From positions 1-40,674 of the IMG/VR virus record IMGVR_UViG_3300049216_000030: a DNA stretch of 40,674 nucleotides, one strand, 5' to 3'. Made by a program: the position numbers and the translations under genes. Under the pieces are notes generated by a model. That model was given only the letters and a program-made list of their open reading frames with translations, was not told the origin of the DNA and made no database searches. This document shows positions 1 through 40,674 of this stretch, piece by piece (the first letter of the stretch is position 1; each line of letters starts with the position of its first letter). The DNA comes from a virus.

Positions 1-45
1 GGTGGGCTCGGCGGGGATCGAACCCGCAACCAAGGGATTATGAGT
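1..45 (-). other. Probable phage attachment site: 3' part of a tRNA(CAU) gene
   Basis: Read on the minus strand this is the 3' part of a tRNA: anticodon loop CTCATAA (anticodon CAU, positions 42-40), the 3' anticodon arm TCCCT, a short variable region, a T arm with stem GCGGG/CCCGC and loop TTCGATC, the acceptor strand CGAGCCC, discriminator A and CC. The 5' side of the anticodon stem should resemble GGGGA, but the sequence upstream reads TCGCA and does not pair. No D arm or acceptor partner GGGCTCG is found nearby. The homology therefore stops at the anticodon loop. Tyrosine integrases commonly use such 3' tRNA halves as att cores, and the window begins exactly at the tRNA end. I infer an attP, attL or attR core rather than a working tRNA. 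The amino acid could be Met or Ile (lysidine-type). Confidence 0.72.
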
Positions 46-178
46 GCGATGACTTCGTGTTCCACGCTCCACATGACGTCGCATGGTCCCGTCTGAGCAG
101 GGTTTATGTCGGGTGGTCTATCGGGTGTCGCCTGGTATGTGGGGAGCTGAATGGGGAGCGACGCTCCGGCGCGACCAA

Positions 179-204
179 AGGCCCGTCCCCGAAGGGACGG
201 GCCT
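179..204 (-). terminator. Strong hairpin terminator at the end of the late operon
   Basis: A perfect 11-bp inverted repeat, AGGCCCGTCCC and GGGACGGGCCT, is closed by a CGAA tetraloop. It lies 22 bases beyond the stop of the last minus-strand gene. On the minus strand it is followed by TTTGG, a short T-run. It separates the tail operon from the attachment site. Structure and position both fit an intrinsic terminator. Confidence 0.8.
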
Positions 205-226
205 GGCGGACTGCACGCCAGCTAGG

Positions 227-1657
227 TCACCAGTTCGCGGCGGTGGCAGTCCAGTCGGTCGGGCCGAGGACCACTTCGAGCTCGGACCAAGGGATGTTGC
301 TCAGCACGTTGTATTCCTGCGCGCCGGCCATGCCAGCGCTGATCGGGTCATCGGTCGACGTGAGCCCGCCGATCGGGCCTTGAGCCTGGATCTGCGGGGC
401 ACCGGCCTGGTCGATGCAGATCATCCCGTAGTCCCGCAGCGCGGTGGCGATGACCCGTTCGGTCAGCGGCCAAGTCGAGGGCACGACGAGCGACGGGGGA
501 AGCCGGTAGATGGTGCCCTGCCCGGGGTACGCGGCCGGGTTGACACCGGCAGGGGCGTTGGCGTAGTCCGACGCCGTGGCGGGCATCCGAGGAGGCTGGG
601 CACCCACCGGGAGGGCGCACGCAAGCATGTGTTTCGCCACGCCGGCCACCACGTCAGCCTGCATGAGCAGCGTCGCAGCGTACGAGATCCCGGCAGCCGA
701 TAAAGCCGTGGAGCCGAACGGTAGGGACCCCCCTTTGCCGACCCCAGTGGCGGAAGGCGTGTACGCGTACTGACCGGCGTTGGTGCAGTGGTACGAGGAC
801 CCAGCAGCATCATCAGCCGTGAGCTCCCAGATCTCCGTGGCGGTGTTTTTCACCGGGTCGATCAAGATGAAGGGGAGGTCCTTTGAGAACGCTGTGGGGT
901 AGCCCGTGAGGGTTCTTCCCACTGCTGCCGCGGTGGGGATGCCGAGCTTGGTCGGGAAGCCAGCAGGGAGAGTGGTGGGGTAACCGGGCCTGCCGACGCA
1001 AACAAGCGGGACCAACGTGGTGACTGCTTCCATCACCTGGATGCCGTTTGCTCCGAGGTTGACGCCCCAGAAGTACCCGCCTGAAGGATCGGTTCCTTCG
1101 GGCTTGGCGACGTAGTTCTCCACCACCTTCGTGATGGCGGCGGAGTTCGGGTCGGCCGGTTGGCTGGTGGGGATGGGACGGCCGAAGCTGGCGGAGAACG
1201 GGACCGCAGACGGTGGTGGGACGGGTGCCGGGCTGATGGTGATGGTGACGAGGCCGCTGGCCCGCTGTGCTGGTGTCGACGTGTCGGTCACGACGAACGT
1301 CACAGCCAAACTCAGGGCGCTTTTCGGTGTCCCGGACAGGACCCCGGACGACGACAAAGTGAGCCCGGACGGCAGCCCGGTGGCTGTCCACGTGTACGGT
1401 TCGGTGCCACCAGCGGCGTGCAGGGTGGCGGTGTAGGCCACACCTACCGTGGCGGCGGGCAGGGTGACGGTGGTTACGGCCAACGGGTCGAGTTCCGCCT
1501 CAAGCTGGGCGATCTTGGTGTTGGCCGTGGCCAGCTCGGCGGTCAATGTCGCGACTTGGGTTTGGAGGGTTGCGATCGTCGTGTCGTCAGCGGTGAGGTC
1601 TGCTTCGACGGCAGCGGCAGCGGCAGTGAGGGCGGCGGAATCAGCGGGGTCGGTCAT
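227..1657 (-). CDS. Tail fibre-like protein: coiled coil, Ig-like domain, unknown C-terminal domain
   Basis: 476 residues. The ATG at 1657 is chosen because AGGAG lies just upstream and the previous gene ends at 1666; a longer frame to 1903 would overlap that gene. Residues about 15-55 form an Ala/Thr-rich coiled coil. Next comes a putative Ig domain (He_PIG type) with the typical words VGVAYTATL, LPSGLTLSSSGVLSGTP and VTDTSTP. The remaining ~300 residues form a domain containing GYFWGVNLGANGI, GTIYRLPPS and ALRDYGMICIDQAG. That arrangement recalls domains in secreted actinobacterial proteins of unknown activity, and I cannot assign catalysis. As the last gene of the tail operon, next to a terminator and after two tail spike genes, it probably acts in host surface recognition. 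Confidence 0.75.
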   Translation of the reverse strand: MTDPADSAALTAAAAAVEADLTADDTTIATLQTQVATLTAELATANTKIAQLEAELDPLAVTTVTLPAATVGVAYTATLHAAGGTEPYTWTATGLPSGLTLSSSGVLSGTPKSALSLAVTFVVTDTSTPAQRASGLVTITISPAPVPPPSAVPFSASFGRPIPTSQPADPNSAAITKVVENYVAKPEGTDPSGGYFWGVNLGANGIQVMEAVTTLVPLVCVGRPGYPTTLPAGFPTKLGIPTAAAVGRTLTGYPTAFSKDLPFILIDPVKNTATEIWELTADDAAGSSYHCTNAGQYAYTPSATGVGKGGSLPFGSTALSAAGISYAATLLMQADVVAGVAKHMLACALPVGAQPPRMPATASDYANAPAGVNPAAYPGQGTIYRLPPSLVVPSTWPLTERVIATALRDYGMICIDQAGAPQIQAQGPIGGLTSTDDPISAGMAGAQEYNVLSNIPWSELEVVLGPTDWTATAANW

Positions 1658-1665
1658 GGTGTCTC

Positions 1666-1986
1666 CTAAGTAAGCGGTGCGCGGACGGTGACGGGCAGCG
1701 ACGTTGGTTGGATCTCGTCGAACGTGGGGTCGGTGATGAGGAAGTCGATGAGGTATTGGACTTGGGTCTGCGATGACGTCAAGGTCAGGTCGCCGGTCTC
1801 CCAGAGAAGCTGTGCTTGACCGTTGGTGGCCGGCGACAGGACGGTGAGTGACCGGGTGAGCGTGGTGAGCCCGGGCCGTTGGATCGTGGCGACAACGGTG
1901 CAACCGGTCAGGTCGATAGCGGCGCCCGCTCGTGTGAAGGTGAGGGTGAGTGGCGGGCCGGTTGTCCCGGAGACGAGCGTGGTCAT
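1666..1986 (-). CDS. BppU-like baseplate or fibre-anchoring protein
   Basis: 106 residues. The N-terminal pattern, GPPLTLTFTRAGAAIDLTGC followed by ...TVVATIQRPG, and the later QVQYLIDFLITD match the beta-sandwich found at the N-terminus of lactococcal-phage BppU-type baseplate proteins, which attach receptor-binding proteins to the baseplate. Here the domain stands alone. Its ATG overlaps the stop of the large beta-helix gene by four bases (ATGA), which implies translational coupling. It probably links the fibres encoded on either side, but that role is inferred from similarity of pattern and position only. Confidence 0.6.
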   Translation of the reverse strand: MTTLVSGTTGPPLTLTFTRAGAAIDLTGCTVVATIQRPGLTTLTRSLTVLSPATNGQAQLLWETGDLTLTSSQTQVQYLIDFLITDPTFDEIQPTSLPVTVRAPLT

Positions 1987-4580
1987 GCGGTCACCTCTAG
2001 TTGGTTGGCGGTCAGTGGGACGGTGATACCGCTGACGCTGAGCGGCACGCCGAGCACGTTGGCGGTGAGCGGGACGGTGAGTTGGATGGTTTGGTCGATC
2101 GGGACGACGGATCCGTTGCTGGCTGTCCCGGTGCCGACCAGCTCGAGCAGTCCGGTGCCGATTGCGGACAGGTGGACAGTCGGAGTGCCCGACCCGGTGA
2201 ACGCGACGAGGCCGGCGCCGGCCGCGGCGAGGCGGACGGTCGTCGATCCGCCCCCTGCGAATGTGACGACTGCTGTTCCGGTGGTGGGAACCACGGGGCC
2301 TGCCGTGCCCGTCCCAGCGATCGTCAGTAGCCCGGTGGCGGTGCCAGCGCCAACTTGGGAAGCCTGACCAGCTCCCGTAAATGTAAGAGTGCCAGTCGAC
2401 GCCCCCGTGGCGACGGTAAGGGTCGTGGAACCCGTTCCAGCGAATGAGAGAGTACCCGTTGCGGAAGCGGGGATACTAAGTACTGAGGACCCACTGCCAA
2501 CGAAGCTCAAGGTACCGACACTGGTGCCAAGAGAAATAGTGGGTGTCGTTGACCCACTACCAGAGAACGAGACAGCCCCGGAACCTGCTGTCGCCACCTG
2601 CAAAGTGGTGGAACCAGCGCCCGAGAAAGAAAGCGCCCCAGACCCGGTCGCGCCGAGTGAAGAGCTGGTCGACCCCGTACCAGTGAAAGCCACGGTCCCG
2701 GTGCCAGCGCCAGCCTGTAGAGACGGGGTTGCCGACCCTGTCCCAGAGATGGACACTGCGCCCGTAGCGGATGAAGTGGGGACAGAAAGGGTCGAGGCAC
2801 CGGATCCGCTGAGGGCCACTACGGCAGTAGCTGTACTAGTGGGAAGGCTCAGAGTAGATGAGCCACTGCCAACAAAAGACAAGGTGCCAGTTCCAGAGGC
2901 AGAAGGGGGAGATGCGGCTGGCACCCCCACCGACGCTGGTATTAAGCGACCTGGCTGGGCCAACATGGACCCAGGGACGCCGAGGCCAGTCTCGTAGGGA
3001 CTGAGGCCCACCCCGGAGTAGGCACCGATGTTAAACGGTGAAGCCGGAGAGTTACCAAAATAGTCAGAGCTTCCGATGTTGTGACCGAACAACCCGTATA
3101 TGTCCAACCCAGCGCCCAAAAGTCCAGAAGTTGAAGCCAAATCAAATCCAGTTGCGCCAGCCAAAGCGGCCGGGTTGGTTACGGTCGGCGCGGACCCGGC
3201 GGAGACAAGACCGGGTGTGATCGCGTACCCGGTCGGTGTGCCGGAGTTCAGTTCTTGGGACGTGGCCGACTGCCAAGCTGCGAGCGTCGTGTAATCCGTG
3301 GTGCCCCATTGCACAGACATGCCTGACGTCGACCAGTAGTCGTTGCCTTGCATTTCGACTTGGGACGTCGTGTACGCAGTGGTCGAATACACAGACTTTC
3401 CGGACGCCGCAGAAAAGATGTTGTTCCAGAACACGTCACCGGTGTGCGACCCGGCCAGGTACAACGGCTGGTTGGTGCCGGTCGCGACGAACGTGTTGTT
3501 GTAGCAGATGAGCGAGTTCGTGGTGCCCGGCACGGCCATCTCTGCGCCGTACCCGCCGGACGGATTCTGCCCGTTCCCGTAGGTGATGCAGTATCGGACG
3601 GTGTTGGTCGTCCACGAGCTGTTGGTGCCATAGGCGAGAATCCCCGCCCCGTAGTTGCTGTATGCCAGGCAGTATTCGATGGTGCAATAAGTGGTGTCGA
3701 TGTCCAGGTCGAATCCGTCACCGTCGGCTCCGGTTCCGGACTTGTTGCTGTAGGCCACGCACGACGAGATCGTGACGCCGGTCGACGCGTACGTCCAGAT
3801 TCCGACCGGGCCCCCTCCGGTGTAGGCGTTGTTGGTGCCGTTGCCGTACGCAGCGCAAAGGGTGACCGTGCCGGTGGTGACCGACCCGAGGACAATTCCG
3901 TTGCCTGATTGGCTGGTGGTGTTGGACGAGTTCCCGAGGTTGCTGTACGCGTAGAGCCCGGTAACCGTGACGTTGGAATGGGCATAGGCGGGGGCGCCGG
4001 TATTGAACGACGGGCCGTAGGTGATGAGCCCGTTGTCACGGTTGCCGGACACTGACCCACCGGACACGGTCACATTCGTGAAACCACCACCGGATGACCC
4101 GCCGATCGAGATCCCGCTCGTAAACCCGGAGATGTTGCAGTTGTTGACTTGAATGTTTGCGTACAAGCCGTTGTCGGCGTAAAACTCGACCCCACCATCC
4201 CCGGCGCTGAGAGCGGAAGACCCGGTAATCGTCAGGTTGTCGACGATGACCCCGCTGGTGTCATAGACGTAAAACCCGAAGCTAGATGACGAGATCGTGG
4301 CTTGGCCGGTGCCGTAACTGCCGAACGTGACCGGGTTGGCTGCGGTGCCAGAGTTCTGCGGGACATAGATCGCACCAGAAAATGTGTTGCCGGTCAGGAA
4401 CAGGATTGTGTCGCCCGGTACGAAAGTGTGGGCGTTCACCTTGGTGATGGTCTGCCACGGTGTCAGCGGGGACAGACCGTTGTTGCTGTCGGACCCGGTC
4501 GATGAGACGTAGTAGGTCTGGGCCCCGTTGAAGGGGATCTGCTGGTGTGCTGGGACTGGGAACGACCGGCCGAATCTCAC
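1983..4580 (-). CDS. Tail spike with parallel beta-helix and 13 C-terminal Gly/Ser/Thr repeats
   Basis: 865 residues. After a short N-terminus comes YYVSSTGSDSNNGLSPLTPW, the classic opening of right-handed parallel beta-helix proteins of the pectate lyase/NosD type. Residues about 30-480 are rich in N, G, T, I and V and contain recurring words such as SNVTVTGL, GVTISSCVAYSN and YCLAYSNYGAGI. Such spikes bind or cleave surface polysaccharides. Residues 563-826 are thirteen repeats of about 20 residues with consensus GTGxLxFxGxGSxTLxV. The last ~40 residues contain two similar segments, LTVPLTANVLGV and ITVPLTANQLEV. The start overlaps the stop of the upstream gene by ATGA. I cannot identify catalytic acids with confidence. 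Confidence 0.8.
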   Translation of the reverse strand: MRFGRSFPVPAHQQIPFNGAQTYYVSSTGSDSNNGLSPLTPWQTITKVNAHTFVPGDTILFLTGNTFSGAIYVPQNSGTAANPVTFGSYGTGQATISSSSFGFYVYDTSGVIVDNLTITGSSALSAGDGGVEFYADNGLYANIQVNNCNISGFTSGISIGGSSGGGFTNVTVSGGSVSGNRDNGLITYGPSFNTGAPAYAHSNVTVTGLYAYSNLGNSSNTTSQSGNGIVLGSVTTGTVTLCAAYGNGTNNAYTGGGPVGIWTYASTGVTISSCVAYSNKSGTGADGDGFDLDIDTTYCTIEYCLAYSNYGAGILAYGTNSSWTTNTVRYCITYGNGQNPSGGYGAEMAVPGTTNSLICYNNTFVATGTNQPLYLAGSHTGDVFWNNIFSAASGKSVYSTTAYTTSQVEMQGNDYWSTSGMSVQWGTTDYTTLAAWQSATSQELNSGTPTGYAITPGLVSAGSAPTVTNPAALAGATGFDLASTSGLLGAGLDIYGLFGHNIGSSDYFGNSPASPFNIGAYSGVGLSPYETGLGVPGSMLAQPGRLIPASVGVPAASPPSASGTGTLSFVGSGSSTLSLPTSTATAVVALSGSGASTLSVPTSSATGAVSISGTGSATPSLQAGAGTGTVAFTGTGSTSSSLGATGSGALSFSGAGSTTLQVATAGSGAVSFSGSGSTTPTISLGTSVGTLSFVGSGSSVLSIPASATGTLSFAGTGSTTLTVATGASTGTLTFTGAGQASQVGAGTATGLLTIAGTGTAGPVVPTTGTAVVTFAGGGSTTVRLAAAGAGLVAFTGSGTPTVHLSAIGTGLLELVGTGTASNGSVVPIDQTIQLTVPLTANVLGVPLSVSGITVPLTANQLEVTA
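2103..2894 (-). repeat. Thirteen ~60-bp repeats encoding the spike's C-terminal stalk
   Basis: The repeats encode units such as GTGTLSFVGSGSSTLSLPTST, ATGTLSFAGTGSTTLTVATG and GAGLVAFTGSGTPTVHLSAI. Unit length drifts from 19 to 23 residues, so the protein repeat is clear but the DNA repeats have diverged. Base use changes near 2386: the copies at lower coordinates are very GC-rich, while those at 2386-2894 use many A/T-ending codons. Identity between copies is therefore low at DNA level. Confidence 0.75.
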
Positions 4581-5257
4581 CGGCTAGCTGCCCTCATGAC
4601 CGCAGTGGGGGGCACTACAGGCGTCGGGAGTGCGGTTACTGACGCCGCTTTAATGACGACCATGCCACCCGACGCCGTGGACGACGTCGTCCAAGTGAAT
4701 GTGCCCGTGGGCGCGGTGGTCGTGGACGATTGCCAGTAAATGCCGACCGAATCATCACTGGTCAGGACCTCCCAGTCTTGGTTCCATCCTGAAGGCGTCG
4801 TGCTAGCGGTCCCGGCGGTCGTAGAGTAGGCGGCAATAACGAGCTCGCCCGCAGCGACCGGTGCGGATCCGTAGGTCATGGTGATCGACGTGACGCCAGC
4901 GCCGGGCTTGACCGCTAATACAGTCCCGTCAATAGCTACCGCTAACGGGTTGCCGGAGTATTCGGTGACGAAGAACTCAGAGTACTCGCCGGTTCCGGTG
5001 CCGCCCCACACGAACGCTGTCTCGCCGCCAGCGGCGATCTTGGAATAGAAGACGATGTCACCCGATGCGGAGTTCCCAGTGGCCCGACCGAGCAGGGTGA
5101 AACCGGTTGGCGGGGTGACAGTCGAGCCGACCGGGTAGGCGTTGACGGTCCCGACGAGAAGGTTTCCTGCGGTCGCTGCAGTCCCGAGTGTGACCGTGGT
5201 GGTACCTCCCGACGTCGCAAGGTACGCGGTCGCTGATTGGACGCGGGCGTAGGCCAC
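4577..5257 (-). CDS. Tail-associated beta-sandwich protein of unknown role
   Basis: 226 residues from a GTG start; no strong ribosome-binding site is visible, so the start is less certain. The sequence is Thr/Gly/Ala-rich with alternating hydrophobic residues (GGTTTVTLGTAATAGNLLVG, TPPTGFTLLGRA, GDIVFYSKIAAGGETAFVW, GEYSEFFVTEYSGNPLAVAI). This pattern is typical of jelly-roll or Ig-like modules in phage fibre and bacterial surface proteins. Its stop overlaps the ATG of the beta-helix spike by four bases. Located between two spike genes, it is probably a virion component. No catalytic motif is apparent. Confidence 0.65.
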   Translation of the reverse strand: MAYARVQSATAYLATSGGTTTVTLGTAATAGNLLVGTVNAYPVGSTVTPPTGFTLLGRATGNSASGDIVFYSKIAAGGETAFVWGGTGTGEYSEFFVTEYSGNPLAVAIDGTVLAVKPGAGVTSITMTYGSAPVAAGELVIAAYSTTAGTASTTPSGWNQDWEVLTSDDSVGIYWQSSTTTAPTGTFTWTTSSTASGGMVVIKAASVTALPTPVVPPTAVMRAASR

Positions 5258-5317
5258 GGGTCAGATCAGCCGATAGCGAATAAGCAGTGGCAGATCCGCA
5301 ATGAGGGGTGTCATAAA

Positions 5318-7129
5318 TTACACCAATGCCGCCCACGCGCCCGATGACTTAAAATAAATATGAGAAGTACCAGTGCCATCAGTGCGAAAGTAATAATCCC
5401 CATTACTGCCATTACCGCTAGCGGGGGCTCCAGAACCTTGCCATATCTGATTACCGGGGGCCATCGCACCGAAGTTCCCTGGCGACACACCGCCCGTCGC
5501 GACGATCGGGCCGCCCCCGTAGTTTCCGATCCCGGACGCTTGGGTGGGGGTCGGTCCGCCGGTCATAAACGTCGTGTCGCTGATCGCGCCGCCTACCCAA
5601 TTCACAACGCCTGCGGAGCGCACCACCGTCGCGGACGAATGGCTGGCGGAGTCGACCCCGATCAGGTTGATCACCGACGACGACCCGGCAATGTATACGG
5701 CGGCGGTTCCCGCACCGAACAGCGACGAGGAGATGACGGTGCAATACCCGTAGTTGACGACGACGTCGTACAAGGCGCACGACTCGGACCAGCAGTTCGA
5801 GATGAGACTGTTCGGTCCGACGACTTGAACCGCGGACCCGGACAGGTAGTAAGAGGTTGCCAGGATGACGTTCCATTGGCACGAATACAAATTGATCGAG
5901 CCTTGTCCGGCAGGAGCGTTGACAACGAAAAACCCGTACAGCTCATAACCCCAGCAGTTGTAAAAGTTGATCGCTGCCGAAGCGAACCCGTTATATAGGC
6001 CGTAGACGAATCCGCCGGTAGCGGTGGTGGCACCGGAGTGACCACAATAGGAAAAGGCGCAGTTGTGGAAGTCGATCGAGTTGATGTTGTAGTCAGCGGC
6101 GGCGCCCCAGTAGTAGTGCCCGGTGAAGTCGACGTCCCAGACTTCAAGGAACGAGCTGTTGTTGTTCACGTACAACCCGCCGAGTGTGCCAGCTGTTGTC
6201 GCGAACGAGCCGTTGGTCGACTTACCCCACAGGCCTAAATCTTTGATTTTGGTGCGGCCGAAATAGGCGGCCTCGTTGTTTCCGCCGCGAAGAAAAACGG
6301 TGATGCCGGTGCCGTTGTCGTAGATAATTGTGCCGCCGGTAATACCGGGAACAGCACCAAACGGGGCGCCTTGACCTTGCAATGTGACGCCGTCACCGAT
6401 GACAATGGCAGGGGCGACGATGACCATCGTGGCCGCGCTGACGGTTCCGGCCGGGGCGATGTCGGTGACGAAACTGGTGCCTGCGACGACGGACACGATT
6501 TTCGGGGACCGCCCGTTGATGCCAGGTCCGATCACGCAAGACCCGACGTCGCCAGTAGTGATGTGGGTATCGGTCCACGAGTACGTGGACCCGGACCCGG
6601 TGTAGGACACCCCAGCGTCCGACCTTGACGAGCTGGTCACTGTAAACGTGCCTTGGCCGATTTGGACGGTCCCGCCGCCGGTGCCAAGCGTTGCGACCGC
6701 GGCGGTGATCGTGGCTTTTGCGGTGGCCCAAGTGAGGCCGTTGTTGGAGTCGTTACCGTCCGTGGCGACATACACAGTGGCGGAATCGCTTAGCGCCGGG
6801 GCATAGGCCATCGCGGTAAGCGCACCGGCGGTGAGCGTGTGCGTGAACGCATCCCCACTGGAGTGGGTTTTGATCGTTGAGCCTTCCATGCCACGCAGGA
6901 CCGTGACGTGCGTGGAGTCGACAATGGCGGTGACCCACACGATTTCCGGGCTGGTGTCCGTTGCCGGGCCCACCGTGACCCGATACTGGCCAACCCCTGA
7001 TGTGGGTTGCGGTAGCGGCGCCGCAGTTGACGACAGGGCCCACGTCTCCGACGTCCCGGCAGCCGGTGTCGTAGAAATCGCTGCGGTCAGCGTCGTAGCA
7101 GCGTTGTTCGTAAACAGATCAACGGCCAC
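5318..7129 (-). CDS. Pectate-lyase-like tail spike protein
   Basis: 603 residues, GTG start preceded by AGGAG. Residues 1-110 are a Thr/Ala-rich particle-binding region containing QYRVTVGPATDTSPEIVWV and VTVLRGMEGSTIKTHSSGD, words common at the N-terminus of tail spikes. At about 118 VYVATDGNDSNNGLTWATAK opens a pectate-lyase-3-like right-handed beta-helix, which runs to about residue 535 with repeated short N/G/C-containing strands. The C-terminus, GNQIWQGSGAPASGNGSNGD followed by YYFRTDG and HIYFKSSGAWAAL, is the small module often found at the end of phage fibres. The role is probably recognition or depolymerisation of host surface glycans. Confidence 0.8.
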   Translation of the reverse strand: MAVDLFTNNAATTLTAAISTTPAAGTSETWALSSTAAPLPQPTSGVGQYRVTVGPATDTSPEIVWVTAIVDSTHVTVLRGMEGSTIKTHSSGDAFTHTLTAGALTAMAYAPALSDSATVYVATDGNDSNNGLTWATAKATITAAVATLGTGGGTVQIGQGTFTVTSSSRSDAGVSYTGSGSTYSWTDTHITTGDVGSCVIGPGINGRSPKIVSVVAGTSFVTDIAPAGTVSAATMVIVAPAIVIGDGVTLQGQGAPFGAVPGITGGTIIYDNGTGITVFLRGGNNEAAYFGRTKIKDLGLWGKSTNGSFATTAGTLGGLYVNNNSSFLEVWDVDFTGHYYWGAAADYNINSIDFHNCAFSYCGHSGATTATGGFVYGLYNGFASAAINFYNCWGYELYGFFVVNAPAGQGSINLYSCQWNVILATSYYLSGSAVQVVGPNSLISNCWSESCALYDVVVNYGYCTVISSSLFGAGTAAVYIAGSSSVINLIGVDSASHSSATVVRSAGVVNWVGGAISDTTFMTGGPTPTQASGIGNYGGGPIVATGGVSPGNFGAMAPGNQIWQGSGAPASGNGSNGDYYFRTDGTGTSHIYFKSSGAWAALV

Positions 7130-7138
7130 AGTGGACTC

Positions 7139-7645
7139 CTACCCTATGGCAAATACGCAATAGCAGACCGCATTCACAGCAGTCCCGGCGGTCACCCGGA
7201 TCCGGCCCACACCAGCAGCGGGGATGACGAACTCTTGGTCAAGGGGGAACTGCTTGACGTACTGGTTGGTCGGTGCGACCTGCTGATAGTCACCCACCCG
7301 AACGGGTGCGACGACGGACCCTTCGGCGGTGGCCGTGTAACCGGACCCGGAGGTCGACAGCGTCAAGCCTGGCGTGTTCCCGGTCGGGTTGGAGAACAGC
7401 GTCACGTCGTTGGCGACATAGGCGGTGACTGTCGCCGCCACCGTGGTGGTGTGGATCAGTTCGCACTGGATCGGTGTTGCTGCGCTTGACCCGTCGAAGC
7501 TGATCCCCCATTCCACGATCGTGAGTTGCGCCGATGGGTGGAGCAACTGGAGCAGTGTCTTGGTAGACGTGCCGGTGGTGACCTTCGCGGTCGGTGCCGT
7601 GGTGGGTGACGGCCCGTTCGTGACGCGGTAGAGCGGCCGTGACAT
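7139..7645 (-). CDS. Conserved-type phage tail protein, function unknown
   Basis: 168 residues, beta-rich. It begins with a short polar stretch (TNGPSPTTAPTAKVTTGT), followed by TLLQLLHPSAQLTIVEWGIS, CELIHTTTVAATVTAYVAND and a C-terminus ending in AVNAVCYCVFAIG. This layout resembles small virion proteins encoded among the minor tail genes of actinophages, but I do not recognise a named family. The ATG directly abuts the stop of the upstream gene, so the two are probably translated together. Confidence 0.6.
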   Translation of the reverse strand: MSRPLYRVTNGPSPTTAPTAKVTTGTSTKTLLQLLHPSAQLTIVEWGISFDGSSAATPIQCELIHTTTVAATVTAYVANDVTLFSNPTGNTPGLTLSTSGSGYTATAEGSVVAPVRVGDYQQVAPTNQYVKQFPLDQEFVIPAAGVGRIRVTAGTAVNAVCYCVFAIG

Positions 7646-7960
7646 TTAAACCACCTTGCGGACGTTCACCGACGGCTCATCGCCGCACGCGTCCGAGCAG
7701 ACGTGCACCCAGTCCGGGCCGAACGTGCCCCGTTCCTCGTGGATCAGCTCAATGTGATGGCAGATCGGGCCGGCATGACCTGGGGCGTGCTCGATCACCT
7801 CAGGGGTGATGTCGTAGACGGTCCCATCGGCCAACGTCACGGTCCCCGCGACCGTCTTGCCGGTCAACAGGACGCCACCATCGCCATCGCCCTCGTAGAG
7901 GTAGTGGTACCGGGGCGTACCGTCATCATTGACGCCAATCGGTGTTTTGGTGAGTGCCAT
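7646..7960 (-). CDS. Small hypothetical protein with conserved Cys/His residues
   Basis: 104 residues. AAAGGAG precedes the ATG. The N-terminal half (TPIGVNDDGTPRYHYLYEGD, GTVTLADGTVYDITPEVIEH) is beta-rich. The C-terminal half contains C-H-H in GPICHHIELIHEERG and two further cysteines in WVHVCSDACGDEP, which could bind a metal. It is encoded within the tail fibre cluster and may be a small virion or assembly protein. No function can be assigned. Confidence 0.6.
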   Translation of the reverse strand: MALTKTPIGVNDDGTPRYHYLYEGDGDGGVLLTGKTVAGTVTLADGTVYDITPEVIEHAPGHAGPICHHIELIHEERGTFGPDWVHVCSDACGDEPSVNVRKVV

Positions 7961-7972
7961 GGATGTTCTCCT

Positions 7973-8347
7973 TTATGCGGACTGCGACGCGGACAGGGTG
8001 AGCGCACCGGAGGCCGCGGTGAGCGTCCCGGCGGACGAGAACGTGACAGCGGTGCCGAGCACGACGTCGGTCTCCCAAGTCCCACCAGATGACGCCGACC
8101 AGTAACCGATCCAGCCGATACCGGCAGTCGACGCCGGTATCGACCACGAGATCGACGACGAGTTCGAGCTCGCCGCGGACGACGGTGCCCCGTTAGTGTT
8201 CGCCTGCCGGGCGTACGACCCGCCGGAGATCTCCCCGGCGCCGCCCGTTCCCGGGGTTGAGTTGTGAACGCTCGCGTAGGCGAGCAGGGTGATCCCACCG
8301 GCAGTCCCAGCGAGCGTGGCGTTCAGCCACGAGGTGGAAGCGGCCAT
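7973..8347 (-). CDS. Small phage tail fibre protein
   Basis: 124 residues. AAAGGA lies upstream of the ATG. The order WLNATLAGTAGGITLLAYAS, then VHNSTPGTGGAGEISGGSYA, then the WSIPASTAGIGWIGYWSAS and TFSSAGTLTAASGALTLS segments matches a common small actinophage protein annotated as tail fibre or minor structural protein, with N...GG...A.VSLHT.DPG-like spacing. It is likely an all-beta trimer. It sits between the peptidase fusion gene and the tail spike genes. Confidence 0.65.
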   Translation of the reverse strand: MAASTSWLNATLAGTAGGITLLAYASVHNSTPGTGGAGEISGGSYARQANTNGAPSSAASSNSSSISWSIPASTAGIGWIGYWSASSGGTWETDVVLGTAVTFSSAGTLTAASGALTLSASQSA

Positions 8348-8362
8348 CAGTGATTCCTTTCG

Positions 8363-9670
8363 TTAGACCGACGCCAGGTCGGCGCGGAGTTCGGTCAGGT
8401 CGATGTGGAGGGCGTCGTAGCCGGCCTCGACGATCTCGCGGGTCAGGATGGCCCACGCCTCGTCGCAGTACTTTCCCAACCACTCCCAGGTGACGTTCAC
8501 AACAGCCCCCCAGGTGACGGCCTGCACGTAGGTGGTGTCGTAACCGACAAGCACGATGCAGTGACCGCCCAAGATCGGGGAACCGGGGACGACCGTCCAC
8601 GGCTGCCCGGCACCGAACTGCTGCTGCGCGGACTGCGGCAAGGCCACGCCGATGTACGCAGCCCCGTAGAACGCGATGGCCTGCTTGATCGCCGTGACAT
8701 CGCGTGGGTTGACCGGGGCGTACCCGGCGATCTTGTTGCCACCGAACAGGCCCTTGGTGTGCCACAGCTTGAGGACGTCGGCCTCGACGCACCCGGTGTC
8801 CTGCCCACCCGTGATGGCGTAGTACTGGTCGATCACTTCGGTGTCGGCCGGTACCGGGTCGGACATGGCGACCTGGGCGTTCGCGGCGACGATCACATGG
8901 CACGCCCCGGCGAGCGTGCAGTCCCCCACTTGGTCGTTGCCGTCCATCGCGTAGGTGGTCTTCGGGATTGACACCTTGTCCGGCACGGACGGCAGCGGGG
9001 TCTTGGCGTAGCCGACCAGATCCCTGAGACCCGGTGGGCGGTAGGCGGTGAGCTTCCCGAGCTTGAGGCTTGGCGTCCCCTTGGCGCCGGTTAGGTACAC
9101 AGGAGGTGCAAAGGTGGCGCCGGTTAGGTACACAGGAGGTGCAAAGGTCCCCATCGAGGCAGGACCGGTCGACACGGCCCGGACGGCGGACACGACCACG
9201 GGGACCGGGACCAGCTTGAGGAGTGCTTGCACGGCAGCAGTGACAGCAGCAGCGCACCCGGCAGCGACAAGCGCCACAAGGGTGGGGATGGACACGACCT
9301 TCGACGCCCCAGCCACGAGCTGGGCGCCGAACGCGGTCAGGAACACGATCACGGTCGACCAGATGACCTGCTGGACAGCCTTCGGGATCTTGAGCGGCAC
9401 CACAGCAGCCGTCACGGCCGGCGTCGGTGTCGGGATCAGCCCGAGGGCGTAATGTGCCACCGCGGTCACCCCAGCTGCCGCAGCGGCCGTGAGGAGCGCC
9501 AGCAGGGTCGGCATCGACGTGATCGCACCCGTCGCCCCTGCGACGAGCTGCCCGCCGAACGCGGTCAGGAACACCACGGTGACGTGGGTGAGTAACTGGG
9601 ACACGGCCGGGGAGATCCCCGGCCATTTGAGAGTGGTTCTCATGCTCTTCCTTTCGGGAGTGGTTCTCAT
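8363..9670 (-). CDS. Duplicated membrane segments fused to a papain-like cysteine peptidase
   Basis: 435 residues from the ATG at 9670. The N-terminus carries two related hydrophobic blocks: residues 31-78 (VVFLTAFGGQLVAGA...) and 107-155 (VIVFLTAFGAQLVAGA...), each probably one or two membrane helices, so an internal duplication. A linker with two copies of TFAPPVYLTGA follows (175-196). Residues 230-430 look like a C1-type peptidase: NDQVGDCTLAGACH offers Gln247 and Cys251, GGHCIVLVGYD offers His370, and TWG at 386-388 is in the place of the family's NSWG. Such a protein could be a membrane-tethered lysis or entry peptidase. The ATG overlaps the stop of the upstream glycosyltransferase gene (ATGA). 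A second start at 9643 is described separately. Confidence 0.72.
   Translation of the reverse strand: MRTTPERKSMRTTLKWPGISPAVSQLLTHVTVVFLTAFGGQLVAGATGAITSMPTLLALLTAAAAAGVTAVAHYALGLIPTPTPAVTAAVVPLKIPKAVQQVIWSTVIVFLTAFGAQLVAGASKVVSIPTLVALVAAGCAAAVTAAVQALLKLVPVPVVVSAVRAVSTGPASMGTFAPPVYLTGATFAPPVYLTGAKGTPSLKLGKLTAYRPPGLRDLVGYAKTPLPSVPDKVSIPKTTYAMDGNDQVGDCTLAGACHVIVAANAQVAMSDPVPADTEVIDQYYAITGGQDTGCVEADVLKLWHTKGLFGGNKIAGYAPVNPRDVTAIKQAIAFYGAAYIGVALPQSAQQQFGAGQPWTVVPGSPILGGHCIVLVGYDTTYVQAVTWGAVVNVTWEWLGKYCDEAWAILTREIVEAGYDALHIDLTELRADLASV
9083..9148 (-). repeat. Perfect 33-bp tandem duplication in the peptidase linker
   Basis: Positions 9083-9115 and 9116-9148 are identical. The unit encodes 11 residues, TFAPPVYLTGA, so the protein holds two copies in its linker between the membrane part and the peptidase domain. 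The absence of any mismatch suggests a recent slippage or unequal crossover event. Confidence 0.9.
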
Positions 9671-9685
9671 GCTCTTCCTTTCGGG
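9631..9685 (-). repeat. 27-bp tandem duplication carrying a ribosome-binding site and start codon
   Basis: A 27-base unit occurs twice in tandem. Each copy, read on the minus strand, contains AAAGGAAG, five bases, and ATG AGA ACC AC. One start is at 9670 (overlapping the upstream stop as ATGA), the other at 9643, in the same frame. The longer product begins MRTTPERKSMRTTLKW. The ribosome thus has two nearly identical start sites nine codons apart. The second copy contains no information beyond the duplicated unit. Confidence 0.9.
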
Positions 9686-10506
9686 TGTTCGTCAACAAGG
9701 CGGCGCATCCGGGCGGCCTTGCCACTAGCGGCGTAGTACTGGTCGGTCAGCCAGTCGTTCGGGCGTGATTGGTCCTGGCCGTCCCACGCCCGCAGCACCG
9801 TCGACTGCTCGGTACCAGCGGCGATGCCCGGATCGACGTGGCGGGGGTGCCACAGGTGCAAGACCTGGCCGGGCAGGTTGCGGTGAGGCCCCCATAACGT
9901 GTCGAGCGCCATGAGCAGGCTGATGTCCTCGCCACCCCAGCCACAGAACCGGGGGTCGGCGCGCTGCACCGTCTCAAACGCCTCCCGGGGCATCACCTGG
10001 CACAGCGCCCCGTACCGGTGTCCGTGGAGATGCCCGGATCCGGCCACCGACTCGACGTCGACCGCAGGGGGCGGCGTCGGGAACCGGTACGGGGCGACCG
10101 GGTCAGAGCCGATCACCAGTTCCGTGGCGTCCTGAGTGAGACGAAACAGCAGCCGGTACGGGACGAACCACAGCCGGGCCCCGGCACGTCGGGCGGCGCG
10201 CAACCGGGCGGCGCAATGCACGATCTTCGACCCCGGCAGGTAGGCGTCAGCGTCGAGGATCACGATCACGTCACCGTGCGACCGGGCGAACGCATCGTTG
10301 ATCGCCGTCGTCTTGGAGAACACCCGGGGATGGCACCGCCACCAGCGCCGCTCGGCGTGACGGTCCCGGCCAACCACGATCTCGCACCCGGGCAGCTCCG
10401 CTTGCCAGTAACGGTGCAACCACGCCCAGTCCCGGGCACGCCACGACTCTGTGCCGTGCACCGGGACGAGCAGGCTTATCTGGCGTCGCAGTCGGCGCCT
10501 ACACAT
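9667..10506 (-). CDS. GT-A family glycosyltransferase (GT2/GT27-like)
   Basis: 279 residues from the ATG at 10506; a longer open frame reaching 10656 would run far into the upstream gene. SLLVPVHG at 11-18 opens a nucleotide-sugar-binding Rossmann-like fold. VIVILDADAYLPG contains the DxD-type metal/nucleotide motif (85-87). GWGGEDISLLMAL is the hallmark of the C-terminal galactosyltransferase-like subdomain (Glyco_transf_7C), and LHLWHPRH follows. It would transfer a sugar from a nucleotide donor to an unknown acceptor. It overlaps the pyruvyltransferase-like gene by 8 bases, so both are likely made together. There is no signal peptide, so it should act in the cytoplasm. Confidence 0.82.
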   Translation of the reverse strand: MCRRRLRRQISLLVPVHGTESWRARDWAWLHRYWQAELPGCEIVVGRDRHAERRWWRCHPRVFSKTTAINDAFARSHGDVIVILDADAYLPGSKIVHCAARLRAARRAGARLWFVPYRLLFRLTQDATELVIGSDPVAPYRFPTPPPAVDVESVAGSGHLHGHRYGALCQVMPREAFETVQRADPRFCGWGGEDISLLMALDTLWGPHRNLPGQVLHLWHPRHVDPGIAAGTEQSTVLRAWDGQDQSRPNDWLTDQYYAASGKAARMRRLVDEHPKGRA

Positions 10507-11242
10507 CGACGAGCCCCTTGATCTTGCCGAGAGCGGTGAACAAGTCCGCCTGGATCTGCTCGACCCGTTCCGGTGGTGCGACCTGTCCGCCGTGCTTGCA
10601 CCACTCGATCGGCTGACCAAGCGAGGACGCGTAGTCGTGGAACTTGTGCTCCCCACCCTCCTTCGGGCTGGTCACCATGCCCGGGAACCGCTCCACCCGG
10701 CGTGGAATGCCGAAGCTGTCGGCGACGATCGCCCCGTGCAACGACGACGTGACGATCTTCTTGCACGACCCGATGAGCCGGATCACCTCAAGCGGATCCC
10801 CCGTCGAAGGGATCGGCAGCGGGTTCAGGCGCTTGAAGCGGTCCCACAAGGTCATGTCCGACCAGTGCGGCACGACGCCCAGCTCGTAACGGCCACGGTC
10901 GACGGCGACCAGCTCGGAGGCCAGCAGGCCAGGATCACCGATCACCGGGGCCACACCGTCGCCCAGCGTCAACTGCCGCAACGTCAGGTGGCCACGGACG
11001 GCCAGCACCGTAGCTTTCGTCAGATCCCGTCGGGTGCCATTCAGTAGCGTCCCGGCGCCGGCCACGACCCCCGACCAGCCGTCGGGGAGGACATCGAGCA
11101 CCGACCCCGAAACGACGATCTCGGCCTGCGCCGGCTCGGACCATTCGACGTCGACCCCGGCGAAATGGTTGAGCACCGCGGCGGACATCACGTCCCCGAA
11201 GTTGGACACGAACGGCACGCCCCACCAGTAACAACGGGTCAT
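10499..11242 (-). CDS. Polysaccharide pyruvyltransferase family protein
   Basis: 247 residues. NFGDVMSAAVLNHF near the N-terminus, the central GVVAGAGTLLNG and VIGDPGLLASEL segments, and SSLHGAIVADSFGIP in the C-terminal half match the polysaccharide pyruvyltransferase family (WcaK/CsaB type). Those enzymes move the enolpyruvyl group of PEP onto a sugar to form a pyruvate ketal. At 247 residues it is shorter than many members (about 300-400), so it may be a compact form. Its start overlaps the upstream HNH-like gene by ATGA, and it overlaps the downstream glycosyltransferase by 8 bases. The substrate is unknown; virion glycans or host surface polysaccharide are possible. Confidence 0.75.
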   Translation of the reverse strand: MTRCYWWGVPFVSNFGDVMSAAVLNHFAGVDVEWSEPAQAEIVVSGSVLDVLPDGWSGVVAGAGTLLNGTRRDLTKATVLAVRGHLTLRQLTLGDGVAPVIGDPGLLASELVAVDRGRYELGVVPHWSDMTLWDRFKRLNPLPIPSTGDPLEVIRLIGSCKKIVTSSLHGAIVADSFGIPRRVERFPGMVTSPKEGGEHKFHDYASSLGQPIEWCKHGGQVAPPERVEQIQADLFTALGKIKGLVDV

Positions 11243-11730
11243 GGCGCCGCCTTGGGCTTGGCGATCAGGTCCCGGACGTACCGTTCCGCTTCCCAGTTCG
11301 ACGCGTCAACGTTGTGCACTCCGCCAGCGCCGCGATGATGCCCGGCGCAGTACCAGATGAGGTTGTCTCCGGACTCGACCCACGCCCCGACTTGGGTGGG
11401 GTCGGAGATCCCTGGGTAGTCCAGCTCGAGCAGGGCCAGGTCCACACCGTTCTGGATTGAGAACTCGACGTGTGAGTGGTGCAGTTCCAACCCCGGTTGC
11501 TCGCCACCATCGGCTGGCGGTGCGGCCGGGTTGCCTTGGGCGTCGAGGCAGGTGTCGAACCCGAGACGCTGCCCGAGCGCACAACGGGCCGTCGCTCGGT
11601 GCGCCTTGTGGTAGGCGTTGAAGTCGACATAGTGCGGGTCGTCGGCCCGGGCCGGATGCTCGGGATAGTGGACGATGAAGCGGTGCGTGACCGCTTGGTC
11701 GTGCGCGGCGACGTCGTGGGTTCCGGTCAT
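11239..11730 (-). CDS. HNH-like metal-binding protein
   Basis: 163 residues. Cys50 and Cys61 lie in ARCALGQRLGFDTC. LELHHSHVEF (His84-85) is followed by a conserved-looking SIQNGVDLALLE, then LIWYCAGHHRGAGGVHNVDA with Cys128, His131-132 and His139. This H-H...N...H arrangement fits a ββα-metal (HNH-type) nuclease core, and similar proteins occur in actinophages. Nuclease activity is not proven. Its ATG overlaps the stop of the upstream small membrane protein by one or more bases (TGATG). It stands between the lysis-region genes and the glycan-modifying pair. Confidence 0.55.
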   Translation of the reverse strand: MTGTHDVAAHDQAVTHRFIVHYPEHPARADDPHYVDFNAYHKAHRATARCALGQRLGFDTCLDAQGNPAAPPADGGEQPGLELHHSHVEFSIQNGVDLALLELDYPGISDPTQVGAWVESGDNLIWYCAGHHRGAGGVHNVDASNWEAERYVRDLIAKPKAAP

Positions 11731-12044
11731 CAGTTCCCCTCAATCCCGAGATGGGCGTGGATCCGGTCGGTTTTGGTGTGCAACGACCGGAGCAGCTCCC
11801 CGTGCTCTGCCTGCTGGCGGTCCTGCTTGGCGTCCCGGGCCTTCTTGGCCCGCCACTCCTTGACGATCTTCCGTTCTGCGAGGACAGCGAGCGTGGCGTC
11901 AGCAGCGAAGTTGCCGACGGAGTCGTTCTGCCAGTACCACCGGTACGCGAAGCTGGCCGGATCGGGCCGGGTGAAAGCGAGGACGGTCAAGCCCACGGCC
12001 AAGGTGGCGAGTGCGTAGACGACGAGCAGCCAACGGTGGCTCAT
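11730..12044 (-). CDS. Small membrane protein of the lysis region
   Basis: 104 residues. The ATG at 12044 is chosen because it forms an ATGA overlap with the stop of the 54-residue gene upstream; the longer frame to 12278 is Arg/Pro-rich and would cover that gene. Residues 4-24 (RWLLVVYALATLAVGLTVLA) form one membrane helix. A second, weaker hydrophobic stretch surrounds NFAADATLAVLA. The C-terminal half is strongly charged (ERKIVKEWRAKKARDAKQDR) and likely a cytoplasmic helix. It resembles accessory holin-like or membrane proteins that follow actinophage endolysins. Confidence 0.65.
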   Translation of the reverse strand: MSHRWLLVVYALATLAVGLTVLAFTRPDPASFAYRWYWQNDSVGNFAADATLAVLAERKIVKEWRAKKARDAKQDRQQAEHGELLRSLHTKTDRIHAHLGIEGN

Positions 12045-12205
12045 GGGCGCCACCACCGTCTGCGCGCCACCGTCGCTTCTAGGTGTCGGACGTGGGCTCG
12101 CTCGGCGTTCAGCTGCGCTTGCAACTCGTGGACCTGGCGGCGTAGGTCGCCAACGAGGACTCGCAGACGGTGCCGCTCGGCGTCGTCGGGCGATTGGACA
12201 GTCAT
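12041..12205 (-). CDS. 54-residue coiled-coil protein
   Basis: A small gene beginning MTVQSPDDAERHRLRVLV and ending ATVARRRWWRP. The centre (LRRQVHELQAQLNAER, VRHLEATVA) has heptad-spaced leucine and valine and should form a coiled coil. Both ends are tied to neighbours by four-base ATGA overlaps: its ATG with the stop of the 121-residue gene, and its stop with the ATG of the 104-residue membrane protein. This double coupling and the clean frame are strong evidence that it is real. No membrane segment is seen. It may bridge the membrane proteins on either side. Confidence 0.75.
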   Translation of the reverse strand: MTVQSPDDAERHRLRVLVGDLRRQVHELQAQLNAERAHVRHLEATVARRRWWRP

Positions 12206-12567
12206 CGCGCTGCCATCTCCAGCACGGTGACCCGCTCGGTGATCGCGTCAAGCCGGTCCTTACAGTCGTGCAACTCAAGCGGTAGCGGCGTGGCGGCCTT
12301 GACCCACCGCGCCCCGATCTTCGTCCCCGCGTACGACCCGACGAAGTTGGCTGCGCTGACCGCAGCTAAGACCACGAACTTCTTGGCGGTGTCGTGCCCG
12401 TTGACCGCAGCGACCGACCACGACGTCGTGAAGATCGCCACCAACCAGCCGGCGGTGTCACACCACCCGGCCAACGCCGCTTTGTTCCGCGCCTGGGCTT
12501 GGGTCAGCAACGTCCCGAAGATGTCGCTGGCCACCATGGCCACAGCCGCGTAAAGCGCCACGATCAT
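12202..12567 (-). CDS. Multi-spanning membrane protein, holin candidate
   Basis: 121 residues from the ATG at 12567, which overlaps the upstream stop as ATGA. Three hydrophobic stretches are visible: MIVALYAAVAMVASDIFGTLL (1-21), GWLVAIFTTSWSVAAV (39-55) and FVVLAAVSAANFVGSYAG (65-82). A short charged C-terminal coiled coil follows (CKDRLDAITERVTVLEM). Size, topology and position downstream of the endolysin fit a holin. No family signature is certain. Of the small membrane proteins in this cluster it is the best holin candidate, since the other two have a single clear helix. Confidence 0.68.
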   Translation of the reverse strand: MIVALYAAVAMVASDIFGTLLTQAQARNKAALAGWCDTAGWLVAIFTTSWSVAAVNGHDTAKKFVVLAAVSAANFVGSYAGTKIGARWVKAATPLPLELHDCKDRLDAITERVTVLEMAAR

Positions 12568-12968
12568 CGGATCAGCGCCTCGATCAGGGCCGCACCGACC
12601 GCCGAGACGGTGGCTATCCCGATCCCGTAGTACCACTGCCGGTGCGTGCGCCGCAGCTCGTCCCTAGTACGACGGAACTCAGACTTCTCGTGCTCCTCCT
12701 CGACTAGGGACTTGCGCGCCTTCTCCTCGATGTCCGCAGCCCGCTGCCGCTGTTCGAGCGACTCCAACCGGGTGCCGAGATGAGCGAAGTCGGACTGGAG
12801 CTTCGCCACGTCGGTCTTGTCGGCCTTGGACTCCAGTCGAGTCTCCAGCCGAGAGAACCCTGACGCTTGCTCGGCCCGGATCTCCGACAGCCGGGTGCCG
12901 AGCTCGGTGCGGATCTCCGCGAGGAGCTGTCGCACGGAGAACTCGATCACCGGATCTGCGTCGGGCAT
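12564..12968 (-). CDS. Coiled-coil protein with C-terminal membrane anchor
   Basis: 134 residues. Residues about 8-105 are a long charged amphipathic helix (LLAEIRTELGTRLSEIRAEQ, LETRLESKADKTDVAKLQSD, LGTRLESLEQRQRAADIEEK). The C-terminus YYGIGIATVSAVGAALIEAL is a single membrane helix. This layout is common in XhlA/DUF2746-like proteins encoded beside phage endolysins, which help holin function or hold the enzyme at the membrane. It starts at the stop of the endolysin gene (one-base overlap) and ends in an ATGA overlap with the next gene. Confidence 0.72.
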   Translation of the reverse strand: MPDADPVIEFSVRQLLAEIRTELGTRLSEIRAEQASGFSRLETRLESKADKTDVAKLQSDFAHLGTRLESLEQRQRAADIEEKARKSLVEEEHEKSEFRRTRDELRRTHRQWYYGIGIATVSAVGAALIEALIR

Positions 12969-13888
12969 CAGGTGGTCGTCTCGATGAATACGGTGACCGG
13001 CCCGGTGAACGGAGTTTTCGTGAACCCGCCACCAACGGTCGGGGTGGCGAGGGCGCAGTCGGTGACCTCGACGAGCAAATCCCCGCCACGGTTCTGGGCG
13101 TTCGCCTCACCAGCCGTGTAGTGGCCGTCGACGGCAGGATCGGACCCGTTGATCGTCGGATCCGCACCGGTCCAGTTGGTGAACGGTATGTCGGTGATCG
13201 CGAAGCCGTAGCCGCTGGCGACGGCGATCGTGACCTCTTCGGTGGCCATGGGTGTCCCTTCAGGGTTGGTCCAGGTGTTGACGACCGTGGCGTGCACGAC
13301 CGGTGGACCTGGGACGGGTGTTGGTGCGGGCGGCCCAGGGACTGGGGGCAGCCACGACCCGAGCGGGAACGACGGCCCGCACGCATCGACGTCGACGGAC
13401 GTGCCGTAACGGACCGCCGGGCCGTACTGGATCGCCGAACTGGTGGACGGTTGCGCTGTGGTTCCCCACTCGGGGAAGAACCCGGCCGCGCCGGGAGCGA
13501 CATAGCCGGCACCGTCGTACACGACCGGGGCCCGGCCGGCCTTGGTGATCTCCGCGCAGAAGGCGTCGACGAAGTCGACCAGATGGGCGGACTTCTTCAT
13601 CGCTTCTTCGGTGTCGAGCATGACCGCACCGAACAGGCCCGCGCTCTCAGCGACGCCGACTGCGTCGGCTGCTGCTTGGGTCGGGTTCTCGGCCAGACCG
13701 TAGGTGGGCACCCATATCGTGCCGGGGGTGAGCCCGGCGGTGCGCAGGACCGCCCATTCGGTGGTGGTCCACTTGTGGAACACTCCGGGTCCGCCGATGT
13801 AACCGAACCAGAACGTGTTCCCTGCGGCACGAGCCGCTCTAGCCGCCGCAAGCGACGGGCCGAAAGCGCTATCGAAACCGGTAAGCAC
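12968..13888 (-). CDS. Endolysin with DUF1906-like glycoside hydrolase domain
   Basis: 306 residues from a GTG start. Residues 1-180 match the DUF1906/Rv2525c-like, GH25-related TIM barrel: GFDSAFG at 4-10 (Asp6), FGYIGGPG near 28, WVPTYG near 59, and VMLDTEEA with Asp92 and Glu94, the likely catalytic acids. YDGAGYV and the DVDACGPSFP segment close the barrel. A proline-rich linker (PPVPGPPAPTPVPGPP) leads to a C-terminal ~100-residue domain that may bind the cell wall. It should hydrolyse peptidoglycan glycan bonds. Four small lysis-region genes follow directly. The first gene of this block faces a divergent plus-strand gene, so a promoter must lie between them. Confidence 0.82.
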   Translation of the reverse strand: MLTGFDSAFGPSLAAARAARAAGNTFWFGYIGGPGVFHKWTTTEWAVLRTAGLTPGTIWVPTYGLAENPTQAAADAVGVAESAGLFGAVMLDTEEAMKKSAHLVDFVDAFCAEITKAGRAPVVYDGAGYVAPGAAGFFPEWGTTAQPSTSSAIQYGPAVRYGTSVDVDACGPSFPLGSWLPPVPGPPAPTPVPGPPVVHATVVNTWTNPEGTPMATEEVTIAVASGYGFAITDIPFTNWTGADPTINGSDPAVDGHYTAGEANAQNRGGDLLVEVTDCALATPTVGGGFTKTPFTGPVTVFIETTT

Positions 13889-14014
13889 AGCCCGTACCGT
13901 CAGGGGTCACGAAGAGACAACTCCGGAGTGTCACCTGACGAGGGCACCCGTAGCCTACTTCGTGTTTTTCTTCACCAGTGCGACCGTCACGTCCGAGGCG
14001 TACGCTCACTGTTC
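13889..14014. promoter_or_regulatory. Divergent promoter region between endolysin and the plus-strand gene
   Basis: This 126-base gap separates genes transcribed away from each other, so it should hold a promoter for each. For the plus-strand gene, TACGCT at 14001-14006 is a -10-like hexamer only 8 bases before the GTG. No Shine-Dalgarno sequence is seen there, which would fit a leaderless mRNA. For the endolysin, TAGGCT on the minus strand near 13950 is a possible -10. Neither has a good -35. The assignment rests mainly on gene orientation. Confidence 0.45.
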
Positions 14015-14629
14015 GTGAACCGTGTGTGGACGTTGGCTGGTGCTGGTGTGATCGCTGTCAGCGGTGGCGGTGTAGGGGCCGTGCTGGCCTTGTCGGCGTC
14101 GCCGGCACCGGCACACGTCCAGGTGCTCCAACGGGCAGACGACACTGCTCCGACTACGTCCGTTCGTCAGTCGACCACGACCACTGTGGCGCCGACGACC
14201 ACTGCTCCGGTGGACACGACGACCGTGCCGACGGTGCCGACGACCACTGCTCCAGTGGCTTCCACTCCGGTCGAGTCGAGCCCAACGCAGTCAGCGCCCA
14301 CGGAGCCGACTCCGGTCACTGCGTTGGCATCAGCGCCCACGACAGAGGCCCCGACGACAACGGTGCCAGTGGCCCCCACGACGACCGTGCCCGCCATGCC
14401 GGCTCCAGGGTCCGTCACATGGCCCGTGCCGCCGTCCTCCGACGTTGACGGGTACTGCACGTACAACGCAGGAGGCGGCGTCGGTCCCGGTGGTCCCGGT
14501 GGATGGCCGGAAACGCCAGCGGAATCGGCCGAGTCGACCCCTGACCAGCAGATACAGGGTGAGTTCGACCTACCCGGTGGCTCGCTTCTCGGCTGCCTTG
14601 ATCTGTCGGACGGTTACCAGCACAACTAG
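14015..14629 (+). CDS. Putative secreted Thr/Pro-rich protein, only plus-strand gene
   Basis: 204 residues from a GTG at 14015, chosen because the signal sequence starts there. VNRVWTLAGAGVIAVSGGGV and the following hydrophobic GAVLALSASPAPA form a typical signal peptide or anchor with a possible cleavage site after APA. Residues about 50-135 are a stalk of TTT, APTT and VPTT words, the composition of O-glycosylated actinobacterial wall-spanning regions. The C-terminal 60 residues (YCTYNAGGGVGPGGPGGWPE, LPGGSLLGCLDLSDGY) contain two cysteines that could pair. It is oriented against all other genes and probably has its own promoter, as expected of a gene expressed in the lysogen. Function unknown. 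Confidence 0.65.
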   Translation: MNRVWTLAGAGVIAVSGGGVGAVLALSASPAPAHVQVLQRADDTAPTTSVRQSTTTTVAPTTTAPVDTTTVPTVPTTTAPVASTPVESSPTQSAPTEPTPVTALASAPTTEAPTTTVPVAPTTTVPAMPAPGSVTWPVPPSSDVDGYCTYNAGGGVGPGGPGGWPETPAESAESTPDQQIQGEFDLPGGSLLGCLDLSDGYQHN

Positions 14630-14647
14630 AGCGGTTGCATCCTCTTG

Positions 14648-15391
14648 CTACAGCGGTTGGACGCTGATGGACCTTGGACCGAAGCCCACGGTCGGGCTGC
14701 CTCCGGTGATGTTCGCGGTGTTGTACAGCAGCGAGAATGTGTGCGTGCCAGCACTGAGCCCGCTCACTTGGCAGGTGATGGTGCCGCTGACGTTGACACC
14801 ATTGGCGGCTGCGGTCGAGGCGGAGATATACGGCCCTGAGAGCGGAGTGGAGGCGTTGTACCCGTACGGAGTGGATGCTCCATCCACCTGAACGCCCACG
14901 ACGCCCTCGACGTTCTGGTTCGCTATGCCGCCCGTGGCGATCTTGCAGCAGATAGTGACGAGCGCTTCGCCTGACGGGCCGATGTCGGCCGTGACCTCGG
15001 GGTCGCCGGTCAGGTTCGCCCACGAGCTTGAAGCGGTCTGCACTTCTGCCACGGTGAAGGCGCTGATGGCCCCACCGACCTGCTGGAGTTGGCTTCCGCC
15101 GTACGGCAGCACGGCGAGGCCCCACAAGGACGTGGTGAGTTCCCCGAGCTTCACCGTAGGGCTGGCCGGGTAGGCGCCATCGGTGTCAGGGTACTGCCAC
15201 AGCCCGAAGGTCCCGTCGTTCTGGAGGCCGTAGACCAAGGCCACGTTGCCGTCGGCATACAAGGCGATCAGGTTCCCGTTGCTGATCGTCCCGTGATTGT
15301 TCCCGAGGGAAGTCTCCAAGTTACTGACCCGCTGGGCGAGCGACGCCACGACGGTCGCCAACGTGTCTGCGTGCTGAACCTGGGTGCCCAT
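14648..15391 (-). CDS. Minor tail protein with N-terminal coiled coil
   Basis: 247 residues; AGGAG precedes the ATG. Residues 8-30 (DTLATVVASLAQRVSNLETS) form a short coiled coil, probably a trimerisation element. Residues 40-105 (GNLIALYADGNVALVYGLQN) form one beta domain. The rest, from FTVAEVQTASSSWANLTGDP to the C-terminus, is a jelly-roll-like domain (EVTADIGPSGEALVTICCKI, LSAGTHTFSLLYNTANI) of a kind common in phage fibres and collagen-like proteins. It is the last tail gene before the endolysin block and is convergent with the plus-strand gene. Confidence 0.68.
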   Translation of the reverse strand: MGTQVQHADTLATVVASLAQRVSNLETSLGNNHGTISNGNLIALYADGNVALVYGLQNDGTFGLWQYPDTDGAYPASPTVKLGELTTSLWGLAVLPYGGSQLQQVGGAISAFTVAEVQTASSSWANLTGDPEVTADIGPSGEALVTICCKIATGGIANQNVEGVVGVQVDGASTPYGYNASTPLSGPYISASTAAANGVNVSGTITCQVSGLSAGTHTFSLLYNTANITGGSPTVGFGPRSISVQPL

Positions 15392-15398
15392 GATGCTC

Positions 15399-16571
15399 CT
15401 AGTCGAGGAAAGGTGGTGCGTTGAACGTCAACGCGACGGTCGACAGGCCGTTGTCGGCCACGGTCACGTCCCACTGCACGATCCGAAGGATGCCGTCGTA
15501 CCCGGTGGTGTAGTACTCGTCGGGTTGGACGATCACCCGGGCGTCGTCGCCGAGCAGGTACGACCCGAACGCGGGTGTGGTCATGCCAAGATCGAACGTG
15601 AGGACCGGCAACGCCACCGGGTAAGCAGTCGCGGCCAGGTAGGACAGTGTGGTGGCGTCAAGGATCCCTTGGTCGGTGATGTCGGTACGGGACAACGACG
15701 CCTCGAGCAGCGGGTAACCGGTGCCGGCGAGGGATTGCTGCGACCGCAGCGGTCCTGATCCTGATGACGCGGTGCCGGTCCCGGCACCAACCCCGTAAAC
15801 AGTGTTCGCCTGCTTCGTGCCGTCGACCGGCCACGAGTACCCGGCCGCGTACTTCGACCCGGTGTCGAACACGATGTTGGACCCCGACACCCCTTGGCTG
15901 ATCCGGCCCCGGCGCGGGTAGGAGAGAGTCAGGTAAGACGCTGGCGTGCCGGAGGCGTAGGCGACGTCGACGGCAACGTCGAAGCCTTGCTCGTCCTCGC
16001 CTTCTCCCGTCGTGCCAGCTTGGGTGGCCAGGGTGGTGACCGCTTGGGCGATCGTCGTCTGCTGGGTGGTCGACCACGAGATCGACGCCACGTCCACCCC
16101 GGACGTCACGGAGTCGTTGACGATCACCCCGATGTTTCCGTCAGGGAGCGACTGGGCGGTCGATACGAGGTACTGTGCGACCGCCAGCTGGTCGACGCCG
16201 GCGAACAGCAGCGTCGAGCCGTCAGCTTGGTTGGCGAAACTGATGACCCGCTGGGCGAAGTAAGACCACAGCTCGTTGCCACCCACGGCCAGCTCCTGGG
16301 TGGTCGAGTCGTACGTTGTCGTCCAGATGATCCCACCCCACACCAACGTGCCGGCCAAGTCGATGTACAGGGCGGTCTGCGACGGCAGCATGTTCGCCGG
16401 TCGGGTCAACAGCGTCGACGCGGTGCGCGGGTCGGACAGCTTCAACGTCCCGGAGAACGTGCCAGCACCGTTGAGGACCGAACCGAACGACGCCCCGTAC
16501 ATCGCGACCTCGCCGAGCGGGGTTTTGGTCAGCAGATCGTAGAGAAGGTAGGTGAACTGCTGGGTAGCCAT
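15399..16571 (-). CDS. Minor tail protein, baseplate hub-like
   Basis: 390 residues. The N-terminal segment FTYLLYDLLTKTPLGEVAMY, the GTFSGTLKLSDP and LYIDLAGTLVWGGIIWTTTY strands and the C-terminal YLLGDDARVIVQPDEYYTTG plus ILRIVQWDVTVADNG words match the hub protein encoded third or fourth after the tape measure gene in actinophages (gp37-like/Tal-related). It would form the tail-tip ring below the distal tail protein. The ATG directly follows the stop of the upstream gene (TAGATG), so translation is coupled. Confidence 0.75.
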   Translation of the reverse strand: MATQQFTYLLYDLLTKTPLGEVAMYGASFGSVLNGAGTFSGTLKLSDPRTASTLLTRPANMLPSQTALYIDLAGTLVWGGIIWTTTYDSTTQELAVGGNELWSYFAQRVISFANQADGSTLLFAGVDQLAVAQYLVSTAQSLPDGNIGVIVNDSVTSGVDVASISWSTTQQTTIAQAVTTLATQAGTTGEGEDEQGFDVAVDVAYASGTPASYLTLSYPRRGRISQGVSGSNIVFDTGSKYAAGYSWPVDGTKQANTVYGVGAGTGTASSGSGPLRSQQSLAGTGYPLLEASLSRTDITDQGILDATTLSYLAATAYPVALPVLTFDLGMTTPAFGSYLLGDDARVIVQPDEYYTTGYDGILRIVQWDVTVADNGLSTVALTFNAPPFLD

Positions 16572-17480
16572 CTAGCAGGCGACGGCTTGGGCTTCCCAGT
16601 ACACCTCTGACGGGGCAAGCGACGCCCCACCACCACCGACACTGAGCGACACCCCGATGCTGTGCGACCCTGCGGTGACGTGCGTCGACCCAGCCGAGAG
16701 CAACCAGAAGGTGTCTCCCGACGTCATGTGCGTCTGGATGTAGGAGGTACCGCCAACCCCGGACGACGACACGTTGGTGCCGTCAACAGTGTTGTTGATC
16801 GTCAGCGCCTGGAACGTCCCGGTGATCGTGAACGACGCCGAGAACAGGACACGGATCCGGGTGGCTGTCGGCACGACGATCGTGCCGAGAGCGACCGGGG
16901 TTGTAGAACCGTTCGCCAACGACCCGATCGATGGGCTCCCCAACGAGAACGCCGGGTAGATCCCGAGGCGGGCTGCTGCTTGCTCGTTGGTGATCGTCCC
17001 GACCGTGCTCGCACCAGCGGCCACAGCGACGGTCGCCAAAGCGATGGCGTTACCGGGCAGCGACGGAGCGGACGGCGACGAGGCCGGGGTGCCGGTCACG
17101 ATCGCTGGAGTCCACGTGTTCGACGAGCCGTAGCCCGGCGAGGTGTACTCGGCGTTGTTCACTACCGCGCACACCAAGTCGATCCGAGGGTTTGTCGGGT
17201 TCGCCGCCGCGCACGTCAGGTTCAGCGTGGCGTCCTGGTAGCAGTAGTAGACACCGTCGGAGTAAAGCCCCGACGGCATGCCCGCCGTGGCGCCACCCTC
17301 GGTCCCTGGAATCCACAACTGGCCGGGGGCGACTTGGACGGTGAGCCCGGACACCGCCGTCACCAGACTGTCGGTGAGGGTCATCACCCCGCCGCCGGCC
17401 ACGATCGCTGCGTGAGATCGGCGCATGTCGTCCGCGGTGTAAGACCCGGACTGCAAGAAAACCGGTGAGTGCAAGGTCAT
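16572..17480 (-). CDS. Minor tail protein
   Basis: 302 residues. The N-terminus (FLQSGSYTADDMRRSHAAIV, LTVQVAPGQLWIPG, YYCYQDATLNLTCAAANPTN, PRIDLVCAVVNN) matches a widespread actinophage minor tail protein in which R-ID-V-A-V-D words introduce a beta domain. The C-terminal ~120 residues are a separate beta-sandwich (IRVLFSASFTITGTFQALTI, SYIQTHMTSGDTFWLLSAGS) that may contact the receptor or fibres. The start overlaps the stop of the 96-residue gene by ATGA. Confidence 0.72.
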   Translation of the reverse strand: MTLHSPVFLQSGSYTADDMRRSHAAIVAGGGVMTLTDSLVTAVSGLTVQVAPGQLWIPGTEGGATAGMPSGLYSDGVYYCYQDATLNLTCAAANPTNPRIDLVCAVVNNAEYTSPGYGSSNTWTPAIVTGTPASSPSAPSLPGNAIALATVAVAAGASTVGTITNEQAAARLGIYPAFSLGSPSIGSLANGSTTPVALGTIVVPTATRIRVLFSASFTITGTFQALTINNTVDGTNVSSSGVGGTSYIQTHMTSGDTFWLLSAGSTHVTAGSHSIGVSLSVGGGGASLAPSEVYWEAQAVAC

Positions 17481-17767
17481 TGGCCGGTCTCCAATCGGTC
17501 CAGTCGGCGCATGATGTCCGCCAACGGGTCAGGGGTCGGGTCCGGCACGGCTGGGGTCGGGAAATGCAACCGCAACACCCAACCCATGCCCTCAGCGAGG
17601 CCCGCCAGCCCGTCTAGGTCGGTCACCCGAACGGTCAGCCACGCGTGGCCTTTCGGGGCGTCAAGACCCCAGTTGTGGGCGCCCGTCGCGACGTCACCCT
17701 CGACAGCAGCGGCCAGGGTGCCACGGGTGGTGTTCGGCCCGGACAGGACAGCAGTAGTGGTGGTCAT
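17477..17767 (-). CDS. Small tail-associated protein
   Basis: 96 residues from the ATG at 17767, preceded by GAGGAGG at good distance; the open frame extends to 18046 but that part is out of register with the upstream gene's coding use. The middle (ATGAHNWGLDAPKGHAWLTVRV) is beta-like. The C-terminus (DPLADIMRRLDRLE) is a short amphipathic helix after a proline-rich spacer. It lies between the distal tail protein and minor tail protein genes. I do not recognise the family. Confidence 0.65.
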   Translation of the reverse strand: MTTTTAVLSGPNTTRGTLAAAVEGDVATGAHNWGLDAPKGHAWLTVRVTDLDGLAGLAEGMGWVLRLHFPTPAVPDPTPDPLADIMRRLDRLETGQ

Positions 17768-17775
17768 GGTCCTCC

Positions 17776-18648
17776 TCAGATCCACGCGGACGAATAGGCC
17801 ACGGACAACGTGGCACCGGTCGGGGATGCGTCCGCCGAGAAGAACTCCAACGTCGTCGAGCCCGGCTGCAACTCCCCCACCTGCCAAGACGACCCGGACA
17901 CCAGCGTGTAGTACCGGTCCCCGGTGCCGTTCAGGACGATCGTGTGCGCGTCGAAGTCCGCGACCAGCACGTCCCCGGTGTTCAGCACCGCCGTGGTCGC
18001 CCACACCGTCCCGTTGGTCGCGTTCTGGATGCTCGGTGACGTGCACGGCCCGGTGACCGTCGCGACCATCCTCGTCGGGTACACCCCGGCATTAGTCGCG
18101 ACGATCTGCCCGCCCGACCCGCTCGTCCCACCGAACGTGAGAGGGAACGTGACCGGGAACGTGAAACCCGACGACGGTGTCGGCAACGCGCACGACCCGG
18201 AAGAGGCCGTCGCAGCGTAAATCCGCGGGTCCGACGCGTAGAACTGGACTTGCATCGACGCCAACCCCCCGGCGTAGGCCACGTTCACCGGGGTCGTGCG
18301 CTTCCGGACCCGGCAGTTCACCAGGCGGGCCGCCTGGCCGGGAAGTTGGAACACCAACGGAAGCATCTGGATCGGGTTGGTGTCCGGTGACGGCAAGAAC
18401 GCCGCCTTCGCGACGTCGACCGACTGCGCCAACGTCAACCCCGTCGACGCCACGATCTCCAAGTCCGCTATGACAGTCCGGCCGTTCGGGAAATCCAACC
18501 CGGTGAGCATCCCCACATCTCGAGGTCTCGGTGTGTCGGACGACCCGATGTCGGCCAAGTCCTCCAAGCCGGTCAGATCAACGATCGACACGTTGCCGGT
18601 CGGACCACCGAAGGTCAGCCCGTTGTAGGAACACTGGTAGTTGGTCAT
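17776..18648 (-). CDS. Distal tail (Dit-like) protein
   Basis: 290 residues from the ATG at 18648, which overlaps the tape measure stop by ATGA. The N-terminal half (YNGLTFGGPTGNVSIVDLTG, RPRDVGMLTGLDFPNGRTVI, LPLVFQLPGQAARLVNCRVR) has the strand pattern of siphovirus distal tail proteins, which form a hexameric ring at the end of the tail tube. VQFYASDPRIYA is a frequent junction in this family. The C-terminal part (GTGDRYYTLVSGSSWQVGEL, GSTTLEFFSADASP) resembles a carbohydrate-binding-like beta domain. Position directly after the tape measure gene supports the call. Confidence 0.78.
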   Translation of the reverse strand: MTNYQCSYNGLTFGGPTGNVSIVDLTGLEDLADIGSSDTPRPRDVGMLTGLDFPNGRTVIADLEIVASTGLTLAQSVDVAKAAFLPSPDTNPIQMLPLVFQLPGQAARLVNCRVRKRTTPVNVAYAGGLASMQVQFYASDPRIYAATASSGSCALPTPSSGFTFPVTFPLTFGGTSGSGGQIVATNAGVYPTRMVATVTGPCTSPSIQNATNGTVWATTAVLNTGDVLVADFDAHTIVLNGTGDRYYTLVSGSSWQVGELQPGSTTLEFFSADASPTGATLSVAYSSAWI

Positions 18649-21359
18649 GCGAACACCGGGGCCGTCTTCGCAGCCCACGCCACCTCTTGGCCGATCTGCT
18701 GGGCGTTGGCGTTCGTCTGGGCAAACACGGTGATGACTTGGCCGACGCCGGTCTTCGTCGTAGCCGGGGTAGCCGTGCCGCCGGGAGCGTAGGGGGTGAC
18801 CTGCCCGCCGCCCATGAAGCTGTTCACCGACTGAGCGAAGCCGGCCGGGCTGAGCCCGTTCTTCAGCGGGATGACCGCTTCGGGGTAGCCGCCCTCACCG
18901 ACCATCGCGAACGTCGGAGCGGTGACGATGCCACCTTCGGCGAGCAGCGGAATGTCGGGGATGGACGGAAAGATCTTGTGCCCGAGGATCGACGGGATGT
19001 GCGAGTTGATCGCGTTAATCCCGGCGTTGATCCCACTGATGATGTCGTCGATGATCGACTTGCCGATGCCCGTGAGGTCCCCGATGCCGGTCTTGATGTC
19101 AGAGCCGAGCCCGCCGAAGATGTTCTTTGCCCAGGTGGCAAGCGTCCCGACGCCCTTGGTGATGTCACCGATGATCTTCGACCCGACCGAGGTGACGTCA
19201 CCGATGGCGGAGCCGATGTCACCGAGCACACCACCGAACCACGACGTGACGTGCCCGACAACGTTGCCGATCCCCGACGTGATGTCGGTGATGATCTTGG
19301 CGCCCACACCGACGATCGAACCGACCGCGTTGGCGATGTCCGAATAGACGTTCCCGAACCACCCGTCGACCGCGGACACGACGTTGCCGATCCCGTTGGT
19401 GATGTCCTTCATCACCTTCGACCCGATCGACGTCAGGTCCCCGATTGCCGATTCGATGTCACCGGGCAGGTCCTCAAAAAACCCGATGATCTGCTTGTGG
19501 AACACCAAGAACGCAGCAAGGAACGGGTCAAACGGGGCGATGAGGATGGCGCCGATCAGTTCCCAGTGCTGCTTGATGAAGTCGACCACCGTCGAGAAGG
19601 CGTTCTGGATCGGCTTGAGGACGTCGTTGTCTAAGAAGTCCCACGCGTCTTTCGCCGCCTTCTGGATGTCACCCCACACCGTCTTCCAATGGGTGACCAG
19701 CTCGTAGATGGCAACACCGAGACCGGCTACGGCGAGGCCGATGAGGATGATCGGGTTGGCGTCCATCACCGCGTCGAATGCGGCTTGCACCCCGGTCCAC
19801 GCCTCGGTGGCGGCCTTGGCGATCTTCTGCGCCACGGTCCACGCCTCGGTCGCCAACCGGGCCCCGACCATCGCACCCTTGATCGCCACCAAGCCGATGA
19901 GCAGGTCGGTGCCGATCGACGTGCCGAACAGGCCCTTCATCTTCAACACTTCCCCCACGAACTTCGTGACCGGGACCACGACGTCTCGGACGGCGCCGAT
20001 GAACCCCTTCGCCAACAACGGCACCAACGGCTCGATCGCCTTGAACATGCCGGACACGGCGGGGACCAACGGTTCCATGGCCTTGAACATCTGGCTCAGG
20101 AGCGGGCCGAGCTGACGGAGATCCGGAGCGATCTCCCGGAGGGCCTGGCCGAGTCCCTTGGCGAACGTGACGGCGAGCTGCCCGACCAGTTTCGCTAGCG
20201 GCGGCAGGGCTTGGGCGAGCGCACCGGACAAGGCGCCAGCCACCGCGGTGAGCGGACCGGCCAGCTCGCTGACCACGGTCACGAACGACCCGGACAGGGC
20301 TTTGACGACTGCCCCGAGGGGTTTCTCCAACGGGGTGACCGCCTTGAGCAGGTCACCGATCGCCCCACCAATGGCCTGCAGCACCGGTCCCGCTCCGGAC
20401 GCAACGATCTTCGCCAGACCAGACAGCAGTGTGAGCAACGGCCCGGCCACTTCCCCGAGCGAACCACCGAGGCTGCCGACGACCTTGGCGATTGACCCGA
20501 ACAGGGACGAGATCTGCGGGCCGATCTCGGTGAAGGTGTTCGCCAGCCCACCGAACGCACCGCTCAACGAAGACGCGAACGACGGCAACTCCGGCCCGAT
20601 CTTCGTCAGGAACTGATCCACGATCGTCGTCAGCGGGGACATCGCCTGAAACAAGTTGAGAGCAGTCGGGATGACGTTGGTCAGGACAGACCCGAAGGCA
20701 CTGATCGACGCCCCGGCCTGCTGCCCGAACGCCGCGAACTGGGACCCGAAGTTCGACGGGTCCAACGAGTCCTTGAACTGCTCAGCCACCCCGGCCAACG
20801 ACCCGGACACGGTCTTAGCGACCGGCGTGAGATCAGCCAACCCGTTCTTGATCGCCCCCAGTGCTTCGGTGAACACCGGGGTCACGAACGGTTGCATGGT
20901 CTTCTGCCAGGCGGTCAGGATCCCCGACGCCGACGTCTCAAACGACGTCTTAGCCGCCCCTGCAGCCAAATCGAACACCGCCAGGCCAGCACCAGCAGAA
21001 GCGAACGCCCCCACCAGGCCGATACCGGCTGCCACGGCCACCTGGCCGATCCCGAGGATCGCCGGCACGGTCGCCAACGCCGTCTTCATCAACATCCCCA
21101 TGCCATCGGACGCGGCGGCGTTCTTGTCCGACATGCCACTGATGTCGTCCCCGGCAGTCCTAGCCTTATCGCCGAGATCCTTGATCGACCCGCCCGCACC
21201 ATTCGCGTTCCGGGACAACACATCGAGCTCGACCGACGCCGCGGCGAACTTCTCCTTCATGTCGTCAGCCGACGCGTCAGCGGCAGCCGACGCCTCAGCG
21301 AACACCCGGATCAGCGACTCGGCATCCCCCGAGAGTTTGACGGTGACAGTATTCGCCAT
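18645..21359 (-). CDS. Tape measure protein
   Basis: 904 residues, the largest gene, located after the G/GT chaperones as expected. The N-terminus is an Ala-rich coiled coil (SLIRVFAEASAAADASADDM). Hydrophobic helices lie near 95-130 and 550-575. A 40-residue repeat with words DITNGIGNVV, DITSGIGNVV and DITKGVGTLA, each followed by a Trp/Phe-Gly turn and IGDxTSVGSKII, occurs about four times before the C-terminus. The end, LLAEGGIVTAPTFAMVGEGG followed by YPEAVIPL, is characteristic of tape measure proteins. It sets tail length and probably enters the host envelope during DNA delivery. Confidence 0.93.
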   Translation of the reverse strand: MANTVTVKLSGDAESLIRVFAEASAAADASADDMKEKFAAASVELDVLSRNANGAGGSIKDLGDKARTAGDDISGMSDKNAAASDGMGMLMKTALATVPAILGIGQVAVAAGIGLVGAFASAGAGLAVFDLAAGAAKTSFETSASGILTAWQKTMQPFVTPVFTEALGAIKNGLADLTPVAKTVSGSLAGVAEQFKDSLDPSNFGSQFAAFGQQAGASISAFGSVLTNVIPTALNLFQAMSPLTTIVDQFLTKIGPELPSFASSLSGAFGGLANTFTEIGPQISSLFGSIAKVVGSLGGSLGEVAGPLLTLLSGLAKIVASGAGPVLQAIGGAIGDLLKAVTPLEKPLGAVVKALSGSFVTVVSELAGPLTAVAGALSGALAQALPPLAKLVGQLAVTFAKGLGQALREIAPDLRQLGPLLSQMFKAMEPLVPAVSGMFKAIEPLVPLLAKGFIGAVRDVVVPVTKFVGEVLKMKGLFGTSIGTDLLIGLVAIKGAMVGARLATEAWTVAQKIAKAATEAWTGVQAAFDAVMDANPIILIGLAVAGLGVAIYELVTHWKTVWGDIQKAAKDAWDFLDNDVLKPIQNAFSTVVDFIKQHWELIGAILIAPFDPFLAAFLVFHKQIIGFFEDLPGDIESAIGDLTSIGSKVMKDITNGIGNVVSAVDGWFGNVYSDIANAVGSIVGVGAKIITDITSGIGNVVGHVTSWFGGVLGDIGSAIGDVTSVGSKIIGDITKGVGTLATWAKNIFGGLGSDIKTGIGDLTGIGKSIIDDIISGINAGINAINSHIPSILGHKIFPSIPDIPLLAEGGIVTAPTFAMVGEGGYPEAVIPLKNGLSPAGFAQSVNSFMGGGQVTPYAPGGTATPATTKTGVGQVITVFAQTNANAQQIGQEVAWAAKTAPVFA

Positions 21360-21362
21360 GGC

Positions 21363-21785
21363 CTACTCGCCCGTGTCCATGACTTCGTCCACGGCTTCCA
21401 TCACCGCGTCGATGATCTTCCGTTGGGCTTCGACGGCCTTGTCGTCCAGCGCTGGCTGAAGGAACCGTCGGGGGCCTTCGTCGTACCAGTGTTTCTTGTT
21501 CCCGAACAGCGGGTGACGCCACCCGGTGGCCCGCTCAAACAGTGCAGCCTGGGGGACCTTGTCGTTCCCAGCGACGATCGTCACAGTCGTAGCAACAGCC
21601 CTAGTGCGGATGGTGCCGGGGATCTTGGTTGAGAACGACGACAACTCACGGGCCCGGTCAGCGACCAGCTCGCCGGCTTCTTTCACCCCACCCCGGAGTT
21701 TCTTCGCAACCACCGGGTCGGCCTTGCGGAGTTGACGAGCCAGCTTCTTGACCGGGTCGACGTTCGCGTTGATCGAAATGCCCAC
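21363..21785 (-). CDS. HK97 gp10-like protein
   Basis: 140 residues from a GTG that directly follows the stop of the frameshifted chaperone. The pattern VKKLARQLRKADPVVAKKLR, GGVKEAGELVADRARELS, TIRTRAVATTVTIVAGN and a C-terminal RRFLQPALDDKAVEAQRKII fits the HK97 gp10 family, normally a head-tail joining or tail completion protein. Here it lies between the chaperones and tape measure gene rather than among the connectors, an unusual place but one seen in some actinophages. The role is therefore less certain than the family. Confidence 0.68.
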   Translation of the reverse strand: MGISINANVDPVKKLARQLRKADPVVAKKLRGGVKEAGELVADRARELSSFSTKIPGTIRTRAVATTVTIVAGNDKVPQAALFERATGWRHPLFGNKKHWYDEGPRRFLQPALDDKAVEAQRKIIDAVMEAVDEVMDTGE

Positions 21786-22309
21786 CTATCTCACCGCCCG
21801 TTGCTCTCTCGCCTGCTTCTTCCGTGCCTCGATCTCGTCATCGACGGTCATCGCCAACCCGACAAGATCCCAGTAGCCCATGGCGTCGATCTCCGACGGT
21901 GGGAGGTGCCACTCACTGGCGAAGTACCCGAGGTACCGGCACCGCAGTTCCCACGCATTCGGGTTGTCCTCGACCTTTCGTGCGAACTTCCGTTCGCTTA
22001 GAGAACTGCGACCTTCGAGACGGGGGTCTCGGGGTCTTTTGGGCTTTTGTCCTCGCTGGCCTTGAAACTGGAAAGGAACTTGACGAGCGGGAAGTCCGCC
22101 GAGCCGATCGCGAACACGTTCCCGGCCCGCTTCGACACCAGCCAGAAGATCGCCTCGCACGCCTCGACGCTGCCCTTCTGCAAAGCGTCTTGAATGTCGA
22201 CCGGGGTGCAACCGGTGTAAGCCTGAATGTCTTTCCATTCCGACGCCATGATGTCTTCCAAGTCGACGGCATGGCGGACCCCGTCGACCTCGCACGAGAG
22301 CAACGCCAT
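21786..22309 (-). CDS. Tail assembly chaperone GT, made by -1 frameshift
   Basis: The long product reads the G frame from 22309 to 22037, slips back one base at CCCAAAA, and continues from 22037 to 21786, giving 174 residues. After the shared ...SEDKSPK it continues RPRDPRLEGRSSLSERKFAR and ends with a domain containing NAWELRCRYLGYFASEWHLP, EIDAMGYWDLVGLAMTVDDE and a basic C-terminus. The second frame has no start of its own in a suitable place, which supports frameshifting. In lambda-like tails the GT protein binds the tape measure protein and recruits tail tube subunits. Its stop abuts the next GTG. Confidence 0.85.
21998..22309 (-). CDS. Tail assembly chaperone G
   Basis: 103 residues from the ATG at 22309, which shares a base with the stop of the major tail protein (TGATG). 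It begins MALLSCEVDGVRHAVDLEDI and includes ASEWKDIQAYTGCTPVDIQD and CEAIFWLVSKRAG, the common layout of actinophage G-type chaperones in which W-K-I-x-x-x-T-G opens a helical domain. It ends in ETPVSKVAVL at 21998. The larger share of ribosomes should make this short form. It helps the tape measure protein to fold and nucleate the tail. Confidence 0.85.
   Translation of the reverse strand: MALLSCEVDGVRHAVDLEDIMASEWKDIQAYTGCTPVDIQDALQKGSVEACEAIFWLVSKRAGNVFAIGSADFPLVKFLSSFKASEDKSPKDPETPVSKVAVL
22017..22043 (-). promoter_or_regulatory. Programmed -1 frameshift site with downstream hairpin
   Basis: The heptamer CCCAAAA at 22043-22037 is in the X XXY YYZ register of the G frame (C CCA AAA), so both tRNAs can re-pair as CCC AAA. 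Six bases later GAGAC-CCCC-GTCTC (22030-22017) can form a five-bp stem. Slippery site, spacer and stem follow the usual design. The -1 shift enters the open frame that encodes the T part. Confidence 0.88.
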
Positions 22310-23346
22310 CAGAGCGTCGACTCCCCGGACACGATGGTGATCGTGGACACGGCCACCCCGGACTTGTTGGTCGAGTCGTTTCGGACCATGCCGGTCATCG
22401 ACGGCTGCACGATGTCCGGGCCGGTCACCGTCGGGTCGGTCCCCTCGAAGATCACCGTCGGGAACGCGAACGTGATCGAGGCGGGGGTGGTGGTCGACGG
22501 GATGTTCGCCCCGGTGAACGTGACGATGATCGACTGCTGGGTCTGGGAGCGGAACAGCGCAACGAACTCGGCGTCGGTCAGGTACTCGGTGTCGAGCGTG
22601 ACCTGGATGTCGGCCCACCCGTTCGGGATCGGCTCCTGCTTGATCCCGTACCCGAGCGGCGAGGACGAGACCGCCCCGACGTTGAAACGAGCCGCGGACA
22701 GCGCCCGCTTGTACGACAAGCCGACCTTCTTGATCCCGGGGACCGGAACTTCGGAGCCGTAGGGGCCCATCGACACCACGGCTTGCTGCCACGCGAACGG
22801 CGGCGCCGCTGTCAGATACGACGGGGCACCGATGTTCGCCCCCAACTTGAGCCGGTCCCGGCCGTCGATCGTGAACGACGCCTCAAGCAGCCCGGAGGCG
22901 GACAGATCGAACGTGGCCTCGGTGACCTTCGCCCCGACGGTCACGTAGTCCTCGACCGTGCCGTTGGTTTGCGGCACACCTTCCTGCAGGGTGAGCGAGT
23001 TGCCAGCCTGGTTCTGCCAAGCGTGGATCTGCTTGTAGACCCCCGTCGACTGCATGACCGGTACACCAGAGGTCAGCGAGCCCATGAGGCAGCCGATCCA
23101 CCGGCCAACACCCTTGGCGTACACCTCCATCTTCACCGTCCCGCCGGCGTCGGCGGTGGTGAGGACGTGATCTGCGATGTCGGTGACGTCCGCGCCAGCA
23201 CGCAACCCGACGCCCTGCTCGAAGTGCGGGTTGAGCTTGATCTGCGGGGCGTCGACCGGAGTCCACTGTGTCGGGACCGCAGACGTCCCGTACGTGGTCT
23301 CGATGCCCGAGCCGATTGACGACCCAAGGCCGCTACCGATGGTCAT
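22309..23346 (-). CDS. Major tail protein (tail tube)
   Basis: 345 residues. The N-terminus (GSGLGSSIGSGIETTYGTSA followed by VPTQWTPV) and the HVLTTADAGGTVKMEVYAKG, VYKQIHAWQNQAGNSLTLQE and FDLSASGLLEASFTIDGRD segments match the phage tail tube protein family seen in siphoviruses with a larger tube subunit. The C-terminal FAFPTVIFEGTDPTVTGPDI and VRNDSTNKSGVAVSTITIVS close a beta-sandwich. It stacks in hexameric rings to form the tail. It is followed at once by the chaperone genes and preceded by the tail terminator gene, the canonical order. Confidence 0.85.
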   Translation of the reverse strand: MTIGSGLGSSIGSGIETTYGTSAVPTQWTPVDAPQIKLNPHFEQGVGLRAGADVTDIADHVLTTADAGGTVKMEVYAKGVGRWIGCLMGSLTSGVPVMQSTGVYKQIHAWQNQAGNSLTLQEGVPQTNGTVEDYVTVGAKVTEATFDLSASGLLEASFTIDGRDRLKLGANIGAPSYLTAAPPFAWQQAVVSMGPYGSEVPVPGIKKVGLSYKRALSAARFNVGAVSSSPLGYGIKQEPIPNGWADIQVTLDTEYLTDAEFVALFRSQTQQSIIVTFTGANIPSTTTPASITFAFPTVIFEGTDPTVTGPDIVQPSMTGMVRNDSTNKSGVAVSTITIVSGESTL

Positions 23347-23359
23347 AACCAGTCTCCTG

Positions 23360-23863
23360 TCATTGCGAACTCAGCCGGACGTTGACGACGTGCACGTCGA
23401 ACGTGAAGATCAGGCCCCACCCGCCAACGGCACCCATAGGCCCGGTCAGCGGGTTAGCGATGTCAGTGACCTGCCACGACCCGGACGACGACAAAGAGCT
23501 CGAACCGCCAACGTCGCCGGTGAGCTCGGACAGCACCCCGTCGATCACCGTAAAGGCGTCCGTGAGCCGGCCGAGCTGGTCCACGTCGCCACCCCACACC
23601 CGAAGGTGGCACGTGACTTTGTAGTCCTCGGACTTCTCGTACCCGTTGGCCTGCAACCACGGGAACCCGCCCTCGTACCCGTCGATCAGGTTCCCCTCAG
23701 GCCAACTCCCGATCATCAAGTAGTTGTTCGGCAGTTCCCCCGTCGGGTCCCCAACGAACACACCGAGGTTGAGCGTCGGGTTCGCCGCGGCGACGTTGTC
23801 GAAATGGGTCTGCAACGTGCCGATCGCACCGGGAACGGTCGAGACGACAGTGGCGGTGCTCAT
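23360..23863 (-). CDS. Tail terminator / tail completion protein
   Basis: 167 residues. VPGAIGTLQTHFDNVAAANP, then VFVGDPTGELPNNYLMIGSW, then EDYKVTCHLRVWGGDVDQLG followed by RLTDAFTVIDGVLSEL is the usual arrangement of tail terminator proteins, which cap the tube and join it to the head. The ATG overlaps the stop of the connector gene by ATGA. It is the last gene before the major tail protein. Confidence 0.72.
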   Translation of the reverse strand: MSTATVVSTVPGAIGTLQTHFDNVAAANPTLNLGVFVGDPTGELPNNYLMIGSWPEGNLIDGYEGGFPWLQANGYEKSEDYKVTCHLRVWGGDVDQLGRLTDAFTVIDGVLSELTGDVGGSSSLSSSGSWQVTDIANPLTGPMGAVGGWGLIFTFDVHVVNVRLSSQ

Positions 23864-24528
23864 CGGATCCCGATCGCCGAGTTCGACGTGAACACCGAGG
23901 TGATCCGCGCTGGCACACCCCGGTAGAGGATGTCGGTGGCGTCAGACGGGTCGTACTCCTGCGACAGCGACAGCCCGGCCTTCGCCGAGAGCGTCTGCTG
24001 GGTGTTGCGGAACACGAACGCCACCCACTCGAGCGCCGCTTGGATCCAGTCCGGGTCGATCGGGTTGTAACCGGCCACCCAGGTGATCCACACGTTGTTC
24101 GAGCCGGGGTAGAAAGGCCGGTTCCACAACCCGCCGAGCACACGGGTGATCCGCCCGGACCGGTAGTTGACCTGGAAACCGTCGGCACCCGTGAACGGGT
24201 CGGTGACCTCGGGGAGCACCACCGGGGACTGCCCCTGGTACTCGACGACCTCGACGACCTGGATCACCGGTCGGCGCGGCAACATGATGTACCCGGAGTT
24301 CAGCCCGCCGGACCCGTCGAACTTCCCGAGCCCGTCGTCGGGACCGTAGGTGGTCGGCAGGATCGGACCGCCGTGCAGTTTCGCGGCGCGAGCGCAGACC
24401 CCGGCGATTATCACGTCGAGGATCGCGTCGTGGGTGGTGTCGGTCCCGGCGAACTGCAACCACGGTTTGACCTGGGCGTCGCGGTCCAACCAAACCGGCC
24501 ACGTCTCAGTGCCGAGCACGGTGCTCAC
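23860..24528 (-). CDS. Head-tail connector (adaptor) protein
   Basis: 222 residues from a GTG at 24528 that overlaps the upstream stop as GTGA; a longer frame to 25095 covers two other genes and is rejected. The C-terminal part, WITWVAGYNPIDPDWIQAAL, EWVAFVFRNTQQTLSAKAGL and SLSQEYDPSDA, is typical of actinophage head-to-tail adaptors of the gp6/gp15-like type. The centre, VIQVVEVVEYQGQSPVVLPE, is beta-like. It should form the ring below the portal. The order capsid, adaptor, terminator, tube supports it. Confidence 0.72.
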   Translation of the reverse strand: MSTVLGTETWPVWLDRDAQVKPWLQFAGTDTTHDAILDVIIAGVCARAAKLHGGPILPTTYGPDDGLGKFDGSGGLNSGYIMLPRRPVIQVVEVVEYQGQSPVVLPEVTDPFTGADGFQVNYRSGRITRVLGGLWNRPFYPGSNNVWITWVAGYNPIDPDWIQAALEWVAFVFRNTQQTLSAKAGLSLSQEYDPSDATDILYRGVPARITSVFTSNSAIGIR

Positions 24529-24896
24529 GACGGACCCGACGGCCCGACCTGCCCGGGCAGGAGCGTGCCGAGATCGACCGTGCCCCCGGGGGCGTTGTAC
24601 GGGACCGTGATCTCGTACTCGTCGCCCGACAACGTCTGACCCGAGCTGCCGTTCAGGAAGAACGTGACAATGTAGAACGACCCTGCGGGCAGGGTGGCCG
24701 GGTCGTTGTTCGCTGGTAGGACCTGCGAGAGCATCCCCTCGGGCGACACTGTGGCGTGAACCGGGACCACCGGGGTGTAAGTCTGCACACCGTTGGTGAT
24801 CCGCGTTGACAGCCGGAACGCGACCGTCCCCGACCCGTACGACCCGTCCAAGTTCAGGATCGGGCCGTGCGTGACGGTGATGGCAGTGAAACCCAT
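24525..24896 (-). CDS. Small structural protein with Ig-like fold, function unknown
   Basis: 123 residues. GFTAITVTHGPILNLDGSYG, VAFRLSTRITNG, MLSQVLPANNDPATLPAGSF and YIVTFFLNGSSGQTLSGDEY are alternating strands of a small beta-sandwich. Pro/Gly residues form the tail VGPSGPS. The LNLDGS and LPAG-YxVxFxxxG words recall N-terminal domains of BppU-like or head-fibre proteins. Encoded among the head completion genes, it may decorate the head or neck. The start shares a base with the stop of the 46-residue gene. Confidence 0.65.
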   Translation of the reverse strand: MGFTAITVTHGPILNLDGSYGSGTVAFRLSTRITNGVQTYTPVVPVHATVSPEGMLSQVLPANNDPATLPAGSFYIVTFFLNGSSGQTLSGDEYEITVPYNAPGGTVDLGTLLPGQVGPSGPS

Positions 24897-25036
24897 CAGC
24901 GGGTCTCACGGGACGGTGCCGTACTGACCTCGACCAGCAAGTCGGCGCGACGGACAACCCGCCGGGCGCCAGGGGGGGATACCAGCGCCGCGACGGGCTG
25001 TCCGAGCTTGTCGTTTCCATCGTCGTCATCGGGCAC
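24896..25036 (-). CDS. 46-residue hypothetical protein
   Basis: The frame begins VPDDDDGNDKLGQPVAALVS and ends LLVEVSTAPSRETR. AGAGGAGG lies nine bases before the GTG at 25036, one of the better ribosome-binding sites in this region. The stop overlaps the ATG of the next gene by one base (TGATG). The centre PPGARRVVRRADLLVEV is short and basic. It follows the hairpin after the capsid gene. I do not recognise it, but spacing and coupling make it likely to be expressed. Confidence 0.6.
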   Translation of the reverse strand: MPDDDDGNDKLGQPVAALVSPPGARRVVRRADLLVEVSTAPSRETR

Positions 25037-25065
25037 GGAGCAGGGCCTCCTCTGGCCTTGTCCTC

Positions 25066-25116
25066 CTGACGCCCCGAGGTCCAGGCCCTCGTCATGGCAG
25101 GACCTCGGGGCGTCAG
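25066..25116 (-). terminator. Perfect 17-bp hairpin after the capsid gene
   Basis: CTGACGCCCCGAGGTCC (25066-25082) and its exact complement (25100-25116) flank a 17-base loop. The structure starts 10 bases after the capsid stop codon. There is no U-tract after it, so it may weaken readthrough or protect the 3' end of capsid mRNA rather than stop transcription completely. Such a hairpin would set capsid transcript above connector transcript. Confidence 0.8.
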
Positions 25117-25126
25117 GCGGAAGGGC

Positions 25127-26629
25127 TTAGAGCAGGTAGCTCGTGGTGGTCCCGGTGCCGTAGATCGCCTGGATGGCGTTCAGGTAGATGGGCACGTAGG
25201 CGGCGTAGTTGTACTGCTGGATCAGCACCGTCAGGGACGCCGCGCCGGGCTGAGGAAGCACCCGGATCACCGGGGCACCTTCCATCCAGTACGACGCGAT
25301 GTCGAAGGCGCCGATAACCGCCGGGTGATACCCGGACCCGCCGGAGGAGGCCGCACCACCGGACCACGACACCCACATCGCCTCGTCAGCGAAGGCGGGC
25401 AGCCCAGCGAACTTGAAGCCGGTGTAACCCTCCGGGGCGTTGGACTCGTCACCGACCGCGATCGGGTTGAATGCCACACCCTGCGGGACGACGAACGGCC
25501 GGTTCTGACCGTCGTAGGCACCCTCGATCGACTCCCACAGGTCCGCGTCCCCGAAGAACGTGGTCGGGTAAGCGACCACACCGTCGGTCTTGCGGATCGC
25601 AGCCTTCGCCTGATGGCACGCAGCCTTGAACTTGTACGCGTTGAACGCGGTGTCCGTGTAGGGCACCACACCGACACCCGACGCGAACAGGGCGTTCCAG
25701 GCGTAGATGTTCAACAACCGGTTCATCTGTCGCTGCTGGTCGTCGTGGACGATCATGTCGCCCTCGATGCCAGGACCGACCCGGTCCAGGTACTGCTGCG
25801 ACACGTTGAGGTTGTCGACGATCGTCTGCAACGTCCCCGTCTGATACGTCGCCGTCATGTCCCGAGACGACACCGTGGTGTTCTCGTTGGCCCCCTGGGT
25901 GGCCGAGTTCGTCTGGTTCACACCCTGGGTCGGCTGGGTGATCGTCGGCACCGCGAACACCAGACCGCTGTCGGGCATCGGGTACTTCTTCAAGTTGTCG
26001 ATCAGCGTCCGGCCGTAGGTGCGGAACGGGGCGTATTCGGGGAGCATGTAGATCGTCGGAGCGAAGTCACCCATCGACGACCCACCGGTCGACGTGGCCC
26101 GCTGCTCCTTGTTGAACCGGGTGTTCTCCCGGACATACGAGGCGACCGCCCGGTGCGCCCGTTGACCGTGCTCGTCCTTGCCCGCAGCGCCGGCCCGGTA
26201 GATGCCCTCCATCTGCTCCTGGTGGCGGCGCATGCGCTCCAACGCCTCGAGCTGGCGGGGCCCGGCGTAGTTGACGTCGAGCATGTCCTGATACCAGGAG
26301 TTCTCCGGGTGGGACTTGGAGTACACCAAGTCGGCCTCGAAACCGACCCGGATGTTCGGGGCGCCGTGGCCGGGATCGCCCTTGCCGTCACCGCCGAGCT
26401 TGACGTCGCGCTCTTCCTGCTGCTTGAGCGCCTCGGCCTCACGGGCCTCTTCCTCGACCAGCGCCGAGTCGATGCTCGTCAGACGGGACCGGAGGTTGGT
26501 GAACTCGGTCTCTTCGTCAGCGGTGAGTGCCCGCTCTTCGGTGACGATCTTCAGGTGCTCGGCCCGCTTGGCCTCGACCTGATCGGCGAGCTTGGCGCGG
26601 TTCTCGCGCAGGGTGTCCAGCATCGACAT
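25127..26629 (-). CDS. Major capsid protein, HK97 fold with N-terminal delta domain
   Basis: 500 residues from the ATG at 26629, preceded by GGAGG. Residues 1-80 (MLDTLRENRAKLADQVEAKR, EERALTADEETEFTNLRSRL) form the coiled-coil scaffolding domain that the prohead protease removes in HK97-type heads. The mature part contains MPDSGLVFAVPTITQPTQGV, TGTLQTIVDNLNVSQQYLDR, DMIVHDDQQRQMNRLLNIYA and the FFGDADLWESIEGAYDGQNR region of the E-loop/P-domain fold, then IRVLPQPGAASLTVLIQQYN at the end. It lies directly after the protease gene and is separated from it by a promoter-bearing gap, so it can be expressed independently at high level. Confidence 0.9.
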   Translation of the reverse strand: MSMLDTLRENRAKLADQVEAKRAEHLKIVTEERALTADEETEFTNLRSRLTSIDSALVEEEAREAEALKQQEERDVKLGGDGKGDPGHGAPNIRVGFEADLVYSKSHPENSWYQDMLDVNYAGPRQLEALERMRRHQEQMEGIYRAGAAGKDEHGQRAHRAVASYVRENTRFNKEQRATSTGGSSMGDFAPTIYMLPEYAPFRTYGRTLIDNLKKYPMPDSGLVFAVPTITQPTQGVNQTNSATQGANENTTVSSRDMTATYQTGTLQTIVDNLNVSQQYLDRVGPGIEGDMIVHDDQQRQMNRLLNIYAWNALFASGVGVVPYTDTAFNAYKFKAACHQAKAAIRKTDGVVAYPTTFFGDADLWESIEGAYDGQNRPFVVPQGVAFNPIAVGDESNAPEGYTGFKFAGLPAFADEAMWVSWSGGAASSGGSGYHPAVIGAFDIASYWMEGAPVIRVLPQPGAASLTVLIQQYNYAAYVPIYLNAIQAIYGTGTTTSYLL

Positions 26630-26726
26630 GAGTGGCCCTCCTGGGGGCGCGGAAACAAACGAATGGGGGGATTCGCCGTTCCACACCTCCAGGGCTCATC
26701 TCGTGAGCCGAGGGCAACAGCCCGAC

Positions 26727-26741
26727 GGGAGCGACGCTCCG
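26727..26741. repeat. 15-bp palindromic element shared with positions 154-168
   Basis: GGGAGCGACGCTCCG occurs here and again at 154-168. GGAGC and GCTCC are complementary around GAC. Both copies are in non-coding sequence: one in the capsid leader, one between the last tail gene and the attachment site. It could be an operator or an mRNA stem-loop. Two copies are too few to decide. Confidence 0.6.
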
Positions 26742-26771
26742 CCGAGGGGCCGGTGGTGGACTGCAGATCAA

Positions 26772-26800
26772 CCTTTACATGCGTGATTGCCACATGTCAA
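26772..26800 (-). promoter_or_regulatory. Promoter candidate for the major capsid gene
   Basis: TTGACA at 26800-26795 matches the -35 consensus exactly. After a 17-base spacer comes TAAAGG at 26777-26772 as a -10-like hexamer (three of six matches). The site lies in the 232-base gap between the protease and capsid genes and points toward the capsid gene. TATAGG a little further upstream is an alternative -10. The gap also holds GGCTCA-TCTCG-TGAGCC near 26693-26709, a small hairpin in the leader. Confidence 0.6.
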
Positions 26801-26861
26801 GGATCTCGTGGCTCAGATATTTGCCTATATGGTGGCTAGCGGTGGTTGACGGTAATGAGCG

Positions 26862-28670
26862 TTAAGCGATCAGCATAAGACGCTGCCGTTGCCGAGCCCG
26901 GGCGTCCGCATCCGACGCCGCGGACCCAGCCGGAACCAACGTCGGGTTCTTGTCGTTGGCGTCCCCGTCCGGGTTCGCACGACCGAGCACCGCGGCCAGA
27001 CCGGCCTGGCCAGCGTCGAGCGCCTTGTCGATCGTCTCCAACTGGGCGGTGATCCCCGGGATGTCGATGTCGTCCGCGGCGTGCAACGCCTCCAGCGCCG
27101 CCTCCAGATCGGACTGGTTGTCCGACGACAGCACCTTCCCGGCCCGCAACGCCTTCACCATCGCGTCAGTGGCCCGGGTGTACGCGTCCAAGCGGGCCTC
27201 GATCGGCACGGCCGACCCAGCAGCGGTGTAGAGCGCCTCGGCGGCCGAGCGGAGAGCGTCGGCGTCTTTCGCAGCGAGGACCTGTCCGGAACGAAGCGAC
27301 CCGCCGAGCTCGAACACCCGACGGATCCGTTCGCGAGACTCGGTCCCGGCCCGGGCCAGCATCCGCTGGGCCAAAGCGATCGACGTTGTCGGCGACGCCG
27401 GGTACGTTACCGCGGACACATCCAGCAATTCTGAGAAGGCCAACACTTCGCGCTCCTCGGTCCCGTCGTTCCCCCAACGCCACTCGTCGCCGTCGTTGGC
27501 CACGCAGAACCCGATCGACATTTGCGAGATGTCGCCGCGTTCCACCTTGCACGCCAAGTCGTAGGCGGACTGCTGGCGTCCGTCGAGGTGGGCCTCGGAC
27601 CGCAACCCGGTCGGGGTGTCGGTGAGGACCAACGTCCCCGACGCGGTCCGGGCATACGGCTCGCCCTCGTGATTGGTCAGGAACCGCACGTCAGCACCGG
27701 CCGACAAGACGTCACGAGCAACACCAGGCTTCATCGTCTCGCGGAACGTGCCGAGCATGTCCCGGACGTCGTAGGGGGTGTCGTAGACGATCGGAGTGCC
27801 GACCAAGATCAGGTCGTCGCCGTCCTGCTCCACCCGCCGCTCAAAACCGGTGGCCACCTGGCGGGTCTCGGGGAGACGATCCAGCGATCGTCGGGCGTGC
27901 TGCAACGGCCGCCGCCGGGACCGCGACGGGATGTGCGCCGACTTCGTCTCGGTCATCTTCGCCGCCTTATCCGCGGTCACCTTGCCGTCGGCGCAGTCCG
28001 GGCAGTCCCGGTTGCCGTCCAGGATCGTGCCTTTCCCCTTGCAGGTCGGGCAGTTCACCATGTCATCGGCACGGAGCTCGGCTGGGCCCCTACCGTTGTT
28101 CATCTCGACCGGCACAAAGCTGGTCACCTGATCGACGCGCACCGGGTCACCGGAGAACGTGACGAGCCCGTCAGCGTCGATGGCGTAGCTGAGCTTCCAC
28201 AGCCCCGCCGGGCCGAACGGATGCGGATCGTAGGACTGGAACACGACCCAGTCGACGCCCAGGTCCATGACCCAGCAGTCCGGGTACGGATCCGAGAAGC
28301 TCTTCATCGACCCGATCAGCGCCTCGTACACCTTCGACTCGATGTCACCGAACGACTGAGCAGCGTCAGCTCGGGCTTCTTTCGTCGCTGGCACGACACG
28401 GGACTTCGACTCGGTGTCGGTGGTCAACGACCCGTCCTTGGTGTTCCACGTGTCAGGGATCAGCTTCGACAGGCCCAGCTTCGCAGCACCTTGGATGATG
28501 TGCAGACGGATCGCGTCGTGATCGGCCCCCCCACGACCCACAGCCTTGATCGCGTTTTCGATGTCTTCCTGATCCGCCACCGGGTACGACGGGTCACCGT
28601 TGGCGTTCTTCATCGCCTGCCCCTTGTCGAGCAGGTCCTTCATGTCGTCAGAGTTGTACTTGTCGGCCAT
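26862..28670 (-). CDS. Prohead protease (HK97 type) with zinc-knuckle N-terminal extension
   Basis: 602 residues, much longer than the usual ~200-250. The protease core starts about residue 270: TGFERRVEQDGDDLILVGTP, then FLTNHEGEPYART with the catalytic His334, and GDISQMSIGFCV with Ser385, as in peptidase U35. Before it, residues 30-75 form a small helical domain (ENAIKAVGRGGADHDAIRLH), residues 106-190 another domain (VYEALIGSMKSFSDPYPDCW, VMDLGVDWVVFQSYD), and residues 207-226 a CPTC...CPDC zinc knuckle. After the core come ~180 residues of Ala-rich helices. The ATG shares a base with the stop of the portal gene. Confidence 0.85.
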   Translation of the reverse strand: MADKYNSDDMKDLLDKGQAMKNANGDPSYPVADQEDIENAIKAVGRGGADHDAIRLHIIQGAAKLGLSKLIPDTWNTKDGSLTTDTESKSRVVPATKEARADAAQSFGDIESKVYEALIGSMKSFSDPYPDCWVMDLGVDWVVFQSYDPHPFGPAGLWKLSYAIDADGLVTFSGDPVRVDQVTSFVPVEMNNGRGPAELRADDMVNCPTCKGKGTILDGNRDCPDCADGKVTADKAAKMTETKSAHIPSRSRRRPLQHARRSLDRLPETRQVATGFERRVEQDGDDLILVGTPIVYDTPYDVRDMLGTFRETMKPGVARDVLSAGADVRFLTNHEGEPYARTASGTLVLTDTPTGLRSEAHLDGRQQSAYDLACKVERGDISQMSIGFCVANDGDEWRWGNDGTEEREVLAFSELLDVSAVTYPASPTTSIALAQRMLARAGTESRERIRRVFELGGSLRSGQVLAAKDADALRSAAEALYTAAGSAVPIEARLDAYTRATDAMVKALRAGKVLSSDNQSDLEAALEALHAADDIDIPGITAQLETIDKALDAGQAGLAAVLGRANPDGDANDKNPTLVPAGSAASDADARARQRQRLMLIA

Positions 28671-29983
28671 CAGGCTGCTTCTCCTTCGGCCCCGGAATCG
28701 GAGCCAGAGTTGTCAGGGGGAGGTGGAATGTTGCTGTTCAGCGGGGTAGTGATCGAGTCCGCCGACGGCTCGGAAAGCGGCGGCAAGCCGAGCAGGCGGC
28801 GCTCCTCGTTCGGTGTCGTCACCGCGCCTTGCCGGTTCGCCAAACTGGCGTGGGAGTTGTCGAGGCTGTTCGCCCGCAGGATCGCCCGTTCGTTGACCTT
28901 GGCGTACTGGCCACGAGGGATGATCGACGAGAACGCCTCCTCAAACGGGATCCGGTAACCGGACAAGGTGAAGTCGTTCATCGAGTAGTTGATCTCTTGG
29001 ATGCCCTTGCCCCACACGTTCCCCGAGTCACCAGCAGCGCCGACCAAGTGCAACGGCAAACCGAAGTACCCGGCGATCTCCTGGCGGACGTAGCCGAGCG
29101 TCTCGTTCATCTGCGACTTCTCGGGGTCCATCTGGGTGATCGACGGTTTCACCCCCGAGTCAAGGATCAACGGGTTGTACGCCTTGTTCAGCCCGGAATG
29201 CTCCAACAGGATGTGCTCAAAGATCCGGTCGATGTCGTCGGGGTTCAGCTTGTTGTCCGTCGTCAGCACGTACCCCGGCTGGCCACCCTGGGAGAACCAC
29301 ATCTGGGAGTACTGCACTGCGGCGATCGCAATGGCGAAGATCGACGCCTGCGACTTCACCGGGGACAAAGCGGCCCGGTCACCGGGCAGAATCAACCGGT
29401 ACAACGGCACCATGTCGGCCGGGTCGAGCTCGACGCGTTGGTTCCCGATCCCGTACCAGATCGAATCGACCGGCTTGCCCGGCGGCCCGAAGTCGATGAA
29501 CGACGGGTGCAACACCTCAAGCGCGGCCATCTTGCCGTAGGTCGAACGGGACGTGCACAGCCACCACGCCGAACCGAACAGTCCAAGCGACGCGAACGTC
29601 CGGCCGGCGCCGATGTTGTAAGCCACCGGGGCGTTGTCTGCGAACCGGGTCGTCCCCCACGGCTGGGACAGCACCGACGGGTACTGCGGGTCCTTCTCCG
29701 GGATCCACTGCGGGTACGGGAAACCGTCCTTGTCGAACGCCCGGCGATGCGCGCGCGGTGGGCCCATCACGAACATGGCGTTCTGGATAACCTCCAGACA
29801 CCGCTGCACCACCCCGATGCCGAGCACCGTCTTCGGTGTCACCTCGACACCGGCCCGGTTCATGTAGTCGTACCCGTGCGGTGGGACAACACCGGTCATG
29901 GCGATCGAGTCCCAGTTCGAGAAACCGGACCCGGTCGGGTCGATCGCCCGGCGCTCGGGACGGTGGAACAGAGACAGGCTCAT
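28670..29983 (-). CDS. Portal protein, HK97 type
   Basis: 437 residues. VLGIGVVQRCLEVIQNAMFV and WWLCTSRSTYGKMAALEVLH, followed by DPADMVPLYRLILPGDRAAL and the QMDPEKSQMNETLGYVRQEI plus AGYFGLPLHLVG segment, are typical of HK97-family portals. The portal forms the 12-subunit ring through which DNA enters the head. The C-terminus is Pro/Ser-rich and probably disordered. Its start overlaps the stop of the small membrane protein gene as ATGA, and its end overlaps the protease start. Confidence 0.88.
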   Translation of the reverse strand: MSLSLFHRPERRAIDPTGSGFSNWDSIAMTGVVPPHGYDYMNRAGVEVTPKTVLGIGVVQRCLEVIQNAMFVMGPPRAHRRAFDKDGFPYPQWIPEKDPQYPSVLSQPWGTTRFADNAPVAYNIGAGRTFASLGLFGSAWWLCTSRSTYGKMAALEVLHPSFIDFGPPGKPVDSIWYGIGNQRVELDPADMVPLYRLILPGDRAALSPVKSQASIFAIAIAAVQYSQMWFSQGGQPGYVLTTDNKLNPDDIDRIFEHILLEHSGLNKAYNPLILDSGVKPSITQMDPEKSQMNETLGYVRQEIAGYFGLPLHLVGAAGDSGNVWGKGIQEINYSMNDFTLSGYRIPFEEAFSSIIPRGQYAKVNERAILRANSLDNSHASLANRQGAVTTPNEERRLLGLPPLSEPSADSITTPLNSNIPPPPDNSGSDSGAEGEAA

Positions 29984-30204
29984 GCGGTGTACCGGTTCGT
30001 GACGATCGGCTCAGCAGGCTTTGCCGGCGCGACGGCACCCGTCGCGCCGCCGATGCCGTCCCAGTCCCAGGCGTGCGCCAGGTACAGCAGGCCGGCGGCG
30101 GCGGGGATGCACGTCGCCCACGCCAACCCGGTGGCCAACCACACCACGAGGACCACTAGGGCAAGGCCGACCAGCTCGAGGACGTCGCCGACGGACAGCT
30201 TCAC
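29980..30204 (-). CDS. 74-residue membrane protein
   Basis: Starts with GTG at 30204, which overlaps the terminase stop as GTGA. Residues 4-45 (LSVGDVLELVGLALVVLVVW followed by LATGLAWATCIPAAAGLLYL) contain two closely packed membrane helices. The C-terminus (PAKPAEPIVTNRYTA) is short and polar. Small membrane proteins between terminase and portal are common in actinophages, but their role is not known. A longer frame starting at 30243 would run into the HNH domain of the terminase and is rejected. Confidence 0.7.
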   Translation of the reverse strand: MKLSVGDVLELVGLALVVLVVWLATGLAWATCIPAAAGLLYLAHAWDWDGIGGATGAVAPAKPAEPIVTNRYTA

Positions 30205-32123
30205 CTGCGACCCTTTTTCCGGCCAGCAGCCGAGTCGTTGCACCGGGCGTGGGACGGCCCGAGGTACCCGTCACGGTCATCGGCGTGATCCAGATGCCAT
30301 TCCTCGCCGGGGACGATCCGCTGGTGGCAACGGGCGCAATCAACCCCGCCTTGGGCGACCTTCGGAGCCCACTTCTCACGTTCTTGGCGGTGCGCGTAGC
30401 CGTACCCGCGCTCTTCTCGTGAACCACGGGCCGAACGGGCCATGATTTCCTTCACCCGGTTTTGGTGCGCCTCGCGCTTCGCAGCGATCTGCTCAGGGCT
30501 GAAACGCTGCTCAAAGTCCCGGTAAGACGCCACGGCGATCCCGCCGTCATGGGTATGGGCCAGCGCGGCGGCACGCTCAAACGCCATCACCGACGCCACG
30601 GCCAAGTCGATCTTGCGGGGCGAGTGCGTCCCGTCCTTCACCAGCCGGCTGCCACGGGAGTCCGTCTTCGCCCGAGCATTCGCCACGTGAGTGGCGAGCA
30701 ACTTGTCTCCCGAATGCGTCATCGTCTTCGCGACGACCGCCTGGTAGAACCGCTGAGTCGCAGGGATCATGTGCGAACCGCGCTGAGGGAACTCGACCAC
30801 CGGCAAGCCCTCGTCGGCGAGTTCCTCTGCTGCGTCACGCCACACGAACATGTCCCAGGCGACCTCCATCACCTTCCAGCGACGGCACGCATCCCGAACG
30901 GCGTCCTTCACCTGAGCGCGAGGAACTTTCCACAGTGGATCGTCCGCCGGCTTCAACCACGCCTGCACAACATCCACATGGGGGATGGCGTCGATCGAAG
31001 CGACGACCAGACAGGTCACGTCGTCACCGATCGAACCGTCGAACCCGAGCACCACCTTGGCGTGATCGGGAATCGACCGGGTCTTGTCCTGGCAGGCATC
31101 CCACGCACCCGGTGGCAACCAGACGGCACCGACCTTCGTCACCTGGTTGAAGTAGAAACGACGGGACTGTGACTCCGGAGTGACCGGATCACGAATCTCG
31201 GACAGCAACCGCTCCGGGTCGACCCACTCGGAATCACCTCGAGCGGCGAGCAGACCTGTGCGGACCTGCTCGTCCGACATCTCCGACAACGGCACGACCT
31301 CGGACAGACCCGGCCCAGTGGACCGGGTCAACAACGGCGACTCCAAAGCGTCGAAGTACACCCCGGGCAACTTCCCACCCGAGTTCACCCACGCCTCATG
31401 AGTCGCCTCAGCCACCGACCCCTCACCGGGCAGATGGGCGTTAGTGATTTCCATCGACCGAGCCGAACCGTCCCGGGACTTGCCGAGGTTCCGACGGATC
31501 GCGTCGCCCATCTCAATGCCCTCGTTGGCCTCCACCCAGTGATGGGTCTCGTTCAAGATCACCAGCGAAGGTCGACCACCCTCAAGAGCCCGGGGTGACG
31601 ACGTGACCGCCTCGATGCGGCCACGGCCACCCCGGGCGTAGATGATCTCCTTGCCGATGTCGAGCTGGTACTCCACCACCGCCTCAGGCGAGAACAACCC
31701 AGGAAACAACGTCATGGTGTTCCGGGTCTGATCTTTCGCCACCGCCGCGACCTGAATCCACGGTGCGGAGTGCTGCATCGCTCGAGGTGTCCCGCTGGCG
31801 TCGAACCCGCCGAAGCGGCACTCGCCGCACAGCTCAAAAGCGGCGATCGCAGCAAGGAACGGGTCCTTGCCCCAACCCTTCATCCGTCGCAGCACGCCAC
31901 GACGGAACGCGAACCGGCCCCGGGCGTCGATCTGATACCAGCGGAGCACGATCCGGGCCTGCTCATCGGTGAACACCCACGGCTCACCCGCCGACGGGCC
32001 ATCCGGCTGCAACAACCAGTCCGCTGTCCACGCAAGGCAGTACCAACCGAGCGTCCGATTCTCAGGAGGCACCCGGTCAGGCCACGACCGGACCGCCCTA
32101 GGCTTGCTTGCGACCCGCGGCAC
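30201..32123 (-). CDS. terL: Terminase large subunit with C-terminal HNH domain
   Basis: 640 residues, GTG start. The ATPase domain includes a Walker A-like LRRMKGWGKDPF (79-89), with a non-classical motif as in other P27-type actinophage terminases, and the Walker B LVILNE (Glu192). GFDGSIGDDVTCLVV around Asp362 marks the RNase H-like nuclease. The last 45 residues hold Cys596, Cys599, a WHLDH segment (His610, Asp612, His613) and His625, Cys628, Asn629: a zinc-containing HNH nuclease. In many cos phages the HNH nuclease is a separate gene beside the terminase, so a fusion is notable. The start overlaps the end of the small subunit by 26 bases. Confidence 0.87.
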   Translation of the reverse strand: MPRVASKPRAVRSWPDRVPPENRTLGWYCLAWTADWLLQPDGPSAGEPWVFTDEQARIVLRWYQIDARGRFAFRRGVLRRMKGWGKDPFLAAIAAFELCGECRFGGFDASGTPRAMQHSAPWIQVAAVAKDQTRNTMTLFPGLFSPEAVVEYQLDIGKEIIYARGGRGRIEAVTSSPRALEGGRPSLVILNETHHWVEANEGIEMGDAIRRNLGKSRDGSARSMEITNAHLPGEGSVAEATHEAWVNSGGKLPGVYFDALESPLLTRSTGPGLSEVVPLSEMSDEQVRTGLLAARGDSEWVDPERLLSEIRDPVTPESQSRRFYFNQVTKVGAVWLPPGAWDACQDKTRSIPDHAKVVLGFDGSIGDDVTCLVVASIDAIPHVDVVQAWLKPADDPLWKVPRAQVKDAVRDACRRWKVMEVAWDMFVWRDAAEELADEGLPVVEFPQRGSHMIPATQRFYQAVVAKTMTHSGDKLLATHVANARAKTDSRGSRLVKDGTHSPRKIDLAVASVMAFERAAALAHTHDGGIAVASYRDFEQRFSPEQIAAKREAHQNRVKEIMARSARGSREERGYGYAHRQEREKWAPKVAQGGVDCARCHQRIVPGEEWHLDHADDRDGYLGPSHARCNDSAAGRKKGRR

Positions 32124-32583
32124 GACGGTAGTTCTCCATCAACGCCACACTCGGCGGCGCCGGCGGCGCCTCACCACGCTGCAACTCCAACCGCATCCGA
32201 CGACGGTCGCCCTCAGTCACCAACAGCACCGACATCGCCCGCAGATAGGCAGTCAGACTGGCGCCCTTAAGCGGAATGACCTCCTTTACGACCAGGCCGG
32301 CGTCCTTCCCGTCCTGGATCACCCCGACGACCTGCGGTTGCAAGTCCCGGCTCATCGACTCAGCGATCAACCGTGCCGTGGCCCAATCCGACGGCTCGTA
32401 AAACACCGCCTGGCCGGACTCGCCGAGCGCTATGAACCAACCAGCAGCAATCGGATGCCAAGCCGGATCCGGCTCCGGACAAGCACCCGGCTGGGCAACA
32501 ACACCCGAAGGCGCCTTCTGCGGCTCGTCCGCCTTATTCCGCCGCCGACGAACGTCGGATCTCTTCGGGACCGGGCCGGGCAT
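32098..32583 (-). CDS. terS: Terminase small subunit, P27 family
   Basis: 161 residues from the ATG at 32583. The opening MPGPVPKRSDVRRRRNK is the well-known start of actinophage small terminase subunits, which sets the start against the longer frame to 32664. WHPIAAGWFIALGESGQAVF, then YEPSDWATARLIAESMSRDL, then LTAYLRAMSVLLVTEGDRRR followed by MRLELQRG supports the P27 family. It binds the packaging site and directs the large subunit. Any cos or pac site would normally be close to this gene. Confidence 0.88.
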   Translation of the reverse strand: MPGPVPKRSDVRRRRNKADEPQKAPSGVVAQPGACPEPDPAWHPIAAGWFIALGESGQAVFYEPSDWATARLIAESMSRDLQPQVVGVIQDGKDAGLVVKEVIPLKGASLTAYLRAMSVLLVTEGDRRRMRLELQRGEAPPAPPSVALMENYRRAAGRKQA

Positions 32584-32697
32584 CAGCGAATCCCGGCGAG
32601 GACCGGCAGGATTCGCACGAAACCTGGACGTCCCAACCCGTACAGACAGCGGGGGGGTTGGCAAAGGGTGGCGACCCCTCGGCTATTCGCGGCTGAC

Positions 32698-32712
32698 CCC
32701 CACCGGGTGGGG
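32698..32712 (-). terminator. GC hairpin after the GT4-like gene
   Basis: CCCCAC and GTGGGG form a six-bp stem with a three-base loop, 7 bases beyond the stop of the glycosyltransferase gene. A second G/C repeat (GGGTGGCGACCCC) lies just downstream. There is no T-run. It may end the early transcript before the packaging genes. Confidence 0.45.
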
Positions 32713-32719
32713 TAGGTGT

Positions 32720-33862
32720 TCAGGTGGTAGGGCATACCTGTCGATAGACGGTATACCAGTCTTTCCAACGGACATTGATATGGTCTTGTTGTATCCGAGT
32801 GTTGGCGAGTGTTGCGGAGTGTTGGCGAGTGTTGTGGTCGAGGGATGCTTCGAGTGCGTCTCGCCATTCGGTTGGCGTGGTGACGAGTTGGCCTTGTCCG
32901 TAGGTTTGGTAGCTGTCGATGCGGGTGGCGATGAACGGGATGTTCGAGGCGCTTGCTTCCATGCCTTTGAGCGCGCTTTTCGCCCGGTTGAAGGGCACGT
33001 CGTTGAGCGGGATGATTGCCACGTCGATGCCGTGCCAGATGGCTGGCCATCGTTCGATAGGTCTGGTGCGCCGTGTTTCGATCCGGTGTTTCGGGAGGTT
33101 GAGCAGGTCGCCTATGTGGGTCGACGCCGGGTCGTGGCCTCCGTGGATGAATCGGATCTTGGGGTGATCTTTGAGGAAGTGGCGCACTGCGTTGCCTACG
33201 GTCTCGAGGTCGCCTGAACGAAACCCGGTGTGACCGCACCAGCCGATCGCTTCGAGGTCGTCACGGATCGGTTGTGGTGTCCATTGGTCGAGGTCGATGG
33301 CGTTGCCGATGACGGTGATCGGCACACCAAGGTCGGCGAGGTGCTCGGCTAGGTATGGCGTCGACACGGTGATGTGGTCGCTGACGGCAAGGTTGGCGCG
33401 GTAGTACTCGGCGTTCCAGTCCTTGCGTCGGATCTCGTGGTAGGCGTTGTTGGCTCGGTCGACTGCCCAGAAGTGGTCGTCGACGTCTTGGATGACGACT
33501 TGGCCGGCTGATCGGGCTCGTAGGATTCGGCCGCGGTCTGCTTCGGCCATCCACCGTTGCAGGACGATGATGTCCCATCCGGTCTCGTCGCAGATGAGTT
33601 GGTCGGCGTTGTAGCGGTCTTGGTGCTTGACCGGGTAGAGGATCCCGGTTTTCGGGTCTGACCATGCGCCTGCGAACACCTCGGCGTGGATGTCGTCGCT
33701 GTAGCGGTTGAGACCGTCTGCTGGGAGCTGGCATCGGTAGTAACCGGCTCCGCCGATGCTTCGTGGTCGTTGCCCTGCTCGCTTGCTGAGAACAAGGCTG
33801 CCGAGCACGTCGGAGGTGCCGCGTTTGTCGGCAAAGTCGGGGGTGATGTAGGCGACTTTCAC
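32720..33862 (-). CDS. GT4-like glycosyltransferase
   Basis: 380 residues. The N-terminal half contains GGAGYYRCQLPADGLNRYSD and DIIVLQRWMAEADRGRILRA, followed by VVIQDVDDHFWAV. The second half has ITVIGNAIDLDQWTP, then AIGWCGHTGFRSGDLETVGN, then WHGIDVAIIPLNDVPFNRAK followed by SALKGMEASASNIPFIATRI. The last segment, with its nucleotide-sugar-binding glutamate, is the group-1 (GT-B fold) signature. Such enzymes are frequent in actinophages and may glycosylate virion proteins or host surface. The acceptor is unknown. The start overlaps the HTH gene stop as ATGA. A 10-bp motif, GAGTGTTGGC, recurs four times at 32798-32838 inside the gene. Confidence 0.8.
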   Translation of the reverse strand: MKVAYITPDFADKRGTSDVLGSLVLSKRAGQRPRSIGGAGYYRCQLPADGLNRYSDDIHAEVFAGAWSDPKTGILYPVKHQDRYNADQLICDETGWDIIVLQRWMAEADRGRILRARSAGQVVIQDVDDHFWAVDRANNAYHEIRRKDWNAEYYRANLAVSDHITVSTPYLAEHLADLGVPITVIGNAIDLDQWTPQPIRDDLEAIGWCGHTGFRSGDLETVGNAVRHFLKDHPKIRFIHGGHDPASTHIGDLLNLPKHRIETRRTRPIERWPAIWHGIDVAIIPLNDVPFNRAKSALKGMEASASNIPFIATRIDSYQTYGQGQLVTTPTEWRDALEASLDHNTRQHSATLANTRIQQDHINVRWKDWYTVYRQVCPTT

Positions 33863-34080
33863 CGTTGCTGCGTCCGTGGTGGGACGAATGGCCGGATGGT
33901 CGAGTTGGCGTGTTGTTGGTTGAGCCAGGCGACGACTGCTTCGGCGTCGTAGCGGACGTGTCGTCCGAGTTTGGTGAAGGGTGGTCCGGTGCCTTTGTGG
34001 CGCCAGTAGCGGAGTGTTTCGACGCTGATCTTGAGCTGGTGTGCCAGCTCGGCTGGTGTGAGTAGTTGGTTGGTGGTCAC
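33859..34080 (-). CDS. Excisionase-like helix-turn-helix protein
   Basis: 73 residues from a GTG. LLTPAELAHQLKISVETLRY followed by WRHKGTGPPFTKLGRHVRYD and a C-terminal AVVAWLNQQ is the winged-helix HTH_17 (AlpA/Xis) pattern found in phage excisionases and small regulators. It should bind DNA near its own gene or at the attachment site. The 526-base repeat-bearing region lies directly upstream. It is translationally coupled to the GT4-like gene by ATGA. Whether it is an excisionase or a transcription regulator cannot be decided here. Confidence 0.8.
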   Translation of the reverse strand: MTTNQLLTPAELAHQLKISVETLRYWRHKGTGPPFTKLGRHVRYDAEAVVAWLNQQHANSTIRPFVPPRTQQR

Positions 34081-34606
34081 CTGTTCCCGGCTTTCGGTCG
34101 CTTACGCTGGTTAGCGCTCGGGCGAGAGCGACCGGTTGTCACCCCCGTCTCAGGTCATGACGGGGGTGACATCGGGACTGGCGGTGAGGTCAGGGTGGTC
34201 GGCGTGGGCGTGGGCGTGGGCGTGGGCGCGGAGTGGCGAGGCGAGTCGGCGCGGCAGGGCGCGGCCCGGCGTGGTTAGTCGTCGCGGCAAGTCGGCGCGG
34301 GCTGGCGCGGTGCGGAATCGGCAAGGCACGGTGCGCCATGGCGTGGGTGGTCGGCGCGGCGAGGACAGCGCGAGCGCACGGCGCGAATAGGTTAGGCCTG
34401 GCTCGTCGGTCTGGCGCGGCGAGGCAGGGCCTGGAATGGCATGTCGGCGCGGCTAGGGCTGGCGAGGTGCGGGCTGTCGGCGCGGCAAGGCGGCATGGGA
34501 CGGGACGGATGGTCGGCGCGGGGCGGTGAGGGTCGGCGAGGCGCGGAGCGGGCCGGCGGGTCGCGTTGGGTACCGGGGATGACCCGGGTAAGGGTTACTG
34601 CTTGTG
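34081..34606. repeat. Non-coding block with decamer array and G-tracts
   Basis: No convincing gene is seen in this 526-base gap; open frames here encode only Arg/Ala/Gly-rich low-complexity sequence. The decamer GTCGGCGCGG occurs exactly at 34245, 34291, 34350, 34443, 34476 and 34512, with a near copy at 34410. Copies are all in the same orientation, 33-60 bases apart if the near copy is counted. A hexamer GGGCGT repeats at 34201-34231, giving four or more GGG tracts. A 13-bp inverted repeat lies at 34137-34171. Directly repeated, spaced elements resemble replication iterons or arrayed regulator sites. No function is established. Confidence 0.65.
34137..34171. promoter_or_regulatory. 13-bp perfect inverted repeat upstream of the HTH gene
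   Basis: TGTCACCCCCGTC (34137-34149) and its complement (34159-34171) flank a nine-base loop, 57 bases before the HTH start. The absence of a T-run makes an operator or mRNA leader structure as likely as a terminator. It would be a natural binding site for a dimeric regulator. Confidence 0.65.
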
Positions 34607-35338
34607 TTAGCGGAGTTTGTCCCATCCGATGAGCTCGAACTTGCCGTCTGATCTTGCACGGTCCGTGCCGAGCCCGATGTTCTCCAAGATCGACCAGATC
34701 CGACCCCACGCTTCTGGTGGCAAGAAGTCGTCCATGACCCGGATCGTGCAGGACAGTTTCGGTTTCTCGACGTAGTCGACAACGGTGATCGCGGAACGCG
34801 GGCCTTGCGGTGTCACGATGTGCTTGATCCGCTGCTCCGTACCTGACGGTTCGGACACGCCGAGCGGGATGTAGTTCTCCTCGACGAAGATCGTCTCCGC
34901 ACCGAATCGCAGCAACCCTTTGCGGACCAGATCGGCTTCCTTGCCTTCCTTGTTGACCTGTTTCGGCTTGCCGGGAAACGACGTGCCGGGATAGGCAACG
35001 TTCATGGCTTCCTTCAGGGCGGCCTTCATGCACCGGCCCTCGTAGACAAGCTGTCCGTCGACGGTCTTGAATCCTTGGCCTCCCTCAAACTTGCGGGCGA
35101 CCTCATCGACCAGCGTGTCGATGCTCGGGGTCTCATCGTTGACGGCCTTCATCTCCATAGCTGTTTCCCTCGTCAACTGGATCAGCTCTTGGTCGCCGAC
35201 ATCAAGCCGAGCCTTCAACCACTGCTTGATCGTGTCAGGGTTCTTCGGGATACCACCGATCATCTTGTCGACGACTTGGATCTCGGCTTGATACCGGGTA
35301 TACGTACCGGTGGTCTTGAACAGGTCTGCTGCGGTCAT
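34607..35338 (-). CDS. Unrecognised protein, possibly RAMP-like
   Basis: 243 residues. The N-terminus contains YQAEIQVVDKMIGGIPKNPD followed by TIKQWLKARLD. The middle has GQLVYEGRCMKAALKEAMNV followed by AYPG, then LLRFGAETIFVEENYIPLG. The end reads CTIRVMDDFLPPEAWGRIWS, ILENIGLGTDRARSDGKFEL and IGWDKL. The GGIPKNP opening is familiar from uncharacterised actinophage proteins. A hydrophobic strand, a basic helix that could be inserted in a Gly-rich turn, and a closing GLG-RARSDGKFE loop recall the order of elements in RAMP (Cas7/Csm3-type) proteins. This comparison is by eye only. The gene is coupled by ATGA to the coiled-coil gene upstream. Confidence 0.7.
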   Translation of the reverse strand: MTAADLFKTTGTYTRYQAEIQVVDKMIGGIPKNPDTIKQWLKARLDVGDQELIQLTRETAMEMKAVNDETPSIDTLVDEVARKFEGGQGFKTVDGQLVYEGRCMKAALKEAMNVAYPGTSFPGKPKQVNKEGKEADLVRKGLLRFGAETIFVEENYIPLGVSEPSGTEQRIKHIVTPQGPRSAITVVDYVEKPKLSCTIRVMDDFLPPEAWGRIWSILENIGLGTDRARSDGKFELIGWDKLR

Positions 35339-35760
35339 CGTTGTGTGCTCCTAGCGTGCTCGGCGATAGCGGGTTGGGCGGTAGCGAGTTCAAGGCGTCG
35401 TTTGGCGGAACGTTCTGCGGCGATCGCGTCATCGCGATCTTTCTGTGCCGCCAAGCGCAGTTTCTTCTCTTCGGCCAACGCGTCCTTGAGCGTGTCGATG
35501 TCGGCAAGTTCTCCGTAGACACGCTTGAGCGCCAGCTCGGATAGCCGGAGTCGGACTTCTTCTTCGTTCTGCTCCCGTACGACTCGCATCAGCTTCGTGA
35601 CCGCTACGTGGCCCCGAGTCCGAGCGTTGATGGAGATGACATCACCGTCAATAAACTTGATGGCGTTCGGTGTTCGGCTTCCGACGACGTTCTTGGCGTC
35701 CTCTAGCTCTTCGGCTGTCAGCATCCACAGTTCGATCGGGTCGTCTTTCCTGAATCTCAT
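35335..35760 (-). CDS. Hypothetical protein with C-terminal coiled coil
   Basis: 141 residues from the ATG at 35760, preceded by GAGGGAG; the longer frame to 35886 overlaps the epimerase gene. Residues 1-60 (RFRKDDPIELWMLTAEELED, AIKFIDGDVISINARTRGHV) form a small beta-containing domain. The rest is a long charged helix (RVVREQNEEEVRLRLSELAL, DTLKDALAEEKKLRLAAQKD). It is translated together with the next gene through an ATGA overlap, so the two products may act together. Confidence 0.65.
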   Translation of the reverse strand: MRFRKDDPIELWMLTAEELEDAKNVVGSRTPNAIKFIDGDVISINARTRGHVAVTKLMRVVREQNEEEVRLRLSELALKRVYGELADIDTLKDALAEEKKLRLAAQKDRDDAIAAERSAKRRLELATAQPAIAEHARSTQR

Positions 35761-35774
35761 GCTGCTCCCTCTTG

Positions 35775-36758
35775 TCATATGTCGCTGATGTTTTCTGTCA
35801 ACCATGCGATTGCTTCGGCGCTCGTCTCGAACCGAACGCCGCCTGCGGCCAGTTCGGCTTGCAGTTCCATCTCTTCGCGTTGCCACTGCAACGACCGTGA
35901 GATGCCCTCGTCCAACGTCACGTCAGGGACGTGCAGTTCCGACATGATCGTGACGTCCGCGACACGATGTTGCACCCCGGTCGGTTTGTCGACCAGATGT
36001 CGGATCTTCGGGGTGTAACCGACCGCTGCGCACACCATCGCGGCGAGCTGATCAAAAGTGGTTCCGATCCCGGTGCCAAGGTTGACCGGTCCCCAAAAGT
36101 CGGTGTTGATCGCTTTGAGCACGGCTTCCACCACATCGTCGATGTGGATGAAATCCCGGGTTTGTCGGCCGTCACCCCAAATCTCGAACGGGTCGTCACG
36201 TCGTAACGCCCGGGCGATGAAACTCGGGAACGGGTAGGCGAGGTCCTGGTCTTCGCCGTACCCGCTGAACGGTCTGAAGATGTGGCATTTCGGGGTGTCA
36301 CGGTTGGCAAGCTGGACGAGGTGCTCGCCGATGACCTTGGCCAGCCCGTAGGTGTTGTCAGCCATCTCAGCCGCGAACAGGTCCGTCTCACGAAGAAGGA
36401 TCGGTGGTCCGACGCCGTCCTGCAACGCCACCGGGTACGCGGCCGAGCTCGAGAAGTACACCATCCTTCCGGCGTGGACCGTTCCCCAACGAACGAACCA
36501 CGAGTCCAACGCCAGGTTCGTGGCGATCGACAACGGTGTCCCGTCGATCACGGAACGACCACCGACGATCGCCGCACAGTGAACAGCGAGGTCAACGTCG
36601 AACGTGTCGTTGCGGAACACGTCCAACGCGTCTTGTTGCTCCACGCCTAGCGCTTCGACAAGGTCGATCGCTTTCACGGCCCACCCGTCGTCAAGCAACG
36701 CCCGGGTGATGTGACTGCCGACGAAACCAGCGGCACCAGTGACAAGAGCGGTCCTCAC
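35775..36758 (-). CDS. NAD-dependent sugar epimerase/dehydratase (extended SDR)
   Basis: 327 residues from a GTG that overlaps the upstream stop as GTGA. VTGAAGFVGSH (7-16) is the NAD-binding glycine motif. YFSSSAAYP (Ser near 104) and NTYGLAKVIGEH (Tyr137, Lys141) supply the catalytic Ser-Tyr-Lys. FRPFSGYGEDQDLAYPFPSF and WGDGRQTRDFIHIDDVVEAV are classic for nucleotide-sugar epimerases and dehydratases such as GalE, RmlB or GDP-mannose enzymes. The exact reaction cannot be read. It is paired with a glycosyltransferase-like gene, suggesting that the phage both makes and transfers an unusual sugar. Confidence 0.87.
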   Translation of the reverse strand: MRTALVTGAAGFVGSHITRALLDDGWAVKAIDLVEALGVEQQDALDVFRNDTFDVDLAVHCAAIVGGRSVIDGTPLSIATNLALDSWFVRWGTVHAGRMVYFSSSAAYPVALQDGVGPPILLRETDLFAAEMADNTYGLAKVIGEHLVQLANRDTPKCHIFRPFSGYGEDQDLAYPFPSFIARALRRDDPFEIWGDGRQTRDFIHIDDVVEAVLKAINTDFWGPVNLGTGIGTTFDQLAAMVCAAVGYTPKIRHLVDKPTGVQHRVADVTIMSELHVPDVTLDEGISRSLQWQREEMELQAELAAGGVRFETSAEAIAWLTENISDI

Positions 36759-37447
36759 CGATGCACCGTCATGTCGTGACCTCGGGTCTCGATCGGACCG
36801 ATCGCTTCCGGCCAATGCCTAGCCACCACGTCCTTACGGACGTACGTTTCGTGACCGAGCAAGTGGTAAGCGTCGTGGTGCATGCACGGATCGTCGGTCA
36901 TCCCGGTGTCCAGATCCCACCGCCACCGGATCTTCGTGAACACGTCCCGACGCAACATCAGAAACGCTGCGGTGGCCATGTGCGACTCGACCGGGAACGG
37001 GTAACCGGGCACCGGCCTGCCGTGCAACCCGTAGGTGGACACTTCGCCACCGACGATCGGGTGGTCCAACTCAAGGAGTTTCGGGATGCAGTCCGCTGGT
37101 GGTTCGGTGTCCGCGGCGAGGAACAGCAGGTGCGACGCCCACGTCGACACGGCCTGGTCGGTGCAAAGGTTCTGACCGAACGTGATGTGCCGCACCCGGT
37201 TGTTCGTTGTCACCTCGGTGCGACCATCATCAAGGTGATACGTCCAGAACGTCCCACCGACCCGCTGTAGGCGGCCTAGGAGCGCTCCGAACGGTTCCAG
37301 GCCTCGTTGGTCCAGCTCTAGGGCTGCGAAGAACTGGACGGGCTCAGGCGAAGCCTCAGCCATGGTCTCAGCGTTACGGAGCCACGCCAACGACGTGTCG
37401 TCCTGGTCGCACACGTACGCCGCAAGGGTCGAAGCGACAAGGATCAT
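36755..37447 (-). CDS. Glycosyltransferase-like protein (GT-A fold)
   Basis: 230 residues from the ATG at 37447. VASTLAAYVCDQDD opens the fold. LLFLAADTEPPADCIPKLLE has a metal/nucleotide-binding Asp-x-Glu in the position of the DxD motif. GMTDDPCMHHDAYHLLGHET, with several His/Asp residues, and the preceding AAFLMLRRDVFTKIRWRWDL fit the acceptor half of small phage GT-A enzymes. The ATG shares a base with the upstream stop and the end overlaps the epimerase start. The two likely act in sequence on one sugar. The family assignment is by pattern only. Confidence 0.7.
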   Translation of the reverse strand: MILVASTLAAYVCDQDDTSLAWLRNAETMAEASPEPVQFFAALELDQRGLEPFGALLGRLQRVGGTFWTYHLDDGRTEVTTNNRVRHITFGQNLCTDQAVSTWASHLLFLAADTEPPADCIPKLLELDHPIVGGEVSTYGLHGRPVPGYPFPVESHMATAAFLMLRRDVFTKIRWRWDLDTGMTDDPCMHHDAYHLLGHETYVRKDVVARHWPEAIGPIETRGHDMTVHR

Positions 37448-37845
37448 CAGTCGGCAACCACTCGGACCACATCCCACTGTTCCTGCTGGCGGCCGATCCG
37501 GTACGTGCCGGCACCGACGCCGAGCGCGCCGTGCTCCTCGTGCAACAGGACCGCCTCACCACCGTCAGGGACGGTCAGCACACCAAGGTCGGGTGCACCG
37601 ACGGGCCCAGCAGTCCACGTCCCGTCGCCGATCAGCAGGTGGGTGTGACCACCGTTGCCGCGCAGCAACGGGATGCCTTCGCGGGGGATCGTGACGGGCT
37701 CACGGGTAGATTTCCCCGGCTTGGTCGGGGCGACGATGAGATCCCCTTGGGCTTGCGAGCGACCGGCGATGACCGGGAAGTCGATGTTGTCGGTGAGGTT
37801 GGTGGACATGTTGTGCTCTTCGAGAAGCGCATGGGTGGTGGTCAT
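37447..37845 (-). CDS. Hypothetical beta-rich protein
   Basis: 132 residues. AAAGG lies upstream of the ATG at 37845; an internal ATG at residue 13 (MSTNLTDNIDFPV) is an alternative start with a GAAGAG sequence before it. IPREGIPLLRGNGGHTHLLI, then GAPDLGVLTVPDGGEAVLLH, then EEHGALGVGAGTYRIGRQQE followed by QWDVVRVVAD alternates strands and turns like a small beta-barrel or cupin-like fold, with His residues in HTHLL and LHEEHGAL that could bind a metal. I do not recognise the family. Confidence 0.65.
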   Translation of the reverse strand: MTTTHALLEEHNMSTNLTDNIDFPVIAGRSQAQGDLIVAPTKPGKSTREPVTIPREGIPLLRGNGGHTHLLIGDGTWTAGPVGAPDLGVLTVPDGGEAVLLHEEHGALGVGAGTYRIGRQQEQWDVVRVVAD

Positions 37846-37900
37846 TGGTATTTGCCTTTCTTGTGGTGTGAGATTTTGGTGTGGAAGAACTTGCCGACGG

Positions 37901-39187
37901 TCAGCACCGACGGGCCAACCCTGCGTATTCTTTTCTGGTCATCCGGTACGACGCTGCGATAGCCGACACAGGATCGTCGTGCTTGGCATCAACGGTCAGT
38001 CCGAACCGACGGCGGGTGCCGTCACGGTCCACGCTGCCATTCGTGCACGTGACCAAGCGGACGGTGCCGTTGCGCGGGTTACCAGTGGGTGCGTTCATTC
38101 CGTCCGGAAGATCCCACAAGCGGAGCACCTGACCAGGGTTGCCCGGGTCATCACAGCAGCCGACCAGCCGCCACCCGCCTTCCTCAGCCAACCGGTCCCA
38201 GCCGTGCCGGTCCGCCATGACCCGACGGATCTCCTGGTTCGGCTCGGATAGGACCATCTCGGATGTGATCCGCTCCGGGTGCTCCACCACCACCGACGGG
38301 ACCCGGACACCGTGGATAGCCCACAGGTCGTAACCGTCGGGGTAAAGCACCGCTGGTCCGGTTTCGCAGTGAAGTCGATTGTCGGCGTCGCGCTCGATCA
38401 CCGTTGGTCGTTCCGTGAGGATCACAGCGCCTTCTAACGGCCAGCACCAACCGGAATCGGCAAGTCCGTCCATGCCGTCCAACCATCTGCTTTGCGCCTC
38501 GGTGAGCTGCACGCCGATCATGTGACCGAACTTGTACCAAGCGACCCATGGGATGTCGTGCTGGCCGTACATGGCATAGCGAAGCTGGTCCCCAAGCTGG
38601 TCCCCAAGCTGGCCCCGAAGCTGGCCCCAAAGCTGGTCCCCAAGCTGGTCCCGAAGCTGGTCCCCAAGCTGGTCCCCAAGCTGGTCCCGAAGCTGGCCCC
38701 AAAGCTGGTCCCCAAGCTGGTCCCCAAGCTGGCCCCCAAGCTGGCCCCCAAGCTGGTCCCCAAGCTGGCCCCCAAGCTGGCCCCAAAGCTGGCCCCAAAG
38801 CTGGCCCCCAAGCTGGTCCCAAAGCTGGCCCCAAAGCTGGCCCCCAAGCTGGTCCCGAAGCTGGCCCCAAAGCTGGCCCCCAAGCTGGTCCCCAAGCTGG
38901 CCCCAAAGCTGGCCCCCAAGCTGGCCCCCAAGCTGGCCCCGAAGCGTGCCGTTCTTGCCGAGCTCGGCAAGAACGGCACTGGCGAAGCACCCGCAGAGCG
39001 GGGAACCCATCCAGATGACGATTTCTGGTGGTTTGCGACCAGCGCCCTCGTACACCTTGCGGACTGCCGCCTCGATCGCAGGCCGGTCGCATGGTCCTGT
39101 TGCGAGCCCCCGGGCGAGCCATTCGTCGCGGAACTTCGGCAGGAGCGCTTGTTTTTCCGGGGTGAGTTCGGTGATGCGGGTTGTCAT
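37901..39187 (-). CDS. DUF6745-like protein with 30 tetrapeptide repeats
   Basis: 428 residues. Residues 1-82 (EKQALLPKFRDEWLARGLAT, AIEAAVRKVYEGAGRKPPEI, VIWMGSPL) and 203-428 (GVQLTEAQSRWLDGMDGLAD, VILTERPTVIERDADNRLHC followed by ETGPAVLYPDGYDLWAIHG) match a protein type I recall from actinobacteria as DUF6745, where a similar Q-L repeat may split the two halves. Residues 83-202 are thirty Q-L-x-[G/D] units in which x is only Gly, Trp or Arg. Such a repeat might form a regular beta-solenoid. The function of the family is not known. It lies in the early region beside sugar genes. Confidence 0.75.
   Translation of the reverse strand: MTTRITELTPEKQALLPKFRDEWLARGLATGPCDRPAIEAAVRKVYEGAGRKPPEIVIWMGSPLCGCFASAVLAELGKNGTLRGQLGGQLGGQLWGQLGDQLGGQLWGQLRDQLGGQLWGQLWDQLGGQLWGQLWGQLGGQLGDQLGGQLGGQLGDQLGDQLWGQLRDQLGDQLGDQLRDQLGDQLWGQLRGQLGDQLGDQLRYAMYGQHDIPWVAWYKFGHMIGVQLTEAQSRWLDGMDGLADSGWCWPLEGAVILTERPTVIERDADNRLHCETGPAVLYPDGYDLWAIHGVRVPSVVVEHPERITSEMVLSEPNQEIRRVMADRHGWDRLAEEGGWRLVGCCDDPGNPGQVLRLWDLPDGMNAPTGNPRNGTVRLVTCTNGSVDRDGTRRRFGLTVDAKHDDPVSAIAASYRMTRKEYAGLARRC
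38582..38941 (-). repeat. Thirty tandem 12-bp repeats
   Basis: The unit on the minus strand is CAGCTT followed by GGG, TGG or CGG and by GGC or GAC. Variation falls on only two bases of twelve. Thirty copies occupy 360 bases without interruption. The 12-base period keeps the frame, so copy number can change without breaking the gene, and it also keeps other frames open, which explains the long meaningless frames on both strands here. Confidence 0.93.
38946..38979. repeat. Perfect 34-bp palindrome
   Basis: GTGCCGTTCTTGCCGAG is followed at once by its exact reverse complement, with GAGCTC at the centre and no spacer. It lies four bases beyond the 12-bp array, inside the coding sequence (VLAELGKNGTL). 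As DNA it could form a cruciform; as mRNA, a very stable hairpin before the repeat. Confidence 0.93.
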
Positions 39188-39218
39188 TGGTTCTCCCGTT
39201 CGGTCGGGTGGGTGGTTT

Positions 39219-40034
39219 TCATGCGGTGCGTCGTTGGGGTGGGGCTGCGCCGAGGCCTGGTACGTCGGGGATCTTCACCCCAGGAAGGTTCTCGGTAGCC
39301 CAGTTCCGGCCGGCCATGAGCAGGTAGCGGGCTGAGCCGGGTTCGGTGTTCGTTTCGATGATCCGGCCGATCAGCTCGTCGATGATCTGGTCGGAGATCC
39401 ATTTCCGCAGGTGAGTGACGACGGTCGCGGTGCGGACGAGTTCGAGGCTGGTGCGGTTCCGTGGTCGCAGGGTGGCGTGGAAGCGGGTGGCGAGCTGGTT
39501 GCCGACGATGTCGAGTCCTGGGTCTGGTGCTTGCTTGGTCCCGTCCGGTGTTGGTTTCGGTTCCTGAGGCGTTACGCCGAAGGTCCCCTGACCTGACCTA
39601 ACCTGACCTAACCTAACCTGGGGAGAGTTTTTCGTGAGCGGTTCGTGAGTTTCTCCTGAGTCGTTCTCCGGGGGGGTGGAGAGTTCCTCCGAGCAGGTGT
39701 CCGGTGGTGGCGGAAGTGACGACAATGTTGGATGTTGCGGTTTCTGATGTTTGCTCCATTTTGGTATATAAATGTAGTCGCCACCGTTCACGTTGTACCG
39801 GCGGATCGACCCGATCGTCTCAAGTTGGTTCAACCACAACCGGACGTCGTCCTCCCTGACGTCAGGATCCCACGGGAACACCTCACCGAGGATCAACCTG
39901 GCGTTGTCAGGGAGCCGGCCTTCGTCGTCAGCGACAACCCACAACCCAGCGAAGAGCAGGCGGGCGTCACGAGACACCGTGCCCATCCTCTGTGACGAGA
40001 AGAACGTCGCTCGGAGCATCCTGGCTCTAGCCAT
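39219..40034 (-). CDS. Replication initiation-like protein
   Basis: 271 residues. The N-terminus (RARMLRATFFSSQRMGTVSR followed by DARLLFAGLWVVADDEGRLP) and RLWLNQLETIGSIRRYNVNG followed by GDYIYIPKW form the winged-helix domain found in phage replication initiators encoded beside helicase genes. A long polar linker follows (100-180). The C-terminus (FHATLRPRNRTSLELVRTAT, WISDQIIDELIGRIIETNTE, ARYLLMAGRNWATENL) resembles a DnaD-like helical domain. It should bind origin DNA and load the helicase encoded immediately upstream. The linker DNA contains the pentamer AGGTT/AGGTC repeated at 39587-39620. Confidence 0.8.
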   Translation of the reverse strand: MARARMLRATFFSSQRMGTVSRDARLLFAGLWVVADDEGRLPDNARLILGEVFPWDPDVREDDVRLWLNQLETIGSIRRYNVNGGDYIYIPKWSKHQKPQHPTLSSLPPPPDTCSEELSTPPENDSGETHEPLTKNSPQVRLGQVRSGQGTFGVTPQEPKPTPDGTKQAPDPGLDIVGNQLATRFHATLRPRNRTSLELVRTATVVTHLRKWISDQIIDELIGRIIETNTEPGSARYLLMAGRNWATENLPGVKIPDVPGLGAAPPQRRTA

Positions 40035-40674
40035 CAGTGTCCCCTCGCGTAGTAGTTCTGGAACACTCCGATGTCGGCCCGGTAGGTGAGCTTGACTGGG
40101 TTGCCGGTCGGCCCGTTCCGTTGCTTCAAGATGAGCAGCTCCGCTTCCCCGGTGTTTGGGCCTTCAGGGTTGTAGTACTCGTCACGGTAGATACCGATGA
40201 CGACGTCGGAGTCGTTTTCAATCGATCCGCTCTCGCGAATGTCGGCCAGTGTGGGCCGTTTGTCGGCCCGAAGCTCGACACCACGGTTGAGTTGGGCTAG
40301 TGCGATGACCGGGACGGCGAGGTCTCGGGCGATCCGTTTCAGCCCTGATGACATTTCGGCGACCTCGACTTGGCGGTTGTCCCGTGACCTTGTCGACGTC
40401 ATGAGTTGGAGGTAGTCGACGACGATCAGCCCGAGGCCGTGTTTGGCTGACAGGCGTCGTGCTTGGGCGCGGATGGTGGCGATCGATGCTGCTGAGTCGT
40501 CGAGGATGTACATCGGGACCGGCTCGAGTTCGCCGGCAGCGTGGGCTAGGTGACGCCAGTCTTGGTCGGGGATTTTCCCGGACCGGATTGTTGTGAGGCG
40601 GATCTGTGATGTTGCTCCGACGACGCGTTGGACGAGTTCATCGACGGACATTTCTAGGGTGACCATGAGGACTG
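40034..40674 (-). CDS. dnaB: Replicative DNA helicase DnaB, cut by the window edge
   Basis: At least 213 residues of the C-terminal RecA-like domain; the 5' end lies outside the window. VLMVTLEMSVDELVQRVVGA is the segment just after Walker A (which is off the edge). LGLIVVDYLQLM is the Walker B motif. EMSSGLKRIARDLAVPVIAL followed by AQLNRGVE, then RPTLADIRESGSIENDSDVV and YRDEYYNP, are standard DnaB motifs. The stop shares a base with the start of the initiator gene (TGATG), so helicase and loader are made together. It unwinds DNA at the phage fork. Confidence 0.93.
   Translation of the reverse strand, partial: VLMVTLEMSVDELVQRVVGATSQIRLTTIRSGKIPDQDWRHLAHAAGELEPVPMYILDDSAASIATIRAQARRLSAKHGLGLIVVDYLQLMTSTRSRDNRQVEVAEMSSGLKRIARDLAVPVIALAQLNRGVELRADKRPTLADIRESGSIENDSDVVIGIYRDEYYNPEGPNTGEAELLILKQRNGPTGNPVKLTYRADIGVFQNYYARGH

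What the first reader, a model, noticed from the sequence alone, without database searches (positions are those of the whole stretch)
38946..38979. Perfect 34-bp palindrome abutting the repeat array
A spacer-less 17+17 palindrome in coding DNA is very unlikely by chance. Its location four bases from the array suggests a link: fork stalling at a cruciform could drive expansion, or the palindrome may be a protein-binding site or the scar of a mobile element.
Basis: partly seen in the sequence, partly recalled or inferred. Interest (0 to 1): 0.65.

Follow-up and report, generated by a model that had tools for sequence, protein, structure and literature searches.

The report
Perfect palindrome beside phage repeat array
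A phage gene carries a perfect 34-base palindrome right at the edge of a block of 12-base repeats, and related phages carry different hairpins at the same kind of edge, most likely left by the copying enzyme briefly doubling back on itself there.

Summary
38946-38979 is a perfect spacerless 17+17 palindrome, the only one of its kind in the record (next best 8+8). About 1e-5 are expected by chance. Given the encoded peptide, the codon choice alone has a probability of about 1e-6. It lies in a DUF6745 phage gene on the minus strand, between the N-terminal domain and 30 copies of a 12-bp repeat.

Homologues lack this palindrome. The part of the peptide encoded by its first arm aligns without gaps to relatives, so it is not a mobile-element insertion, and it occurs only once in the record, so it is an unlikely regulator site.

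Across 198 related loci (210 array edges), near-perfect hairpins with unrelated sequences sit exactly at array edges: 7 strong stems against 0.24 expected. They are absent further into the same genes, inside the arrays and in array-less homologues. Several relatives show polarity: the domain-side arm is old coding sequence and the array-side arm is an inverted copy of it.

Best explanation: recurrent template switching (inverted copying) at array edges makes these hairpins; the window's is the longest and most perfect. A selected hairpin function is not excluded. A third batch of 76 edges reproduced the folding excess but had no very long stem.

The parts
37901..39187 (-). DUF6745 gene (428 aa) with N-terminal domain, 4-residue repeat array and C-terminal DUF6745 domain
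   Evidence: ORF; PF20530 E=8e-28 over residues 204-423
38946..38979 (.). perfect spacerless 17+17 palindrome
   Evidence: as single-stranded DNA it folds to a 15-bp stem with a 4-nt loop, -19.4 kcal/mol, z -8.3
38963..38979 (-). first arm in gene sense, GTGCCGTTCTTGCCGAG, encoding (S)AVLAE, the conserved end of the N-terminal domain; likely the older arm
   Evidence: gapless protein alignment with ASAVITEL (L016), AAAMIREL (L262), AAATVRQL (L273)
38946..38962 (-). second arm in gene sense, CTCGGCAAGAACGGCAC, encoding LGKNG(T), in the variable linker next to the array; likely the inverted copy
   Evidence: linker is 2-3 residues longer than in L016 and L262; polarity by analogy with L012/L006, L203, L218; inference for the window itself
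38582..38945 (-). array of about 30 copies of a 12-bp unit (gene sense CAGCTT[G/T/C]GGG[G/A]C), encoding QL[GWR][GD]
38940..38945 (+). CGAAGC, left copy of a 6-bp direct repeat flanking the palindrome
   Evidence: read directly; may be chance
38983..38988 (+). CGAAGC, right copy of the flanking 6-bp direct repeat
   Evidence: read directly; may be chance

Best explanation
The palindrome is the footprint of an inverted-copy (template-switch) replication event at the edge of the 12-bp repeat array. Shown: the palindrome exceeds chance and protein need; homologues lack it; hairpins of unrelated sequence recur at array edges in related phage genes and not elsewhere in those genes; in several relatives the domain-side arm is old coding sequence and the array-side arm is extra sequence, its inverted copy. 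Inferred: the polymerase, moving from the N-terminal domain into the array, stalls or slips at the array edge; the nascent 3' end switches to the complementary or its own nascent strand, copies back about 17 nt of the domain-end DNA in inverted form, then returns to the array template. The copy survives because it lands in a tolerant linker in frame. The arm polarity in the window itself is inferred by analogy. Whether slippage or a structure in the array causes the stall is not known.
For: Perfection, plus P about 1e-6 given the peptide. Edge enrichment: 7 stems scoring at least 14 at 210 edges against 0.24 expected, and 10 against 0.85 at score 11. Within-gene control without the window: upstream edges 14/124 against 3/372 with stem score at least 9 (Fisher p 7e-7) and 6/124 against 1/372 at 11 (p 0.001); downstream edges 3/152 against 0/456 at 11 (p 0.015). 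Folding excess is confined to the 40 bp touching the array: mean -2.4 kcal/mol at the upstream edge against 0 to -0.6 beyond about 30 bp. Array-less homologues show none. Polarity: in L012/L006 the arm encoding KIFAMG is shared in part with L211 and L209, and the second arm (PVTKI) is additional; L203 GAIGSA|LSQSR and L218 IAAAL|SGAAI show the same. Precedents: template switching creates perfect hairpins in one event (PMC8794818) and homogenises inverted-repeat arms in coding genes (PMC8604942).
Against: No close relative of the window phage was found, so the event is not polarised in its own lineage; the nearest N-domain is about 50% identical in protein. The linker motif L-x-K-N also occurs in L005, so the second arm may be partly native. 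The first arm carries the rare codons GTT and CTT, which could mean that it is the copy. Only a few percent of edges carry a strong hairpin. A third batch of 76 new edges had no stem of 11 or more (3 of score at least 9 against 0.68 expected), though its DUF6745 upstream edges kept the folding excess, mean -2.1. Batch 2 was fetched as relatives of hairpin-bearing loci, so it is not a random sample. A spacerless palindrome needs an inter-strand switch or later loss of a loop. Other tandem repeats in the same loci show a weaker edge excess (3 against 0.77 at score 11).
Confidence: 0.6

Rival explanations
1. The hairpins are selected: a structure, not a sequence, is needed at array borders, for example as a cruciform or mRNA hairpin that controls array diversification, replication pausing or translation between the two domains.
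For: Structure recurs while sequence does not; stems are often perfect; positions are exact at either edge; L012/L006 keep an edge hairpin across about 19% DNA divergence. A sequence-independent hairpin stem is required next to the variable repeat of diversity-generating retroelements (PMC3240598).
Against: Most edges (over 90%) have no strong stem, and the L012/L006 stem already carries mismatches in a protein-conserved stretch. No reverse transcriptase in 12 records. No Rfam match.
Confidence: 0.2
2. Protein-binding site (operator or replication-initiator site), given the neighbouring replication-initiator gene.
For: The next gene upstream is a replication initiator (PHROG 2149), and iteron-like repeats sit alongside.
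Against: Single copy in the record; not conserved in relatives; hairpins in relatives have unrelated sequences, and the array units vary to suit protein residues.
Confidence: 0.06
3. Scar or end of a mobile element or MITE, with CGAAGC as a target-site duplication.
For: CGAAGC occurs directly on the left and 3 bp to the right of the palindrome.
Against: The first-arm peptide aligns gaplessly with homologues, and the linker differs by only 2-3 residues, so a 34-bp insertion is excluded. No similar sequence elsewhere in the record or as an exact match in the viral collection.
Confidence: 0.04
4. Misassembly or chance.
For: The record is a virus contig of unknown assembly quality; repeat arrays are hard to assemble; read data were not available.
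Against: The reading frame continues through; the arms (17 bp) are shorter than usual assembly k-mers; chance expectation is 9e-6; hairpins at array edges recur in independent contigs, and L012 and L006 carry the same one.
Confidence: 0.05

Closest known systems
Template-switch mutations that create or perfect inverted repeats (PMC8794818; PMC8604942; E. coli quasipalindrome hotspots, PMC7202029)
   Same: Perfect inverted repeat from one event, in coding DNA, with one arm an inverted copy of the other
   Different: Here the events recur at a defined place, the edge of a coding 12-bp tandem array, with unrelated sequences in many phages; I found no paper describing this
Hairpin/cruciform beside the variable repeat of diversity-generating retroelements (PMC3240598)
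   Same: Hairpin abuts a diversifying coding stretch of a phage gene; stem structure matters rather than sequence
   Different: No reverse transcriptase or template repeat found; stems up to 17 bp with no GRNA tetraloop; present at only a minority of arrays, and on both sides
DUF6745 (PF20530) proteins
   Same: The host gene is a clear member
   Different: Phage members carry 4-residue repeat arrays between the two domains; function unknown, and no paper in the library names the family

Membership tests
Template-switch-derived inverted repeat | Arms perfectly or nearly perfectly reverse complementary beyond chance and coding need | tested here: met
Template-switch-derived inverted repeat | One arm ancestral, the other an inverted copy absent from close relatives | tested here: inconclusive
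   Met in L012/L006 and consistent in L203 and L218; the window has no close enough relative
Template-switch-derived inverted repeat | Direct observation of the event (mutation accumulation or reads) | not testable with these tools
   No reads or culture
Diversity-generating retroelement target | Reverse transcriptase gene | tested here: not met
   PF00078 absent from 12 records, though these may be fragments
Diversity-generating retroelement target | 7-10 bp stem with 4-nt GRNA loop 4-34 bp downstream of the variable repeat | tested here: not met
   17+0, upstream side, loop AGCT if extruded
Mobile element or MITE | Insertion relative to homologues | tested here: not met
   First-arm peptide aligned gaplessly; linker differs by 2-3 residues
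Intrinsic terminator | Stem followed by a T run in a transcribed intergenic region | tested here: not met
   Inside a gene; gene sense continues GCTTCGGGGCC with no T run
DUF6745 (PF20530) | Match above the gathering score | tested here: met
   97.5 bits against a cut-off of 27

The most novel reading that the evidence does not exclude
Array-edge hairpins are a recurrent, sequence-independent cis element of a so far undescribed array-diversifying process in phage DUF6745 genes: the hairpin halts the polymerase and helps to grow or reshuffle the 12-bp units, in the manner of the retroelement cruciform but without a reverse transcriptase.
Probability: 0.12. Interest if true: 0.8.

Novelty: new variant of a known kind. 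Interest (0 to 1): 0.48.

Why it matters
Template switching is known, but its natural hotspots in phage coding DNA are hardly mapped. Here the edge of a coding minisatellite looks like a repeated site of inverted copying, which would give new linker peptides and perfect hairpins in single steps. It offers a system to test how tandem arrays provoke strand switching. If the hairpins prove functional instead, they would mark a new way to diversify a phage protein.

Tried and rejected
The exact 32-bp core was searched in the viral collection: no match. A search for close relatives through the replication initiator found none; DNA similarity in phages reached only M. abscessus prophiGD102-1, mostly through the array. 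A mobile insertion was rejected by the protein alignment. A regulator site was judged unlikely because it is single-copy. The DGR idea was rejected for lack of a reverse transcriptase and of the right hairpin geometry. Terminator and known RNA families were rejected. I first thought the window's first arm had been rewritten from the second because of its rare codons; the polarised relatives favour the opposite direction, and I leave it open. The strong-stem result did not repeat in the third batch, so I lowered confidence. A generic effect at all tandem repeats was checked and is weaker.

Full report
What is there. The record is an IMG/VR virus contig of 40,674 bp with siphovirus-like head, tail, terminase, replication-initiator and DnaB genes. 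On the minus strand a 428-aa gene (37901-39187) has a C-terminal DUF6745 domain (PF20530, E 8e-28), a middle array of about 30 four-residue units QL[GWR][GD] encoded by a 12-bp repeat (38582-38945), and an N-terminal domain. Between N-domain and array lies GTGCCGTTCTTGCCGAG|CTCGGCAAGAACGGCAC (38946-38979), a perfect 17+17 palindrome without spacer.

Beyond chance and beyond the protein. The next best spacerless palindrome in the record is 8+8, and composition predicts 9e-6 palindromes of this size. Given the peptide and the record's codon usage, P of the palindromic codon set is 9.7e-7. In 3,000 synonymous recodings no arm reached 17. It is single-copy.

Homologues. Relatives encode the end of the N-domain as ASAVITEL (L016, M. 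abscessus prophage), AAAMIREL (L262), AAATVRQL (L273) or AAAINQL (L005), aligning without gaps to the window's ASAVLAEL; the linker that follows varies in length and sequence. At the matching position their complementarity is 5-7 of 17, close to chance. So the palindrome arose in the window's lineage, is not needed for the protein, and is not an inserted element.

The link to the array. Among 89 homologues, the region around the N-domain end showed a few other long hairpins, notably L115 with 15-bp arms. I then fetched more loci and tested array edges. With perfect stems, 6 with arms of at least 14 sit at edges against 0.07 expected from the rest of the loci; inside arrays there are none with arms of at least 10. 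Allowing up to 2 mismatches in 198 unique loci (210 edges): 7 against 0.24 at score 14, 10 against 0.85 at 11, 19 against 2.6 at 9. The sequences are unrelated: WIN 17+0, L151 (the same contig as L115) 15+3, L156 15+0, L203 15+3 upstream; L010 14+2, L160 14+5, L128 14 downstream; L012 and L006 share a near-perfect 17-bp stem ending at the array. Excluding the window and using windows in the same genes as control: upstream 14/124 against 3/372 at score 9 (p 7e-7), downstream 3/152 against 0/456 at score 11 (p 0.015). The composition-corrected folding excess is confined to the 40 bp touching the array on each side and is absent at the domain junction of 52 array-less homologues.

Replication and limits. 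Loci came in batches. The idea was formed on batch 1; batch 2 (relatives of two hairpin-bearing loci, hence biased) added L156, L203, L160, L157 and L218. Batch 3, fetched by array DNA pattern, gave 76 new edges with no stem of 11 or more and three of at least 9 (0.68 expected); its DUF6745 upstream edges had a mean folding excess of -2.1 kcal/mol with 13% below -6, like the earlier sets. Pooled, the excess is strong, but the share of edges with very long stems is a few percent and uneven among clades. Paired tests on mean folding energy are modest (p 0.011 upstream, 0.11 downstream): a minority of edges carries the signal. Other tandem repeats in the same loci show a smaller excess.

Polarity. 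In L012/L006 the domain-side arm AAAATTTTTGCGATGGGC encodes KIFAMG; L211 and L209 share ALKIF and L207 has ALQIF, going almost directly on to the array, while L012/L006 add DQPVTKISL, whose DNA is largely the inverted copy. L203 keeps the conserved GAIGSA codons and then carries LSQSR as inverted copy; L218 keeps IAAAL and then SGAAI. L151 and L154 are 79% identical in DNA up to 4 bp before the L151 hairpin and then part. This is what is expected if a polymerase entering the array from the N-domain turns back, copies the last bases in inverted form, and resumes in the array.

Mechanism. Template switching makes reverse-complement copies and can create a perfect stem in one event (PMC8794818); between inverted repeats in yeast genes it changes several residues at once (PMC8604942). 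The place, the edge of a coding tandem array, is what is new here. The trigger (stalling, slippage, or structure in the array) is inferred. For the window itself the direction is not settled: L-x-K-N also occurs in L005, and the rare codons lie in the domain-side arm.

Rivals. A selected structure cannot be excluded; the hairpin next to the variable repeat of diversity-generating retroelements is a precedent for sequence-independent need (PMC3240598), but no reverse transcriptase was found in 12 records, the loop and position differ, and most arrays lack a hairpin. Operator, mobile-element, terminator and assembly explanations are each contradicted or unsupported as listed.

Verdict. Observation confirmed; link to the array supported; most likely a footprint of inverted template switching at an array edge and the longest and most perfect of a recurrent set.

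Noticed in passing
37901-39187 and homologues such as L102, L118, L123, L132, L097: Phage DUF6745 genes carry 12-bp arrays of many residue types (QL[GWR][DG], QV, DSV/ASV, DAV/GAV, SQV, SSL) at the same place between the domains; most chromosomal homologues of Nonomuraea and Streptomyces lack them. Same period, different chemistry, probably a convergent 4-residue repeat fold.
   Followed up: partly
38184-39122 (-), 38492-39298 (+), 38518-38979 (-), 38548-39018 (+): The array is open in several frames on both strands, giving spurious ORFs of 153-312 aa.
   Followed up: no
39219-40672: The DUF6745 gene is next to a replication initiator and DnaB; in M. abscessus prophiGD102-1 (L016) a RepA-like initiator also lies just upstream.
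   Followed up: no
L005 2958-2988: A second perfect hairpin (13+5), 85 bp upstream of the array, inside conserved N-domain codons of the same gene that has a 10+4 hairpin near the array edge.
   Followed up: no
L298 768-790 and 1135-1156; L012 5209-5247 and 5438-5462: Arrays with hairpins at both edges.
   Followed up: partly
9605-9624 and 9631-9685: A 9+2 perfect inverted repeat lies 6 bp from a perfect 27-bp tandem duplication elsewhere in the window.
   Followed up: no
39587-39620: Short array of CCTAACCTGA-type units (gene-sense AGGTTAGG) inside the replication initiator gene, possibly iterons.
   Followed up: no
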